Shown here: in pieces, positions 1 to 64,000 of the stretch
How the letters are laid out: each line of letters begins with the position of its first letter
How positions within the stretch are numbered: position 1 is the stretch's first letter
Assembly: GCF_013408985.1 (NCBI RefSeq)
Contig: NZ_JACBZT010000001.1
Coordinates: 1,674,001-1,738,000 of the forward strand
Direction: 5' to 3'
DNA length: 64,000 bases
Source: Petropleomorpha daqingensis
GTDB lineage: Bacteria > Actinomycetota > Actinomycetes > Mycobacteriales > Geodermatophilaceae
Position numbers and translations under genes: made by a program
Notes under the pieces: model-generated
Database searches by the model: none
What the model was told of the DNA's origin: nothing
Seen by the model: only the letters and a program-made list of their open reading frames with translations

Positions 1-2
1 AG

Positions 3-1664
3 CGCGCGACGACGAAGAAGCCCGCGGCGAAGAAGCCCGCGCCGGAGCTGCCCACCCCCGGCCCCGGCGAGCGCGTCTGGGTGCTGGCCGTGCCGTTCCG
101 GGCGCCCGCTCCCGGCGCGCAGTGGCGGCCCGACCTGCAGGCGCACATCTGGGTCGGCGCAGACCTGCCCGGGGAGCTCGCGGCCTACGAGTCGGCGCCG
201 TACACCTTCGAGCGCTTCCTCGAGGACGAGCTGAACGCCGAACCGCGCCCGGTGCCGGCCGGGCGGCCGCTGACACCGCGCGAGGAGCAGTGGGCCGGGG
301 CCGACGCGATCGTGGCGCACGCCGAGGCCGGGGGCCGGGTGTTCCTGCTCGGCGACGACCCGGGCGTGGGCAAGACCGGCACCGCGATCCTCGCCGCGCG
401 CGAGATCGCCGAGCAGCGGGGCGGCAACCGGGTCCTCGTCGTCGCCGACCGGCCCGCGGCGATCACCATCCCGCACTGGACCCGCTCGATCGCCGGGTTC
501 GGCGACGGCGGCCTGCGCTGGTGCGTGACCACCTGGGACCGGCTGGCCAAGGTGAGCAAACTGGGCTTCGACGTCGTCATCGGCGACGAGGCGCACATGG
601 TCCGGCACACGACCACCCAGCGCTGGAAGCACTGGAAGGCCGTCTCCGGCGCCGGCCGGGTCAAGGACGCCCCGTTCGTCCTGGCCGCGACGGCGACCCC
701 GGCGCACACGCCGCTGGAGCTGCCGTACCTGGCGCCGCAGTTCGCCCAGCACCACGACGAGCCGCTGCGCGCGTGGTCGGACCTGCCGGCGCGGCTGTCG
801 GCGCTCGGCTTCGCCGTCGAGAAGGGCCGCTACGGCTGGCAGTGGACCGAGGACCCCGACGCCCGCCGCGCCGACCTGTCCCGCCTGCAGGGGTGGCTGA
901 CCGACGCGCAGCCGCCCGCGACGCTGCACCGCCCCGCGCCGTGGGGGCCGGTGAGCGTCACCGGCACCCCGGTCGCGCTCACCCCGGCCGAGCGGGCCTC
1001 CTACGAGTCCGGGTGGCAGGAGTTCCGCGCCGAGATGCAGCTGGCCCGCAAGGGCCGGCAGACCGCCCGCGGCCGCGCGGCGCTGCTGCGCTTCCGGCAG
1101 AAGGCAGGGCTGATCCGCGTGCAGGCCACGGTCGACTGGGTCAAGGCGCAGGTCGAGGCCGAGCGCCAGGTGGCGGTGTCGGTCGAGTTCGTCGAGACGG
1201 CCGCCGACCCGATCCGCGAGGCGCTGCTGGACGCCGGCATCGCCGTCGCCGGCATCTACGGCCGCGACCGGTTCGACGTCGAGGCCGAGCGGCTGCGCTT
1301 CCAGAGCGGCAAGGCGCCGGTCTGCGTGTTCACCGTGACCGCCTCGATCAGCCTGCACGCCGGCGAGCTGCTGCCCGACGGGTCGACCGCCTCCGACGCC
1401 CCCCGGGTGGGCCTGTTCCACCAGCCGCGGTTCTCCGGCATCCAGGCCCGGCAGGTCACCGGCCGCACCCACCGCGACGGCAAGACCTCGCCGTGGCGGG
1501 TGGCCTACGCCGAGGACACCGTCGAGGAGCAGGTGGCCCGCGTGATGGTGGAGCGGCTGGCCGTCAGCGGCTCCACCGCGGGCGCCGACACGTCGTCGCT
1601 GCAGGAGATCGCCGAGCTCCTCGACGCCGACTGGCTGCCCGCGGCCGCGCTCACCGACGCCTGA
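3..1664 (+). CDS. SNF2-like superfamily 2 DNA helicase/translocase, 5' truncated
   Basis: The frame is open from the window edge and first encodes a basic Lys/Pro/Ala tract with two KKPA repeats, then the helicase body, so the true start lies outside the window. A GTG at 81 is the first possible internal start, but the coding frame runs through it. Counting from that codon: Walker A GDDPGVGKTG at 91-100, DEAH-like GDEAH at 168-172, motif III-like ATATP at 203-207, and a C-terminal motif VI-like GRTHRDG at 461-467. These support an ATP-driven DNA translocase or helicase of the SNF2/SF2 type. The basic N-terminal tail resembles DNA-binding tails of actinobacterial nucleoid proteins (inference). 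A 9-bp hairpin follows the stop. Whether it is a chromosomal repair helicase or a phage-derived one cannot be decided here. Confidence 0.75.
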   Translation, partial: RATTKKPAAKKPAPELPTPGPGERVWVLAVPFRAPAPGAQWRPDLQAHIWVGADLPGELAAYESAPYTFERFLEDELNAEPRPVPAGRPLTPREEQWAGADAIVAHAEAGGRVFLLGDDPGVGKTGTAILAAREIAEQRGGNRVLVVADRPAAITIPHWTRSIAGFGDGGLRWCVTTWDRLAKVSKLGFDVVIGDEAHMVRHTTTQRWKHWKAVSGAGRVKDAPFVLAATATPAHTPLELPYLAPQFAQHHDEPLRAWSDLPARLSALGFAVEKGRYGWQWTEDPDARRADLSRLQGWLTDAQPPATLHRPAPWGPVSVTGTPVALTPAERASYESGWQEFRAEMQLARKGRQTARGRAALLRFRQKAGLIRVQATVDWVKAQVEAERQVAVSVEFVETAADPIREALLDAGIAVAGIYGRDRFDVEAERLRFQSGKAPVCVFTVTASISLHAGELLPDGSTASDAPRVGLFHQPRFSGIQARQVTGRTHRDGKTSPWRVAYAEDTVEEQVARVMVERLAVSGSTAGADTSSLQEIAELLDADWLPAAALTDA

Positions 1665-1671
1665 CAGGGGA

Positions 1672-1698
1672 CCGCGCGGTTCCGACCTCACCGCGCGG
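1672..1698 (+). terminator. Hairpin after helicase gene
   Basis: Nine-base-pair perfect inverted repeat (CCGCGCGGT / ACCGCGCGG) with a 9-nt loop, 8 nt after the helicase stop. No T-run follows, which is common for actinobacterial terminators. Confidence 0.5.
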
Positions 1699-1709
1699 CG
1701 GCACGGACC

Positions 1710-1715
1710 TACTAT
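1710..1715 (+). promoter_or_regulatory. Probable -10 element for the cyclic-nucleotide-binding gene
   Basis: TACTAT lies 27 nt upstream of the GTG at 1743, and a Shine-Dalgarno GAGGAG sits at 1731-1736. I see no convincing -35 box. Confidence 0.45.
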
Positions 1716-1742
1716 CCGTGCACCCTTCGAGAGGAGCCGTCC

Positions 1743-2162
1743 GTGGCCGATTCTGCGGACACCGCCGACCTGCTGTCCCACGTCGACCTGTTCACGGGCC
1801 TGTCGGGGCGCCAGCTCAAGCGACTCGCCGACCGGTCCAAGGAGGTCCGGCACGACGCGGGGCACGAGGTGACCACCGAGGGCGCCCTCGGTCTGGGGTT
1901 CCACCTGATCCTCGACGGCGAGGCGACCGTGAGCCAGGGCGGGACGACGCTGCGCACGCTCGGTCCGGGCGACTACTTCGGCGAGATCAGCATGATCGAC
2001 GGCCGGCGCCGCTCCGCCACGGTCACCGCCGAGACGCCGTTGCGGGCCGCCTACGTCTCGCACGCCACGTTCGAGGAGCTGCTCGACCAGGACCCGGGCT
2101 TCGCCCGCGGCCTGCTCAAGGTGCTCTGCGCCCGGCTGCGCGAGGCCGAGAGCCGCACCTGA
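1743..2162 (+). CDS. Single-domain cyclic nucleotide-binding protein
   Basis: A 139-residue protein made of one CRP-type cyclic nucleotide-binding domain with no helix-turn-helix, so it is a sensor or adaptor rather than a CRP-like transcription factor. The phosphate-binding cassette is intact: GDYFGE at 76-81 (Glu81 expected to contact the ribose) and R90-S91-A92 (Arg expected to bind the cyclic phosphate). The GTG start is supported by GAGGAG six bases upstream. It ends 27 nt before a gene for a class III adenylyl cyclase, suggesting that it reads the nucleotide made by its neighbour. That link is inferred from position only. Confidence 0.85.
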   Translation: MADSADTADLLSHVDLFTGLSGRQLKRLADRSKEVRHDAGHEVTTEGALGLGFHLILDGEATVSQGGTTLRTLGPGDYFGEISMIDGRRRSATVTAETPLRAAYVSHATFEELLDQDPGFARGLLKVLCARLREAESRT

Positions 2163-2189
2163 GCAGCAGCATGTGAGAAGAGCCCCAGC

Positions 2190-5100
2190 GTGACCTGCCC
2201 GTCGTGCGGCTCCACCCCGCCGCCGCTGGCCCGGTTCTGCCCGGAGTGCGGCGCGGCGGTGCTGCGCCGCTGCCTGTCCTGCGGCGCGGCCCTCGGCGCC
2301 GGCCACCGGTTCTGCGCCTCGTGCGGGGCCCGGGCCGAGGACGGACCGGAGCAGGAGCCGCAGCCGGCGCAGAGCGAACGGCGCGTGAGCTCGGTGCTGT
2401 TCGGCGACCTCGTCGGCTTCACCGCCCTGTCGGAGAGCCGCGACCCGGAAGAGGTCCGGGAGCTGCTCAGCGGCTATTTCGACCGCTGCCGCGACGTCGT
2501 CGCCCGGTACGGCGGCACCATCGAGAAGTTCATCGGCGACGCCGTCATGGCGGTGTGGGGCGTGCCGGTCGCGCACGAGGACGACGCCGAGCGGGCCGTG
2601 CGCGCCGGTCTGGACCTCGTCGAGGTGGTGACGGCGTTCGGCGAGCGCGCCGCCGTCCCCGACCTGTCCATGCGCGTCGGCGTGGTCACCAGCGAGGTGG
2701 CGGTGACCCTGGGCGCCACCCAGCAGGGCATGGTCGCCGGCGACGCGGTCAACACCGCCGCCCGCGTGCAGGCCAAGGCCGAGCCCGGCGAGGTGTGGGT
2801 CGACGAGCAGACGCGGGCGCTGACCGCCGCGGCGATCGGCTACGAGCCCGCCGGCAGCCACGCGCTCAAGGGCAAGACCGAGCCGGTCGTGCTGCACCGC
2901 GCGACGGCGGTGATGGGCGGCGTCGGCGGCGAGGGGCGCGAGCTCGGCGTGGAGGCGCCGCTGGTCGGCCGTCGCCGCGAGCTCGGCCTGCTCAAGGACC
3001 TGTACCAGGCCGCGAGCGAGGACGGTCGCGGCCGGCTGCTCGTCGTCACGGGCGCGCCCGGCGTGGGCAAGACCCGGCTGGGCTGGGAGCTGCAGAAGTA
3101 CACCGACGGCTTGTCCGCCGTGGTCTGGTGGCACTGGGGGCGCTGCCCGGCGTACGGCGACGGGATCGCCTACAGCGCGCTGTCGGCGGCGCTGCGCCGG
3201 CGGATCGGCGTGGACGAGACCACAGAGCAGGCCCCGGTCCAGCGGGAGCGGCTGCGGCGGCACCTCGCCGAGATCGTGCCGGACGCCGCCGAGCGCGACT
3301 GGCTCGAACCCCGCCTCTCGGTGCTGCTCGGCGGGGAGGACGGCTTCGGCCGGGAGGACCTCTTCACCGCGTGGCTGACCTGGTTCGAGCGGATCAGCCG
3401 CGGCGGGGACCCCGTCGTCTGGGTCATCGACGACGCCCACCACGCCGACGACGGGCTGCTGGACTTCGTCGAGCACCTGGTCGGTGCGGCCCGCTTCCCG
3501 CTGCTGCTGGTCCTGCTCGCGCGCGAGGAGCTGCTCGAGCGCCGGCCGCGCCTGGCCGCCTCCCGCCGCGGCACGGTGATCGGGCTGGAGGGGCTGCGCC
3601 CCGAGACCATGGCGCAGCTGCTCGACGCGCTCGTCGTGGACCTCCCGCCCCGGGTGCGCGACCAGCTCGTCGAGGTGGCCGAGGGCGTGCCGCTGTACGC
3701 CGTGGAGACCGTGCGCGCCCTGCTCGACCGCGGCATGGTCGTCGACGACGGGTCGCACCGCCGGCTCGCGCCCGGCGTCGACGCGGCGCGGCTGGTCGAG
3801 GTGGGCGCACCGACCTCGCTGCAGATGCTCATCGCCAGCCGGCTCGACGCGCTGCCCGCCGATCAGCGCGAGCTGCTGCAGCACGCCTCGGTGCTGGGCA
3901 ACTCCTTCACCCTGGGCGGCCTCGCCGCGGTGTCCGGGCGCTCGCCCCGCCAGGTCGCCGACACCGCCGAGGCGTTGGCCGGGCGCGACCTGATCGCCCG
4001 GGTCGCCGACCGGTTCTCGCCGGACTTCGGCCGCTACGCGTTCGTGCAGGCGCTGGTCCGGCAGGTCGCGTACCGGACGCAGTCGAAGCAGGCCCGGCTG
4101 ATCCGGCACCTGGCCGCCGCCGACTACCTGAAGACCCAGGCCGAGACCTCCGGCGAGCTGGTCGCCGTCGTCGCCCAGCACCTCGGCGACGCCCGCGAGC
4201 TGATGGCGGCCGGCGATCCGCGCGCGGCCGCCCTGACCGACGACCTGGTCGAGTGGCTGGTGCGCAGCGGGCAGCGCGCGGCCTCGCTGGGGGTGCCCGG
4301 GGAGGCGTCGTCCTTCTACGTCCAGGCGCTGGCGCACGCGCCCGACGGCCCGGCCCGCGCACGGCTGACCGTGCTGGCGGCGCAGGCCGCCCTGGACGCC
4401 GGCCACTGGGACCAGGCGAGCGCGCTGTCCTCCGGGCTGCACGAGAGCGACCCCGTGGACCTGCGCGCGCAGGCGGCGACCATCCGGGCCACCACGCACC
4501 GGCTGCACGGCAGGCCGGCCGACGGACAGCGCGAGCTGGCGCCGTTCCTCGAGCGCACGGGCGAGCTGTCCGCCGCGACCGCGTCGGGGCTGCTGCGGAT
4601 CGCCGCCCGCGCCGACGGGGAGCTGGGGGACGTCGTCCACGGGCGACCGCTGGCCGAGGAGGGCCTGCGGCGGGCCGAGGAGACGGGCGACCCGGTCCTC
4701 ATCGGCTGGGCGCTCAACGACCTGGCGGTCCTGATCTTCTTCACCGACCTGCAGCGGGTCGGCGTCGCGATCCTCGACGGCGCCATCGCCTACTGCTCCG
4801 AGCACCGCGCCACCGGCCCGCTGGTCGCCGTCCTGTTCAACCGGGCGATCGCGAGTTTCACGAGGGATGTCCGCGAGGCCCTGCGCTTCTACGAGCGGGC
4901 GCTGGAGCTCTCCCGGCAGGCGGCCGACGCCTGGAGCGCGTGGCTGACCACCGCGTCGCTGAGCGTCGCCCGGATCATCACGGGGCGCTGGGACGACGAC
5001 GCGAACGACGAGACCGCCTGGCTCTACGAGGCGGTGACCGCCGAGAACGCGTTCTTCGGGGCCCTGCACGACGCCCTGGGCGCGCTGCGCGCCCTGCTGC

Positions 5101-5657
5101 GCGGCGAGCCGCCGACCGAGGACCTGTTCCCGGTCGACGAGGCGCTGCTGGACGCCGCGGGTCCGGACACCGTGCAGGAGGTCGCGCTCATGCGCCTGGT
5201 CCGCGGGCGGATCACCGGCCGGCTCCCCGAGACGGCGCTGCGCCTGGCCGAGCAGACCGTGTCCGAGCGCGAGCAGTACGGCAGCACGGTCGAGTGGTTC
5301 CCGTTCCTCTGGTCCACGGCGGTGGACTGGCTCATCGAGGCCGGCACCCCCGAGGACCTCGCGGCCGCCCGGCAGGCGGTGGAGATCGTCGCCGCGGGTC
5401 CCGGCCGGCGGCCGCCGGCGGTCGAGGCCGAGCTGCTCCGCCTGCGGGCGACCCTGGCCCTGGCCGATTCGGCCACGGCCGACCTCGAGGCGGTGGAGCG
5501 GGACCTGCGCCAGGCGATCCCCGCGCTCGAGGCCTACGGGGCCGAGCCCGACCGGGCCCGCGCGCAGGCGCTGCTCGGCCGGCTGCTCCGCGAGCACGGC
5601 CGGGCCGACGAGGGCCTGCTCGCCGAGGCCGGGGAGACGTTCGCCCGGATCGCCTGA
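2190..5657 (+). CDS. Zinc-ribbon class III adenylyl cyclase fused to an AAA/STAND-type ATPase and helical repeats
   Basis: An 1155-residue cytoplasmic signalling protein. Two zinc ribbons come first (Cys 3, 6, 17, 20 and 28, 31, 42, 45). A class III nucleotide cyclase domain follows, at about 65-240, and all catalytic residues are visible: metal-binding Asp73 and Asp117, adenine-selecting Lys113 and Asp185, and transition-state Asn188 and Arg192. This predicts active cAMP synthesis. A P-loop ATPase follows (GAPGVGKT near 290) with Walker B-like WVIDDAHHAD, and the C-terminal half is alpha-helical, TPR-like. The architecture is common in actinobacterial cyclase/LuxR-type regulators, but there is no C-terminal HTH here. 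The stop lies only 2 bp from the stop of the convergent downstream gene, leaving no room for a terminator. Confidence 0.88.
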   Translation: MTCPSCGSTPPPLARFCPECGAAVLRRCLSCGAALGAGHRFCASCGARAEDGPEQEPQPAQSERRVSSVLFGDLVGFTALSESRDPEEVRELLSGYFDRCRDVVARYGGTIEKFIGDAVMAVWGVPVAHEDDAERAVRAGLDLVEVVTAFGERAAVPDLSMRVGVVTSEVAVTLGATQQGMVAGDAVNTAARVQAKAEPGEVWVDEQTRALTAAAIGYEPAGSHALKGKTEPVVLHRATAVMGGVGGEGRELGVEAPLVGRRRELGLLKDLYQAASEDGRGRLLVVTGAPGVGKTRLGWELQKYTDGLSAVVWWHWGRCPAYGDGIAYSALSAALRRRIGVDETTEQAPVQRERLRRHLAEIVPDAAERDWLEPRLSVLLGGEDGFGREDLFTAWLTWFERISRGGDPVVWVIDDAHHADDGLLDFVEHLVGAARFPLLLVLLAREELLERRPRLAASRRGTVIGLEGLRPETMAQLLDALVVDLPPRVRDQLVEVAEGVPLYAVETVRALLDRGMVVDDGSHRRLAPGVDAARLVEVGAPTSLQMLIASRLDALPADQRELLQHASVLGNSFTLGGLAAVSGRSPRQVADTAEALAGRDLIARVADRFSPDFGRYAFVQALVRQVAYRTQSKQARLIRHLAAADYLKTQAETSGELVAVVAQHLGDARELMAAGDPRAAALTDDLVEWLVRSGQRAASLGVPGEASSFYVQALAHAPDGPARARLTVLAAQAALDAGHWDQASALSSGLHESDPVDLRAQAATIRATTHRLHGRPADGQRELAPFLERTGELSAATASGLLRIAARADGELGDVVHGRPLAEEGLRRAEETGDPVLIGWALNDLAVLIFFTDLQRVGVAILDGAIAYCSEHRATGPLVAVLFNRAIASFTRDVREALRFYERALELSRQAADAWSAWLTTASLSVARIITGRWDDDANDETAWLYEAVTAENAFFGALHDALGALRALLRGEPPTEDLFPVDEALLDAAGPDTVQEVALMRLVRGRITGRLPETALRLAEQTVSEREQYGSTVEWFPFLWSTAVDWLIEAGTPEDLAAARQAVEIVAAGPGRRPPAVEAELLRLRATLALADSATADLEAVERDLRQAIPALEAYGAEPDRARAQALLGRLLREHGRADEGLLAEAGETFARIA

Positions 5658-5659
5658 CC

Positions 5660-6067
5660 TCAGGCCGCGGCGCGGCCCCGGCGGATCGCGGCGCCGTGCA
5701 GGAACCCGGCGATGCCGAGGATCACCAGCCCGTCGAGGGCGTGCAGCCCGCCCCAGAACGCGCCGCTGCCGCCGGCGTCGGCGAGCAGGCTCTGCGCGCC
5801 GCCGGTCAGCAGCACGAGGACCAGCGCCAGGACGACGTCCCGCCGTCCCGCCCGGCTGACCAGGGCCAGCACGAAGACGACCAAGGCGATGCCCGCCATG
5901 GTGAAGCCGAGGACCCGGTGGGCCTGGAAGTCGTGCCCCCAGACGCCGAAGCCGGCCAGGAAGATCTGCACCGCCCCCGCGAGCAGGAACAGCGCGAGCA
6001 CCACCCGGTAGACGGGCAGCAGCGGGCTGCGCTGCCGAGAGGCGGTGGGGGCAGGCGAGTCGGTCAT
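5660..6067 (-). CDS. DUF6220-like four-helix membrane protein
   Basis: A 135-residue integral membrane protein with four evenly spaced hydrophobic segments and a short polar N-terminus. It resembles the actinobacterial DUF6220 family, whose function is unknown. The ATG at 6067 was chosen because everything upstream in this frame is antisense to the LamG gene. It is convergent with the cyclase gene (stops 2 bp apart) and lies 20 bp downstream of the signal peptidase/LamG gene in the same direction, so it may be co-transcribed. Confidence 0.75.
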   Translation of the reverse strand: MTDSPAPTASRQRSPLLPVYRVVLALFLLAGAVQIFLAGFGVWGHDFQAHRVLGFTMAGIALVVFVLALVSRAGRRDVVLALVLVLLTGGAQSLLADAGGSGAFWGGLHALDGLVILGIAGFLHGAAIRRGRAAA

Positions 6068-6087
6068 GCGCCGATCCTGCCCTGCGC

Positions 6088-8157
6088 TCAGCGTCCGGCG
6101 GTGTACTGGCCCGCGATCTCGTCGGCGGTCAGCGGCCGGTCGACGACCACCGCGTGGGCGACCGAACCGGCGAAGTAGCTGCTCGTCGGCACGTTCGGCC
6201 AGCTGCCGAGGCTGTCGTAGCCGACCCGCCAGTAGCCGGTGGAGTTCTCCGCCGCCGTGGTCGACGTGTTGGTGCCGATCAGCGTGCCGTCGACGTAGAA
6301 CGCCATCCCGGTGCCGGGGGAGAAGGTGCCGGTGGCCAGGTGCCACCTGCCGTCGTTGTAGGTGGTCGAGCTGGTGACGGTGTAGTAGCCGCCGTTGTAG
6401 ACGCCGAAGGCCAGCAGGCCGCCGTTGGTCATGTAGATGTGCCGGTCGAACTGGTTGGACTGGGCGCCGTTGACACCCGAGCCGAAGCCGATGAGCTTGC
6501 CGCCCCGGGTGGTCGTGGTCGCGAACCAGATCTGCACCGTGAAGTTCTGCGGCGCGACGACCTGGCGCGTGGTCCACAGGTAGCCGGAGGACCCGTCCAG
6601 GCGGATCGCCGAGTCCCCGCCGGCGCCGCAGGCGGGGCCGGGGACGCCGTAGGTGATGCCGGCGGCGGAGAAGGTGCCGTTGCCGGAGGAGCCCGCCGAG
6701 CCGCCGTTGGTCGCGGTCGGGCCGGTGGTCTCCTGCAGGCCGTAGTACTGCACCGCGCCGGCACCGGTCGTCCCGGCCGCGGTGGCGCAGGTCCAGGGGC
6801 CGACGCCGTACTGGTTGGCCACCTCCGTCGCGCTCAGCACGGTGGTGAAGACGGCGGCGTGCGCCAGCGTGCCGGCGAAGAAGCGGCTCGTGGGCGTGCT
6901 GGGCCAGTTGTCGATGTTGTCGTAGCCGACCCGCCAGTAGCCGGTGTTGGTCTCCGCGACCTTGGAGTTGGCGTCCCGGCCCACCTGGACCCCGTCGACG
7001 TAGAGGGTCATGCCGACGGTGCCGGAGAACGTCGCCGTCGCCAGGTGCCACTTGCCGTCGTTGTACGAGGCGGCGCTGGTGATCTCGTGCGTCGCCCCGC
7101 CGTCGTAGACGCCGAAGGCGAGCGTGCCGGCGTTGGTCATGACGATGTGCCGGTCGTAGTTGCTGGACAGCCCGCCGCTCGCACCGTTGCCGAACCCGAT
7201 CAGCAGGCCGCCGGAGGTGGTGGTCGTGCTGAACCAGATCTGCTCGGAGAAGGTCTGCGGGCTGGTGTACGAGCGGGCGGTCCACATCTGGCCGCTGGCG
7301 CCGTCCAGGCGGACGGCGCTGGTCCCGCCGGTGCCGCAGCGCGGCCCGGCGACGCCGTAGGTGACGCCGGTGCTGCTGTAGGTGCCGTTGGCGGCGCTGC
7401 CCAGCGAGCCGCCGTTGGTGGCCGTCGTGCCCGACGTCTCCTGCAGGCCGTAGTACTGGACGGCACCGGCCGTCGAGGCGGCGTTCGCGCAGGTCCAGTA
7501 GGAGCTCGCGGTCCAGTTGTTGGCGGTGGTCCCGGTGGTGGCGCTGAAGACGGCGCGGGCGTCGGCGGTGCCGGGGAGCCCGACGAGCAGGACGGCGGCG
7601 GCCCCCAGGGCGACCGGCCGGGCCCTGCGCCACCGGGGACGGCGCGGCTCGTCGTCCGCACCGCGGTGGGCGACGGACAGCGCGAGGAGGGCGACCAGGC
7701 CGGCGCCGGCGAGCGCGAGCGGGACGGTGCGGCCCTCGCGGGCCCAGAGGGCGGGCAGGCCGAGGCCGGGCAGCCGCAGGGTGCCGACGCCGTGCACGGC
7801 GCCCGGCGCGACGAGGGAGGTGTCGGCGCTCGGGGCCGCGTCACCGCGCAACCGCAGGCCGCCGGACCCGACCGCGACGATGCGGTGCATCCGGAGGCTG
7901 CCGGGCACGTCGGGGTCGTCGACGAGGACGACGTCGCCCGGCTCCAGGTCCGCGGCGGCGACCGGGCGGACGACGACGACGTCGCCGGGCTGCAGCGTGG
8001 GCGCCATCGAACCGGACATCACAACGCTGGACTGCCAGCCGGAGACGAGCGGGAGCACCACCGAGAGGGCGACGAGCAGCGCGACGGCGCCCAGCAGGAG
8101 GCGGGCGAGCGAGCTGACGACGAGCGCGGGCCAGCCCGCGCGCCAGGAGCCGGTCAC
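6088..8157 (-). CDS. SipW-type signal peptidase I fused to two LamG domains
   Basis: A 689-residue membrane/surface protein. It has a TM segment at about 12-36, then a signal peptidase of the SipW/ER type: SGSMAPTLQPGD carries Ser50, His91 replaces the usual bacterial Lys (motif MHRIVAVG), and a GD box lies at 105-106. Further hydrophobic segments lie at about 146-163 and 182-196. Next comes ARAVFSATT (200-208), which resembles the cleavage region of SipW-dependent substrates, and then two concanavalin-like LamG repeats of about 230 residues that are highly similar to each other. The GTG start at 8157 overlaps the stop of the upstream gene as GTGA. It is probably co-transcribed with the SipW-type substrate gene. 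Fusion of a peptidase with a lectin-like surface part is unusual. The ligand of the LamG domains is unknown. Confidence 0.85.
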   Translation of the reverse strand: MTGSWRAGWPALVVSSLARLLLGAVALLVALSVVLPLVSGWQSSVVMSGSMAPTLQPGDVVVVRPVAAADLEPGDVVLVDDPDVPGSLRMHRIVAVGSGGLRLRGDAAPSADTSLVAPGAVHGVGTLRLPGLGLPALWAREGRTVPLALAGAGLVALLALSVAHRGADDEPRRPRWRRARPVALGAAAVLLVGLPGTADARAVFSATTGTTANNWTASSYWTCANAASTAGAVQYYGLQETSGTTATNGGSLGSAANGTYSSTGVTYGVAGPRCGTGGTSAVRLDGASGQMWTARSYTSPQTFSEQIWFSTTTTSGGLLIGFGNGASGGLSSNYDRHIVMTNAGTLAFGVYDGGATHEITSAASYNDGKWHLATATFSGTVGMTLYVDGVQVGRDANSKVAETNTGYWRVGYDNIDNWPSTPTSRFFAGTLAHAAVFTTVLSATEVANQYGVGPWTCATAAGTTGAGAVQYYGLQETTGPTATNGGSAGSSGNGTFSAAGITYGVPGPACGAGGDSAIRLDGSSGYLWTTRQVVAPQNFTVQIWFATTTTRGGKLIGFGSGVNGAQSNQFDRHIYMTNGGLLAFGVYNGGYYTVTSSTTYNDGRWHLATGTFSPGTGMAFYVDGTLIGTNTSTTAAENSTGYWRVGYDSLGSWPNVPTSSYFAGSVAHAVVVDRPLTADEIAGQYTAGR

Positions 8158-8759
8158 GTGTTCTGCGCCTCCCAGGTGAAGGCGACGGCGGCGGTGCCGC
8201 CCTGCGCGCTGACCGGCGCGGAGGCGGAGAGGCCGTAGGTGATCTGGTAGCTCGTGGTCTCCCCGGACGTGCTGCCGGCGGTGGTCCACGAGCCGACGCC
8301 GGCGGAGTAGCTGGTCGGGAAGGCGGCCAGCGTGCCGCGGTAGACCGTGGAACTCGGCACGAAGCCGACGCAGCTGCCGGCAGAGCCGCCGGTGCCGGCG
8401 GAGACGACCACGGTCAGGTAGGTCGACAGCGACCTCGTCGTCGTCTTCCCGGCGCCGTACAGGCGGATCAGGGACGGCGCGCTGCCGGTCGAGGTGACGG
8501 TGATGCAGCGGGTCTGGGTGGCGCCGGGTCGCAGGCCGGACGCCGAGAACATCGCGGCACCGGCGTCGTCGTCGGCGATCGCGACGGTGCCGGTGCTCCA
8601 GGTGAGCGTGTAGGCGGGCGTGGTCTCGGTGAAGGCCGCGTAGGCCGACTGCCAGACCAGCCCGGCGGTGACCGCCAGCGCGCCGATCCCGGAGACGGCC
8701 AGGCCCATCCGGCGCGCGCGCCGGCCGGGCCGGGGGACGCGGGGGAGGAGCCTGGCCAT
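8154..8759 (-). CDS. SipW-dependent-type secreted protein
   Basis: A 201-residue exported protein. A basic N-terminus and hydrophobic helix (about 20-40) are followed by AAFTETTPAY, the signature of signal peptides processed by SipW-type peptidases, as in TasA/CalY-like proteins. The mature part is Thr/Ser/Gly-rich, beta-type sequence with two Cys and no enzyme motif, consistent with a structural surface or fibre subunit (inference). The ATG at 8759 has GGAGA upstream on the minus strand. Its stop overlaps the start of the SipW-type peptidase gene, so peptidase and substrate are translationally coupled. Confidence 0.82.
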   Translation of the reverse strand: MARLLPRVPRPGRRARRMGLAVSGIGALAVTAGLVWQSAYAAFTETTPAYTLTWSTGTVAIADDDAGAAMFSASGLRPGATQTRCITVTSTGSAPSLIRLYGAGKTTTRSLSTYLTVVVSAGTGGSAGSCVGFVPSSTVYRGTLAAFPTSYSAGVGSWTTAGSTSGETTSYQITYGLSASAPVSAQGGTAAVAFTWEAQNT

Positions 8760-8842
8760 CGGATTCTCCGGTGATGGGGTGGATCGGACCTTCCAGAAGT
8801 CGTCACCCGTGCGGAGGAACTTGAGCGCCGGGGATCATCTTC

Positions 8843-10237
8843 ATGGCGCGGCCCTCACGGCCGCGGGTCGAGGAGGTGCGGGACGTGCGGCGGGAGGCGA
8901 GCGTCCTGCACCTGGATCTGGATGCCTTCTTCGCCGCCGTGGAGCAGCGGGACAAACCCTCGCTGCGGGGCCGGCCGGTGGTCGTGGGCGGCGTCGGTGG
9001 GCGTGGAGTCGTGGCGACGGCGTCGTACGAGGCGCGCGCGTACGGGGCCCGCTCGGCGATGTCGACGGCGGAGGCCCGCCGCCGCTGCCCGGCGGGGACG
9101 GCGTTCCTCGGCGGCCGGTTCAGTGCCTACCGGCGGACGTCGGAGGTCGTCATGGAGCTGCTGCGCGGGCTGTCGCCGCTGGTCGAGCAGGTCTCGATCG
9201 ACGAGGCGTACGTCGACCTCGCGGCGGGCGAAGGGCACGACCTGTCCGTCGACGGCGTCACCGCCCTGGCGCGGGGGCTCAAGGAGCGGATCGCGGCCGC
9301 GACCGGCGGGGTGACCGGCTCGGTCGGCATCGGCTCGTCGAAACTCATGGCCAAGCTGGGGTCGGACATGGACAAGCCGGACGGGCTGGTCGTCGTCCCG
9401 CCCGGGACCGAGCTGGACGTGCTGCACCCGCTGCCGGTGACCCGGCTGGGCGGCGTCGGGCCGGCGACGGCGGAGCGGCTGCACGCGGTCGGCGTCCGGA
9501 CGGTGGGCGACCTGGCCGCCAAGTCGCTGCCGGACCTGGTCGCGCTGGTCGGCAAGGCGCACGGGGCGGGGCTCTACGCGCTGGCGCGGGCGGAGGACGA
9601 CCGGGCCGTCGTCCCGGACCGCGAGGCGAAGTCGGTGTCGCACGAGGAGACCTTCGAGCGGGACCTGACCGATCTCGCCGTCCTCGGCCGGGAGATCGAC
9701 GGGATGGCCGCGCGGGTGGGCGAACGGCTGCGGAAGGGCGCGATCTCGGGCCGGACGGTGACGCTGAAGCTGCGGCGCTACGACTTCACGACGCTGACCC
9801 GGTCGCTGACCCTGCCGCAGCCGACCGACGACGCGTGCACGATCGCCGCGATCGCCCGGCGGCTGCTGGCCGAGGCCGGCGCCGGCGGCGGGCTTCGCCT
9901 GCTCGGTGTCGGGGTTTCGGGATTGTCGGTGTACGCGCAGGGGGACCTGTTCGCCGAGGACGCCGAACCGGTCCTCGAGGCGGAGGACGAGCTGCCCGCG
10001 GCGGTCGACGAGCCGCTGCCGCCCCCAGAGCGCCGGTGGTGGCCCGGGCAGGACGTCCAGCACGGCGACCTGGGCGCCGGCTGGGTGTGGGGCCGCGGGC
10101 TGGGGCGGGTGACCGTGCGGTTCGAGGGGCCGCTGACCCCGCCCGGGCCGGTGCGGACGCTCGCCGCCGACGACCCGGCGCTGCAGGCCGCGGATCCGCC
10201 GGACTGGCGGGTGAGGACGATGGAGGAGACGGGATGA
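8843..10237 (+). CDS. dinB: DNA polymerase IV (Y family)
   Basis: A 464-residue translesion DNA polymerase. The catalytic carboxylates are present: Asp25 and Asp27 in LDLDAFFAAVE, and Asp120-Glu121 in SIDEAY. Helix-hairpin-helix and little-finger regions follow, and the protein has the C-terminal extension (WWPGQDVQHGDLGAGWV onward) typical of actinobacterial Pol IV proteins. The start at 8843 is divergent from the SipW operon with an 83-bp gap. I see no LexA-type box in that gap. The stop overlaps the methyltransferase start as ATGA. Confidence 0.95.
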   Translation: MARPSRPRVEEVRDVRREASVLHLDLDAFFAAVEQRDKPSLRGRPVVVGGVGGRGVVATASYEARAYGARSAMSTAEARRRCPAGTAFLGGRFSAYRRTSEVVMELLRGLSPLVEQVSIDEAYVDLAAGEGHDLSVDGVTALARGLKERIAAATGGVTGSVGIGSSKLMAKLGSDMDKPDGLVVVPPGTELDVLHPLPVTRLGGVGPATAERLHAVGVRTVGDLAAKSLPDLVALVGKAHGAGLYALARAEDDRAVVPDREAKSVSHEETFERDLTDLAVLGREIDGMAARVGERLRKGAISGRTVTLKLRRYDFTTLTRSLTLPQPTDDACTIAAIARRLLAEAGAGGGLRLLGVGVSGLSVYAQGDLFAEDAEPVLEAEDELPAAVDEPLPPPERRWWPGQDVQHGDLGAGWVWGRGLGRVTVRFEGPLTPPGPVRTLAADDPALQAADPPDWRVRTMEETG

Positions 10238-10839
10238 CCGAACCGAGCACCTGGACGCGGATCACGCGGGAGGACCCCGGGCACTCGGCGGCGTACGTGC
10301 AGCGCTTCCGCGACATGGCGGCCGCCGGCAAGGACCTGGGCGGCGAGGCGCGGCTCATCGACGCCCTGGTGCCCCGGGGCGCGCGGATCCTGGACGCCGG
10401 CTGCGGGCCGGGCCGGGTGGGCGCGTTCCTGCACGAGGCCGGGCACGAGGTGGTCGGGGTGGACGTCGACCCGGTGCTCATCGAGGCCGCGGAGGCCGAC
10501 CACCCGGGGCCGACCTGGCTGGTCGGCGACCTCGCGGAGCTGGACCTGCCCGCTCGGGGCATCCCGGCGGGGTTCGACGCGATCGTCTGCGCCGGCAACG
10601 TGATGACGTTCCTCGCGCCGTCGACCCGGCGGGAGGTGCTGCGCCGGCTGCTCGCCCACGTCGCGCCCGCGGGCCGCGCGGCGATCGGGTTCGGGGGTGG
10701 TCGGGGCTACGACCACGCGGAGTTCCTCGTCGACGCCGAGGCGGCCGGCTGGGCCCCGGACGTGCTGCTGTCGACGTGGGACCTGCGGCCTTTCCCGGGC
10801 GAATCGGGCTTCCTCGTGGCGGTGTTGCGGCCCGCCTGA
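10234..10839 (+). CDS. Class I SAM-dependent methyltransferase
   Basis: A 201-residue cytoplasmic methyltransferase. The SAM-binding motif I is ILDAGCGPGRVG, followed by the acidic strand VVGVDVD. The substrate is not identifiable. The ATG overlaps the dinB stop by 4 bp, so the two genes are translationally coupled. A strong hairpin follows within 20 bp, along with a parS-like sequence at 10841-10854. Confidence 0.85.
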   Translation: MTEPSTWTRITREDPGHSAAYVQRFRDMAAAGKDLGGEARLIDALVPRGARILDAGCGPGRVGAFLHEAGHEVVGVDVDPVLIEAAEADHPGPTWLVGDLAELDLPARGIPAGFDAIVCAGNVMTFLAPSTRREVLRRLLAHVAPAGRAAIGFGGGRGYDHAEFLVDAEAAGWAPDVLLSTWDLRPFPGESGFLVAVLRPA

Positions 10840-10840
10840 C

Positions 10841-10854
10841 GTTTCACGTGGCAC
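10841..10854. other. Degenerate parS-like site
   Basis: GTTTCACGTGGCAC differs from the local parS form GTTTCACGTGGAAC at one base. It lies immediately after the methyltransferase stop, outside coding sequence. ParB binding is possible but unproven. Confidence 0.35.
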
Positions 10855-10857
10855 ACG

Positions 10858-10901
10858 GGTGGCGCGGGTCCGGACGGTCCGGGACCGGACTCCGCGCCAC
10901 C
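10858..10901. terminator. Strong hairpin terminator, probably bidirectional
   Basis: A 16-bp stem with one bulged T: GGTGGCGCGG + GTCCGG pairs with CCGGAC + CCGCGCCACC around an 11-nt loop. It sits between the convergent methyltransferase gene and a small minus-strand frame. Confidence 0.75.
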
Positions 10902-10905
10902 CGGT

Positions 10906-11043
10906 CTAAGGGCGGCGGTGCCAGGCGCGCCGGCGGGCCACCGAGGTCGTGAGGAGCCGGAGGTCCTCCGGTGCGGGGAGTCGCACCCACGCGTGGGTGC
11001 CGATGCGTTCGCGGCAGCCGCTCTCGCGCGTCTCGTCGTGCAT
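10906..11043 (-). CDS. Possible small protein, 45 residues
   Basis: A short minus-strand frame with ATG at 11043 (an in-frame GTG lies three codons upstream) and stop TAG directly beside the 10858-10901 terminator. The product is basic at its C-terminus and rich in Arg and Trp/His. I see no Shine-Dalgarno and recognise no family. The placement between the GH13 gene and its terminator is what makes it credible; it may be chance. Confidence 0.3.
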   Translation of the reverse strand: MHDETRESGCRERIGTHAWVRLPAPEDLRLLTTSVARRRAWHRRP

Positions 11044-11106
11044 GGGGAGCACGATGGCGGAGGGGTCTGACAATCCGCTGAACGGCAGATGTCGGTCCGC
11101 CGTGGA

Positions 11107-12417
11107 TCAGCGGGGCCGGACGAGCAGGTAGGCGTGCGGCTCGACGCGGGCGTTCCTGTCGTCGACCGTGCCGTCGCCGTCCTCGACCCGGCCCTCGAAC
11201 GGCAGCTGGACGTCGGCGGGGACGTCGCCGACGTTGAGGACGACCTCGAGCGTCTCGTCCCCGGCGGTGAGGGCGAAGGCGAGGACGTCGTTGGTGAGCA
11301 GGTCGGGCTCGCCGATCGTGGCGCCGGCCAGCCAGGGGTTGCGCCGGCGGACGCCGATCAGCCGGCGGTGCAGCTCCTCGGTGGCCGCCGCCTCGCCTTC
11401 CGGGCGCTCGGGCTGTGCGGCGAAGGCGGGGCGGACGGCGTCGTCCCCTCCCTCCCTGTCCTCCTTGACGCCGCGCAGCGCCCACTCGTCGCCGTAGTAG
11501 ACGGTGGGGACGCCCGGCAGCGTGCACAGCAGCGCGACCGCGAGCCGGATGTGCCGGGGGTCGGTGAGCCGGCTGGCCAGGCGGGTGACGTCGTGGTTGC
11601 CGACGAAGGTCTGGGGGAGGAAGGCGCGGGCGAACTCGCCGTGCCGCTGCACGGCGTGGGCCAGCTCGAACAGGTTGCGGTCGTTGAGGGAGCTCCAGAC
11701 GGCCTTCCACAGCTCGTACTGGGTGACCGAGTCGACTGCGGAGCGCCGGACGAAGTCGGCGTAGTCGCCGTGGATGACCTCACCCACCACCCAGAGGTCG
11801 GGGTGCCGCTCGCGGACCCGTGGCAGGACCTCGCGCCAGAACTCGGGCGGGACGGCGTAGGCGGCGTCGAGCCGCCAGGCATCGACGCCGCGGTCGCACC
11901 ACGTCGTCAGGACCTCGACGACGTGGTCCACGACCTCGGGGTTGCCGTGGTCGAGGGTGACCAGGCCACCGTGGCCCTCGAAGGTGCGGTAGCCGAAGCC
12001 GTCGGGGCCGTCCCCATCCACGTGGAACCAGGCGGCCGAGGGGTGCTGCGGGCCGTGCTCGAGGAGGTCGCGGAATCTCGCGTGGCCGCGGCCCACGTGG
12101 TTGAAGACGCCGTCGAGCAGGATCTTGACCCCGCTGTCGTGGCAGGCGGCGATGACGTGCCGGAGGTCGTCCTCGGTGCCGAGCCGGCGGTCGACGCGGA
12201 AGTGGTCGACGGTGTCGTAGCCGTGGGTGCCCGACTCGAAGACCGGCCCGAGGGCGAGGCCGTTGCAGCCGAGTTCGAGCAGGTGGGGGAGCCACGCCTC
12301 GAGCTGCCGCAGCCGGGGTCTGCCGGGCTCGCCGTCCGGGAGGGCGGTGCGCTCGGCGCCGACGAAGCCGAGGGGGTACACCTGCCACCAGATGGCGTGC
12401 CGGATCCAGTCGCTCAC
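11107..12417 (-). CDS. GH13 alpha-amylase-family glycoside hydrolase
   Basis: A 436-residue cytoplasmic alpha-glucan enzyme (no signal peptide). The conserved GH13 regions are visible: LLDGVFNHVG (region I), GVDAWRLDAA (region II, catalytic Asp), LWVVGEVIHG (region III, general acid Glu) and FVGNHDVTRL (region IV, HD). The protein begins directly with the barrel (IRHAIWWQVYPLGF), so it lacks the N-terminal domains of GlgE or GlgB. The exact substrate (maltooligosaccharide or trehalose-type) is not determinable. The GTG start at 12417 was chosen because the family N-terminus starts there; a gene begins divergently only 30 bp away. Confidence 0.88.
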   Translation of the reverse strand: MSDWIRHAIWWQVYPLGFVGAERTALPDGEPGRPRLRQLEAWLPHLLELGCNGLALGPVFESGTHGYDTVDHFRVDRRLGTEDDLRHVIAACHDSGVKILLDGVFNHVGRGHARFRDLLEHGPQHPSAAWFHVDGDGPDGFGYRTFEGHGGLVTLDHGNPEVVDHVVEVLTTWCDRGVDAWRLDAAYAVPPEFWREVLPRVRERHPDLWVVGEVIHGDYADFVRRSAVDSVTQYELWKAVWSSLNDRNLFELAHAVQRHGEFARAFLPQTFVGNHDVTRLASRLTDPRHIRLAVALLCTLPGVPTVYYGDEWALRGVKEDREGGDDAVRPAFAAQPERPEGEAAATEELHRRLIGVRRRNPWLAGATIGEPDLLTNDVLAFALTAGDETLEVVLNVGDVPADVQLPFEGRVEDGDGTVDDRNARVEPHAYLLVRPR

Positions 12418-12434
12418 CTGGGGCCCATGCCCGC

Positions 12435-12440
12435 TACGGT
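12435..12440 (+). promoter_or_regulatory. -10 element of a probable leaderless gene
   Basis: TACGGT lies 7 nt before the ATG at 12448, the spacing that places transcription start on the start codon. No Shine-Dalgarno is present. Confidence 0.6.
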
Positions 12441-12447
12441 CCGCGCC

Positions 12448-12900
12448 ATGCCGTCGGAGAAGGAGGACCTGGCGGAGCTGGGTCGATACGCGTTCTCGCG
12501 GTTGCGGGATCGGCTGAGCGGACTTCCGGACGACGAGTTCACGTGGGAGCCCGCGCCCGGGGTGGCGACGATCGCCTGGCGGCTGGGGCACATCGCCGAC
12601 CTGCTCGCGGAGGAGCGCAACGCCACGTGGCTCGGGGTGCCGGGCCCGGTGGGGCCGGGGCCGGCGGCGGACGCCGCCGGTGCGCTGCTCGCGCTGGATG
12701 CCGCGTTCGCGGTGTGGACGACGGTGCTGTCGGCCGTGCCGGAATCGTCACTGGCGGAGCCGATCGGGCCGGTCGGCGGCCCTCATGCCGACTCGACCCG
12801 CCGCGCATTCGTGCTGCACGTGCTCGACGAGCTGATCCACCACGGCGCCGAGGTGGCACTGGTGCGGGATCTCTGGGAGGCGAAACGTGGAACATCGTGA
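12448..12900 (+). CDS. DinB-superfamily (DUF664-like) four-helix protein
   Basis: A 150-residue protein with the DinB/YfiT-like four-helix bundle pattern. Potential metal-ligand histidines are spaced as in that fold (LGHIADLL, then FVLHVLDELIHHGAE near the C-terminus). Family members act as thiol-dependent or metal-dependent transferases; no substrate can be named here. It is probably leaderless, with TACGGT 7 nt upstream. The last 14 nt overlap the next gene. Confidence 0.8.
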   Translation: MPSEKEDLAELGRYAFSRLRDRLSGLPDDEFTWEPAPGVATIAWRLGHIADLLAEERNATWLGVPGPVGPGPAADAAGALLALDAAFAVWTTVLSAVPESSLAEPIGPVGGPHADSTRRAFVLHVLDELIHHGAEVALVRDLWEAKRGTS

Positions 12901-13399
12901 CGCGCTGGAGGCCGTGAGCGCGGCGCTGGCCGATCCTCATCGGACCCTCGACGTGCTGCTCGCCGCGGCGGACGAGGACGAGGCGCGGCAGCGGGTTGCC
13001 GAGGCATTCGAGGTCAGCCCCGAGCAGGCGCAGGTGGTGCTGGACATGCAGTTCCGCCTGCTGACCGCGACCCGACGGGCGGCGCTCGCCGACGAACTGC
13101 GGCGCGAGAGAACGCCGCTCGGAACCCCGATGCACCTGCGGGCGGGGTTGGACGACTCGGGTCGGCGGGCCACGGTGGTCGTCGACGGCGTCGAGATCTC
13201 CGGTCGAGGCCGGACGGCGGCGAGGGCGGTGGAGGACCTGGCGCGGCGCGTGCTGGAGGACGTGGCCCGACCGCAGCACCGGCCGGTCATCGTGCAGGTG
13301 GAGGGCGTCGACGGCGTGGAGCGGTTCGTGGCGACGCACGACCAGATCCGCTCGTACGCCCGCGACGAGACGCCGGACGAGTACTTCTGGAACTCCTAG
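12887..13399 (+). CDS. Small protein with a GyrA-like helical segment
   Basis: 170 residues. Residues about 35-75 (FEVSPEQAQVVLDMQFRLLT onward) align by eye with the GyrA segment encoded near 62.8 kb ([20 protein letters not shown]), part of the helical region leading to the C-gate. The catalytic Tyr, winged helix and beta-pinwheel of GyrA are all absent. The second half contains a beta-rich stretch and FVATHDQIRSYARDE, which I do not recognise. The GTG start overlaps the DinB-fold gene by 14 nt, so the two are coupled. Its stop overlaps the convergent MBL gene stop inside a CTAG. It could be a gyrase-interacting protein or merely a relic; function unknown. Confidence 0.75.
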   Translation: MEHRDALEAVSAALADPHRTLDVLLAAADEDEARQRVAEAFEVSPEQAQVVLDMQFRLLTATRRAALADELRRERTPLGTPMHLRAGLDDSGRRATVVVDGVEISGRGRTAARAVEDLARRVLEDVARPQHRPVIVQVEGVDGVERFVATHDQIRSYARDETPDEYFWNS

Positions 13400-14196
13400 G
13401 TCGCGGCGTCCCAGCGGCGGGGCTCCGTCGAGGTGACCCGGCCGCTCCGGAGCTCGGGGAAGTGCGCTCCCACGCCGGTCGTGCGGGGATCGGCGAGGGC
13501 CTGCCAGAGACGCTCACGGGTCCGTTCGGCGAGGGCGGGGTCGACGTCGCCCATCGAGTGCCAGGTGGGCTGCTCGAGCTGCACCGGGCAGGTGATCGCG
13601 TCACCGAGGAGCAGGAAGCGCTCCGGGCCGCCGTCGAGGGCGACGGAGAGGTGCCCGGGTGTGTGGCCCGGCGTCATGATGGCGTCCACTCCGCGGGCCA
13701 CGGTCGTGTCCTGGTCGAGCAGCTTCAGCTGGGCGGAGCCGCGGAGGCCGCGTTCGATGTGCGGCGCCATCTCACCGGGGCCGTCGACGAAGTGGTGCCA
13801 GTCGCCGGCACCGAACCAGATCGTCGCGGCGGGGAAGACCGGTACGGCCTGCTCGTCGAACAGCCAGCCCACGTGGTCGGCGTGCAGGTGCGTGCAGACG
13901 ACGTCGGTGATCTCCTCGCGGTCGACCCCGGCGGCGCGCAGGCCGGTCAGCAGCTGCCCGCCGACGAGGTACATGTCCTCGGGGAGCTGCTGCAGTTGTG
14001 GCCCGAGGCCGGCATCGACCAGGATCGTCCGGCCGCCGGCGCGGACCAGGAAGCTGCCGATCGGCAGCCACGCCGCACCGGCGCGGTCGAAGACGTCGGA
14101 TCGTGCGTGGGACACCGCATCGGGGCCGAAGTAGCGCGGTCGGGCGATGAACGTCCCGTCGGTCAGGGCGGTGACCTGCAGCTCTCCGACGCGCAC
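13396..14196 (-). CDS. Metallo-beta-lactamase-fold hydrolase
   Basis: A 266-residue cytoplasmic MBL-fold enzyme. CTHLHADHVGW carries the HxHxDH zinc motif and GHTPGHLSVAL supplies the third histidine; a later GDA supplies the bridging Asp. The layout resembles the quorum-quenching lactonase/N-acyl hydrolase subgroup, but the substrate cannot be assigned. A GTG start at 14196 is used. Its upstream sequence overlaps the dnaB terminator region. Confidence 0.85.
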   Translation of the reverse strand: MRVGELQVTALTDGTFIARPRYFGPDAVSHARSDVFDRAGAAWLPIGSFLVRAGGRTILVDAGLGPQLQQLPEDMYLVGGQLLTGLRAAGVDREEITDVVCTHLHADHVGWLFDEQAVPVFPAATIWFGAGDWHHFVDGPGEMAPHIERGLRGSAQLKLLDQDTTVARGVDAIMTPGHTPGHLSVALDGGPERFLLLGDAITCPVQLEQPTWHSMGDVDPALAERTRERLWQALADPRTTGVGAHFPELRSGRVTSTEPRRWDAAT

Positions 14197-14234
14197 GGGG
14201 TCACTCTGCCAAGCCTCGGCGCGCGCCGTCCTGC

Positions 14235-14275
14235 GGGTCCGGAACGACGAACGGACCCTCCGCCGGGGCGGAGGG
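14235..14275 (-). terminator. dnaB terminator region, two alternative hairpins
   Basis: A 9-bp stem (CCCTCCGCC / GGCGGAGGG, 14256-14275) overlaps a 7-bp stem (GGGTCCG / CGGACCC, 14235-14258). It starts 16 nt after the dnaB stop on the minus strand. Confidence 0.55.
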
Positions 14276-14291
14276 GGCGTTCAGGGCCGGG

Positions 14292-16907
14292 TCAGTTGGC
14301 CATGTCCACGAAGCGGCTGTAGTGGCCCTGGAATGCGACCGTGACATTTGCCGTCGGACCATTACGGTGCTTCACCAGCATGATGTCCGCTTCTCCGGCG
14401 CGAGGGGATTCCTTTTCGTACATGTCCTCGCGGTGGATCATCATGACCATATCCGCATCTTGTTCGATCGAACCCGATTCGCGAAGGTCAGAAAGCATTG
14501 GCTTTTTGTCTTGCCGCTGCTCAGAGCCACGGTTGAGCTGGCTCATCGCGATGACCGGAACCTCGAGTTCCTTCGCCAGAAGCTTCAGTGCCCGGGAGAA
14601 TTCTGACACTTCCTGCTGACGACTTTCAACCCTTTTCCCGGAGGTCATCAGCTGCAGGTAGTCGATGACGACGAGCTTGAGGTCGTTGCGCTGCTTGAGC
14701 CGCCGGGCCTTGGCGCGGATCTCCATCATCGTCATGTTCGGCGAGTCGTCGATGTAGAGCGGTGCGTCGGCCACCTCGCCCATGCGGCGGGCCAGCTTCG
14801 ACCAGTCCTCGTCGGACAGCGTGCCGGCGCGCATGTGGTGCAGCGGCACCTTCGCCTCGGCCGAGAGCAGACGCATGGTGATCTCGTGCTTGCTCATCTC
14901 CAGCGAGAAGATGCAGGTCGCCTGGTGGTTCTTGATCGCCGCCGAGCGCGCGATGTCCAGCCCGAGCGTCGAGTTGTGCGTCGGGATGAAGCTGCGCCCC
15001 GCCAGGAAGAGGTGGTCCCCCGCGTCGACCTGGATGCACCGCACCGGCACGCTCGCGATCCGGCGGACGTCCGTGATGAAGCGGGTTCCGCGCGCGGTGA
15101 ACGTTCGCGCACCCCGCTCCTTGTGCAGGATCTGCTTCCGAACGAGCTTGAAGACCTGGTCGTCCGTGCTGAACGTCAGCGTGTAGGCGGTCGATGAGTC
15201 CTCGCTGCGGCCGCGGACCCGCTTGGTGGTCATCCGCACTCGGTGACCAAGGCTCGCGATGAGTTCACGAGTGTCCTCGGCCAGTCGTCGGCTGGTCACG
15301 GCGAACTGGACGGCGCCTCCGGGGGTGACCGTGCCGTCGGTGTCGAGCAGACCGGCCAACAGTGCCCGTCGCTGAGCTTCGGATGCACGGAGGTACTGGA
15401 TCGGGATGTGCTTGTTGTTCAGCACGCCGACCTTGCGGAGAAGCGCCTTGACGGTTCCGTGGTCGTCCCGACAGGCCTGGCACTGGAGGAGACCAGCTGA
15501 CGGTCCACCACAGTCCGGGCAGGTCGCCCGGCGCCCCACTCCGCCGCTGGCGCGCAGAGCACCGCCACAGGTCTTGCCGCACGTCTGCACTTGCGAGGTC
15601 TTCGGCGCGAAGAGACGCCCGCACATCGGGCAGGCGCGCTCGATGATGGCGGCCGGCTCGGGCAGCCGCATCGCGTAGCGGCGGTCGACGTTCGTCTGGT
15701 CGACAACGAGGCCCTCGGCCTCGATGTAGGCCGCGATCTCCGGATCCGCGCTGGTGTACTGCGCTGCAGCGGACGTGCCGTCGCCGAGCCAGACGCCCAG
15801 GGCGTAGGGCGGGAGCAGCAGGTCGGTCGCAGGCAGGTCCAACGGCGCGGCATTCGTCACCGAGTGATTGAGCCGTGCGTCCTTGGTGGCGCAGCGGACC
15901 GTCCGGGCGATCTCTTCAGTGGTCCGCACCTCCGCGAACGTCCTCTGGCTGCGGTAGCCGTTGTAGCCGGCAGCGGCGGCCTGGGCGGACTTACGGCTGG
16001 CACGGGTCTCGGTGAGCCACTGGTGCTGGGCATCGGCGACGATCACCGAGCCGTCGGAGAAGTGGACCTCGTAGCAGGGACGGTCGACCATCACCCCGGT
16101 GGCGGCCACGACAGTCGTCGGCCGGCCGTCGGAACCGAGGACCCGGGCGCCGACGCGGATCTCGCCCATCGTGGTCCAGCCGTCGGGCGTCGCGATCGGG
16201 GTGTCGAGCGCCAGCGCCTTGCCCACGCCCGGACGAGCGGCGATGACGATCATCTGGCCGGCCTGCAGGCCGTTGGTCAGCTCGTCGAGGTCGCGGATGC
16301 CGGTGGGCACACCGCGGCTGACGCCGCCGCGGGAGGCGATGGCGTCGAGCTCGTCCATCGTCGGCTGCAGGATGTCCTCGAGGCGCGAGTAGTCCTCGGA
16401 CATCCGCTTCTCGGTGACGTCGTAGATCTCCTGCTGGGCGCGGTCGACGATGTCGTCGACGTCCCCGCGCCCGCCGGCGGCGCCGTACCCGAGCTGCACC
16501 ACGCGGGTCCCCGCCTCGACCAGCCGGCGCAGCACCGCCTGCTCGGCGACGATCGCCGCGTAGTAGCCGGCGTTGGCCGCCGTCGGGGTCGACTGGATCA
16601 GCGTGTGCAGGTACACCGCGCCGCCCATCTTGGACAGCTGGTCGGTGCGGTTGAGCTCCGCGGACACGGTGATGGCGTCGGCCGGCTCACCGCGGCCGTA
16701 GAGGTCGAGGATGCAGTCGAAGATGACCTGGTGGGCCGGGCGGTAGAAGTCGTTGCCGTGCAGGACCTCGACCACGTCGGCGATCGCGTCCTTGCTCAGC
16801 AGCATGCCGCCGAGCACCGACTGCTCGGCCGCGACGTCCTGCGGCGGCTGCCGGTCGTACTCGGGCGCCGACGGGGTCGGCCTGCTGAACTCGTCGGCGA
16901 TCGCCAC
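14292..16907 (-). CDS. dnaB: Replicative DNA helicase DnaB, interrupted by an in-frame intein
   Basis: An 871-codon gene. Removing intein residues 231-645 leaves a 456-residue DnaB of normal length. The N-terminal DnaB domain is at about 20-125, the RecA-like ATPase begins near 195, and Walker A ARPGVGK|STLG is split by the intein. Walker B is LVVIDYLQL (745-753), and the DNA-binding loop region is GSEQRQDKKPMLSDLRESG. The start is chosen at GTG 16907 because GGAGGGG lies 7 nt upstream and DnaB proteins begin about here; ATG 16922 is the alternative. The last ~100 codons are much lower in GC (about 55% over 14341-14640) than the gene's 5' part. Helicase activity depends on splicing because the P-loop is broken. 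Confidence 0.95.
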   Translation of the reverse strand: MAIADEFSRPTPSAPEYDRQPPQDVAAEQSVLGGMLLSKDAIADVVEVLHGNDFYRPAHQVIFDCILDLYGRGEPADAITVSAELNRTDQLSKMGGAVYLHTLIQSTPTAANAGYYAAIVAEQAVLRRLVEAGTRVVQLGYGAAGGRGDVDDIVDRAQQEIYDVTEKRMSEDYSRLEDILQPTMDELDAIASRGGVSRGVPTGIRDLDELTNGLQAGQMIVIAARPGVGKALALDTPIATPDGWTTMGEIRVGARVLGSDGRPTTVVAATGVMVDRPCYEVHFSDGSVIVADAQHQWLTETRASRKSAQAAAAGYNGYRSQRTFAEVRTTEEIARTVRCATKDARLNHSVTNAAPLDLPATDLLLPPYALGVWLGDGTSAAAQYTSADPEIAAYIEAEGLVVDQTNVDRRYAMRLPEPAAIIERACPMCGRLFAPKTSQVQTCGKTCGGALRASGGVGRRATCPDCGGPSAGLLQCQACRDDHGTVKALLRKVGVLNNKHIPIQYLRASEAQRRALLAGLLDTDGTVTPGGAVQFAVTSRRLAEDTRELIASLGHRVRMTTKRVRGRSEDSSTAYTLTFSTDDQVFKLVRKQILHKERGARTFTARGTRFITDVRRIASVPVRCIQVDAGDHLFLAGRSFIPTHNSTLGLDIARSAAIKNHQATCIFSLEMSKHEITMRLLSAEAKVPLHHMRAGTLSDEDWSKLARRMGEVADAPLYIDDSPNMTMMEIRAKARRLKQRNDLKLVVIDYLQLMTSGKRVESRQQEVSEFSRALKLLAKELEVPVIAMSQLNRGSEQRQDKKPMLSDLRESGSIEQDADMVMMIHREDMYEKESPRAGEADIMLVKHRNGPTANVTVAFQGHYSRFVDMAN
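14973..16217 (-). mobile_element. Class 3 LAGLIDADG intein in the DnaB Walker A motif
   Basis: A 415-residue intein between Lys230 and Ser646 of the precursor. It begins with Ala instead of Cys/Ser and ends with THN followed by extein Ser. The class 3 WCT triplet is present: Trp67 of the intein (HQWLT, block B), Cys394 (VRCIQVD, block F) and Thr413 (IPTHN, block G). The homing endonuclease motifs are GVWLGDGT and LLAGLLDTDG. Between them lies an extra Cys-rich insert of about 60 residues (CPMC, CGKTC, CPDC, CQAC) that looks like two zinc-binding ribbons. Class 3 inteins attack at the block F Cys, which explains the missing N-terminal nucleophile. Confidence 0.9.
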
Positions 16908-16945
16908 GCCGGACCCCTCCATCCACTCACCTGCGCACCCGCGAA

Positions 16946-16972
16946 CAGACCCCCGTCGCTGACGGGGGTCTG
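16946..16972. repeat. Perfect 12-bp inverted repeat in the dnaB leader
   Basis: CAGACCCCCGTC and GACGGGGGTCTG are separated by 3 nt. It lies 24 nt upstream of the ATG and 39 nt upstream of the GTG of dnaB, so it would form a very stable hairpin in the dnaB 5' leader. Confidence 0.8.
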
Positions 16973-17006
16973 GTGGGGGAAGCACCAGGACGCGACACGC
17001 AAAGAC

Positions 17007-17022
17007 TCGAACGTGTGTTCGG
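17007..17022. promoter_or_regulatory. LexA/SOS-box-like operator upstream of dnaB
   Basis: TCGAACGTGTGTTCGG matches the actinobacterial LexA consensus TCGAAC-N4-GTTCGA except for the final base. It lies about 100 bp upstream of the dnaB start. Binding by LexA is inferred. Confidence 0.5.
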
Positions 17023-17079
17023 GTCGTGTCTACCGCCGGGCACCGACAACTTCGCGCGCTCCGGCAGCAGCGAGAGAGG

Positions 17080-17109
17080 ACGTTAGGAAGCGCGGACGGA
17101 CCAGTCCAA
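17080..17109 (-). promoter_or_regulatory. Candidate dnaB promoter
   Basis: On the minus strand, TTGGAC (17109-17104) and TAACGT (17085-17080) are separated by 18 nt, a sigma-70-like pair. The transcript would have a leader of about 165 nt containing the LexA-like box and the 12-bp hairpin. Confidence 0.5.
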
Positions 17110-17138
17110 CACCGGTGGGGACGTCGTTCTGCACAACT

Positions 17139-17147
17139 TGTGGACAA
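17139..17147 (-). promoter_or_regulatory. Consensus DnaA box upstream of dnaB
   Basis: TGTGGACAA is the reverse complement of TTGTCCACA, the full DnaA-box consensus. It sits in the near-palindrome ACTTGTGGACAAGT (17136-17149), 30 bp upstream of the candidate -35 box. This suggests DnaA control of dnaB transcription. Confidence 0.6.
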
Positions 17148-17457
17148 GTCGGTGGACGGACGCATGTCGACATGTGGAGAAGTGCGGGGACACCTGCCGG
17201 ACATCTCCCGTCATCGGGCCTGTCACCTGCACGAACGCCGCTCACGGCCTGTGGACCGGAGAAAGTCCCAAAATCGTCCGCGCGTCGTCCCCCGGCGTGT
17301 CGCGGCGACTGCCCGTCGCTGCTCATCCGTCCCACCGTCCACAGCCCCTGAGGGGCCTCCGGACGAGACGCTCCAGACCCGCCAGGCGGCCGGTCAGGGG
17401 GTCCAGCATGGTCGGCACCCCGGCCGGCGGGGCCGGACGTGAGCGGAGGGAGCCGCG

Positions 17458-17880
17458 ATGACCCTGACCCGAACGCCTATCAACCCCTGGCCCTGGTCGC
17501 TGGCCTTCGGCTTCAACCAGGGCGAGCTGGTGGAGGGCGCCGGCCGCGTGCTCGTGCTCTCCGGGCAGGCCGCCGCGGCGGCCGACGGTTCCCCGCAGCA
17601 CATCGGGGACATGGCCGCTCAGGCCTCGCTCGCCGTCGACAACATCGAGACGGTGCTGCGCGAGGCCGGCATGACGCTGGCGAACGTCGTCCGCATCAAC
17701 GTCTTCACCACCGACGTCGACGCGATGCTGGGCGCCTGGGAGGCCATGACGAAGCGCTTCGAGGCCGCGGGCGGCTCGCTGACGAGCACGCTGGTCGGCG
17801 TCACCCGCCTCGCCTTCCCCGAGCTGATGGTGGAGATCGAGGCCACCGCCGTCGGTGCGGCGGCCGCTACCGGGCCGTGA
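17458..17880 (+). CDS. RidA/YjgF-family protein
   Basis: 140 residues, the usual length of RidA proteins, which hydrolyse reactive enamines/imines released by PLP enzymes. The family C-terminus is present (TRLAFPELMVEIEAT), retaining an Arg near the expected active-site position but one residue out of the canonical spacing, so activity could differ. The ATG at 17458 has GGAGGGAG just upstream. It is divergent from dnaB and followed by two strong hairpins. Confidence 0.85.
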   Translation: MTLTRTPINPWPWSLAFGFNQGELVEGAGRVLVLSGQAAAAADGSPQHIGDMAAQASLAVDNIETVLREAGMTLANVVRINVFTTDVDAMLGAWEAMTKRFEAAGGSLTSTLVGVTRLAFPELMVEIEATAVGAAAATGP

Positions 17881-17883
17881 ACG

Positions 17884-17923
17884 CCGCGAGGGGCGCCGGA
17901 CCGGAGTCCGACGCCCCTCGCGG
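17884..17923. terminator. Terminator hairpin after ridA
   Basis: A perfect 12-bp stem, CCGCGAGGGGCG / CGCCCCTCGCGG, starts 4 nt after the ridA stop. An inner CCGGA/TCCG pairing extends it. Confidence 0.8.
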
Positions 17924-17931
17924 GCGGTGGG

Positions 17932-17980
17932 CCCCGTCCAGAGGCTCACCCCGAGCGTGCGAGGGGTGAGGGGGACGGGG
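17932..17980. terminator. Second hairpin with T-rich tail between ridA and rplI
   Basis: Two stacked stems, CCCCGTCC/GGACGGGG (outer) and CTCACCCC/GGGGTGAG (inner), are followed on the plus strand by TGTTTTATTA. It probably ends both ridA and the convergent ribosomal operon. Confidence 0.75.
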
Positions 17981-17987
17981 TGTTTTA

Positions 17988-18443
17988 TTACGCGGCGACG
18001 ACGTCGATGACCAGCTGGGTCGTGACCTCGGGGTGCACCCGCACGGTGACGGTGTGCTGGCCCGTGGTCTTGATGCTGCTGGGCAGGTCGATCCGGCGCC
18101 GGTCCAGCTCCGGGCCACCGGCGGCGGTGACGGCCGCGGCGACGTCGGCGGTGGTGACCCGGCCGAACAGGCGGCCGCCGTCACCGGCGCGGGCTGGCAC
18201 CCGGACGGTCAGGCCGGAGAGGCTGCCGGCCAGGGCCTGCGCCTCGTCGAGCGAGCGGACCTCACGAGCGGCCCGCGCCCGGCGCAGCGAGTCGACCTGC
18301 TTCTCGGCACCGCGCGTGGCCTTGATGGCCAGCCCGCGGGGCAGGAGGTAGTTGCGGCCGTAGCCGCCCTTGACCTCGACGGTGTCGCCGGAGGACCCGA
18401 GACCGGTGACCTCCTGCGTCAGGATCAGCTTCATGGTGGTCAT
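17988..18443 (-). CDS. rplI: Ribosomal protein bL9
   Basis: 151 residues with the bL9 N-terminal RNA-binding signature ([17 protein letters not shown], then [14 protein letters not shown]), a long connecting helix and a C-terminal domain. Two ATGs are three codons apart (18443 and 18434); the second matches the usual family N-terminus and may be the real start, giving 148 residues. It is the last gene of the rpsF-ssb-rpsR-rplI operon, 2 nt after rpsR. Confidence 0.96.
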
Positions 18444-18445
18444 GG

Positions 18446-18682
18446 TCAGCGCGCCGTGGAGGTGTAGGGCAGCAGGGCCATCTCACGGCTGTTCTTCACG
18501 GCCGTGGCGACGTCCCGCTGGTGCTGGCTGCAATTGCCGCTGACGCGGCGGGCACGGATCTTGCCGCGGTCGGAGATGAACTTCCGCAGCAGGGCCGTGT
18601 CCTTGTAGTCGATGTAGGTCGCCTTGTCCTTGCAGAACTGGCAGACCTTCTTCTTGGGCTTGCGAACGGGTGGCTTGGGCAC
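18446..18682 (-). CDS. rpsR: Ribosomal protein bS18, zinc-binding form
   Basis: 78 residues with the bS18 core [20 protein letters not shown] and [12 protein letters not shown]. The N-terminal CQFC together with later Cys marks the zinc-ligand (C+) form rather than the zinc-free paralogue. The GTG at 18682 has GGAGA upstream. In the assembled 30S subunit it pairs with bS6, encoded upstream in the same operon. Confidence 0.97.
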
Positions 18683-18722
18683 CGGAGTTCTCCAGAAAAG
18701 TCGAAAAGGGGTTCAGGAAGGA

Positions 18723-19208
18723 TCAGAAGGGAGGCTCGTCGGACGGCCCGGCGGGCGTCGACCACGGGTCGCTGGCACCGCCACCGCCGCCGCTGAAGCC
18801 ACCACCGCCGCCGCCACCGCTGAAGCCGCCGCCGCCCTCACCGCGCGAGGCGCGGGTGACCTTGGCCGTGGCGTACCGGAGCGAGGGGCCGATCTCGTCG
18901 ACCTCCAGCTCGATGACGGTGCGCTTCTCGCCTTCCTTCGTGTCGAAGGAGCGCTGCTTGAGCCGGCCGCTCACGATGACCCGCGAGCCGCGGGTCAGCG
19001 ACTCGGCCACGTTCTCGGCCACCTGCCGCCACACGTTGCAGCGGAGGAACAGCGCCTCGCCGTCCTTCCACTCCTGGGACTGGCGGTCGAAGGTGCGCGG
19101 CGTCGAGGCCACGGTGAAGTTGGCGACGGCGGCGCCCGAGGGCGTGAAGCGCAGCTCCGGGTCGGCGGTCAGGTTGCCGACGACGGTGATGACGGTCTCG
19201 CCGGCCAT
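18723..19208 (-). CDS. ssb: Single-stranded DNA-binding protein
   Basis: 161 residues. The OB-fold core is at about 1-115 ([34 protein letters not shown]), followed by a Gly-rich linker with [10 protein letters not shown]-type repeats and the acidic tip DEPPF that recruits partner proteins. ATG 19208 was chosen from the family N-terminus. It lies 2 nt after rpsF and 40 bp before rpsR, the usual rpsF-ssb-rpsR arrangement. Confidence 0.97.
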
Positions 19209-19210
19209 GG

Positions 19211-19501
19211 TCAGTGGACCTCGGGCCGCATCAGCTTCGTGCGCAGCACCGACTCGTTCAGGTTGAGCTGCCGGTCGAGCTCGGCCACGGCCGCGGGCTC
19301 GGCATCGATGTCGATGACGGCGTAGATGCCCTCGATCTGCTTCTTGATCTCGTAGGCGAGCCGGCGACGGCCCCAGATGTCCACCTTGCCGATGGTGCCG
19401 TTGGCCTTGGTGATGACGGTCAGGAACCGGTCGAGCGACGGAGCGATCGTCCGCTCCTCGAGCTCGGGGTCGAGGATGACCATCAGTTCGTAGTGACGCA
19501 C
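19211..19501 (-). CDS. rpsF: Ribosomal protein bS6
   Basis: 96 residues with the bS6 pattern [17 protein letters not shown] and a [21 protein letters not shown] core. GTG 19501 is the start because the family N-terminus begins there and AGAGGAGG lies 12-20 nt upstream. First gene of the operon. A hairpin displaying CCG in its loop lies 30 nt upstream and may be the S6:S18 autoregulatory site. Confidence 0.96.
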
Positions 19502-19530
19502 GGAGAACCCCACCTCCTCTGGTCTGGGCG

Positions 19531-19549
19531 GCTGCAGTCGGTCTGCAGC
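19531..19549 (-). promoter_or_regulatory. Candidate S6:S18-binding hairpin in the rpsF leader
   Basis: GCTGCAG and CTGCAGC (7 bp) enclose the loop ACCGA on the minus strand. The S6:S18 leader motif known from many bacteria presents a CCG trinucleotide in a hairpin upstream of rpsF, and this fits in place and content. Confidence 0.45.
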
Positions 19550-19654
19550 AGGAGGGTCGTACACGCGTCGCGCGCCCCGGCGGTGCCGGAACGCGCAGCG
19601 ACAAGGCTACCAGCGCCGCAGAAGGCCCCGCCCGCCGTCCACAGGGAGGGCCGC

Positions 19655-19668
19655 GTTCCACGTGGAAC
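19655..19668. other. parS site
   Basis: GTTCCACGTGGAAC is a perfect 14-bp palindrome, intergenic between the rpsF operon and the secreted-protein gene. It is identical to the sites at 33656, 47957 and 59089. Confidence 0.8.
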
Positions 19669-19723
19669 GCGGCCGCCGTCACCCGTGAGGGGACGACGGC
19701 CGCGTGACGAGCGAACGGGTCGT

Positions 19724-20815
19724 TCAGCGACCGCGGTGCACCTGCTGCGCGGCGCGGTGGGCCTGGTGCGTGCGGACCAGAGCCGCGGTGACGGCGGCCA
19801 GCGCGACCACGGCCGCGAGCGCCGGCACGGGCAGCGCCGGGGCCGACGCCGCACCCGGGGCGGCCGCGGCGGCGTCGGCTTCCTCGAGGTCCGAGCCGTT
19901 CAGACCGGCCAGCTGGCCGAACACCGGCACCGATGCGCCGTCGTACTGCCCGGCCACCCCGCCGGCCCCACCGGCGGCAGAGGAGGAACCGCTCGGCGTG
20001 CCGCTGCCCGGGGCGGAGAACCGCGAGGGGTCGAACGCGGCGGCAGCGGCGGTGTCCACCGGTGCCATCTGCGGCGCGCCCGCACCCGTGTCGTAGGTGT
20101 ACTGGGTGCCGGGCACGCTCTGCGCCGTCGTGCCGGTCGTGGTCGTCGTCGTGATCGTCTGCGTGCCGGGCACGCCCCCGCTCGCCTGCGGGATCGTCGT
20201 GCCGCCGAGCGCGGGCACCTGGACGGTCACCTGCGGGACCTGCGGCAGGTTCACGCTCGGCAGGTTCGGCAGCGGGAGCAGGGTGTTGACGATGAACGGC
20301 GTCGGGACGCCGATCGCCACCGTCGTCTGCTGGCCGTTGTAGTTGACGACCTGGTTCTGCGGCATGGCCGCGATCGCCTGGCCGGTCACCGAGTTGAGCA
20401 CGGTGCCGACGATCGAGCTGTCAGGGACGGTGACCCGGTAGGTGTAGGTGATCGTGCAGCCGACGCAGGACGACGGGAACGTCTCGGCCCACGACTCGCC
20501 CTTCTTCAGCGGGTGCGCGCCGGAGGGCAGACCGAGCGCGACGTCGGTGTGGACGGTGGCGGTGACCAGCGAGGGGATCAGCCCGCCGCCGCCGACCTGC
20601 ACCGTCTTGTCCTCGATGAGGTTGACGAAGGTGACCTTGCCGCCGGCGTCGACCGACACCAGCGGCGGTGTCAGGTCCTTGATCTCGACCTTGGCGGTGG
20701 GGTCAGCGCTGGCGCTCGGTGCGAGCAGCACCGAGCCGACGAGGATCGCCAGCCAGCCCAGCACGATCGCCGCGAGGCCGCGGCGCGCGCTGCGCGTGAT
20801 CCGACCGGTTGCCAT
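19724..20815 (-). CDS. Exported, C-terminally membrane-anchored protein of unknown function
   Basis: 363 residues. A signal peptide (about 1-37, ending APSASA) is followed by a beta-rich domain of about 120 residues ([38 protein letters not shown]) with a cupredoxin-like look, but I see no clear copper-ligand set; CVGC may form a disulfide. A Pro/Gln/Thr-rich linker with a run of Thr follows, then a C-terminal hydrophobic helix and a basic tail ([17 protein letters not shown]) that would anchor it in the membrane. ATG 20815 has GGAGG-like sequence upstream. Divergent from the endonuclease IV-like gene. I do not recognise the family. Confidence 0.75.
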
Positions 20816-20942
20816 CTGCTCCGTACCTCCGCGTCCACCGGCGCCGCTCCTGGCGCCTGTTACCAGCGAGTAACCCCCGTCACGCTGCAAGAACGATGAT
20901 GTGTGTGCGGAGTTACGGCTAAACCTGAAGTTGCGGCCGAAC

Positions 20943-20948
20943 TAGGGT
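20943..20948 (+). promoter_or_regulatory. -10 element of a probable leaderless gene
   Basis: TAGGGT lies 8 nt before the GTG at 20957, and no Shine-Dalgarno is present. It supports that start over the in-frame GTG at 20903. Confidence 0.6.
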
Positions 20949-20956
20949 CGGTCACC

Positions 20957-21772
20957 GTGGCCACTCACCCGATCGGCGTACACATCGGCCCAGGACTCAC
21001 CGACGAGAACGAGCTGGTCGACGGCGGTCCGCTCGCCCGCGCGGCGGAGATGGACGCCGACGGCGTGCAGATCTTCCTGACCGATCCGCAGAGCTACGCG
21101 ACGCCGAAGCCCCGTCCGGACGCCGAGGCGCTCAAGGCCAGCGACGTCCTGGTCGTCGTCCACGCGCCGTACATGCTCAACGTGGCGACGACGAACAACC
21201 GGATCCGCATCCCGAGCCGCAAGCTCCTGGCCGCGCACGCGCAGGCCTCCGCGGCCGTCGGCGCCTTCGGGATGGTCGTGCACGGCGGCCACGTGCTGGC
21301 CAAGGACGACCCCGCGGTCGGCGTCGACAACTGGCGCAAGACGTTCAGCCGTCAGGCCGACGACGGCGGCTTCCCCCTGCCGATCTTCCTGGAGAACACC
21401 GCCGGCGGGGGCAACGCGATGACCCGCGACCTCGACGCCCTCGGCCGGCTGTGGGAGGCGATCGGCGAGTTCGGCGCCGGCTTCGTGCTCGACACCTGCC
21501 ACGCCTGGGCCGCCGGCTGGGACCTCGAGACCGCCGTGGACGACGTCCGGGCGATCACCGGCCGGGTCGACCTCGTGCACCTCAACAACAGCCGCGACCC
21601 GCAGGGCTCCAGCCGCGACCGGCACGCCCCGCTCGAGGACGGCGAGATCCCGACCGAGCTACTCGTCGGCGTCGCGCGCTCCGCCGGCTGCCCCGTCGTC
21701 CTGGAGACCCCGGGGGACAGCGCCGCGCACGCCGGGGAGATCGCGGCCCTCCGCGAGGCGCTCGCCGGCTGA
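20957..21772 (+). CDS. Endonuclease IV-like (Nfo-family) TIM-barrel protein
   Basis: 271 residues of the AP endonuclease 2/xylose isomerase-like TIM barrel. Metal-ligand motifs in order: VVVHAPYMLN, MVVHGGHVL, IFLENTAG, GFVLDTCHAW, DRHAPLEDG and VVLETPGD. They match the Nfo set of three zinc sites, suggesting cleavage at abasic sites in DNA. The GTG at 20957 is supported by TAGGGT 8 nt upstream (leaderless). The 3' end overlaps the convergent glycosyltransferase frame by 114 bp. Confidence 0.85.
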   Translation: MATHPIGVHIGPGLTDENELVDGGPLARAAEMDADGVQIFLTDPQSYATPKPRPDAEALKASDVLVVVHAPYMLNVATTNNRIRIPSRKLLAAHAQASAAVGAFGMVVHGGHVLAKDDPAVGVDNWRKTFSRQADDGGFPLPIFLENTAGGGNAMTRDLDALGRLWEAIGEFGAGFVLDTCHAWAAGWDLETAVDDVRAITGRVDLVHLNNSRDPQGSSRDRHAPLEDGEIPTELLVGVARSAGCPVVLETPGDSAAHAGEIAALREALAG

Positions 21773-23272
21773 CCGCCGACGCAGCACGAACCGGTCAGGG
21801 GCGTGGTCGAGCACGCCGCCCGCCGGGTCGTCGACGCCGGGCCACGAGCGCCGGACGACGTCCTCGTCCGGGCGCAGGATGTCGCGCACCACCAGCGCCA
21901 TCAGGGTGACGACGGCGACGTCCCGGATGCCGACGGCGAGGAAGAACCACTCGACCTCGATGCCCTTGTTCTGCGTGCCCAGGTACCAGAGCAGCCGGGG
22001 CACCCACAGCAGCACCTCGGTCGCCTGCCAGAGCAGCAGCGAGCGCCACTTCGGCCGGGCCAGCACCGCCAGCGGGAGCAGCCACAGCGAGTACTGCGGG
22101 CTCCACACCTTGTTCAGCAGCAGGAAGCCGGCCACGACCAGGAAGGCCAGCTGCGCCACCCGCGGGCGCGTCGGAGCGGCGAGCGTCAGCCAGGCGATGC
22201 CGAGGACGAACAGCAGCAGGACGACGGCGATGACGATGTTGAGCACCGTCGGCGTCTGCCCCTCCGCCAGCGGCCCGTCGAACAGCCGCTGGCCGGTGGC
22301 CGCCAGGAGCAGGTTCCAGATGGTGTCCGGATCTGCCGGCCGGCTGCCGTTGAGGGCGAAGAAGCGCGCCCAGTTCGCCGGGGCGAGGACGGCGATCGGT
22401 CCGTTGACGACCAGCCACGTGACTCCGGCGGCGATCACCGCGCGCAGCCAGGGGCGCAACCGTCCGGCGCGCAGGCAGAGCAGGAAGAGCACCCCCAGCA
22501 GCAGGACCGGGTAGAGCTTCGCGGCGACGCCCAGGCCGATCAGGACGCCGGCCAGCGCGGGGCGGGACCGCGCCCACGCCCACAGCCCGAGAGTGGACAG
22601 CGCGACGGCGAACAGGTCCCAGTTGGTGAACGCGTGCACGAACAGCAGCGGTGACAGCGCGACCATCGCCGCGTCCCACGGCCGCCGTCCGGACAGGCCG
22701 AGCACCGCGCGCGTGATCAGGAACGCGCAGGCCGAGAGCAGCAGGCAGGTGACGACGTAGTAGCTCTCCACCGCCGGCACCTGCGGCAGCAGCCCGAAGG
22801 AGCGGGCCAGCTCGTCGTAGCCGCCCGAGATGCCTGCCGCGAGCGCCATGAAGCCGCCGGTGAGCACCGGGTACTCGACCGGTGAGTCCAGGTAGGGCAC
22901 CTGTCCGCTGCCCAGACCGCGCAGGCTGAACAGCGGGACGCTGTCGGAGTAGCAGAAGTGCGTGTACTGGACGAAGCCCGCCCAGTTGCCGCTGGCGCAG
23001 GGCACCTGCTTGATCCAGGCCGCGGCCAGCACGAGCGTGGTGAACAGCAGGCAGATCCGCAGCGGCGTCCAGAACAGCGCCCGCCCCGTGACGGCGTAGC
23101 GCCCCCACGGTCCGCCGACGGCCTCGCTGGCCTGCACGGCGACGGGGTCGACCCAGGTGGGGACGACGCGGTCGGGCCACTCGGGATCCGGCCGGGCCGC
23201 AGACGCCACGGACCCCTCCGGCCGGGGGCCGGAGGGGTCCGTGGGGGGATCGTCCGTGTGCGCTGGGGTCAC
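21659..23272 (-). CDS. Glycosyltransferase 87/DUF2029-like polytopic membrane protein
   Basis: 537 residues with about 10-12 hydrophobic segments and a cytoplasmic Pro/Asp-rich N-terminus. SPVEYPVLTGGF after the first TM is typical of GT87/DUF2029 polyprenyl-phosphate mannosyltransferases of actinobacterial envelopes. The GTG at 23272 lies 22 nt after the PBP stop with GGGGGA just upstream, indicating an operon with the PBP gene. Oddity: the frame has no stop until 21659, so its last ~38 codons are antisense to the end of the endonuclease IV-like gene and look unlike membrane-protein sequence. Confidence 0.82.
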   Translation of the reverse strand: MTPAHTDDPPTDPSGPRPEGSVASAARPDPEWPDRVVPTWVDPVAVQASEAVGGPWGRYAVTGRALFWTPLRICLLFTTLVLAAAWIKQVPCASGNWAGFVQYTHFCYSDSVPLFSLRGLGSGQVPYLDSPVEYPVLTGGFMALAAGISGGYDELARSFGLLPQVPAVESYYVVTCLLLSACAFLITRAVLGLSGRRPWDAAMVALSPLLFVHAFTNWDLFAVALSTLGLWAWARSRPALAGVLIGLGVAAKLYPVLLLGVLFLLCLRAGRLRPWLRAVIAAGVTWLVVNGPIAVLAPANWARFFALNGSRPADPDTIWNLLLAATGQRLFDGPLAEGQTPTVLNIVIAVVLLLFVLGIAWLTLAAPTRPRVAQLAFLVVAGFLLLNKVWSPQYSLWLLPLAVLARPKWRSLLLWQATEVLLWVPRLLWYLGTQNKGIEVEWFFLAVGIRDVAVVTLMALVVRDILRPDEDVVRRSWPGVDDPAGGVLDHAPDRFVLRRRSAGERLAEGRDLPGVRGAVPRGLQDDGAAGGARDADE

Positions 23273-23294
23273 TCCCCCAGTCTGCCGCGCCGGG

Positions 23295-25784
23295 TCAGCC
23301 GTTCGGCGCACCCTGCCCGGGCGGGGAGCCCTGGGTGCGGGTGCCGCCCTGGCCGCCGCCTCCCGGTCCCGGCAGGGGGAGCCCCCCGGCCGGCGGCGGC
23401 GAGCTGGTGGACGACGACGACGACGTGCTGGTGGACGTCTCGGAGGGGTCGGTCTCCGTCGGCTCGGTCGACTGCGTCGGTGCGGACTGCTGCGTCGGCG
23501 CCGGCGCGTCCGAGGTCGGCGCGGCGGACTGCGACGGGTCGGGCACACCGTGCCCGGTGTCGCCGGAGATGAGCGCCTTGCTCGGCAGCGGTTCCTTCGG
23601 CGTGCCCTTGAGCACGGTGTTCATGAACTCCTGCCAGATGGCACCCGGCAGGCCCGAGCCGTAGATCGGCTTGCCCTGGGCGTTGACGATGGCGTCCTGC
23701 TGGTCGCTGCCCATCCACACCGCGGTGGAGATCGAGGGGGTGTACCCGACCATGTAGGCATCCGTGTCGTCGACGGTGCTGCCCTGCTTGCCCTGCGTAC
23801 CGGTCTTGCTGGCCACCTGGCGGCCGCCGGCCAGCGAGCGGTGGGAGTAGTCGGCCACGCCCTCGAGGGCGAAGCTGACGTCGTTGGCGACGTCGGACGG
23901 GACGGCCTGGGTGCCGGCGTCGCCGCCGTTCTGCAGCAGGACGGCGCCGGTGTTGTCGGCGACCTTCGCGACGAAGAACGGCGCGTGGTGGATGCCGCCG
24001 TTGGCGAACGTGGCGAAGCCGACCGCCTGGTCGACGGCGCGGACCTCGTACTCACCGATGCCGATCGACGAGCCGGTGACCCCGCTCTCGGGCGAGGCCA
24101 GCGTCTTCTTGCCGTCGAGCAGGCCGCCCTGCCACGTCTCCGGCAGGCCCGTGGCCTTGAGCGCGGTGTCGCGCACGTTGTCCGGCCCCACCTCGTAGGC
24201 CAGGCCGTAGAACGTGGTGTTCAGCGACCGGGTGATGGCCTCCTTGAGCGTGCAGGCGGGGCACGAGGCGTTCCCGGAGTTCCGCACCGGCGCCGTCCGG
24301 TCGGGGAAGGTCTGGGGCGAGCTGCCGTTCCGGCGCGCGTCGACGCTGATGCCCTGCTCCAGGGCGGTCGCCAGCACGTAGGGCTTCATCGACGAACCCG
24401 GCTGGCGCTGGGCCTGCGCGTAGTCGTTGCCCGTGCCCGACGGTCCGCCGTAGTAGGCCTTGACCGCGCCCGTCCTCGGGTCGACGGCGACCAGCGCCTG
24501 CCGCAGGTTCTGCGGTTCCCCGCCCATCACGTCGTTGACCGCGGTGACGGCGGCGTTCTGCATGCCCGGGTCGACGGTCGTGGTGATCCGCAGGCCACCG
24601 GCGCGGATCTGCTGCTCGGTGTAGCCCTTGCTCTCCAGCTCCTGGATGGCCTGCGTGACGATCAGGCCCTCGGGGCCCTTCGGCATGCCGAGCCCGCTCG
24701 CCGCCTTCGGGTTCACCGGCGGGTAGGTCGATGCCTGCCGGTCCGTCGAGGACAGCCAGCCCTCGGAGACCATCGCGTCGAGCACCTTGCCCCAGCGGTC
24801 CTGCGCGTCCTCGGGGTGGGACTCGGGGTCGTAGTACGAGGGGTTGCGGATCAGGACGGCGAGGACGGCGCCCTGCTGCGGGGTGAGCTGCGCGGCCTGG
24901 ACGCCGAAGTACGTCTCCGCCGCGGCCTCGATGCCGTACGCACCGCGGCCGAAGTAGATGGTGTTGAGGTAGTTCTGGAGGATCTCGTCCTTGGAGTAGT
25001 TGTTGTCCAGCTTGATCGCCAGGAACAGCTCCTGGAACTTGCGGCTGAACGACTGCTCCTGCGTCAGGAAGGCGTTCTTGACGTACTGCTGGGTGATCGT
25101 CGACCCGCCCTGGGTCGAGCCGCCGGTGACGTTGTTCCAGGCGGCCCGCAGGATGCCGGTGAACGAGATGCCCGGGTCGGAGTAGTAGCTGCGGTTCTCC
25201 GCGGCGAGGATCGCGTAGCGGGCCGGCTTCGCCACCTGGTCGAGCGTGACGTTGGTGCGGTTCTCGTCGCCGAGCTTGGCCATCACGGTGGTGCCGTCGG
25301 AGTAGTACACGACGGTCGTCTGGGCGTTGACCACCGAGTCGGGGTCCGGGACGTCAGTACTGGCGTACACCACGCCGATGAAGACGCCGAGGAGCACGAA
25401 CAGGCCCAGGATGCTCGCCAGCGCGATCTTCAGGCGACGACGACGGCGCTGCTTCTTGGTGCGCGCCGGCTTGCCCTTGCGGCCCCCGGGGCGGCCGGCG
25501 CCTGCGGGACGGCCGCCGGGGGGACGGCCGCCGGGCGGCCGACCGCCGCCGCTACCCCCGCTGCCGCCGCTGCCGGAACCGCCGGAACCGGCGCGAGAAG
25601 CGGTCGTGCGACCACGACCACCCCCGCCGGACGAGCGGCGGGGCGGCGGGGGAGTGCCACGACCGCTGCCGCTGCGCCCCGAGGCGCCGCCTCCCCCTCC
25701 GGTGCTCCGGGTGCGCGCCGGCGGCGGCCGGCGGACCGAGCCTGATCGCGGCGCGACCGGGGAGGTCTCGTCGTGGGAAGGCAC
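23295..25784 (-). CDS. Class A penicillin-binding protein (transglycosylase/transpeptidase)
   Basis: 829 residues. A disordered Gly/Arg/Pro-rich cytoplasmic N-terminus (about 1-115) precedes one TM helix (about 118-142). The GT51 glycosyltransferase domain has catalytic-site motifs AAENRSYYSDPGIS and GGSTITQQYVKN. The transpeptidase domain carries SSMKP (SxxK), SLN (SxN) and KTGT (KTG). A Ser/Thr/Pro-rich exported tail follows. It polymerises and cross-links peptidoglycan. GTG 25784 has GAGAGGGG upstream. It is the first gene of an operon with the glycosyltransferase. Confidence 0.95.
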   Translation of the reverse strand: MPSHDETSPVAPRSGSVRRPPPARTRSTGGGGGASGRSGSGRGTPPPPRRSSGGGGRGRTTASRAGSGGSGSGGSGGSGGGRPPGGRPPGGRPAGAGRPGGRKGKPARTKKQRRRRRLKIALASILGLFVLLGVFIGVVYASTDVPDPDSVVNAQTTVVYYSDGTTVMAKLGDENRTNVTLDQVAKPARYAILAAENRSYYSDPGISFTGILRAAWNNVTGGSTQGGSTITQQYVKNAFLTQEQSFSRKFQELFLAIKLDNNYSKDEILQNYLNTIYFGRGAYGIEAAAETYFGVQAAQLTPQQGAVLAVLIRNPSYYDPESHPEDAQDRWGKVLDAMVSEGWLSSTDRQASTYPPVNPKAASGLGMPKGPEGLIVTQAIQELESKGYTEQQIRAGGLRITTTVDPGMQNAAVTAVNDVMGGEPQNLRQALVAVDPRTGAVKAYYGGPSGTGNDYAQAQRQPGSSMKPYVLATALEQGISVDARRNGSSPQTFPDRTAPVRNSGNASCPACTLKEAITRSLNTTFYGLAYEVGPDNVRDTALKATGLPETWQGGLLDGKKTLASPESGVTGSSIGIGEYEVRAVDQAVGFATFANGGIHHAPFFVAKVADNTGAVLLQNGGDAGTQAVPSDVANDVSFALEGVADYSHRSLAGGRQVASKTGTQGKQGSTVDDTDAYMVGYTPSISTAVWMGSDQQDAIVNAQGKPIYGSGLPGAIWQEFMNTVLKGTPKEPLPSKALISGDTGHGVPDPSQSAAPTSDAPAPTQQSAPTQSTEPTETDPSETSTSTSSSSSTSSPPPAGGLPLPGPGGGGQGGTRTQGSPPGQGAPNG

Positions 25785-25961
25785 GAATACGGCCCCTCTC
25801 GGACAGTCGTGTGCAGGGCACCGGGCAGGTCCCGGTCGCCAGGGTGGCGTCTTCAGCTGTCAATCACGGGGACAACGCGCGAGGACACTGCGCGTCACGG
25901 AACGCCTGTGACGGAAGGGTCCGACGTGACCGGTCTGTTCCCGGACAGGCTGTGACCGGCA

Positions 25962-26360
25962 CTACTCCGTGGCGGCCCGACGCCTCTTGCGCCCACCCGG
26001 GGCCGGCTCGGCACCGAGCACGTACGAGCAGTCCAGGTGGTTCCAGCCGCAGCTGCGGCAGACCTCGACCGTGTAGACGGAGAACTCGTCCTGCATGGCG
26101 TCCATGCGGGCCAGCTCCACCTCGGTCTTGGCCTGTCCGGCGATGTGGCCGAGGTTCTCACCGTAGACGTAGTTGACCAGGGTGAGCCGTTCCTTGCGGC
26201 ACACCGGGCACGACTCGTCGGTCGCCTGGCCGTGGTACTTCGCCGCCCGGGACAGGTACGGACTGGCGTCGCAGACCTCGTACAACCCGGTGCGCCCGGA
26301 GTAGACGTCGGCCAGGACCGCTCGCCTCTGCAGCGAGTAGTCGACGACGGATCGGCGCAC
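25962..26360 (-). CDS. DUF5318-like protein with zinc-finger cysteines
   Basis: 132 residues. A CPVCRK pair and a CRSCGWNHLDC cluster look like a zinc site. The family (DUF5318) is actinobacterial and lies beside class A PBP genes; its role is unknown. The GTG at 26360 is chosen because TACATT stands 6 nt upstream (leaderless) and the sequence before it is not conserved-looking. It lies upstream of the PBP gene in the same direction, with a 177-bp gap. Confidence 0.82.
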   Translation of the reverse strand: MRRSVVDYSLQRRAVLADVYSGRTGLYEVCDASPYLSRAAKYHGQATDESCPVCRKERLTLVNYVYGENLGHIAGQAKTEVELARMDAMQDEFSVYTVEVCRSCGWNHLDCSYVLGAEPAPGGRKRRRAATE

Positions 26361-26366
26361 GGCGTC

Positions 26367-26372
26367 AATGTA
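26367..26372 (-). promoter_or_regulatory. -10 element of the leaderless DUF5318 gene
   Basis: Minus-strand TACATT ends 6 nt before the GTG at 26360. Confidence 0.6.
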
Positions 26373-26455
26373 CGCAAAGGGGCCCTCCGGCGGCGGGTCG
26401 GCGACGTCGGCGGGCGGCGTCCGTTTCCGGCCCGTTGTGTCCGTGTTCACCTGCC

Positions 26456-26476
26456 GATGTATCGTCTCGATACATC
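26456..26476. promoter_or_regulatory. PadR operator palindrome
   Basis: A perfect inverted repeat with 9-bp arms GATGTATCG / CGATACATC and a 3-nt spacer, 30 bp upstream of the padR-like start. The ATGTAT...ATACAT content is typical for PadR-family operators, so autoregulation is likely. Confidence 0.7.
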
Positions 26477-26505
26477 GACGGGACGACGGACGGAGGGCGA
26501 CGACC

Positions 26506-27114
26506 GTGCTCGAGTTCGCCATCCTCGGCCTGCTGCAGCAGTCCCCGATGCACGGCTACGAGCTGCGCAAAGAGCTCGCCCAGCTGCTCGGCGGGCTCCG
26601 GAGCATCTCGTTCGGCTCGCTCTACCCCGCGCTGAAGCGGCTGCACGCGGCCGGCTACATCACCACCGCCGACCCCGAACCCAAGGCCCTGCTGCCGGCC
26701 GACGCCCCGCCGCTGACCGGGCGCCGCGGCAAGGTGGTCTACACGATCACCGCCGAGGGCAAGGAGCGCTTCCACGAGCTGGTGAGCGAGACCGGCCCCG
26801 AGGCCTACGACGACAGCGGTCTGTTCGGCGTCCGGCTGGCCTTCTTCCGGCACACCGCCGCCGACGCCCGGCTGCGCATCCTCGAGGGCCGCCGGCGCAC
26901 CGTCGAGCGGCAGCGCGAGGGGCTGCGCGCCTCGCTGGCCCGCACCCGGGAGCGGGTCGACCGCTACACCCTCGAGCTCCAGCAGCACGGCCTCGACTCG
27001 GTCGACCGCGAGGTCCGCTGGCTCTCCGAGCTCATCGACCACGAGCGCCGCACGGCGCAGTCCCCCGATCCCTCCGCGGACACCTCCGCGGATCCGCCGT
27101 CCGAACCGCTCTAG
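26506..27114 (+). CDS. PadR-family transcriptional repressor
   Basis: 202 residues. The N-terminal winged helix ([20 protein letters not shown], then [17 protein letters not shown]) is the PadR signature. A C-terminal helical dimerisation domain of the Vir-type follows, with a Ser/Pro-rich tail. The GTG at 26506 follows GGAGGG and a perfect operator-like palindrome, which argues for autoregulation. It is located directly upstream of ino1 (46-bp gap), so it may also affect inositol synthesis; the true inducer is unknown. Confidence 0.92.
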
Positions 27115-27160
27115 ACCCCCACACGCCAGGGCCGCACCGGTCCGAAGAGAAGGAGCATCC

Positions 27161-28240
27161 ATGGGAAGCGTCAAGGTCGCCATCGTCGGCGTCGGCAACT
27201 GCGCCGCGTCGCTCGTGCAGGGCGTCCACTACTACCGGGACGCCGACGAGACGACGTCCGTGCCCGGGCTGATGCACGTCCGCTTCGGCGAGTACCACGT
27301 CTCCGACGTGGAGTTCGTCGCCGCGTTCGACGTCGACGCGAAGAAGGTCGGCCAGGACCTCTCCGCGGCGATCGTGGCCAGCGAGAACAACACCATCTCG
27401 ATCTGCGACGTCCCGCCGCTGGGCGTGACCGTGCAGCGCGGCCACACCTTCGACGGCCTCGGCAAGTACTACCGCGAGACGATCGAGGAGTCCGACGAGC
27501 AGCCGGTCGACGTCGTCGCTGCGATCCGCGAGTCCGGCGCCGACGTGCTGGTCTGCTACCTGCCGGTCGGCTCGCAGCAGGCGACCGAGTTCTACGCCCA
27601 GTGCGCCCTGGACGCCGGCGTCGCGTTCGTCAACGCGCTGCCGGTGTTCATCGCCGGCACCAAGGAGTGGGCGGACAAGTTCACCGCCGCCGGGCTGCCG
27701 ATCGTCGGCGACGACATCAAGAGCCAGGTCGGCGCCACCATCACCCACCGCGTCCTGGCCAAGCTGTTCGAGGACCGCGGCGTGCGGCTGGACCGCACGA
27801 TGCAGCTCAACGTCGGCGGCAACATGGACTTCAAGAACATGCTCGAGAGGGAACGGCTGGAGTCCAAGAAGATCTCCAAGACCCAGTCGGTCACCTCGCA
27901 GGTCGACCGCGACATGGGCGTCGGCAACGTGCACATCGGCCCGTCGGACCACGTGCCGTGGCTGTCGGACCGCAAGTGGGCCTACGTCCGTCTCGAGGGC
28001 CGCGCGTTCGGCGACGTCCCGCTGAACCTGGAGTACAAGCTCGAGGTCTGGGACTCCCCGAACTCGGCCGGGATCATCATCGACGCCATCCGTGCGGCGA
28101 AGATCGCCAAGGACCGGGGCATCGGCGGCCCGCTGCTGTCGGCGTCGTCGTACTTCATGAAGAGCCCGCCGGTGCAGTACTCCGACAGCGAGGCGCACGA
28201 CGCGGTGGAGAAGTTCATCCGCGGCGAGGTCGAGCGCTAA
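27161..28240 (+). CDS. ino1: Inositol-3-phosphate synthase
   Basis: 359 residues, the length of actinobacterial enzymes. It converts glucose 6-phosphate to 1L-myo-inositol 1-phosphate with NAD+, feeding phosphatidylinositol, mycothiol and lipoglycan synthesis. The NAD-binding [10 protein letters not shown] lies at the N-terminus, and the core [20 protein letters not shown] and [20 protein letters not shown] are clear. The ATG at 27161 has AAGGAG upstream. It may be co-transcribed with the PadR-like regulator. A UUCG-capped hairpin follows. Confidence 0.96.
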
Positions 28241-28315
28241 AAGGACCTCCTCGCCCCCCAGCCCTCGCACGCTCGGGCCGGGTCCCTGCGAGCAGGCCGC
28301 TCCAGAACGTCACCT

Positions 28316-28343
28316 GGGCCCGCTCCCTTCGGGGGGCGGGCCC
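28316..28343 (+). terminator. Terminator hairpin after ino1
   Basis: A 12-bp stem (GGGCCCGCTCCC with GGGGGCGGGCCC, one T-G pair) is capped by a TTCG tetraloop. No T-run follows. Confidence 0.7.
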
Positions 28344-28377
28344 GGTGCGGTTCCAGGCCTCTCCTAGGAACCGTGCC

Positions 28378-28383
28378 TACCCT
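28378..28383 (+). promoter_or_regulatory. -10 element of the leaderless lipoprotein gene
   Basis: TACCCT lies 7 nt before the ATG at 28391. Confidence 0.6.
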
Positions 28384-28390
28384 GGCGGCC

Positions 28391-29164
28391 ATGCCGTCCC
28401 GCCCCCGTTCGCTCCTGCTCGCCCTGGGGCTGCTGCTCGCACTGCTCGCCGGCTGCTCCGACAGCTCCGCCGCCGAGCGCAATCCCGGTGACAAGATCAC
28501 CCGGGACGAGGCCGACGTCCTCGCCGAGCTGCTGCACCAGAACTTCGAGCACGGCGGCGCCGACTTCGTCGAGTCCGCTCCCTACGGCGAGGGCGCGGTG
28601 CTGACGCTCACCGGCCAGGTCGACTTCGTCCGCTCGATCGGGCACGCCCAGGCGGTCACCAAGTACCAGGACGGGCGCCCCGACGACACGCGTGAGGTCT
28701 TCTTCACGCCGGACAACATCTGGTTCGGCGACGTCCCCGGGCTCTCTGAGGCCCTCGCCGCCCACGGGCTGCCCGACGCGGCCTACATGGAGCGCCCGAT
28801 GGCGGGCTCGACGGCGGAGGGGACGTCGTCCCTGGTCGACGTCCTCACCCAGCTGGTGCTGAACCTCTCCGCTCGCGGCGGCGACGACCCGCGCGCGTTC
28901 ATGAACGGCTCGTACACCTGGCAGGGCCAGCGGTCGATCAACGGCGAGCTGGCGGCGGTGTACGCGCTCAGCGGCGGCAAGACGGTCGCGGTGTCGACCA
29001 AGGACAAGCTGCTGCTGCAGTACGTGACGCCGCTGCCCGACCAGGACTTCCAGGTGACGATCACGCTGTCCGAGCACGGCGAGCGGACGATCGCGCTGCC
29101 GACGCCGGACCAGACGGTGAATGCGGCCGACCAGCCGGAGATCGCGTCCCAGGTCGGGGTCTAG
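28391..29164 (+). CDS. Secreted lipoprotein of unknown function
   Basis: 257 residues with a lipoprotein signal peptide: basic start, hydrophobic core LLLALGLLLALLA and lipobox LLAGC. The mature part is a mixed alpha/beta domain with WFGDVPGLSEALAAHGLPDA and beta strands at the end, recalling LppX/LprG-type carriers, but I cannot confirm that. Probably leaderless (TACCCT 7 nt upstream of ATG). A hairpin follows the stop. Confidence 0.8.
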   Translation: MPSRPRSLLLALGLLLALLAGCSDSSAAERNPGDKITRDEADVLAELLHQNFEHGGADFVESAPYGEGAVLTLTGQVDFVRSIGHAQAVTKYQDGRPDDTREVFFTPDNIWFGDVPGLSEALAAHGLPDAAYMERPMAGSTAEGTSSLVDVLTQLVLNLSARGGDDPRAFMNGSYTWQGQRSINGELAAVYALSGGKTVAVSTKDKLLLQYVTPLPDQDFQVTITLSEHGERTIALPTPDQTVNAADQPEIASQVGV

Positions 29165-29193
29165 CGGCGCGGGGAAACCGCCCCTGGACAGCA

Positions 29194-29228
29194 GGAAGGG
29201 GCGGCCTCTTCCCCAGACCGCCCCTTCC
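29194..29228. terminator. Terminator hairpin between lipoprotein and YqgE-like genes
   Basis: An 11-bp perfect stem GGAAGGGGCGG / CCGCCCCTTCC. It can serve both convergent genes. Confidence 0.7.
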
Positions 29229-29283
29229 CGGGCTACTTCCTACCAGAACTTTGCGTCGTGCGCGCTCCGACGCGCGGAAATTT

Positions 29284-29952
29284 TCAGTTCGCGGAGGGGT
29301 CGGCCGGCGCGGTGGACAGCACAGCCAACCGGCCGGTCTGGCGTCCCATGACCGCGCGCCACAGCCGCGGGCCGGCCATCTGGCTGAGCACGTCGCCCGG
29401 CAGGCCGGGCACGCAGGCCCATGCGCCCTCGGCGAACTCGGTCGCCAACTGGCCCGGCGACCAGCCCGCGTACCCGGCGAAGACGCGCAGCCCGGTGAGC
29501 TGGGCGTCGAGGTCGGCCGGGTCGCTGTCGAGGTCGACGAGGTAGACGTCACCGGCGACGCGGCGCAGGCCGCTGCCCTCGTCGGCGACGACGGCCGGTG
29601 AGGTGGCCAGGCACAGCGCGGTGTCGGTCTCGCACGGGCCGCCCACGTGGAACACGCCTGGCTCGACCGCGAGCTCGCACCAGCCGGGCAGCACGTCGCG
29701 GATCTCCACCTGGCTGGGCCGGCCCAGGACGACGCCGAGCGTGCCGCTGTCGGTGTGGTCGAGGACGTAGACCACGGTGCCGGCGAAGGTCGGGTCCGAC
29801 AGCGCGGGCATGGCGACGACCAGCGCGCCGGGACGCACGTCCTCGATCCCGCCGATGCACAGCGGAGGGACGGCGTCGGCGCGTCGGCGACCGGTCGCGG
29901 GCCGCGTGGGCGGGCCGGACTCGGGATCGGGCGACGAGGGCACCGGAGTCAT
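29284..29952 (-). CDS. YqgE/AlgH family protein (UPF0301)
   Basis: 222 residues with the family pattern: GALVVAMPALSDPTFAGTVVY, then GTLGVVLGRPS and FHVGGPCETD, and C-terminal GYAGWSPGQLATE. Function in general is unsettled; family members have been linked to transcription and stress regulation. The ATG at 29952 is preceded 7 nt upstream by CACACT, a weak version of the leaderless -10 seen at other genes. A Pro/Ser-rich N-terminal extension of about 25 residues precedes the fold. Confidence 0.88.
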   Translation of the reverse strand: MTPVPSSPDPESGPPTRPATGRRRADAVPPLCIGGIEDVRPGALVVAMPALSDPTFAGTVVYVLDHTDSGTLGVVLGRPSQVEIRDVLPGWCELAVEPGVFHVGGPCETDTALCLATSPAVVADEGSGLRRVAGDVYLVDLDSDPADLDAQLTGLRVFAGYAGWSPGQLATEFAEGAWACVPGLPGDVLSQMAGPRLWRAVMGRQTGRLAVLSTAPADPSAN

Positions 29953-30096
29953 CGACCCCAGTGTGCCCCACACCCGACGCGGAGGGAGGTCAAGGCTGCG
30001 CCGTCAAGAGCAGGAGGACAGTTGTCTGTGCGGAAAAGTCCTGGACACCGGCTGCAGGCGGCTCGGCGGTGACCCGGATGCATCCGTCCGGACCCG

Positions 30097-30102
30097 TAGG
30101 GT
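30097..30102 (+). promoter_or_regulatory. -10 element of the leaderless MFS gene
   Basis: TAGGGT lies 6 nt before the ATG at 30109. Confidence 0.6.
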
Positions 30103-30108
30103 GACCGG

Positions 30109-31377
30109 ATGCAGGAGCAGGCGCCCACGACCGTGCGCCACCTGCTCCTGCGGAGCGACTTCCGCCGACTGCTCGGCACCCGCTTGCTCTCCCAGTTCGG
30201 GGACGGCGTCTTCCAGGCCGCGCTCGCCGGCACGGTGCTGTTCAACCCGCAGCGCGCCGCGAACCCCGTGGACGTCGCCGCCGGGTTCGCCGTCCTGCTG
30301 CTGCCCTACTCGCTGGTGGGTCCGTTCGCCGGGGTGTGGCTGGACCGCTGGAGCCGGCGCCAGGTGCTGCTCCGGGCGAACCTGCTGCGCGCGGTGCTCG
30401 TGCTGGGCGTGGCCGCCCTGGTGCTGGCCGGCGTCGGCGGGATCCCGTTCTACATCGCGGGGCTGCTCGTCTTCTCGGTGAACCGGTTCGTGCTCGCCGC
30501 GCTGTCAGCGGGGCTGCCGCACACGGTGGACGAGCCGTCGCTGGTCTCGGCCAACGCGCTGTCGACGACGTCCGGCGCGGTGGCGACCGTCGTCGGGGGT
30601 GTGGCGGCGCTGGGCGTGCTGCAGCTGCTCGGGGCGGGCAACGGCGGCTACGCGCTGGTGGGGGCGTCGTCGGCGGTGCCGTACGTGGCCGCGGCCGCCG
30701 TCGTCGCCGGGTTCGCCCGCCCGTACCTCGGCCCGGACCACATGGCCCGCTCCGCGCGGCTGTCGGCCCGCGAGGTCGCCGTCGGGATGCTGGCCGGGGC
30801 GCGGCACGCGTGGTCGCACAAGCCGGCGGCCGCTGCGCTGATCGCGATCAGCCTGCACCGGCTGTTCTACGGCTTCCTGACGCTGATGACGCTGCTGCTC
30901 TACCGGAACACCTTCACGACGGAGAGCTCGCTGTTCCCGGGCGGGCTGGTCGGGCTGGGCGAGGTGGTCGGCGCGGGGGCGATCGGCACGCTGCTGGCGG
31001 CCGCGGTGACGCCCTGGGCGGTGCGGCACATCGGCAAGCCCCGGTGGATCACCGCGGTGCTCGCCGGCGGCGGCCTGGCCCAGCTCGCCCTCGGCCTGCC
31101 GTTCCTGCCGATGACCATCGTCGCCGCGGGGCTGGCCCTGGGCTTCGTGGCGCAGGCGGTGAAGATCTGCGTGGACACCACGCTGCAGGAGGTGGTCGAC
31201 GACGACTACCGCGGCCGCGTGTTCTCCGTCTACGACACGCTGTTCAACGTCACCTACGTCGTGGCGCTGCTGATCGGCGCGTTCGTGCTGCCGGCGTCCG
31301 GCATCTCCTACCTCATGCTCGTCGCCGTCGGCGTCGGCTACGCCCTCACCGCCGCCCTCTACTGGCGCATCAGCTGA
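30109..31377 (+). CDS. Major facilitator superfamily transporter
   Basis: 422 residues with about 12 hydrophobic segments. The MFS loop 2-3 motif appears as GVWLDRWSRRQVLL. Opening LLLRSDFRRLLGTRLLSQFG is typical of actinobacterial efflux-type MFS proteins. The substrate is unknown. Leaderless start likely (TAGGGT 6 nt upstream). It ends 15 bp before the first copy of a 39-bp palindromic repeat. Confidence 0.88.
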   Translation: MQEQAPTTVRHLLLRSDFRRLLGTRLLSQFGDGVFQAALAGTVLFNPQRAANPVDVAAGFAVLLLPYSLVGPFAGVWLDRWSRRQVLLRANLLRAVLVLGVAALVLAGVGGIPFYIAGLLVFSVNRFVLAALSAGLPHTVDEPSLVSANALSTTSGAVATVVGGVAALGVLQLLGAGNGGYALVGASSAVPYVAAAAVVAGFARPYLGPDHMARSARLSAREVAVGMLAGARHAWSHKPAAAALIAISLHRLFYGFLTLMTLLLYRNTFTTESSLFPGGLVGLGEVVGAGAIGTLLAAAVTPWAVRHIGKPRWITAVLAGGGLAQLALGLPFLPMTIVAAGLALGFVAQAVKICVDTTLQEVVDDDYRGRVFSVYDTLFNVTYVVALLIGAFVLPASGISYLMLVAVGVGYALTAALYWRIS

Positions 31378-31391
31378 GGATTTGCGGTTGC

Positions 31392-31430
31392 GGAGGCTGA
31401 GAGGCGAGGTTTCCTGCGCTCTCAGCCTCC
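31392..31430. repeat. 39-bp palindromic repeat, copy A
   Basis: A 12-bp perfect stem GGAGGCTGAGAG / CTCTCAGCCTCC with a 15-nt loop. It matches copy B at 32419-32457 at 36 of 39 positions in the same orientation. It lies between the MFS stop and the stop of the DUF559-like gene, so it can also act as a terminator. Confidence 0.85.
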
Positions 31431-31432
31431 AC

Positions 31433-32368
31433 TCAGGCGACGAGGGGCAAGAGCTCCAGTCCACACGCCAAGGGATGCGCCCGGAGCCGCCTGACCGGGA
31501 AGCGGAAGAGCCGCACCCCTACGCCTTGGATGGCGTTCTGCCTGCCCACATCCGAACTCCAGTCGTTCGCCGAGAGGTGGAACATCGCCCCGTCGGCCTC
31601 TGCCGCGACCTTCGCCCTGCGCCAGTACGCATCCACGAAGTACGTCCCCGTCGGGGTGTCGATCGCGGCGCCCCATTCCGGCTCGGGGACCTTCGCGAGC
31701 AGCACGGCACGGCGCAGATCGGCCTCGCCGACCGAGCGCATGCCTCGGCGGGCGTCGCCGATGGCCAGCCGAAGCCACGATGTCAGCCGCCTGCCCAGCA
31801 GTGCAGCCTCCATCTCGAGGTCGGTCACCGTGCAGAGGTCCCGTTGCAGCACATCGGCGACGACGTGGTCGACGTCGCGTTGGCGCCGAGCAGTGATCGC
31901 GACGTCGACCGCGGCCCTGGCGGGTGGGCAGACCGGGAGCGGACCCACCGCGAAGCCGTCCGCAACCGGTCGTCGGCTCTGATGGACGACGACGAATCCG
32001 CGCGACCGCAGATGGTGCCCCTGGGGCACCGTGACCTCGACGAGGCCCCCCTCTTCCGGCGGCTCGTAGTCACCGAGAACGCCGGCGGCTCGCCGTCGGT
32101 GCGTCAACTCTTCCACCCGGGCGCCCCATGCCAGCAGAGCGCTGCGGTGGCTGAGGGAGGCGCCGCTGCCGGCGAAGTAGAGGGCCGAGTGCCACCGCTC
32201 CTGACGGGTGAGCGGTCCGGAGTGACTGACGAAGACGCCCGGCAGCGGCTCCTGCCAGCGACCCGAGGCCACAGCATTCCGCAGCCGATAGGGAGTCACG
32301 CCTGCGGCGGAGAGGACCGAGCGAGGAGCCACCTGTTGGCCGTTGATGCGGATGGGAGCCAGATGCAC
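31433..32368 (-). CDS. AbiEi antitoxin-like/DUF559 domain protein
   Basis: 311 residues. The N-terminal part (GVTPYRLRNAVASGRWQEPL) resembles the winged-helix antitoxin domain of type IV AbiEi proteins. The C-terminal part (DTPTGTYFVDAYWRRAKVAA, ANDWSSDVGRQNAIQGVGVR) resembles DUF559, a Vsr/restriction-endonuclease-like fold. No partner toxin gene is adjacent. The gene's GC looks a little below its neighbours and it is bracketed by two near-identical palindromic repeats, suggesting it entered as a unit. The GTG at 32368 is the furthest plausible start and there is no clear Shine-Dalgarno. Confidence 0.75.
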   Translation of the reverse strand: MHLAPIRINGQQVAPRSVLSAAGVTPYRLRNAVASGRWQEPLPGVFVSHSGPLTRQERWHSALYFAGSGASLSHRSALLAWGARVEELTHRRRAAGVLGDYEPPEEGGLVEVTVPQGHHLRSRGFVVVHQSRRPVADGFAVGPLPVCPPARAAVDVAITARRQRDVDHVVADVLQRDLCTVTDLEMEAALLGRRLTSWLRLAIGDARRGMRSVGEADLRRAVLLAKVPEPEWGAAIDTPTGTYFVDAYWRRAKVAAEADGAMFHLSANDWSSDVGRQNAIQGVGVRLFRFPVRRLRAHPLACGLELLPLVA

Positions 32369-32418
32369 CCGCGGAGAGTGCGCGACTCAGCGCCCGCCCC
32401 GCTCTCCCCGTCCACAGC

Positions 32419-32457
32419 GGAGGCTGAGAAGCGAGGTTTTCTGCACTCTCAGCCTCC
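32419..32457. repeat. 39-bp palindromic repeat, copy B
   Basis: The stem CGGAGGCTGAGA / TCTCAGCCTCCG is perfect (32418-32458). It differs from copy A at three positions and overlaps the last codons and stop of pcnA. Confidence 0.85.
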
Positions 32458-33939
32458 GTTGCGGGAGGACCACCAGGTGCGGAGTTCGGCCTCGGCCTCG
32501 TCGGGCGGCAGCGGCCCGCGCTCGAGGCGCAGCTCCTTGAGGAAGCGCCACGCCTCCCCGACCTCCCGGCCGGGTGGGATGCCCAAGATCTCCATGATCG
32601 CGTTGCCGTCGAGGTCCGGGCGGACCCTGTTCAGGTCCTCCTGCGCCGCGAGCTCGGCGATGCGGGTCTCGAGCGAGTCGTAGGTCGCCGCCAGCGCCGC
32701 GGCCCGCTTCTTGTTCCGCGTCGTGCAGTCCGAGCGCACCAGCTTGTGCAGCCGGGGCAGCAGGTCGCCGGCGTCGGTGGCGTACCGGCGGACGGCGGAG
32801 TCGGTCCACTCGCCGCGGCCGTATCCGTGGAACCGCAGGTGGAGGTACGTCAGCTTCGCCACCGCGTCGATGACGTCGTTCGGGTAGCGCAGCTCCTTGA
32901 GGCGCTTCTTCACCAGCTTGGCGCCGACCACCTCGTGGTGGTGGAAGGAGACCCGCCCGCCGGGCTCGTGCCGCCGCGTCGCCGGCTTCCCGATGTCGTG
33001 CAGCAGCGCGGCCAGGCGCAGCACCAGGTCCGGCGACTCGGCCGACGGGTCCGCCTTCTCCAGCGCGATCGCCCGGTCCAGCACCGTCAGCGAGTGGGCG
33101 TAGACGTCCTTGTGCTGGTGGTGCTCGTCGATCTCCATGCGCAGCGCCGACAGCTCCGGCAGGACGACGTCGGCCAGCCCGGTCGACACGAACAGCTCCA
33201 GCGCGGCGCGCGGAGAGTCCTGCAGCAGGGTCTTCGACAGCTCGACCTGCACCCGCTCGGGGGTGATCCGGCCGAGCTCCGGGGCCAAGTCACGCATCGC
33301 GGCCACGACCTCGTCGGTCGGCGTGAGCTGCAGCTGCGCGACGAAGCGGACGGCGCGCAGCATCCGCAGCGGGTCGTCGAGGAAGGACTCGGTGGCCGAG
33401 CCGGGTGTGCGCAGCTGCCCCTTGAGCAGGTCGCCGAGCCCGCCGAACGGGTCGGTGACCCGCCGGTCCGGGCCGAGCGAGACCGCCATCGCGTTCACGG
33501 TGAAGTCCCGGCGGGCCAGGTCGTCCTCGAGCGAGGTCCCCCACGCCACCTCCGGGTTGCGCGACTCGCGGTCGTACCGGTCGGCGCGGAACGTGGTGAT
33601 CTCCACCCGGACGCCGTGCACGTCGGCGCCCACCGTGCCGAAGGCGATCCCGGTGTTCCACGTGGAACCCGCCCAGCCGCGCAGGAGCTCGAGCGTCTGC
33701 TCCGGCCGGGCGTCGGTGGTCACGTCGAGATCGCCCGGCACGCGGGGCGCGCCGGAGCCGGCGGCGAGCAGTGCATCACGTACCGAGCCGCCGACGAGGT
33801 GCGCCTCGAAGCCGGCCGCGCTGAAGCGTTCGCCCAGCTCGGTCAGCACGGGGGACAGGTCGACCAGCTCGCGCACGGTCTCCTGCACGGCGGGCGGCAC
33901 GGACCCGTGGGGGGGACGACTCGGGGGCTCTGCGGACAC
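32449..33939 (-). CDS. pcnA: CCA tRNA nucleotidyltransferase
   Basis: 496 residues. The nucleotidyltransferase head has HLVGGSVRDALL and GDLDVTTDARPEQ (catalytic Asp pair), followed by the tRNA-binding middle and an HD domain (LAALLHDIGKPATR; FHHHEVVGAKLVKKRL). It adds or repairs the 3' CCA of tRNAs. The GTG at 33939 has TACCCT 8 nt upstream on the minus strand, suggesting a leaderless transcript divergent from the nudix gene. Its reading frame contains a perfect parS site (33656-33669), and its stop lies inside repeat B. Confidence 0.95.
   Translation of the reverse strand: MSAEPPSRPPHGSVPPAVQETVRELVDLSPVLTELGERFSAAGFEAHLVGGSVRDALLAAGSGAPRVPGDLDVTTDARPEQTLELLRGWAGSTWNTGIAFGTVGADVHGVRVEITTFRADRYDRESRNPEVAWGTSLEDDLARRDFTVNAMAVSLGPDRRVTDPFGGLGDLLKGQLRTPGSATESFLDDPLRMLRAVRFVAQLQLTPTDEVVAAMRDLAPELGRITPERVQVELSKTLLQDSPRAALELFVSTGLADVVLPELSALRMEIDEHHQHKDVYAHSLTVLDRAIALEKADPSAESPDLVLRLAALLHDIGKPATRRHEPGGRVSFHHHEVVGAKLVKKRLKELRYPNDVIDAVAKLTYLHLRFHGYGRGEWTDSAVRRYATDAGDLLPRLHKLVRSDCTTRNKKRAAALAATYDSLETRIAELAAQEDLNRVRPDLDGNAIMEILGIPPGREVGEAWRFLKELRLERGPLPPDEAEAELRTWWSSRNGG
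33656..33669. other. parS site inside pcnA
   Basis: GTTCCACGTGGAAC is a perfect palindrome within the pcnA reading frame, 18.2 kb from the dnaA start. It encodes part of a Gly-Ser-Thr-Trp stretch on the minus strand. Confidence 0.75.
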
Positions 33940-33947
33940 GACGAGCC

Positions 33948-33953
33948 AGGGTA
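33948..33953 (-). promoter_or_regulatory. -10 element of leaderless pcnA
   Basis: Minus-strand TACCCT ends 8 nt before the GTG at 33939. It is back to back with the TACCCT of the nudix gene, only 16 bp away. Confidence 0.6.
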
Positions 33954-33969
33954 GTGCCGAGTCGCGCGC

Positions 33970-33975
33970 TACCCT
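33970..33975 (+). promoter_or_regulatory. -10 element of the leaderless nudix gene
   Basis: TACCCT lies 6 nt before the ATG at 33982. Confidence 0.65.
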
Positions 33976-33981
33976 CCTCGC

Positions 33982-34458
33982 ATGGCTGGGACGGGCGGAC
34001 GCGGGCGCCCCGGCCGCCGGCTGCGCCGGGTCGACGAGACCTCCGCCGGGGGCCTGGTGGTCGCCGACGACGGGGTCAACGAGCCCCGCGCCGCCCTCAT
34101 CGGCCGCACCGACCGCCGCGGCCGCCTCCTCTGGTCGCTGCCCAAGGGGCACATCGAGGAGGGCGAGACCCCGGAGGACACGGCCGTCCGCGAGGTGGCG
34201 GAGGAGACCGGGATCATCGGCGAGGTCGTGGCCCCGCTCGGGATCATCGACTTCTGGTTCGTCGCCGAGGGCCGCCGGGTGCACAAGACGGTGCACCACT
34301 TCCTGCTCCGCGCGATCGGTGGCGCACTCTCCGATGCCGACATCGAGGTGACCGAGGTCGCCTGGGTCCCCCTCTCGGAGCTCTCCTCCCGGCTGGCCTA
34401 CGCCGACGAGCGAGCACTGGTCGAGCGGGCACCCGCCCTGCTGGCCGACAGCGCGTGA
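33982..34458 (+). CDS. NUDIX hydrolase (MutT4-like by position)
   Basis: 158 residues with a complete Nudix box, [20 protein letters not shown] followed by TGI. It hydrolyses nucleoside diphosphate-linked substrates; its place next to pcnA matches mutT4 of mycobacteria. Leaderless start likely (TACCCT 6 nt upstream). The stop overlaps the next gene as GTGA, starting a coupled series of genes leading to murJ. Confidence 0.9.
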
Positions 34459-36734
34459 GCTCGTCGGCTGCCGGCAGCGCTCCCGCCGACGGCCGCCGCC
34501 GGCCGGGACTCCGCAGCGTGCTGGCGTCCGCAGCTGTCTGCCTCGCGGCACTCGGCGGCAGCGTCGTCGGCGCACCGCACGCGCAGGCGGCCCCGGACGA
34601 CGACACCCGTCACGACCGCCCGATCAGCATCGAGGTGAGCCGGCTCGAGCCGCGCAGCGTCGTCCCGGGCGCCGTGATCACCGTCAGCGGCGTGCTCACC
34701 AACACCGGCGACCAGACGGTGACCGACCTCGGCGTGCGGCTGCAGCGCGGCGAGGTGCTGACCACGCGCGCGGAGCTGGCGGCCGCCGACACCGCCGCCG
34801 ACCCGGACACCACCGTCGTCCCGCCCTTCCAGGACTACGACGGCAGCATCGGCCCCGGCAGGTCGATGCAGTTCACCTACACGATCCCGACCGCCAGCCT
34901 CCAGCTCACCCAGGACGGCGTCTACCCGGTCCTGCTCAACGTCAACGGCACCACGGGCGGCGGCGACCGCCAGCGCCTCGGCGAGCTGTCCACCTACCTC
35001 GTCCAGCAGCCGGCCCTCCCCACGGGGCGGACGACGGTCGCCTGGCTGTGGCCGCTGGTCGAGCGCAGCCACCGCGACGCCTCCGGGGACTTCGTCGACG
35101 ACGGCCTGGCCGGGTCGGTTCGCTCCGGCGGCCGGCTGGACCGCGCGCTGTCGGTCGTCGAGGAGCTCCCCCGCACCACCCCGGTCGGTGGGGGCAACCC
35201 GACGCCGAGCGTGCCGGTGACCCTGGCCGTCGACCCGGCCCTCGTCGAGGAGCTGGAGACCATGGCCGCCGGCCCGTACGCCGTCGCCGGCAAGGAGGAC
35301 GCCGGGAAGGGGACGGACGACGCCGCGGCGTTCCTCCAGCGGCTACGGGCGGTCGCCGCCGTCCACCCGGTCGTCGCCCTGCCCTACGGCGACGTCGACG
35401 CCGACTCCCTGCAGACCGCGGGCCTCGGCGCGGTGCTCACCCGGAGCCTGCCGGAGGCGGGCACCGCGTCGGCCGGTGGCGAGGGCCAGGGGGCGGGGGC
35501 GCGGATCCTCGCCGACGCGCTCGGCGTCGAGCCCGGCACCGACGTCGCCTGGGTCGCCGACGGCGCCGTCCACCCGGAGACCCTCGCCGCGCTGCAGAAC
35601 GGCGGAGCGAAGCAGGTCGTCCTCGACGCCGGCGCGCTCAGCGAGGGCACCCGGGCCGTCGGCCTGCGGGGCAGCAGTGCCGCCGCCCGCACCAGCGTCG
35701 CGCTGAGCAGCGGCCCGATGGACGCGCTGGTCGCCGACCCCACCCTGGGCGCGCTGGGCGGCTCGACCGAGAAGACCGCCGGAGGGGTGCGCATCGCCGA
35801 GCAGCGCTACCTCGCCGAGCTGTCGGTGCTCGCGCTGCAGGCCCCCGCCGACCCGGCGCAGGCGCCGTCGGTCCTCATCGCCCCGCCGCGCGAGGTCGGG
35901 GCCGACCCGGACGGCGTCCGCCAGATGATGTCCGACACCGCCGAACTGCCGTGGCTGCGCGCCGCCTCGGTCGAGGACCTCACCACCGGGCCGTCGAGCG
36001 ACGCCGGGACGCTGGTCGCCGCCGGGACGACGGCCCTGGACGGGAGCGGTCTGGCCGACGTCGCCGCCGCGGTCGCCTCCCGCGACGACCTCGCCGGCGC
36101 CGTCGTCGGGGACGCCGACAGCGCGCTGGCCCCCGAGGACGCCGCGCTCTCCCGTGCCACGTCCGTGGCCTGGCGCACCGACCCGGCCGGTTTCCGCGAC
36201 GCCGCCCAGGACGTGCGGACGACGATCGGCGAGCAGCGCGACCGGGTCACCCTGCTGGCACCCGCCGACGGCACCTACAGCCTCGCCTCCAGCGACGCCC
36301 CGCTCGTGCTGACCGTCCGCAACGACCTGCCGTTCACCGTCCGCGTGCTGCTGCAGCTGCGCACCCGCGGCAACGTGGGCCTGTCCATCGACGACATCGG
36401 CCCGCAGGAGCTGGCCCCGGGGGAGCGGACGGTGCTGCAGGTCCCCACGCACGTCCGCCAGTCCGGCCGGTTCGCGGTGACCGCGTCGCTGACCACGCCG
36501 AGCGGCGGCCCGCTGGGGGACCGCGTGACGTTCCAGGTCAAGAGCACCGCGTACGGCTCGATCTCCCTGATCATCACGATCGGTGCGGCCGTGCTGCTCG
36601 GGCTGCTGTTCCTCCGCCGGCTGATCCGGTTCCTGATGCGCCGCCGGCGCGGCGGGCCGCCGTCCGACGGCGGGCCGGAGCCCGCGCCCGAGGGCGCGGC
36701 CGTGCCGGTTCCGCCCACCAGGAGCCCGGTGTGA
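34455..36734 (+). CDS. DUF6049-like exported membrane-anchored protein
   Basis: 759 residues. Signal peptide at about 19-46 (ending APHAQA), a long extracellular part with a beta-sandwich near the start ([20 protein letters not shown]) and another near the end ([20 protein letters not shown]), one C-terminal TM helix ([20 protein letters not shown]) and a basic, Pro-rich cytoplasmic tail. It is the counterpart of the conserved protein between mutT4 and mviN in mycobacteria; function unknown, probably envelope-related from its neighbours. GTGA overlaps on both sides show translational coupling with the nudix gene and murJ. Confidence 0.85.
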
Positions 36735-38776
36735 GCGCCGAGCAGCAGCCGGTCGAGGAGGCACCGGTGCGCGACGAGGACGGCGGCCGCCCGCTGCCAC
36801 CCGTCCCGCCGGCCGCGCCGCGCGCGACGCCACGGGGCCCGGCTCCCCTGCCGCCACCGCCGTACAAGGAGGCACCGCCGCCGTCGGTCCCGTCGGCCGG
36901 GGCGCTGGGCGGGAGCCCGCCGCCGCCCGTCCCGGGTCCGGCGACGCCGGTGCTGCCGCCGCCTCCGTACCCGCCGGCGCAGCAGGCCCAGCCGGCTCCT
37001 CGCCGGCTGCCCACGCCGCCCGTCCCGCCGCCCCCGCCGCCGGCCGCCCGGCGGCGGTTCGTGCCGCACCCGGACGACGAGTTCACCCAGCTCATCCCGG
37101 TCCTGCCGCCGGTGCCGCGCGTCGCCGCCGAGGCCGCGGCGCTCGAGGAGCGGGAGGGTGCGCCCGGTGCCAGCCGCGGCATCCTCCGCGCCGCGGGGAC
37201 CATGGCCGTGGCCACGCTGGTCTCCCGCGTGACCGGCCTGCTGCGGACGATGGTGCTCGTCGCGGCGCTGGGCGTGACGCTGGTCAACGACGCCTACAAC
37301 ACCGCCAACACGCTGCCCAACATCGTGTACGAGCTGCTGCTCGGGGGCGTGCTCACCTCGGTCGTCGTCCCTCTGCTGGTGCACGCCCAGGAACGCGACC
37401 GCGACGGCGGGGCCGGCTACGCGCAACGGCTGGCGACCCTCGCCATCGCGGGGCTGTCCGTCATCACCGTGGTCGCGGTGATCGCCGCCCCGGCCCTGAC
37501 CTGGCTGTACGGCATCCGCGGCGAGCAGGTCGACCTGGCCAACTGGCTGGCCCGGCTGCTGCTGATCGAGATCGTCTTCTACGGCATCGGTGCGCTGGCG
37601 ACGGCGATCCTCAACTCCCGCGACGTGTTCGGGCCGCCGGCGTGGGCGCCGGTGCTCAACAACGTCGTCGTCATCGCGACCGGCCTGCTGTTCATCGCGG
37701 CGAGCGGACCGGGCGACCTGACCCCGCTCACCATCACCTCGGGCCAGGTGTGGCTGCTCGGCATCGGCACCACGCTGGGCATCGCCGTGCAGGCCCTGGT
37801 GCTGCTGCCGCTGCTGCCGAAGGCCGGCGTCCCGCTGCGCCCGCGCTGGGGGCTGAAGAACACCGGTCTGCGCGAGGCGGGCACCCTCGGCCTCTGGGTG
37901 ATCGGCTACGTCGCGGTCAGCCAGGTCGGCGTCGTCGTCGCGACCAACGTGGCCAACGCCGCCGGTCGCCACGGCGGCCTCGGATCGGCCGCGTTCGCCA
38001 CGGCGAGCCTGCTGTTCCAGATGCCCTACGGGATCATCGGCGTCGCCCTGCTGACGGCGCTGCTGCCGCGGATGAGCCGGGCGGCCTCCCGCCACGACGT
38101 CCCCGGCGTCGTCTCCGACCTCGCGCTGGGCACCCGCCTGTCGGCGCTCGGCCTGCTGCCGGTGACCGCGGGGCTGATCGTCCTCGGCCCGCCGCTGGCC
38201 GCCGTCGTCTTCGCCCGCGGCAACACCACGGTCGAGGAGGCGCGCGGGATCGGCGAGGCCCTCGCGATCGGTGCGTTCGGGCTGCTGCCGATGGCGATCA
38301 CGCTGCTGCAGCTGCGCGTCTTCTACGCGATGAAGGACGCCCGCACGCCCACGCTCATCCAGGTCGGCATGGTCGCCGTCCGGGTGCCGCTGCTCCTGCT
38401 GGTGCCGGTCGTGGTCGGGCCCGAGCACGTCGTGGCCGGGCTCATGTTCGTCACCAGCGTCACGTACGTGGCCGGGTGGGTGCTGGGGGACGTCGCCCTG
38501 CGGCGGGTCCTCGGCGCCGTCCGGACCCGGGAGACCCTCGCCCCGGTGCTGCGGATCGCCGGCGTGTCGGCGGCCGCCGGCCTGCTGGGCTGGGCGGTCG
38601 TCGCCCTGCTCGGTCACGTTTTGGGTACATCGGTGGCAGGCTCGCTCGGAACTCTCCTGGTCGGTACCGTGGTCATCGGCGTCGCGGTTGCTGCAGGCTT
38701 CGTGGTCGCCCGTGTCCCCGAGGTCCGGGAGCCGCTCGAAGCGGTCCGGGCGCGGTTCGGCCGCGGGCGGTCGTGA
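36731..38776 (+). CDS. murJ: Lipid II flippase MurJ
   Basis: 681 residues. A proline-rich cytoplasmic N-terminal extension (about 1-150, many PPPP runs) precedes a MurJ/MviN core of about 14 TM helices (AGTMAVATLVSRVTGLLRTM; NTLPNIVYELLLGGVLTSVV). It moves lipid II across the membrane for peptidoglycan synthesis. In mycobacteria the pseudokinase region is fused to its C-terminus; here the protein ends after the membrane domain and the pseudokinase is a separate gene 37 bp downstream. The GTG at 36731 overlaps the DUF6049 stop. Confidence 0.94.
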   Translation: MSAEQQPVEEAPVRDEDGGRPLPPVPPAAPRATPRGPAPLPPPPYKEAPPPSVPSAGALGGSPPPPVPGPATPVLPPPPYPPAQQAQPAPRRLPTPPVPPPPPPAARRRFVPHPDDEFTQLIPVLPPVPRVAAEAAALEEREGAPGASRGILRAAGTMAVATLVSRVTGLLRTMVLVAALGVTLVNDAYNTANTLPNIVYELLLGGVLTSVVVPLLVHAQERDRDGGAGYAQRLATLAIAGLSVITVVAVIAAPALTWLYGIRGEQVDLANWLARLLLIEIVFYGIGALATAILNSRDVFGPPAWAPVLNNVVVIATGLLFIAASGPGDLTPLTITSGQVWLLGIGTTLGIAVQALVLLPLLPKAGVPLRPRWGLKNTGLREAGTLGLWVIGYVAVSQVGVVVATNVANAAGRHGGLGSAAFATASLLFQMPYGIIGVALLTALLPRMSRAASRHDVPGVVSDLALGTRLSALGLLPVTAGLIVLGPPLAAVVFARGNTTVEEARGIGEALAIGAFGLLPMAITLLQLRVFYAMKDARTPTLIQVGMVAVRVPLLLLVPVVVGPEHVVAGLMFVTSVTYVAGWVLGDVALRRVLGAVRTRETLAPVLRIAGVSAAAGLLGWAVVALLGHVLGTSVAGSLGTLLVGTVVIGVAVAAGFVVARVPEVREPLEAVRARFGRGRS

Positions 38777-38813
38777 ACCGGGCCGGAGAAGGAGAAGGAG
38801 GTCGTCCGCTTCC

Positions 38814-40556
38814 ATGACCTCCACGGTCACCGGCCTGCCCGACCGCTATCGACCCCTGGACCAGGTGGGCGGCGACGAGCCGACGCCCACCGGCGTCATC
38901 CGCTCCTGGCGGGCGAAGGACCGCGTGCTCAACCGCGACGTGGCGATCCGGGTGCACACCCCCGGCGGCCCTGCGGCGCACGCCTGGATCGCCCGCGCGC
39001 TGACCGCCGGTGGCCTGGCCACCCCGGCGCTGGCGATGGTCTACGACGCCGCCGAGGGCAGCGAGGACGTCGACGCCCCCGGGAGCGCGGCCTACGTCGT
39101 CAACGAGTGGATCGACGGCGAGACCCTCGCCGACCGGCTGCAGCGCGGACCTCTGCCCGAGCGCGAGGCGCGCACCGTCATCCGCCGGCTGGCCGAGGGC
39201 GTCGCCGAGGCGCACCGCGTCGGCCTCGCCGTCGGCGGCCTCACCCCGGAGCACGTCGTCCTCCGGCCGAACGGCCTGGTGGGCCTGCGGGCGGTGCCGG
39301 CGGCCACGGGCACCGTGCAGGGCGACATCACCGCGCTCGGCGGGCTGCTCGAGGCGTGCCTGGGCGGCGCGCAGGCCGTCGAGGCGGCCGGCCGCGGCCC
39401 CCGTCGCGGCGTCGGCGTGCCCCCGGACCTGGCCGCGCTGGTCCGCCGCGCCCGCTCCACCGAGCCCGGCCAGGGCCTGTCCAGCGTGGCGGCCATGGTC
39501 TCGCTGCTCAACGAGCGGCCGCGCACGTCCCCCTCGTCGTCGCTGTCGTCCTCCGACCGCGGTGAGTCGGAGAACTGGCTGCGCCGCCTGCGCACCCAGC
39601 AGGACGCCGGCGCGCCCGCCACGGAGCAGGCCGACCTGCCCGCCGCTCCGGCCGCCGCTCCGATCGCTTCGGAGCCGCCCGCCCCGACCGTGAGCGTCGA
39701 CGCGCCGGTCCGGCTCGACCCGCACACCTTCCCGCCGGTGCCGCTCCCGGTCCGGCCGGTGCCGCAGACCGGGCCCGCCTACGTCGCGGCCGAGCCGTGG
39801 ACGTCGACCTCCGACGACCTGGACGCCGTCCTCCACGACGAGGGCTGGAGCGACGCCGGGTACCGCTCGCAGCCCTACACCGACACCGGGAGCACCGACC
39901 TCGCCGAGACCGAGGAGCCGGGCGCCCGCCGCCGGGTCGCGTTCATCGGCGTCTCGGTCCTCGCGCTGGCCGTGGTGATCGCCCTGGCCTGGTGGATCGG
40001 CACGAACGTGCTCACCGTGGCCGACTCGGTCGACGAGCGCCAGGGCAGCACGCCCCCGGCGGGTTCCTCGTCGTCCGCGCAGAGCTCCAGCGCATCGGCG
40101 CAGCCCGGCGCGCCGATCGCCATCGTCAGCGCCGACGTGTACGACCCGCAGGGCGACGGCGAGCCGGAGAACGACCGCGAGGTCCCGCTCAGCTACGACA
40201 ACGACCCGTCGACCTCGTGGTCGACGCTGGAGTACCGGGGCTCGCCGGCGTTCGGCAACCTCAAGGACGGCGTCGGCATCCTGTACGACCTCGGCAGCGA
40301 CCAGAACATCGCCGGCGTGACGCTCACCACCACCACGCCGGGCATCGCGGTCGACGTCCGCACCGGCGAGGACCCGAAGGGCGATCTGGACAGCTACGCG
40401 GTCGGGGCCAGCGGCAAGGTCGACGGCACCACCGACCTGACCTTCGACAAGCCCGCCAAGGCGCGGTTCGTCCTGGTCTGGGTCACCGGGCTGGTGCCGA
40501 GCGAGGGCGGCTTCCAGGGCAACCTGGCCGAGGTCGTCGTCCACGCCGCGCGCTGA
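38814..40556 (+). CDS. Membrane pseudokinase with extracellular discoidin-like domain
   Basis: 580 residues. The kinase-like domain (about 10-235) lacks the catalytic set: the VAIK lysine position reads DVAIRV, the HRD loop reads [14 protein letters not shown] and no DFG is seen, so it is probably a scaffold. A Ser/Pro-rich linker, one TM helix (about 383-403) and an extracellular beta domain ([28 protein letters not shown]) resembling F5/8 or NPCBM-type folds follow. It corresponds to the C-terminal half of mycobacterial MviN, here a separate gene. The ATG at 38814 has GAGAAGGAGG upstream. Confidence 0.86.
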
Positions 40557-40580
40557 GCGCCCGAGCGGGAATGCCACCCC

Positions 40581-40586
40581 TACCAT
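40581..40586 (+). promoter_or_regulatory. -10 element of leaderless trxB
   Basis: TACCAT lies 7 nt before the GTG at 40594. Confidence 0.55.
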
Positions 40587-40593
40587 CGGGGTT

Positions 40594-41613
40594 GTGCCGC
40601 CCGTGACGAACTCCTCGCCGACTCCCGGCCCTGCGGTCGAGACCGACCCTGCCAACCCCGGCATCCCGCCGGCCGAGCAGGACGGCGTCCGCGACCTGAT
40701 CATCATCGGGTCCGGGCCGGCCGGCTACACCGCTGCGATCTACGCCGCCCGGGCCAACCTGCACCCGCTGGTCTTCGAGGGCTCGCAGTTCGGCGGCGCG
40801 CTGATGACCACCACCGAGGTGGAGAACTTCCCCGGCTTCCCCGAGGGCATCCAGGGTCCCCAGCTGATGGACGACCTGCGCAACCAGGCCGAGCGCTTCG
40901 GCGCCGAGCTGGAGCCGCGCGACGTCAGCGAGGTCGACCTCACCGCGACGCCGAAGGTCGTCAAGGTCGGCGACGAGGTGCACCTCGCGCACGCCGTCAT
41001 CGTCGCCACCGGCTCCAAGTACCGGTACCTCGGCCTGGACAACGAGCAGCGGCTGCTCGGCCGCGGCGTGTCCGCGTGCGCCACCTGCGACGGCTTCTTC
41101 TTCCGCGACCAGGACATCATCGTCGTGGGCGGCGGCGACTCCGCGATGGAGGAGGCCACCTTCCTCACCCGCTTCGCGAAGAGCGTCACCGTCGTCCACC
41201 GCCGCAGCGAGCTGCGCGCCTCGAAGATCATGCAGAAGCGCGCCCAGGACAACGAGAAGATCCGCTGGCAGCTCGGCAAGCAGGTCACCGACGTCCTCGG
41301 CGGCGACACCGTCTCCGGTGTCCGGCTGACCGACGTCGAGAGCGGCAGCACCGAGGAGCTTCCCGTCTCCGGGGTGTTCGTGGCGATCGGCCACGACCCG
41401 CGCAGCGAGCTCTTCGCCGGCCAGCTGAAGCTCGACGACGCCGGCTACATCCAGGTGGAGCACCCGACGACGCGCACCAACATCGACGGCGTCTTCGCCG
41501 CCGGGGACGTCGTCGACCACATCTACCGCCAGGCCATCACCTCGGCGGGCACCGGCGCCGCCGCGGCCATCGACGCCGAGCGCTGGCTGGCCGAGACCTT
41601 CGACGAGCGCTGA
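40594..41613 (+). CDS. trxB: Thioredoxin-disulfide reductase
   Basis: 339 residues. FAD-binding [16 protein letters not shown], redox-active CATCDG, NADPH-binding [12 protein letters not shown] and the C-terminal FAD motif [16 protein letters not shown] are all present. It reduces thioredoxin with NADPH. An N-terminal extension of about 30 residues precedes the fold. In mycobacteria sigM and its anti-sigma gene lie just upstream; here trxB directly follows the pseudokinase gene with a 37-bp gap. Confidence 0.97.
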
Positions 41614-41685
41614 CGCGGGCATAGAACCCCCGCAGCGCCCGTTCTCCTACCGACACCTCCGAGCAACCCTTCAGGGAGTACGACC

Positions 41686-42015
41686 ATGGCAGGCAACACC
41701 AAGACGGTGACCGACGCGACCTTCGCGACCGACGTCCTCGGCAGCGACAAGCCGGTGCTGGTGGACTTCTGGGCGGAGTGGTGCGGCCCCTGCAAGATGG
41801 TCGCCCCCGTCCTCGAGGAGATCGCGGCCGAGCACGCGGACAAGCTGACGATCGCCAAGCTGAACATCGACGAGAACCCGCAGATCGCCCGTGACTACCA
41901 GGTCATGTCGATCCCGACGATGACCGTGTTCCAGGGCGGCAAGCCGGTGAAGAGCATCATCGGCGCCAAGCCGAAGGGCGCGATCCTCTCCGACCTGGCC
42001 GACTACATCGGCTGA
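41686..42015 (+). CDS. trxA: Thioredoxin
   Basis: 109 residues with the active site WCGPCK and cis-Pro region SIPTMTVF. It is the electron carrier reduced by TrxB, encoded 72 bp upstream. The ATG at 41686 has AGGGAG upstream. A 16-bp hairpin follows, ending the trxB-trxA unit. Confidence 0.97.
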   Translation: MAGNTKTVTDATFATDVLGSDKPVLVDFWAEWCGPCKMVAPVLEEIAAEHADKLTIAKLNIDENPQIARDYQVMSIPTMTVFQGGKPVKSIIGAKPKGAILSDLADYIG

Positions 42016-42047
42016 GCGTCCTCGTCGCTCTCGCACGCAGCGTGACC

Positions 42048-42083
42048 CAGAGCCCGTCCGACCACCCGGTCGGACGGGCTCTG
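42048..42083 (+). terminator. Strong terminator after trxA
   Basis: A 16-bp perfect stem (CAGAGCCCGTCCGACC / GGTCGGACGGGCTCTG) with a 4-nt loop. Confidence 0.85.
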
Positions 42084-42143
42084 CCACGTCCGGGGCACCC
42101 CGACTGGGCCGCGTCGGCTGCGGCGGGCGACAATCAGGACACG

Positions 42144-43298
42144 ATGAGCGACAGTCGCATGCAGCCCCTCGGCACCGGGGACCGTGGCCCAGCGGTCGCC
42201 GACGTGCAGGCCGCGCTGCGCAGCCTCGAGCTGCTGCCGGCGGGCCCGGATCACGAGGAGGCCGCGGAGGCGGCCGTCTACGACGAGGCCACCGCGCTCG
42301 CCGTGCGGCACTTCCAGCAGGTCCGCGGGTTGTCGGTCGACGGCCGGGTGGGCGAGGAGACCTACCGCGCCCTCTCCGAGGCGCGCTGGTCGCTGGGTGA
42401 CCGGCTGCTGCGCTACGACCCCGAGCGCCCCACCCGCGGCGACGACGTCACCAACCTGCAGGACCGCCTGCACGAGCTCGGCTACGACGCCGGACCGGTC
42501 GACGGCGTCTTCGGCCCGGAGACCGAGACCGGCCTGCGCACCTTCCAGCGCGACTACGGGCTCACCGCCGACGGCACCTGCGGGCCGGCCACCCTGCGCG
42601 CGCTGCGCCAGCTGGGCCGCAAGGTGGTCGGCGGCCGCCCGCAGCTGCTGCGGCAGAGCGCCTCCTTCGTCGAGAGCGGCCCGCACCTGCTGGCCCGGCG
42701 CATCGTCATCGACCCCGGGCACGGCGGCACGGAGACCGGGTTCACCTTCGGTGAGACCACCGAGGCCGACCTCGTCTTCGACATCGCCTCGCGGATCGAG
42801 GGCCGGCTGGCCGCAGCGGGTGCCACGGTCTACCTGACCCGCGGGCGGCACCAGAACCCGACGGCGGATGAGCGGACCGCGTTCGCCAACCAGGCCCGCG
42901 CCGACCTGTTCCTCTCCCTGCACGTCGACGCCCACCCCTCCGAGCACGCCCGCGGGGTGGCCAGCTACTACTACGGCACCGGCTCGGGCGCCTCGTCCAC
43001 GGGCGGCGAGCAGTTCGCCAACCTGGTCCGCCGCGAGGTGCTCGCCCGCACCGGCATGCTCGACCTGGGCTCGCACCCCAAGACGTGGGACCTGCTGCGG
43101 ATGACCCGGATGCCTGCCGTCCGGATCGACCTGGGCTACCTCTCCCACCCGGTCGACCGGCTGCTGCTGCTGGACGCCCGGCTGCGCAGCACCATCGCCC
43201 ACGGCGTCCTCGCCGCCGTCCAGCGGCTCTACCTGGCGCCCGAGGCGGACCCGCCGACCGGCACCTTCGTGCTCCCCGCGACCGGCTCGGGGGTGTGA
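42144..43298 (+). CDS. cwlM: CwlM-like N-acetylmuramoyl-L-alanine amidase-fold protein
   Basis: 384 residues without a signal peptide. Two tandem peptidoglycan-binding domains (about 10-75 and 90-150, each with a GPxVxxxQ...LG or GPET pattern) precede an Amidase_3 domain (IVIDPGHGGTETGFTFGETT; LSLHVDAHPSEHARGV). Zinc ligands His (DPGHGG), Glu (FGETTEADL) and His (LHVDAH) are visible. In mycobacteria CwlM, in this position after trxC, is a cytoplasmic regulator of MurA rather than a secreted hydrolase; the missing signal peptide here fits that. The ATG at 42144 is used. Confidence 0.9.
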   Translation: MSDSRMQPLGTGDRGPAVADVQAALRSLELLPAGPDHEEAAEAAVYDEATALAVRHFQQVRGLSVDGRVGEETYRALSEARWSLGDRLLRYDPERPTRGDDVTNLQDRLHELGYDAGPVDGVFGPETETGLRTFQRDYGLTADGTCGPATLRALRQLGRKVVGGRPQLLRQSASFVESGPHLLARRIVIDPGHGGTETGFTFGETTEADLVFDIASRIEGRLAAAGATVYLTRGRHQNPTADERTAFANQARADLFLSLHVDAHPSEHARGVASYYYGTGSGASSTGGEQFANLVRREVLARTGMLDLGSHPKTWDLLRMTRMPAVRIDLGYLSHPVDRLLLLDARLRSTIAHGVLAAVQRLYLAPEADPPTGTFVLPATGSGV

Positions 43299-43370
43299 CG
43301 GAAGGGCGATCGGGCAGATCCCCGCTCGCCCCGTCCGCCGTGTCGTGGAAAACCGCTGGGGCGCCCTCCC

Positions 43371-43376
43371 TACACT
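43371..43376 (+). promoter_or_regulatory. -10 element of the leaderless aminotransferase gene
   Basis: TACACT lies 7 nt before the GTG at 43384, which decides that start over the in-frame ATG at 43345. Confidence 0.6.
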
Positions 43377-43383
43377 CGTGAGG

Positions 43384-44814
43384 GTGGCTGTCTCCCCCGG
43401 GGGCCCGACCCCCCAAGGTCCCGGTGCGCATGCGCACGTGACGCCGCGGCATCCGCGGCTGGACCCGCTGGCGGACCGCTACGCAGCACGCACCCACGGC
43501 ATGAAGACCTCGGAGATCCGCGCGCTGTTCTCCGTGGTCAGCCGGCCCGAGGTGGTCTCCCTGGCCGGGGGCATGCCCGCCGTCACCGCCCTGCCGCTGG
43601 ACGCGGTCGGCTCGATGATCGGCGACCTCGTCTCCGGCATGGGCGCGCAGACCCTGCAGTACGGCTCCGGGCAGGGCGACCCCCGCCTGCGCGAGCGGAT
43701 CTGCGACGTCATGGCGCTGGAGGGCATCACCGACGCCAACCCCAGCGAGGTCGTCGTCACCGTCGGCTCCCAGCAGGGGCTGGACCTGGTCACCCGCGTC
43801 TTCTGCGACCCGGGCGACGTGATCCTCGCCGAGGGCCCGTCCTACGTCGGGGCGCTCGGCGTCTTCCAGGCCGCCGAGGCCCGGGTGCGGCACGTCCCCA
43901 TGGACGACGACGGCCTGATCCCCGAGGCGCTGGAGCAGGCACTGCTGGAGTGCCGCGCCAACGGCGACCGGGTGAAGTTCCTCTACACCGTGCCGAACTA
44001 CCACAACCCGGCCGGCGTCACCCTGTCCGAGCCGCGCCGGCGGGCGATCATCGACCTCGCCGACCGGTACGACCTGCTGATCATCGAGGACAACCCCTAC
44101 GGCCTGCTCGGCTTCGACCACGAGCCGCTGCCGGCGCTGCGGGCCCGCGACAGCCGGCGGGTCATCTACCTCGGCTCGTTCTCCAAGACCTTCTCCCCGG
44201 GCCTGCGGGTGGGCTGGGTGCTCGCGCCGCTCGCCGTCCGCGAGAAGCTGGTGCTGGCCACCGAGGCCCAGGTGCTCTGCCCGCCGTCGCTGACCCAGTA
44301 CGCGGTCGCCCGCTACCTGGACACCCAGCCGTGGCGCGAGCAGATCAAGCTGTTCACCGAGCTCTACCGCGAGCGCCGCGACGCCACCCTGGAGTCGCTG
44401 GACGCGCTCATGCCGGCCGGGACCACCTGGACCCGTCCGGACGGCGGCTTCTACGTCTGGCTGAAGCTGCCGCACGGTCTGGACTCGAAGCTCATGCAGC
44501 CGCGCGCGGTCAACGCGCACGTCGCCTACGTGCCCGGCATCGGCTTCTACGCCGACGGGAACGGCCGCGAGTACATGCGGCTGTCGTACTGCTACCCCGA
44601 GCCGGACCAGATCCGCGAGGGCGTGCGCCGGCTGGCCCGCGTCATCGAGGCGGAGCTGGACCTGCACCGCACCTTCGACAAGGTGGACACGGGGCAGTTC
44701 CGCGCCGTTGAGCACGGTGGGTCGGGTGGGGGACAGCCCTTCGGACCCCAGGTGCCCGACGTCGAGCCGTTCGTCGGCCCCGCCAACAGCGACCGATTCG
44801 AGGACCGCCGGTGA
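43384..44814 (+). CDS. PLP-dependent aminotransferase (fold type I)
   Basis: 476 residues. The catalytic Lys lies in YLGSFSKTFSPGLRVGW; the cofactor Tyr and Asn-Pro region is YTVPNYHNPAGVTLS. The sequence type is that of multi-substrate aminotransferases related to LysN/KAT-like enzymes and MocR catalytic domains, without a GntR DNA-binding domain. The exact substrate is not determinable. A C-terminal extension of about 50 residues follows the fold. The gene overlaps the next one as GTGA. Confidence 0.88.
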   Translation: MAVSPGGPTPQGPGAHAHVTPRHPRLDPLADRYAARTHGMKTSEIRALFSVVSRPEVVSLAGGMPAVTALPLDAVGSMIGDLVSGMGAQTLQYGSGQGDPRLRERICDVMALEGITDANPSEVVVTVGSQQGLDLVTRVFCDPGDVILAEGPSYVGALGVFQAAEARVRHVPMDDDGLIPEALEQALLECRANGDRVKFLYTVPNYHNPAGVTLSEPRRRAIIDLADRYDLLIIEDNPYGLLGFDHEPLPALRARDSRRVIYLGSFSKTFSPGLRVGWVLAPLAVREKLVLATEAQVLCPPSLTQYAVARYLDTQPWREQIKLFTELYRERRDATLESLDALMPAGTTWTRPDGGFYVWLKLPHGLDSKLMQPRAVNAHVAYVPGIGFYADGNGREYMRLSYCYPEPDQIREGVRRLARVIEAELDLHRTFDKVDTGQFRAVEHGGSGGGQPFGPQVPDVEPFVGPANSDRFEDRR

Positions 44815-45806
44815 CCGAGCCCGCAGCAGCACCCGTCGAGGCAGCAGGGGAGCGACCGCACGCGCTGCGGGCCGTCGTCCTGGCCGGTGGGCTGACCTTC
44901 GAACGGGAGGTCAGCCTCTCCTCGGGCACCCAGGTGGTCGAGGAGCTGACCCGGCACGGCCTGGAGGCCGAGCTGCGCGACGCCGACGCCGAGCTGCTGC
45001 CGGGCCTGGCCGCCGCCCCCGCCGACGCGGTGTTCATCGCGCTGCACGGCGCGACCGGCGAGGACGGGTCGCTGCGCGCGGTGCTCGACCTGGCCGGGGT
45101 TCCGTACGTGGGGTCGCCGGCGGCGGCCTGCCGGCTGGCGTGGGACAAGCCCGCGGCCAAGTCGGTCGTGCGGGGCGCCGGAGCGGCGACGCCGGACTGG
45201 GTGGCCCTGCCGCACAGCACCTTCCGCGAGCTGGGCGCCGGCGCCGTGCTCGACCTGATCGTGGCCCGGCTCGGGCTGCCGCTGATGGTCAAGCCCGCCT
45301 CCGGCGGCTCCTCGCTGGGCGTGCAGAAGGTCAGCCGGGTCGAGGACCTGCCCGCGGCGATGGTCAGCTGCTTCGCCTACGGCGACACCGTGATGGTCGA
45401 GCGCTACGTCGAGGGCGTGGAGCTGGCGCTGTCGGTGGTCGACCTGGGGGAGGGGCCCGAGGCGCTGCCGGCGGTCGAGATCGTCCCGGAGTCCGGCGTC
45501 TTCGACTACACCGCGCGGTACACGCCGGGCCTCACCGAGTACCACACCCCGGCCCGGGTGCCCGAGGACGTCGCCGTCCGGGCGGCCGCGCTCGCCGTGC
45601 TGGTGCACGAGGAGCTCGGGCTCACCGACCTGTCGCGGACCGACGCGATCGTCTCGCCGGACGGCGAGGTCCACTTCCTCGAGGTGAACGTCTCCCCGGG
45701 GCTGACCGAGACGTCGATGTTCCCGATGGCCGTCGAGGCCGCGGGCTACGACCTCGGCGAGGTCCTGGGCAAGCTGCTCGCCCGAAGGGCCGGCTCAGCC
45801 CGCTGA
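44811..45806 (+). CDS. D-alanine-D-alanine ligase-like ATP-grasp enzyme
   Basis: 331 residues. The family opening VVLAGGLTFEREVSLSSG, ATP-grasp lysine MVKPASGGSSLGVQ and metal/product site LEVNVSPGLTETSMFP match Ddl proteins, which join two D-alanines for cell-wall precursors. It is translationally coupled to the aminotransferase (GTGA overlap); the pair might serve a dedicated D-amino-acid product, but that is speculative. A separate canonical ddl may exist elsewhere. Confidence 0.85.
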   Translation: MTEPAAAPVEAAGERPHALRAVVLAGGLTFEREVSLSSGTQVVEELTRHGLEAELRDADAELLPGLAAAPADAVFIALHGATGEDGSLRAVLDLAGVPYVGSPAAACRLAWDKPAAKSVVRGAGAATPDWVALPHSTFRELGAGAVLDLIVARLGLPLMVKPASGGSSLGVQKVSRVEDLPAAMVSCFAYGDTVMVERYVEGVELALSVVDLGEGPEALPAVEIVPESGVFDYTARYTPGLTEYHTPARVPEDVAVRAAALAVLVHEELGLTDLSRTDAIVSPDGEVHFLEVNVSPGLTETSMFPMAVEAAGYDLGEVLGKLLARRAGSAR

Positions 45807-45826
45807 ATTACGTCCGTGACGTTTTG

Positions 45827-45865
45827 CCGGACCGATCCTCGGGCGCCGCTCAGGAGTCGGTCCGG
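45827..45865. terminator. Terminator between convergent ddl-like gene and parB
   Basis: A 9-bp stem CCGGACCGA / TCGGTCCGG is extended by TCCT/AGGA with a bulge. It overlaps the end of parB. Confidence 0.7.
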
Positions 45866-46860
45866 CGCCCGGTGATGTCCGGAGCCATGAGGCCGACGAT
45901 GCGCTGCAGGTCGTCGACCGAGCCGAACTCGACGACGATGCGGCCCTTGGCCCGGCCGATCTGCACCTGCACCTTGGTCTCGAAGACGTCGGACAGCCGC
46001 TGCCCGAGGTCCTCGACCCCGGGCGCGCTGATCCGCCGGGTGCGGCGCTTGGCGGTCGGCTCCTCGGCGGCGGCGATCGCCACCGCCTCCTCGGTGGCCC
46101 GCACCGACATGCCCTCGGCCACGATGCGGGTGGCCAGCGCGTCCATCGCCTCGTTGGACGGCAGCCCGAGCAGGGCGCGGGCGTGCCCGGCCGACAGCAC
46201 GCCGGCCGCGACCCGGGTCTGCACCTTCACCGGCAGCTTCATCAGCCGGATCGTGTTGGTCACCTGGGAGCGGCTGCGGCCGATCCGGCTGGCCAGCTCC
46301 TCGTGGGTGGCGCCGAACTCCTCGAGCAGCTGCTGGTAGGCCGCGGCCTCCTCCAGCGGGTTGAGCTGCACCCGGTGGATGTTCTCCAGCAGCGCGTCGC
46401 GCAGCAGGGCGTCGTCCGTGGTGTCCCGGACGATCGCCGGGACGCTCTCCAGGTTCGCCGCCTTGGCCGCCCGCAGCCGGCGCTCGCCCATGATGAGCTC
46501 GTAGCCGCCTTCGGGCCGCTCCCGGACGACGATCGGCTGCAGCAGGCCGAACTCCCGCACGGAGTGGGTGAGCTCGTCGAGCGCCTCGTCGTCGAAGACC
46601 TGCCGCGGCTGCTTCGGGTTGGGGACGACGTCGTCGACGGCCACCTCGCGCAGCTGCGCGCCCGGGACACCGACGGTCTCCTCGGCGACCGGCACCGGCC
46701 GCACGGGGCTGACCGGAGCACCGGCCGGAGCCGCGGCCCCGGCCGGTGCGGCGTCCGGGACGACGGTCGGCCGCTCGACGGCCGGCTCCTCCGGCGCCGG
46801 GGGAGGCGCGGTGGGGATCAGGGCCGCCAGGCCGCGGCCGAGTCCGCCACGCTTGGTCAT
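45850..46860 (-). CDS. parB: Chromosome partitioning protein ParB
   Basis: 336 residues. A Pro/Ala-rich N-terminus, then CTP-binding/dimerisation motif [12 protein letters not shown], a helix-turn-helix for parS ([20 protein letters not shown]) and a C-terminal dimerisation domain. ParB loads on parS as a CTP-dependent clamp and organises the origin region. The ATG at 46860 overlaps the parA stop as ATGA. Five strong parS copies are found in this window. Confidence 0.97.
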
Positions 46861-47891
46861 CGGTTCTCCGTCGAGGAATCGGTGGATGCGCTGAGATCGC
46901 CGTACGACGGCGGGGCGACGCCGGCCGGCGCCTTGCCCGGTTCGAGCGGCGGGAGGGCGGCACCGCGCTCGGCGAGCTCGCGAGCCGCCTCCACGTAACT
47001 GGTGGAGCCGCGCGATCCCGGGTCGTAGGTCAGCACCGACTGGCCGTAGCCGGGCGCCTCGGACACCCGCACGTTGCGGGGGATGACCGCGTGCAGCACC
47101 AGGTCGCCGAAGTGGTTGCGGACCTCCTCGGCCACCTGGTCGGCGAGCTTGGTCCGGCCGTCGTACATCGTCAGCAGGATGGTCCGGACGGCGATGCCCG
47201 GGTTCAGGTGCGCGCGGACCAGATCGATGTTGTTGAGCAGCTGCCCGAGACCCTCCAGCGCGTAGTACTCGCACTGGATGGGGATGAGCACCTCGTCGCC
47301 GGCCACGAGGGCGTTGAGGGTGAGCAGACCCAGGGACGGCGGGCAGTCGATGAGCACGTACTGCGGCCGCCGCTCCTCCGGCAGGGAGTGCACGTAGGCC
47401 TCGATGGCGCGGCGCAGCCGGTACTCGCGGGCGACCACGGAGACCAGCTCGATCTCGGCGCCGGCCAGGTCGATGGTGGCCGGGACGCAGGTGAGCAGCG
47501 GGCTCGCCGTCGTCGCGTGGGTGACCGCCGACAGGGGGCTGTCCCCGACCAGGGTGTCGTAGACCGACGGCGTCCCGACGGTGTGCTCGACCCCGAGCGC
47601 CGTGCTCGTGTTCCCCTGCGGGTCGAGGTCGATCACCAGCGTCCGCAGGCCGTAGAGCGCGAGCGCGACCCCCAGGTTCACCGCGGACGTGGTCTTGCCG
47701 ACGCCGCCCTTCTGGTTGGCGATCGTGATCACGCGCAGCCGCGACGGCGCGGGGAACGGGTCCTGGTCGGCGGCGTGCAGGACGCGGGTGGCGCGCAGGG
47801 CCTCCATTGCGATGGGACTGTCGAAGTCCCCCGGTGCGCCCTGGTCAGCGGCGGCCAGACTGCTCCGCAACCGCTCGCCCGGGTCGGTCAT
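46857..47891 (-). CDS. parA: Chromosome partitioning ATPase ParA
   Basis: 344 residues. An N-terminal extension of about 55 residues precedes the deviant Walker [15 protein letters not shown], then [13 protein letters not shown] (A') and [13 protein letters not shown] (Walker B). It forms the nucleoid-bound ATP gradient that moves ParB-parS complexes. The ATG at 47891 has GGGGGAAGGA upstream. Two parS sites lie in the 96-bp gap to rsmG. Confidence 0.97.
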
Positions 47892-47922
47892 CGCGGTCCT
47901 TCCCCCTCGTTTCCCGCAACCC

Positions 47923-47936
47923 GTTTCACGTGGAAC
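47923..47936. other. parS site (T variant)
   Basis: GTTTCACGTGGAAC, the form known from mycobacteria, 31 bp upstream of the parA start. Confidence 0.85.
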
Positions 47937-47956
47937 GGGTCGGGCACTTCTCATCG

Positions 47957-47970
47957 GTTCCACGTGGAAC
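47957..47970. other. parS site
   Basis: GTTCCACGTGGAAC, 34 bp from its neighbour (about three helical turns), between parA and rsmG. Confidence 0.87.
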
Positions 47971-47987
47971 AGCGGACGGTGTCGCCG

Positions 47988-48641
47988 TCAGCGTTCCGCG
48001 CGGGTCATCACCACCACGGTAGTGGCAGCCTCTCCGAGCGCGGCGCCGACAGCCCGTGCACGGATCTCGCGCATGCCTGCCGCCTCGAGTTCGGGCACGA
48101 GCGCCGGCAGTTCCGCCACGGCCCGCGCGCCGACGAGGGCGACCAGTTGGGCCCCCGGGCGGAGCAGTCCGCGGCACCAGGCGACGAGCCGGGGGAGCGC
48201 GGCCACCGCCCGGGCGGTGACGACGTCCACCTGGCCCACCGCGGCGCCCACCGAGCGGTCCTCGGCCCGGCCGCGGACCACGCGCCAGGGCGCGCCGAGC
48301 TCGGCGACGGCCTCCTCGAGGAACTCCACGCGCCGGGCCATCGGCTCGACGAGGGATAGAGAGATGTCGGGACGGGCCAACCCGAGGGGGATGCCGGGCA
48401 GGCCGGCCCCGCTGCCCACGTCGACCACGCGGGCGCCGTCGGGGACGGCCTCGGCCACCGCCGCGCTGTTGAGCACGTGCCGCTCCCACAGCCGGGAGAC
48501 CTCGCGCGGCCCGATCAGGCCCCGGGTGACGCCGTCCGAGGCGAGGCGGGCGACGTAGCGCTCCGCCTGCGGGAGGGCGTCGCCGAAGACGGCGCGGGCG
48601 ACGTCCGGCGCAGGCGGAACGGATTCGTCCGGAAGCCTCAC
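47988..48641 (-). CDS. rsmG: 16S rRNA (guanine-N7)-methyltransferase RsmG
   Basis: 217 residues. SAM motif VVDVGSGAGLPGIPLGLARP. It methylates G527 of 16S rRNA in the ribosome decoding region. The GTG at 48641 overlaps the jag stop as GTGA. Usual gidB position beside parA. Confidence 0.95.
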   Translation of the reverse strand: MRLPDESVPPAPDVARAVFGDALPQAERYVARLASDGVTRGLIGPREVSRLWERHVLNSAAVAEAVPDGARVVDVGSGAGLPGIPLGLARPDISLSLVEPMARRVEFLEEAVAELGAPWRVVRGRAEDRSVGAAVGQVDVVTARAVAALPRLVAWCRGLLRPGAQLVALVGARAVAELPALVPELEAAGMREIRARAVGAALGEAATTVVVMTRAER

Positions 48642-49273
48642 GCCTCGGGGAGGATGACCACGCGACGGTTGGGCTCCTCGCCCTCCGACTCGCTGCGCAC
48701 GCCGCTCACCGCGGCGATGACGTCGTGCACGACCTTGCGCTCGAACGGGTTCATCGGCGTGAGGCGCTCGGGCTGGCGGCTCTGCGCCACCCGGCGTGCC
48801 GCCTCACCGGCGAGCGAGGAGAGGTCCGCCCGCCGCTTGGCCCGGAAGCCGCCGACGTCGAGCATCAGCCGGCTGCGCACTCCGGTGGACTGGGCCACCG
48901 CGAGCCGGGTCAGCTCCTGCAGGGCCTCGAGGACCTGGCCCTCCTGGCCGATGAGGTCGTCGAGCTGGCCGCCGACGATCGCCACCGAGGCCCGGTCGCC
49001 CTCGACGTCCAGGTCGATGTCGCCGTCGACGTCGAGGATGTCGAGCAGCCGCTCGAGGTAGTCCCCGGCGACGTCGCCCTCACGGACCAGCAGGTCGTCG
49101 GAGCCGCCGTCCCGGTCGGTGCCCCGGCCGGTGTCGTCGCCCGCGTCGTCTTCGCTGTCGTTCTCGTCGTCGCTCACGTCGTCGACGAGCGCGTCGTCGC
49201 TGTCGTCGTCGGTGTCCGGCAGGTCCGGGGCGGCCTCGGGCTCAACGGTCGCGGGCTGCTGCGGAGCGCTCAC
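48638..49273 (-). CDS. jag: Jag/SpoIIIJ-associated RNA-binding protein (KhpB)
   Basis: 211 residues. A strongly acidic N-terminus (many Asp/Glu from about 20-60), a KH-like domain (DRASVAIVGGQLDDLIGQEG) and a C-terminal R3H domain (NPFERKVVHDVIAA, ending EEPNRRVVILPEA). It binds RNA and is linked to cell-wall and division control in other bacteria. The GTG at 49273 has GAGGAGGA upstream. Confidence 0.94.
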   Translation of the reverse strand: MSAPQQPATVEPEAAPDLPDTDDDSDDALVDDVSDDENDSEDDAGDDTGRGTDRDGGSDDLLVREGDVAGDYLERLLDILDVDGDIDLDVEGDRASVAIVGGQLDDLIGQEGQVLEALQELTRLAVAQSTGVRSRLMLDVGGFRAKRRADLSSLAGEAARRVAQSRQPERLTPMNPFERKVVHDVIAAVSGVRSESEGEEPNRRVVILPEA

Positions 49274-49354
49274 GGGAATCCTCCTCGTCGGTGCGGGTGG
49301 TCGATGGCCGGTCGGCGCCGGCAGGGGCGTCCCGGGACGGACGCGGGGCGCCGG

Positions 49355-50428
49355 TCAGCGGCGCTTGCGTTTGGGCTTGCCCGGTGGGCGTGCACCCGGT
49401 GCCGGCGCGGTCGAGCCGTTCGGCGACGCGCCGTTGCCCTGGGTGCGGTCGGACTCGGTGGGCGCCACCGGGGAGGTGGCGCCGTCCGAACCGGTGGTGG
49501 GCTCGGCATCCGCAGCGGGAGCCGCGGTCGGGAGCACCGGGCGGCCGCCCTTGCCGCGCACCGGCTTCGCGCCGGGCTTGGGGGCGAGCGCCTTGGGGTC
49601 GATGGCCGCCTTCTCGGCGGCGGCGGCGGCCAGCGCGGCCGGCGATCCGGGCGGCGGGGGCAGCTTCTTGAGGATGTAGAACTGCTGGCCCAGGGTCCAC
49701 AGGTTGTTGGTGAACCAGTAGAGCAGGACGCCGATCGGGAACAGCGAGCCCGAGACGAGCAGGCCCAGCGGCATGCCGTAGAGCATCAGCTTCTGCACCA
49801 TGGCGGCCTGGCCCTCGACCGGGCCCGATCGCTTCATGATCTGCCGCTGCGTGTAGTAGCTGGTCAGGACCATGACGATGATCAGGACGATGCAGACCGT
49901 CGTGATGCCGGCCTGCGTGACGCCCGGGATGGCGAGGATCGAGCTCTTCTTCGGCTCCTGCATCGTCAGCGACGCCGAGATCGGCGCGACGCCGAACAGC
50001 TTGGCCGTGGCGGCCTGCTGGGTCAGCTCGTAGGACCAGCCGTACAGACCCGCGGCGCCCGGCTTGAGCCGGCGCAGCACGTGGAACAGCGAGATGAAGA
50101 CCGGGATCTGCGGCAGGATCGGCAGGCAGCCGGCCAGCGGGTTGACGCCGCGCTCCTTCTGCAGCGCCATGACCGCCTGGCTGAAGCCCTGCCGGTCGCT
50201 GCCGTACTGCTTGCGCAGCTTCTGGATCTCCGGCTGGATCTCCTGCATCGCCCGCTGCGACTTCACCTGGCGGATGAACAGGCGGAACAGCAGCAGCCGG
50301 ATCGTGACGACCAGGAACATGATCGACAGGGCCCAGGTGATGCCGCCGGCCGGATCCAGGAACGTGGAGAACAGGGCGTGCCACTGCTCCAGCACCCAGG
50401 AGATGGCGGTGTACAGCCAGTCAAGCAA
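49355..50428 (-). CDS. yidC: Membrane protein insertase YidC
   Basis: 357 residues without the periplasmic P1 domain, as usual in Gram-positives. About five TM helices, with the family core [19 protein letters not shown] and the hydrophilic-groove Arg in TM1 ([13 protein letters not shown]). A basic C-terminal tail ([10 protein letters not shown]) likely binds ribosomes. The start is TTG at 50428, supported by AGGAG 10 nt upstream; it overlaps yidD by 8 nt. Confidence 0.96.
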
Positions 50429-50732
50429 CGGCGGACTCCTCCGACGGGGCCCGGCGGGCCGGCGGGGTGGCGAGATCGGACGCCGCTGTGGACGACGTGT
50501 GGCCCGCCCCAGCGGTTCCTGACCCGGGAACGAGGTCGACCCCGCCGGGGTGCCAGGGGGCGCACTTGGCCAGCCGGCGCAGCGCCAGCCAGCTGCCGCG
50601 CGCGGCGCCGTGCAGCTCGATCGCCTCGAGCGCGTAGGCGCTGCAGGACGGGTAGAACCGGCACCGCGGCGGGAAGGCAGGGCTGATCGCCCGCTGGTAG
50701 AAGCGGACGACGGCCAGCAGGGCGGTCCTCAC
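50421..50732 (-). CDS. yidD: Membrane protein insertion efficiency factor YidD
   Basis: 103 residues with the conserved Cys-rich core [20 protein letters not shown] and [14 protein letters not shown] small inner-membrane-associated helper of YidC. The GTG at 50732 overlaps the end of rnpA by 4 bp, and its stop overlaps the yidC start. The C-terminal ~30 residues are low-complexity and variable. Confidence 0.95.
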
Positions 50733-51097
50733 CGGACCTGCTCCCCGAGGACGCGGTCGAGCCCGGAGGCCAGATCCCGGCGCAGCCGCTCGGAGGTCGC
50801 CTCGGCCGCCTCGGGGCGGGCACGGACGACGAGGTCGGCGGTCGGGGGCAGGCGGTGCAGCTCGCCGAGGACGACGGCACGCAGCCGCCGGGTCACCCGG
50901 TGGCGGACCACGGAGTTGCCCACGGTGCGGCCGACGACGAAGCCCGCGCGCGGACCGGCGGCGGCTACCCCACCGGGAGCGGCGGGGCGCTGGGGAAGGT
51001 AGTGGAGCACCATGGTCGACCGCCCGACGCGTCGCCCCGACCGGACGACCGCGGTGAACTCCGGACGCCGGCGCAGGCGGGCCTGCGCGGGCAACAC
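50729..51097 (-). CDS. rnpA: Ribonuclease P protein component
   Basis: 122 residues. The RNR motif region is [20 protein letters not shown], preceded by [19 protein letters not shown]. It binds the RNase P RNA for tRNA 5' maturation. The GTG at 51097 lies 1 bp after the rpmH stop. Confidence 0.96.
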
Positions 51098-51098
51098 C

Positions 51099-51236
51099 TC
51101 AGGCGGAGAGCTTCTCGCGACCCTTGCGCCGGCGACCGGCGATGATCGCCCGACCGGCGCGGGTGCGCATCCGCAGCCGGAAGCCGTGGGTCTTGGACCG
51201 GCGACGGTTGTTCGGCTGGAACGTGCGCTTGCTCAC
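51099..51236 (-). CDS. rpmH: Ribosomal protein bL34
   Basis: 45 residues, full length for bL34: begins [19 protein letters not shown] and ends GREKLSA. The GTG at 51236 has AGGAG eight nt upstream. First gene of the rpmH-rnpA-yidD-yidC-jag-rsmG-parA-parB run; a -10-like TATGCT lies about 155 nt upstream. Confidence 0.97.
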
Positions 51237-51390
51237 GAGGTACTCCTACTGCAACGACATCGGCGGGGGCGTGCCCGCCGGCCGACGGGCACGCTCGGGG
51301 GAGACCCCCGGAAGCTGGTTTCCCCACGACGGCGACCGGTGGGCAGGGCAGACCCTGCGCCGAACCGCGGCGCCATCGCAGACTCCGACC

Positions 51391-51396
51391 AGCATA
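51391..51396 (-). promoter_or_regulatory. Candidate rpmH -10 element
   Basis: Minus-strand TATGCT, about 155 nt upstream of rpmH. No convincing -35 was found. Confidence 0.3.
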
Positions 51397-51537
51397 GCCG
51401 AGGATCGACCGCTGCCGGGCACCGCCCGGGGAGCCGACGTTCCAGGCTGCACGACGCCCTCGCCAACCGCACCCAGGCACGCCGTGGCGACAGCGGCGTG
51501 AACTCGCGCCGACGCGCCGAAGAACGTCCGGCGATCG

Positions 51538-51567
51538 TTGCCGGGCTGTGGATGAGGCTGTTAGCGT
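51538..51567 (+). promoter_or_regulatory. Candidate dnaA promoter
   Basis: TTGCCG (51538-51543) and TAGCGT (51562-51567) are separated by 18 nt. The leader would be about 290 nt and include two DnaA boxes. Confidence 0.45.
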
Positions 51568-51742
51568 CGCCGTCGCTCCGCGTCGGGTCGTAGCGGCCCG
51601 GCACCGGGGCGGACCCGTCGGTCCGACCGGCGTGGCCGTTCCCCCGTCCGTTGCCACACAGGGCCCTGACCAGCGCCGATATCGTCCTCCAGGACCGCGA
51701 CCGCGGTCCCCGGTGGACGACGGGCGTCGATCGTGCACACCC

Positions 51743-51751
51743 TGTGGACAG
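51743..51751 (-). promoter_or_regulatory. DnaA box in the dnaA leader
   Basis: TGTGGACAG is the reverse complement of CTGTCCACA, which fits the actinobacterial YYRTCCACA consensus. Confidence 0.6.
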
Positions 51752-51774
51752 CGATGTGGACCCCGTGTGTTCGG

Positions 51775-51783
51775 GTATCCACA
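51775..51783 (+). promoter_or_regulatory. DnaA-box-like site in the dnaA leader
   Basis: GTATCCACA differs from TTATCCACA at the first base. Confidence 0.5.
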
Positions 51784-51864
51784 GGCCGGGCGCAGGCGGA
51801 CGCGCACCGCGGGGGACGACCGGGCTCGGCCCGGAGAACACGGGCAATGGGGAGGACGACGGGC

Positions 51865-53562
51865 ATGACCGATGCCACGCTGGACCTGGCGACGGTCTGG
51901 GACCAGATCCGCGAGCGATTGGCCACGAGCCTGTCCCCTCAGCAGAACGCGATGCTCAACCTGACCCGGCCGCTGGGCCTGGTCGAGGACACCGCCGTGC
52001 TGGCCGCGCCGAACGAGTTCACCCAGACCGTGCTGGAGTCCCGGATGCGCCGGGTGCTCTCGGAGGCCCTGTCCGAGCAGTTCGGCCGCGACATCCGCGT
52101 CGCCGTCCAGCTGGAGGACGCGCCGGCCGACCAGCTTTCCACCGCGCACGAGCCGCCCGTCCGCCGGCCGTGGTCACCGCCCGAGCCCAGCCGGGACGAG
52201 GACGACGAGGACCGCGCGCGGGCCGACGACGGCCGCAGCGCCTTCGGGGTGCGCACCGACGCCCTGCCGGTCTGGGAGCGCGAGCCGGCCACGGGGTCGG
52301 ACGACGTCCCCGGCCGGCCGACCCCCGACCGAGGCGCACCCGAGGACTGGAGCCCGGCCGCCTGGGCGCCGGAGACGCCGGCCGCACCCGAGGCGGGCGC
52401 CGGCGACGACACCGGGCCGACGGCCGACGTCCTGCCGTTCGACCTGGACCTGCCCGCTCCCGAGGGGCGGCGCGGGAGCACCGACGCCGGCCCGCGGACG
52501 CGCCGGCAGGCGGCGGCCACCCCGGCCGACCCGGGCCTGAACCCCAAGTACGTCTTCGACAGTTTCGTCATCGGCAACTCGAACCGGTTCGCCCATGCCG
52601 CGGCCGTCGCCGTCGCCGAGGCCCCGGCGCGCGCCTACAACCCGCTGTTCATCTACGGGGAGTCCGGGCTGGGCAAGACCCACCTGCTGCACGCGATCGG
52701 GCACTACGCGGCGCGGATGTTCCCCAACGTCAAGGTGCGCTACGTCAGCACCGAGGAGTTCACCAACGAGTTCATCAACCTGGTGCACTCCGGCCGCGCG
52801 GAGGACTTCCGCCGCCGCTACCGCGACATCGACTTCCTGCTCATCGACGACATCCAGTTCCTGGAGCGCGCCGAGCGGACGCAGGAGGAGTTCTTCCACA
52901 CGTTCAACACGCTGCACAACGCCAGCAAGCAGATCGTCATCACCTCCGACCGGCCGCCGAAGAAGCTGACGACGCTGGAGGACCGGCTCCGGACGCGGTT
53001 CGAGTGGGGCCTGATCACCGACGTCCAGGCGCCGGACCTCGAGACCCGCATCGCGATCCTGCGCAAGAAGGCGTGGGGCGAGCGGCTGCAGGTCCCCGAC
53101 CCGGTGCTGGAGTTCATCGCCAGCAAGGTGCAGACCAACATCCGCGAGCTCGAGGGCGCGCTGATCCGGGTGACCGCCTTCGCCAGCCTGAACAAGCAGC
53201 AGGTCGACCTGCCGCTGGCCGAGCTGGTGCTCAAGGACCTGATCAGCGACGAGCAGGGTCCCCAGATCACCGCGGCGATCATCATGGCGGCCACGGCGGA
53301 GTACTTCTCCGTGACGATGGAGGAGCTGCAGGGCACCAACCGCAGCCGCACGCTGGTCAACGCCCGGCAGATCGCGATGTACCTCTGCCGCGAGCTGACC
53401 GAGCTGTCGCTGCCGCGGATCGGCGCCTCCTTCGGCGGCAAGGACCACACCACGGTCATGCACGCGGTCAAGAAGATCACCAACCTGATGAGCGAGCGCC
53501 GCGCGACGTACACGCAGGTCACCGAGCTGACGGCCCGCATCAAGAGCCGCGCCCGCAACTGA
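51865..53562 (+). CDS. dnaA: Chromosomal replication initiator DnaA
   Basis: 565 residues. Domain I (about 1-90), then a long disordered acidic domain II (about 95-230) typical of actinobacteria, an AAA+ domain with Walker A GESGLGKT (265-272) and Walker [11 protein letters not shown], and the DNA-binding domain IV with the signature [20 protein letters not shown] near 515-535. It opens oriC and loads helicase. ATG 51865 is chosen for GGGGAGGA upstream and the family N-terminus; the frame is open further upstream but that stretch is the leader containing DnaA boxes. Confidence 0.98.
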
Positions 53563-54325
53563 CCCGCCGACCGCGGCCGGCACGGTCGCCAGGTCGACTT
53601 CTCCACAGCTGTGGGGAACCGTGTGCATGGCGTAACCCCACGTCCCGCGCGGTCGACGGGCGATCGGGCGGCTCCGGTCGGTCGACTCGTCGAGAAGTTG
53701 TCCCCAGGGATGTGCACAGGTTGGGGAATCCGCGTGCGGACCGGCTCACGTCGGGTCACCGACGCGCACTGTTCACCTCTCCGTCGTCCCGAGGGGCTTG
53801 CGGTCGAGCCCGGGACCGTACTTGCAGTGCGATGTAATTCGGGCCGCTGACCTGCGCTTTTGCAAAAGCCCTGGTGGTACGTCGCGGAACGGACCGGGCG
53901 GCCTGCGGACGGGCTGGGGACGCACAGGGGGCAGACAGGGGACAGATCGTGGACGACGACGCCGACGTGTGCACGGCCGTCGAGATGTCCACGTGTCGAC
54001 AACAGGACGACGCCGGCCACCCACAACGAGCCAACATGTCGATTCCCGCGCTGACCTGCGCGGTCGGGGGTTCTCCCCAGCTTCCACACCAGTGATGACG
54101 AGGATGAAGGAGATATCTCGAGGTTTTCTCGAACCCCAGTCTGGGTGGGGATCCCGCTCGAGGAGGGGCCAGATCGGGACCCCAACGGGTTGAAGAAGAG
54201 CCGCGGTTTCCCCCTGGACGACCGCACCAGGCACGATGAGCAACGAGAGAGCACGGGAGCGTCCCGGACTCGGGGACGGCACACCGCCGTCGACGGGCAC
54301 GGGCTGAGCTGAAGTGGGTCGAGAG
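53563..54325. other. Chromosomal replication origin oriC
   Basis: The 763-bp dnaA-dnaN gap, the standard actinobacterial oriC position, without a gene. DnaA-box-like 9-mers (1-2 mismatches to TTGTCCACA): TTCTCCACA at 53599, TTCCCCACA reverse at 53610, TTGTCCCCA at 53698, CTGTGCACA reverse at 53711, ATGTCCACG near 53986, TTCTCCCCA at 54071, and GCTTCCACA at 54080. The first pair forms a near-palindrome, TTCTCCACAGCTGTGGGGAA. Two perfect palindromes, GCTTTTGCAAAAGC (53856-53869) and GAGATATCTC (54110-54119), mark relatively AT-rich spots that may serve as unwinding or protein sites. Confidence 0.8.
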
Positions 54326-55492
54326 ATGAAGTTCCGCGTGGCACGCGAGGTGCTCGCCGACGCCGTCGCCTGGACGGCGCGCAGCCTTCCGCCGCGTCCC
54401 TCCGTACCGGTGCTCGCCGGCATCCTGCTGGAGGTCGACGGGAACCAGCTCTCGGTCTCGGGCTTCGACTACGAGGTGTCCGCCCGGGCCGAGGTCGACG
54501 TGCACGCCACCGAGGGCGGCCGCGCGCTGGTCCCCGGCCGGCTGCTGGCCGAGATCACCCGGGCCCTGCCGCCGCACCCGGTCGAGATCACCGCCGAGGG
54601 TCCGCGGCTGGCGATCGCCTGCAGCAACGCGCGGTTCAGCCTGCCGACGCTGCCGGTGGAGGACTACCCGTCGCTGCCGGCCATGCCGTCGTCCGCGGGT
54701 GTCGTCGACAGCGACGTCTTCGCCGAGGCGGTCGGCCAGGTCGCCGTCGCCGCCGGCCGCGACGACACCCTCCCGATGCTCACCGGCGTGCGGCTGGAGA
54801 TCGAGGACGACCTGATCACCCTCGCCGCCACCGACCGCTACCGGCTGGCCGTGCGCGAGTTCGCCTGGCGGCCGGAGACCCCCGGCGTCTCGGCGGCGGT
54901 GCTGGTGCCCGCGCGCACGCTCGCCGACGCGGCCAAGACGCTGACCAGCGGGCCGGAGATCGTCGTATCGCTGTCCTCGGGCGGCTCGGGCGAGGGAATC
55001 CTGGGCCTGTCCGGCAAGGACCGGCAGACCACCACCCGGCTGCTGGACGCCGAGTTCGTGAAGTACCGCGCGATCATGCCGAGCGAGTCCGCGGCGCACG
55101 CCGTCCTGCCCGTCGGCCTGTTCACCGACGCCGCCAAGCGCGTCGCCCTCGTGGCCGAGCGCGGCACGCCGCTGCGCTGCGAGTTCACCCCGGGGCAGGT
55201 GACGCTGCGCGCCGGCGGCACCGACGACGAGGGCCAGGCCGAGGAGCGCTGCGACGTCGAGTTCGACGGCGAGCCGCTGACCATCGGCTTCAACCCGACG
55301 TTCCTGCTCGACGGGCTGGCCGCCGTCCACACGCCGCGGGCGCGGATGGACTTCACCAGCCCGCTCAAGCCCGCCGTCCTCTCCGGGGTCGACGAGCCGG
55401 CGACCGACGACGAGGGGGACGCCCCGGCGCGGCCGGCCGAGCGCAGCGGCAGCTACCGCTACCTGATCATGCCGGTCCGGCTGCCAGGCTGA
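54326..55492 (+). CDS. dnaN: DNA polymerase III sliding clamp (beta)
   Basis: 388 residues with the three-domain clamp pattern; opening MKFRVAREVLADAVAWTARS and the end SYRYLIMPVRLPG are typical. It forms the ring that tethers DNA polymerase. ATG 54326 matches the family N-terminus; a GTG four codons upstream is an alternative. The Shine-Dalgarno is weak. Confidence 0.98.
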   Translation: MKFRVAREVLADAVAWTARSLPPRPSVPVLAGILLEVDGNQLSVSGFDYEVSARAEVDVHATEGGRALVPGRLLAEITRALPPHPVEITAEGPRLAIACSNARFSLPTLPVEDYPSLPAMPSSAGVVDSDVFAEAVGQVAVAAGRDDTLPMLTGVRLEIEDDLITLAATDRYRLAVREFAWRPETPGVSAAVLVPARTLADAAKTLTSGPEIVVSLSSGGSGEGILGLSGKDRQTTTRLLDAEFVKYRAIMPSESAAHAVLPVGLFTDAAKRVALVAERGTPLRCEFTPGQVTLRAGGTDDEGQAEERCDVEFDGEPLTIGFNPTFLLDGLAAVHTPRARMDFTSPLKPAVLSGVDEPATDDEGDAPARPAERSGSYRYLIMPVRLPG

Positions 55493-55562
55493 GGTGTCAG
55501 CGCGGTGCCTCCCGGGCACGGCGCACTCGGACTTCAGAGATCGCTCGAGAGGGGACGTCACC

Positions 55563-56495
55563 GTGCAGCTGGGGCTGGTCGGGCTGGGCAAGATGGGCGG
55601 CAACATGGCCGAGCGGATCCGCCGCGCCGGTCACGAGGTGGTCGGCTTCGACAGGTCCTCGCCGAAACGGGACGTCGACAGCCTGGAGAAGCTGGTCCAG
55701 GCGCTGGACGCCCCCCGCGTCGTCTGGGTGATGGTGCCCTCCGGCGACCCGACCCGGTCGGTGGTCCGTGAGCTCGGCGGCCTGCTCAGCGCGGGCGACA
55801 TCGTCGTCGACGGCGGCAACTCCAAGTGGACCGACGACCAGCTGCACGCCCAGGAGCTCGGTGCGAAGGGCATCGGCTACCTGGACTGCGGGGTCTCCGG
55901 CGGGGTGTGGGGCCTGCAGAACGGCTACGCGCTCATGGTCGGCGGCGACAAGGACCACGTGGCGACGGTCCAGCCGATCTTCGACGCGCTCAAGCCGCCG
56001 GCGCAGACCGACGAGTCGGGCCAGGAGCTGCCCGCCGCGGGCTTCGTGCACGCCGGCAAGGCGGGCGCCGGCCACTTCTCGAAGATGATCCACAACGGCA
56101 TCGAGTACGCGATGATGCAGGCCTACGGCGAGGGCTACGAGCTGCTCGAGGCCACCGACCTGGTGGACGACGTCCCCGGCGTCATCGCCTCGTGGACGCA
56201 GGGCACCGTCATCCGCTCCTGGCTGCTCGACCTGCTGGTCCGGGCGCTGGACGAGGACCCGCAGCTGGACCGGATCCGCGGCTACGCCGAGGACTCCGGC
56301 GAGGGCCGGTGGACGGTCGAGGCGGCGATCGAGCACGCCGTCCCGATGCCGGCGATCGCGGCGTCGCTGTTCGCCCGCTTCGTCTCGCGCCAGGACGACT
56401 CCCCGACCATGAAGGCGGTCGCCGCCCTGCGCAACCAGTTCGGCGGGCACGCCGTCCGCGCGGTCGCGGCGCAGGAGGCCGAGCGCCCCGCATGA
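55563..56495 (+). CDS. gnd: 6-phosphogluconate dehydrogenase, decarboxylating (short, GndA-type)
   Basis: 310 residues, the short form. NAD(P)-binding LGLVGLGKMGGNMAERIRRA, substrate motif VDGGNSKWTDD and catalytic GKAGAGHFSKMIHNGIEYAM. It converts 6-phosphogluconate to ribulose 5-phosphate in the pentose phosphate pathway. Insertion between dnaN and recF is also seen in Streptomyces. The GTG at 55563 has GAGGGGAC upstream. Confidence 0.95.
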   Translation: MQLGLVGLGKMGGNMAERIRRAGHEVVGFDRSSPKRDVDSLEKLVQALDAPRVVWVMVPSGDPTRSVVRELGGLLSAGDIVVDGGNSKWTDDQLHAQELGAKGIGYLDCGVSGGVWGLQNGYALMVGGDKDHVATVQPIFDALKPPAQTDESGQELPAAGFVHAGKAGAGHFSKMIHNGIEYAMMQAYGEGYELLEATDLVDDVPGVIASWTQGTVIRSWLLDLLVRALDEDPQLDRIRGYAEDSGEGRWTVEAAIEHAVPMPAIAASLFARFVSRQDDSPTMKAVAALRNQFGGHAVRAVAAQEAERPA

Positions 56496-56516
56496 CGTCG
56501 ACGGTCACCAGCTGAG

Positions 56517-57713
56517 GTGTACGTCCGGCACCTGCAGCTCGGCTCGTTCCGCAACTGGGAGCGGGTGGACCTGGCGCTGCTCCCCGGTCCCACGGTGTTC
56601 GTCGGCCGCAACGGCGAGGGCAAGACCAACCTCGTCGAGGCGGTCGGCTACCTGGCCACCCTGAGCAGCCACCGCGTGTCCTCCGACAGTCCGCTGGTCC
56701 GCCACGGCGACGGGCAGGCGGTGGTCCGCGCGGCCGTCCGCCGGGGCGACCGGGAGCTGCTGGTCGAGATCGAGGTCAACCCGGGCCGGGCCAACCGGGT
56801 GCGGGTCAACCGGGCACCGCTGCAGCGGCCGCGCGAGCTGATCGGCGTGGTGAAGAGCGTGCTGTTCGCCCCCGAGGACCTCGCCCTGGTCCGCGGCGAC
56901 CCCACCGAGCGCCGCCGGTTCCTCGACGAGCTGCTGGTCAGCCGCACGCCGCGGCTGGCCGGCGTCCGCAGCGACTACGACCGCGTGCTCAAGCAGCGCA
57001 ACGCGCTGCTCAAGACGGCGCGGCTGGCCCGCGGTGACGCGCTGGCCACCCTCGACGTCTGGAACGGCCACCTCGTCGACCTCGGCAGCCAGCTGCTGGC
57101 CGCGCGGCTGCGGCTGATCGCCGACCTCGCCCCGCACATGGCCCGGGCCTACGCCGACGTGGCCGGGCCGGACGCCGCGAGCGCGGCGCTCGGCTACACC
57201 AGCACGGTGCCGCTGGCCGGCGACGGCGCCCCGCTGACCGAGGGGACGACGCTGCCCACGGCCGACGAGCTGGCCGCCGCGCTGCGCGCCCGCATCGAGG
57301 AGCGGCGCCGCGAGGAGGTCGACCGCGGGATGACGCTGGTCGGCCCGCACCGCGACGACCTGGTGATCCACCTCGGGCCGGCCCCGGCGAAGGGCTTCGC
57401 CAGCCACGGCGAGTCCTGGTCGCTCGCGCTGTCGCTGAAGCTGGCCACCTTCGCGCTGTTCCGGGCCGACGGCCAGGAGCCGGTCCTCGTGCTCGACGAC
57501 GTCTTCGCCACCCTGGACGCCGACCGGCGGGCCGCGTTGGCCGGGGTGGCCCGCACGGCCGAGCAGACGCTGATCACCGCCGCCGTCCTGGAGGACGTGC
57601 CGGCGGAGCTGCGCCGGCACGTGGTGCGGGTGGCCGACGGCGCGGCGGTGCCGCTCGACGACGCCGGCGACGAGGACCATGCGGAGCTGATGGAGGTGCC
57701 CGGTGACCGATGA
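56517..57713 (+). CDS. recF: DNA replication and repair protein RecF
   Basis: 398 residues. Walker [17 protein letters not shown]-type signature region near [16 protein letters not shown], and Walker [18 protein letters not shown]. It helps load RecA at gaps. The GTG at 56517 gives the usual [13 protein letters not shown] start. It overlaps dciA by 11 nt. Confidence 0.97.
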
Positions 57714-58203
57714 GCGGCCGGCGCGGCCGAGCGACATCGCCCGCGCCGCCCTGGAGGCGGCCCGGGCGGCCTCGGCCGCGCGTCCCCAGCCCACGCGCCG
57801 CCGGATCGCCGGCCCCCGCCGCGCCTGGACCGGCCCGCGGGCGAGCGAGGACGACCCCCAGCCGCTCGGCCGGCTGGTGGACTCGCTGGTCAGCGCGCAG
57901 GACTGGTCGGAGCACACCAAGGTCGGCACGGTCTTCGGCCGGTGGTCGACGCTGGTCGGTGCGGACATCGCCGCCCACTGCGAGCCGCAGACCCTCACCG
58001 ACGGCGAGCTGCTCGTCGTCGCGGAGTCCACGGCCTGGGCGACGCAGCTGCGGCTGCTCGCCCCCACGATCCTGAGCAAGCTGCGCGCCTCGGTCGGCGG
58101 GGACGTCGTGACGAAGTTGCGCGTTGTCGGACCGACGGCGCCCTCGTGGAAGAAGGGCCCGCGCTCCGTGCGCGGCCGAGGGCCGCGCGACACCTACGGA
58201 TGA
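57703..58203 (+). CDS. dciA: DciA (DUF721) helicase-loading protein
   Basis: 166 residues. The DUF721 core is [20 protein letters not shown] followed by [20 protein letters not shown]. DciA is the ancestral partner that assists loading of DnaB in bacteria without DnaC/DnaI, so it works with the intein-bearing DnaB encoded at 14.3-16.9 kb. The N- and C-terminal extensions are basic. Coupled to recF by an 11-nt overlap. Confidence 0.93.
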
Positions 58204-58227
58204 GGGCGATCCAGCCATGAGGCAGGC

Positions 58228-59067
58228 ATGAGCACCGACCGGAACGACGCCGGGGACGGCCGTGACGAGGGCGCCGGCTGGCGCGAGCCGTCGCACCTGG
58301 GCGGCGGGCAGGACCGCTCCGGCGAGCCGGACCGCTCGGCCCCGTGGGAGCCGCCGGGCTGGTCGCTGCCGCCGGCCGAGCGCGGCCCGGCGCAGGAGGA
58401 GTACCAGGGCCCGCCGCCCACCGCCGAGCCCCCCGCCGCCGACCGGGCGGGCGGGTGGCTGGGCTCGTGGGGCGGCCCGGCCGAGGAGCCGCTGGTCGTG
58501 GGCGAGTCCAGCGCGCAGGACTGGGCGATCAGGCACGGCTGGACGCTGTCCGACGGCACCGGTCCGCAGGACGCCGTCCTGCAGGAGCTGATCGACACCG
58601 CGCCGGCGCGGCGGATCGGCAAGGAGCACCGCGCGACCGGCGTCGTCCGCGGCCGGGCCGGCTCGATCGAGCTGGTGGCCTTCGACGTCACCTACGTGTC
58701 GGGGCGGGTCCGCCAGGTCGAGTACGCGGTGACCGCGGCGCCGGTGCTGATCCCGCTGCCGCGGATGCGGCTGTCGCCGGCGCGGCTGTGGAAGCACCGC
58801 ACCGGAGGCCTGCTGCAGCTGCCCAGCGGGGACGCCGAGTTCGACACCCGGTGGGTGCTGCTCACCGAGCAGGACACCCCGGAGCTTCGCCGGCTGGTCG
58901 CCGACCCGGCGGTGCGCGGGCTGCTGCTCGCCGGCGACGACCGCGACGAGTTCTGGACCGCGGGTGGTCACCTCGCCGCGATCCGCGCCCTGCCGCACCG
59001 CGGCTCGCTGATCGAGCACCACGCCCGGCTGCTGGGTGCGTGCCTGGGGGCCCTCGCCGGCGTGTAG
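58228..59067 (+). CDS. Uncharacterised protein between dciA and gyrB
   Basis: 279 residues, cytoplasmic. A Pro/Gly/Glu-rich disordered N-terminus (about 1-95) precedes a folded alpha/beta part (about 100-279) starting EDWAI-like SAQDWAIRHGWTLSDG and including FDVTYVSGRVRQVEYAVT and FDTRWVLLTEQDTPELRRLV. I recognise no enzyme motif. The ATG at 58228 has a GAGGCAGG upstream. It may be co-transcribed with recF-dciA; a parS site lies 22 bp downstream. Confidence 0.8.
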   Translation: MSTDRNDAGDGRDEGAGWREPSHLGGGQDRSGEPDRSAPWEPPGWSLPPAERGPAQEEYQGPPPTAEPPAADRAGGWLGSWGGPAEEPLVVGESSAQDWAIRHGWTLSDGTGPQDAVLQELIDTAPARRIGKEHRATGVVRGRAGSIELVAFDVTYVSGRVRQVEYAVTAAPVLIPLPRMRLSPARLWKHRTGGLLQLPSGDAEFDTRWVLLTEQDTPELRRLVADPAVRGLLLAGDDRDEFWTAGGHLAAIRALPHRGSLIEHHARLLGACLGALAGV

Positions 59068-61383
<2,316 letters not shown>

Positions 61384-61385
61384 CG

Positions 61386-61433
61386 TGAACGGAGTGCCAC
61401 GGCGCGGAAAGCGCGCCCCTGGCACTCCGTTCA
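61386..61433 (+). terminator. Hairpin terminator between gyrB and gyrA
   Basis: A perfect 14-bp stem TGAACGGAGTGCCA / TGGCACTCCGTTCA with an inner GGCGCG/CGCGCC stem, 2 nt after the gyrB stop. Confidence 0.75.
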
Positions 61434-61452
61434 TGCCGTCTGACCAGCGACT

Positions 61453-61461
61453 TTATCCACC
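61453..61461 (+). promoter_or_regulatory. DnaA-box-like site upstream of gyrA
   Basis: TTATCCACC has one mismatch (last base) to TTATCCACA and lies 30 bp upstream of the gyrA start. Confidence 0.45.
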
Positions 61462-61491
61462 TCTGTGTATGTGACTGTGGAGATCTGAACC

Positions 61492-63960
61492 GTGACGGAG
61501 ACCCCCTCCCGCGACCGCATCGAGCCGGTCGACCTCCAGCAGGAGATGCAGCGCAGCTACATCGACTACGCGATGAGCGTGATCGTCGGCCGCGCCCTCC
61601 CGGAGGTCCGCGACGGGCTCAAGCCCGTGCACCGGCGCGTGCTGTACGCGATGTACGACCAGGGCTTCCGCCCCGACCGCGCGACGGTGAAGTGCGCCCG
61701 CGTCGTCGGCGAGGTCATGGGTAACTACCACCCGCACGGCGACTCGGCGATCTACGACGCCCTCGTGCGGCTGGCCCAGCCGTGGTCGATGCGCTACCCG
61801 CTCATCGACGGCCAGGGGAACTTCGGCTCCCCGGGCAACGACCCGGCCGCGGCGATGCGGTACACCGAGGCGCGGCTGACCCCGCTGGCCATGGAGATGC
61901 TGGCCGGCATCGACGAGGAGACCGTCGACTTCCAGCCGAACTACGACGGCAAGAACCAGGAGCCCCTGGTCCTGCCCGCCCGCATCCCCAACCTGCTGAT
62001 CAACGGCTCGGCCGGCATCGCGGTCGGCATGGCGACCAACATGCCCCCGCACAACCTGCGCGAGGTCGCCGACGCCGTCTTCTGGATGCTCGACCACCCC
62101 GACGCCGAGGCCGAAGAGGCGCTCACCGCGTGCATGGCCCGCATCCAGGGCCCCGACTTCCCGACCTACGGCCTGATCGTCGGCCGCGACGGCATCGAGG
62201 ACGCGTACCGCACCGGCCGCGGCTCGGTGAAGATGCGCGCCGTCGTCACCGTCGAGGAGGACTCCCGCGGCCGCGTGCAGCTCGTCGTCACCGAGCTGCC
62301 GTACCAGGTCAACCCGGACAACCTGGCCGAGGCGATCGCCGACTCCGTCCGCGACGGCCGGCTGCAGGGCATCAGCGAGATCGCCGACGAGTCAAGCGAC
62401 CGCGTCGGCCGCCGGCTGGTCATCACGCTGCGCCGCGACGCCGTCGCCAAGGTCGTGCTGAACAACCTCTACAAGCACACCCAGCTGCAGACGACGTTCG
62501 GCTGCAACATGCTCTCGATCGTCGACGGCGTCCCCCGGACCCTCCGGCTCGACGAGCTGGTCCGGCACTGGGTCAACCACCAGATCGACGTCATCGTCCG
62601 GCGCACCCGCTACCGGCTGCGCAAGGCCGAGGAGCGCGCGCACATCCTGCGCGGTCTGGCCAAGGCGCTGGACATGCTCGACGAGGTCATCGCCCTCATC
62701 CGGCGCAGCGAGTCGGCCGACGCCTCGCGGTCCGGCCTGATGGAGCTGCTGGACATCGACGAGATCCAGGCCACCGCGATCCTGGACATGCAGCTGCGCC
62801 GCCTGGCCGCCCTCGAGCGGCAGCGGATCTACGACGAGCTGGCCGAGCTCGAGGCGCGCATCGCCGACCTTCAGGCGATCCTCGCCTCGCCCGAGCGGCA
62901 GCGGCAGATCGTCCGCGACGAGCTCAAGGAGATCGTCGACAAGTACGGCGACGACCGCCGCACCAAGTTCGTGCCGAACGAGGGCGACGTCTCCATCGAG
63001 GACCTCATCGCGGAGGAGGAGGTCGTCGTCACCATCACCCGCACCGGCTACGCCAAGCGGACGAAGAGCGACCTCTACCGGTCGCAGCGCCGCGGCGGCA
63101 AGGGCGTGATGGGGGCCCAGCTCAAGCAGGACGACATCGTCGACCACTTCTTCGTGGGCTCCACCCACGACTGGATCCTGTTCTTCACGAACAAGGGTCG
63201 GGTCTACCGGGCGAAGGCCTACGAGCTGCCGGAGGCCAACCGGACCGCGCGCGGTCAGCACGTGGCCAACATCCTGGCGTTCCAGCCCGACGAGCGGATC
63301 GCCCAGGTCATGCAGATCAAGGACTACGAGGTCGCCCCGTACCTGGTCCTGGCCACGGCGAACGGTCAGGTCAAGAAGACCCGGCTGACCGACTTCGACT
63401 CCCCGCGCAGCGGCGGCGTCATCGCGATCAACCTGCGCGACGGCGACGAGCTGGTCGGCGCGGCGCTGATCAACCCCGAGCAGGACCTGCTGCTGGTGAC
63501 CAAGAAGGCGATGTCGATCCGGTTCAAGGCCGACGACACCGCGCTGCGGCCGATGGGCCGGGCCACCGAGGGCGTCCGTGGCATCTCGCTGGTCGGCGAC
63601 GACGCCCTGCTGTCGATGATGGTCGTCGAGGAGGGCGTCGACGTCCTGGTCGCGACCGAGCGCGGCTTCGCCAAGCGGACCGGTATCGAGAACTACCCGG
63701 CGCAGGGCCGTGGCGGCAAGGGCGTGCTGACCGCCGACCCGAAGGCCCGCAAGGGCAACCTGGTCGGCGCGCTGGCGGTCACGCTCGGCGACGAGCTCTA
63801 CGCGATCACGTCGGGTGGCGGCGTCATCCGCACCCCGGTCAACGGCGTCCGGCACAACAAGGACCGTGCCACCATGGGTGTCAAGCTCATGAACTTGCCG
63901 GAGGACGTGAGCATCGTGGCGATCGCCCGTACGACGGACAATGACGAGGCCACAGCCTAG
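61492..63960 (+). CDS. gyrA: DNA gyrase subunit A
   Basis: 822 residues. Winged helix with catalytic Tyr124 (MRYTEARL), the quinolone-determining stretch [14 protein letters not shown] with the sensitive-type Ser and Asp, tower/coiled-coil ([12 protein letters not shown]) and C-terminal pinwheel with GyrA-box QRRGGKG from residue 532. It cuts and rejoins DNA for gyrase. The GTG at 61492 follows a hairpin and a DnaA-box-like site, so it probably has its own promoter. Confidence 0.98.
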
Positions 63961-63963
63961 GGT
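63958..63963 (+). promoter_or_regulatory. -10 element for the gene after gyrA
   Basis: TAGGGT overlaps the gyrA stop and lies 8 nt before the ATG at 63972, the leaderless spacing seen elsewhere in the window. Confidence 0.45.
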
Positions 63964-63971
63964 GATCCCCG

Positions 63972-64000
63972 ATGACAGGCGCGTGCCCGGCCTCGCGACG
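63972..64000 (+). CDS. Start of the gene downstream of gyrA, truncated by window end
   Basis: Only nine codons are visible after the ATG. In other actinobacteria a DUF3566 membrane protein follows gyrA here, but this sequence is too short to tell. The start is supported only by the leaderless-type TAGGGT. Confidence 0.35.

Follow-up and report, generated by a model that had tools for sequence, protein, structure and literature searches.

A SipW-like signal peptidase joined to a SipW-type signal and two LamG domains in one predicted chain in Petropleomorpha daqingensis

In the genome of Petropleomorpha daqingensis, a single contig of 5.38 Mb, a single open frame at 6088..8157 on the minus strand of the window (the 64,000-nucleotide stretch of DNA analysed in this study) encodes P0001, a protein of 689 aa in which a SipW-like peptidase is followed by an internal signal and two LamG domains. 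Judged from its sequence, P0001 would unite a SipW-like peptidase and a TapA-like fibre initiator or adhesin in one chain, the latter being freed by the protein's own cut, a reading to which we give somewhat better than even chances. Fused loci were recovered in the family, class and phylum draws; the architecture thus recurs, with ectodomains that are exchangeable, and is no local accident.

Architecture of the fused protein

The frame begins with a GTG at 8157, preceded by GGGAGGCG, and this start codon overlaps the TGA of the P0002 gene by 4 bases (GTGA). From the N-terminus, an ER-type S26 peptidase is followed by the second hydrophobic helix, by a loop rich in Arg and by the third hydrophobic segment, after which come two LamG domains. 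The first part (approximately residues 15-165; 7663..8115, minus strand) contains TM1, the S26 catalytic domain with Ser50, His91, Asp106 and Asp112, and TM2, as delimited by Pfam, NCBIfam, invariant alignment columns and hydropathy. The Arg-rich loop and the third hydrophobic segment, ending in ADARA (approximately residues 166-209; 7531..7662, minus strand), are marked by site alignment and hydropathy as a putative internal SipW-type signal, and the alignment of fused proteins proposes Ala202 (codon at 7552..7554, minus strand) as P1 of the site ARA/VFSATT, the slash denoting the proposed cut. Two tandem LamG (Laminin_G_3) domains assigned by Pfam occupy approximately residues 223-689 (6091..7491, minus strand).

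P0001 passed the Pfam cut-off for Peptidase_S26 (27.5 bits at residues 25-97, cut-off 22.9) and matched Laminin_G_3 in two stretches with 123.5 bits. It scored below the cut-offs of both NCBIfam TIGR02228 (residues 23-123, 44.5 bits, cut-off 51.85) and the Bacillus SipW family NF046067 (29.7 bits, cut-off 190), and it is thus not filed as the equivalog SipW of Bacillus. Eight relatives pass TIGR02228 (52.4-63.7 bits) but fail NF046067, and this TIGR02228 family was matched by all 32 LamG-fused proteins at E <= 0.01. Matches of 6 of the 32 to NCBIfam TafC were rejected, the three examined scoring 16-18 bits against a cut-off of 410 and falling inside the LamG region; a literature search on TafA/B/C gave only unrelated papers among the matches listed.

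The catalytic pair of P0001 is Ser/His rather than Ser/Lys, accompanied by conserved Asp. The columns of Ser50 and His91 are invariant in an alignment of 20 fused sequences (20/20), and among the 32 LamG-fused and 13 otherwise fused proteins no substitution occurs at the catalytic Ser, the His or the two Asp, so that the peptidase part looks active, with cleavage of signal peptides predicted for this ER-type (SipW-like) S26 enzyme. No in-frame ATG, GTG or TTG was found between residues 140 and 235, and peptidase and LamG domains thus constitute one chain. A preliminary description of this locus had placed a peptidase and a SipW-type substrate region in the same chain, which is borne out by the frame, the Pfam matches and the site itself.

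Strong hydrophobic stretches were detected by hydropathy at residues 7-47, 142-167 and 178-204, together with a weaker one (426-447) that falls within the first LamG domain; the site ARA/VFSATT sits just after the third segment. The second and third segments are present in all 45 fused proteins aligned, and in 40 of them the n-region, taken as the 15 residues before the third segment, carries a net positive charge. The N-terminus of these signal peptidases is usually inside, and with three hydrophobic segments the catalytic domain and the internal site would both lie outside, so that hydropathy and charge place them on the same, outer side of the membrane. A position of ARAVFSATT on the wrong side of the membrane would, according to the preliminary description, refute self-processing; the predicted topology puts it outside, after the third helix. 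The length of the third segment was discarded as a means of telling a signal from an anchor, given that it does not fall below that of TM2 (medians, 21 against 20; Wilcoxon p 0.63). An AlphaFold2 model of P0001, built from a 3-row alignment, was too poor (pLDDT 52, pTM 0.35) for the geometry between site and active centre.

Conservation of the proposed internal cleavage site

The comparison started from 48 peptidase frames with long tails. Two of them that are without an internal signal (L119 and L139) and one that runs off its contig (L146, site ARA/VF) were left out, as was the repeat row of L005, whose place is taken by the window sequence, giving 45 aligned proteins, 32 with LamG and 13 with other ectodomains. 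Ala occupies P1 ahead of the internal site in all 45. An aromatic residue is found at P2' in 42 of the 45 (30/32 with LamG, 12/13 with other ectodomains), the remaining three carrying L, M and L, and it was also seen by eye in all nine further fused proteins outside this set (L146, L172, L173, L175, L176, L177, L178, L182 and L190). Among control A-x-A sites taken from the remaining frames of these loci and of the window, P2' is aromatic in 12 of 202 (Fisher 7e-33), a control drawn by a crude rule that picks non-signals too and in which unfused SipW-type proteins and false signals were kept. The internal site is retained in relatives carrying LamG even where identity drops to 28%, and also in the fusions with other ectodomains, which is more than expected by chance.

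In the accessible part of the work by Musik et al. (PMC10269814), not one of the 143 LepB substrates that have been verified carries an aromatic P2', and the ER-type SipW is the enzyme that cuts TasA, whose P2' is Phe. The site ARA/VF of P0001 has a positive n-region, a hydrophobic core, A-x-A and an aromatic P2', the features of a SipW-type signal. Thus, as far as the available text of that study goes, the aromatic P2' makes the internal site read as a SipW-type rather than a LepB substrate.

Distribution of the fusion

The preliminary description had suggested looking for the same fusion in other genomes, where it was found repeatedly, as the 45 aligned proteins attest. The closest named relative is that of Blastococcus sp. 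TF02A-26 (L035), with 61-63% identity over residues 2-688. P0001 is matched at E <= 1e-10 in 81 of 112 family genomes, many of them by LamG alone, and reading of the loci identified the peptidase-LamG fusion in at least 20 of the 112. A query with the peptidase part matched 70 of 296 class genomes at E 1e-6 and 53 of 296 phylum genomes at E 1e-9, the two draws of 296 overlapping in some genomes. Four of the 26 new phylum-level loci (L177-L202) hold a fusion with a SipW-type site, two with LamG (L177, L190) and two with other ectodomains (L178, L182). Three of 72,556 plasmid records matched at E 1e-10, none of them across the peptidase part.

In a tree of 112 S26 domains, computed by a quick method with SH-aLRT support only and with some long branches and odd-composition rows flagged, the fused or unfused state needs 5 changes and for the label "none" a minimum of 4 is imposed by the starred branches, gains and losses being counted alike and not separable in direction. 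Both deep clades hold LamG fusions (36 and 1) as well as other ectodomains (2 and 11). One row labelled "none" (L092) is a probable assembly gap and another such row (L171) has lost LamG, so that the true gains may be fewer. L092 was accordingly dropped as a candidate unfused peptidase/LamG pair; in both of its frames, a repeat linker contains a residue left undetermined by an N in the DNA. The frame of L171 (4752-5768) keeps the peptidase as well as the third segment, and its close relative in L172 (5016-6728) still has the LamG part. A broken copy of a fused gene was observed in L174 (4891-5552), with the peptidase frame cut off and LamG in another frame.

Separate counterparts of a fused passenger

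In four genomes (L105, L112, L128 and L142), the gene after a stand-alone peptidase encodes a distinct protein of 619-637 aa that bears a SipW-type signal of its own; the first start accepted for it lies 49-164 bases past the peptidase frame. The separate products are 40-59% identical over 457-471 aa to the passenger fused in L095, and Ig-repeat families are matched by both L105 and L095. By these sequence comparisons, the Ig-repeat passenger is a clear case of a predicted substrate occurring both separately and as a fusion. A separate version of the LamG passenger was not found in the loci read.

In these four stand-alone peptidases the SGSMxP motif reads GGSM[ST]GT, and in that of L131 it reads GDAMDGT, with Ala at the position of the catalytic Ser. 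More secreted proteins with SipW-type signals were observed near stand-alone peptidases in the phylum-level loci L179, L181, L185, L196, L198 and L199.

The partner P0002 and its probable kinship with TasA

The adjoining frame at 8154..8759 (minus strand) encodes P0002, a protein of 201 aa with the predicted site AYA/AFTETTPAY, a signal of the A-x-A-x-aromatic type. The pairing of the fused gene with a separate SipW-type substrate, as first described, therefore holds, P0002 adjoining it with a SipW-type signal of its own. Alone, P0002 had no match in Pfam or NCBIfam with an E of 1 or lower. Iterated profiles collected 119 frames of its family from the loci, of which 54 were hand-picked and aligned. 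The aromatic P2' was present in 105 of 112 TasA-like partner frames and in 54/54 of the hand-picked set, counts that lean toward that signal because the collecting profile includes it. At E <= 0.01, the 54 proteins matched TIGR04088 (14/54), TIGR04089 (13/54) and TIGR04090 (2/54); other families matched among them were TasA NF046066 (4/54) and camelysin PF12389 (23/54).

A profile of the 54 relatives reached TasA chains of the PDB at E 1.8e-8, and a mature profile of the 21 nearest relatives of P0002 reached no TasA chain there. An alignment of 150 columns (prob 95.4, E 1.7e-8) was obtained between the near-relatives' mature profile and an actinobacterial TasA-like profile, and the latter reached TasA at E 0.011, behind FAP74 at 1e-4. 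With the P0002 model (pLDDT 63), the top Foldseek match was TasA 5of2, a weak one (prob 0.99, E 3.8e-3, TM 0.39), and the search returned nothing at E 0.001. P0002 is thus likely, though not proven, to be a distant relative of TasA. The structural subunit of the preliminary description stands as a SipW-type substrate alongside the fusion, and the family profiles and the weak fold match change its identity to that of a likely distant TasA relative.

In 43 of the 45 cases, the gene immediately upstream of the fused one is TasA-like; 39 of these were used in the pair comparison below, and the other four are L121, L116 (6866), L124 (6403) and L110. For L152 (4959) and L149 (9412), the frame listing held no TasA-like frame ahead of the fused gene.

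Likeness between passenger and partner N-termini

The first 14 residues of each passenger were scored by BLOSUM against the mature start of the TasA-like partner of the same locus; the same four fused genes (L121, L116 (6866), L124 (6403) and L110) were left out, their partners being outside the hand-picked 54. LamG pairs (n=30) gave a mean of 20.4. Partners of other loci averaged 16.3, with 11 of 2000 shuffles reaching the observed mean, and means of -8.9 and -2.8 were obtained with random segments and shuffled letters, respectively (0/2000 each). Pairs with other ectodomains (n=9) reached a mean of 33.9 against 15.6 for other loci (0/2000). The likeness persisted without the first two residues (P3'-P16'), with means of 16.3 for LamG against 12.2 for other loci (9/2000) and -7.6 for random segments, and of 29.4 against 12.2 (0/2000) for the other ectodomains. 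Single LamG pairs span scores from -2 to 59, and the window's own pair, with 21, is near the LamG mean.

The locus-specific share of this likeness may be due in part to shared ancestry of the loci; the likeness of passengers to partners in general is independent of locus kinship. The resemblance in sequence between passenger N-terminus and mature partner start is new here.

Comparison with known systems

SipW, TasA, TapA and the SipW-type signal are already known. According to the accessible part of PMC9674648, mature TasA begins with its donor strand, residues 28-38, F29 being among the contacts, and the N-terminus of TapA resembles this strand and was proposed to give the first one. The accessible part of PMC10151520 describes TapA as a complete Ig fold and hence as a filament initiator only, and reports an overlap between the tapA stop codon and the sipW start. 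As far as these parts of the two papers go, the locus described here is similar to tapA-sipW-tasA of B. subtilis in having a dedicated ER-type peptidase, a likely TasA-type subunit and a predicted second SipW substrate with a donor-strand-like N-terminus (PMC9674648, PMC10151520), as well as a stop/start codon overlap between two genes (PMC10151520). In contrast, peptidase and second substrate are here in one chain, the attached domain is LamG or another domain instead of the TapA Ig fold, and the subunit gene comes first.

The passenger shares with TapA, by sequence likeness alone, an N-terminus similar to the mature start of the partner; a globular domain homologous to TapA was not found in it, LamG differing from the V-set Ig fold. 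Thus, the passenger may work like TapA without being a member of the TapA family. For sipW-tasA, calY and capP of Bacillus cereus, SipW is said in the accessible part of PMC13082335 to process several fibre components, as proposed here, whereas peptidase and substrates are separate genes there. Compared with the SipW-dependent signal families TIGR04088, TIGR04089 and TIGR04090, one signal is here internal to the peptidase chain, and, compared with the archaeal/ER-type signal peptidase I of TIGR02228, P0001 has a long extracellular extension. Among the titles and abstract openings listed in a literature search covering few subscription papers, none described a fusion of a signal peptidase with LamG or with a substrate of its own, and the fusion goes unmentioned in the accessible parts of PMC9715654 and PMC10903470.

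Proposed mechanism and alternative explanations

The P0001 gene may have originated by fusion of neighbouring cistrons of a TasA-type fibre operon, namely sipW and the gene downstream of it, for an ectodomain processed by SipW. The membrane-bound peptidase would cut the signal of its TasA-like partner P0002. It would also cut the chain to which it belongs behind Ala202, whether in cis or by one copy acting on another, releasing a LamG protein with the new N-terminus VFSATTGTTANNW, which resembles the donor-strand segment of the partner. In the manner of TapA in Bacillus, this freed strand would insert into the first subunit of the fibre. The LamG module, whose fold is complete and should not take up a strand itself, would thereby be placed at one fibre end as initiator or adhesin. 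The proposal of a TapA-like initiator or end adhesin derives from the likeness of the passenger start to that of the partner, the donor strand in TasA. For P0001, cleavage, action in cis, strand donation, joining of a fibre and adhesion are steps that we infer. The surface lectin or adhesin system of the preliminary description is retained in that the fusion stands beside a structural-type partner; instead of a plain surface lectin, the N-terminal likeness points to a TapA-like initiator or an end adhesin.

The LamG part could also be freed by another peptidase, be it one of the LepB type or the genome's other SipW-like enzyme, with the fusion serving only for co-expression and co-localisation. 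Besides the window gene, the genome holds two strong S26 genes (E 4.2e-40 and 2.0e-35) and a weak one (7.2e-4), and its second, stand-alone SipW-like gene, located beside a TasA-like gene of its own (L143, 5013-6437; C1:3083363-3093881), could act in trans. A stand-alone SipW-like gene is likewise present in 9 of the 11 loci with other ectodomains (11 of 13 proteins), where its proximity makes processing in trans possible. Nevertheless, we regard this explanation as unlikely, considering that the aromatic P2' is poor for LepB in the accessible data of PMC10269814, that the LamG loci read (flanks of about 5 kb or up to the contig end) contain no stand-alone S26 gene except in L039, and that the catalytic residues of the fused proteins are invariant. 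Even less credit is given to a chain that is never cut, in which the third segment would be a permanent anchor and LamG would be displayed at the membrane while P0001 processes P0002. In its favor, the third segment is as long as TM2 and would be the sole anchor, the only over-threshold hydrophobic stretch past it (426-447) being inside LamG. However, an invariant P1 Ala and a near-invariant aromatic P2' have, as far as is evident, no purpose in an anchor, and a homologue of one passenger is encoded elsewhere on its own, behind a signal of the same type.

A further alternative accepts the release of the LamG part and denies its relation to a fibre, the operon simply secreting two unrelated proteins. 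LamG domains are common in secreted actinobacterial proteins and the globular part of the passenger is not TapA-like, both of which suit this explanation. It seems improbable to us, to the same degree as release by another peptidase, as the N-terminal likeness to the partner extends past the cleavage motif (P3'-P16') and a TasA-like gene precedes nearly all fused genes (43/45).

Returning to P0001 as a peptidase carrying its own TapA-like substrate, the proposal can be taken one step further, to a self-processing initiator that cuts itself once, releases a donor-strand adhesin and couples subunit maturation to the making of fibre ends in a fixed peptidase-to-tip ratio, with the fusion made repeatedly in Actinomycetota and with interchangeable ends (LamG, Ig repeats and others). 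This extension is offered tentatively, and we would at present sooner doubt than rely on it. If true, such a single-chain system would yield one adhesin per signal peptidase molecule, would offer a natural setting in which to test whether an ER-type signal peptidase cleaves in cis, and would be a lead to TasA-type fibres and end adhesins across Actinomycetota. The exchangeable ectodomains behind one donor-strand start would then represent a natural display system.

Genomic surroundings

A simple scan for promoters and terminators found nothing. The membrane gene downstream of the fusion (5660-6067, minus strand) was left out as a part of the system, as no relative of it was present in the frames of the loci searched. 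The divergent frame starting at 8843 on the plus strand is taken, from its translation, to be a relative of DNA polymerase IV. Elsewhere in the window, the frame at 14292-17204 (minus strand, 970 aa) presumably encodes the replicative helicase DnaB and, judging by motifs in its translation, seems to hold an intein. Very long frames (1201-2282 aa) with LamG matches to P0001 form a block in another region of the same genome, C1:2586851-2610177.
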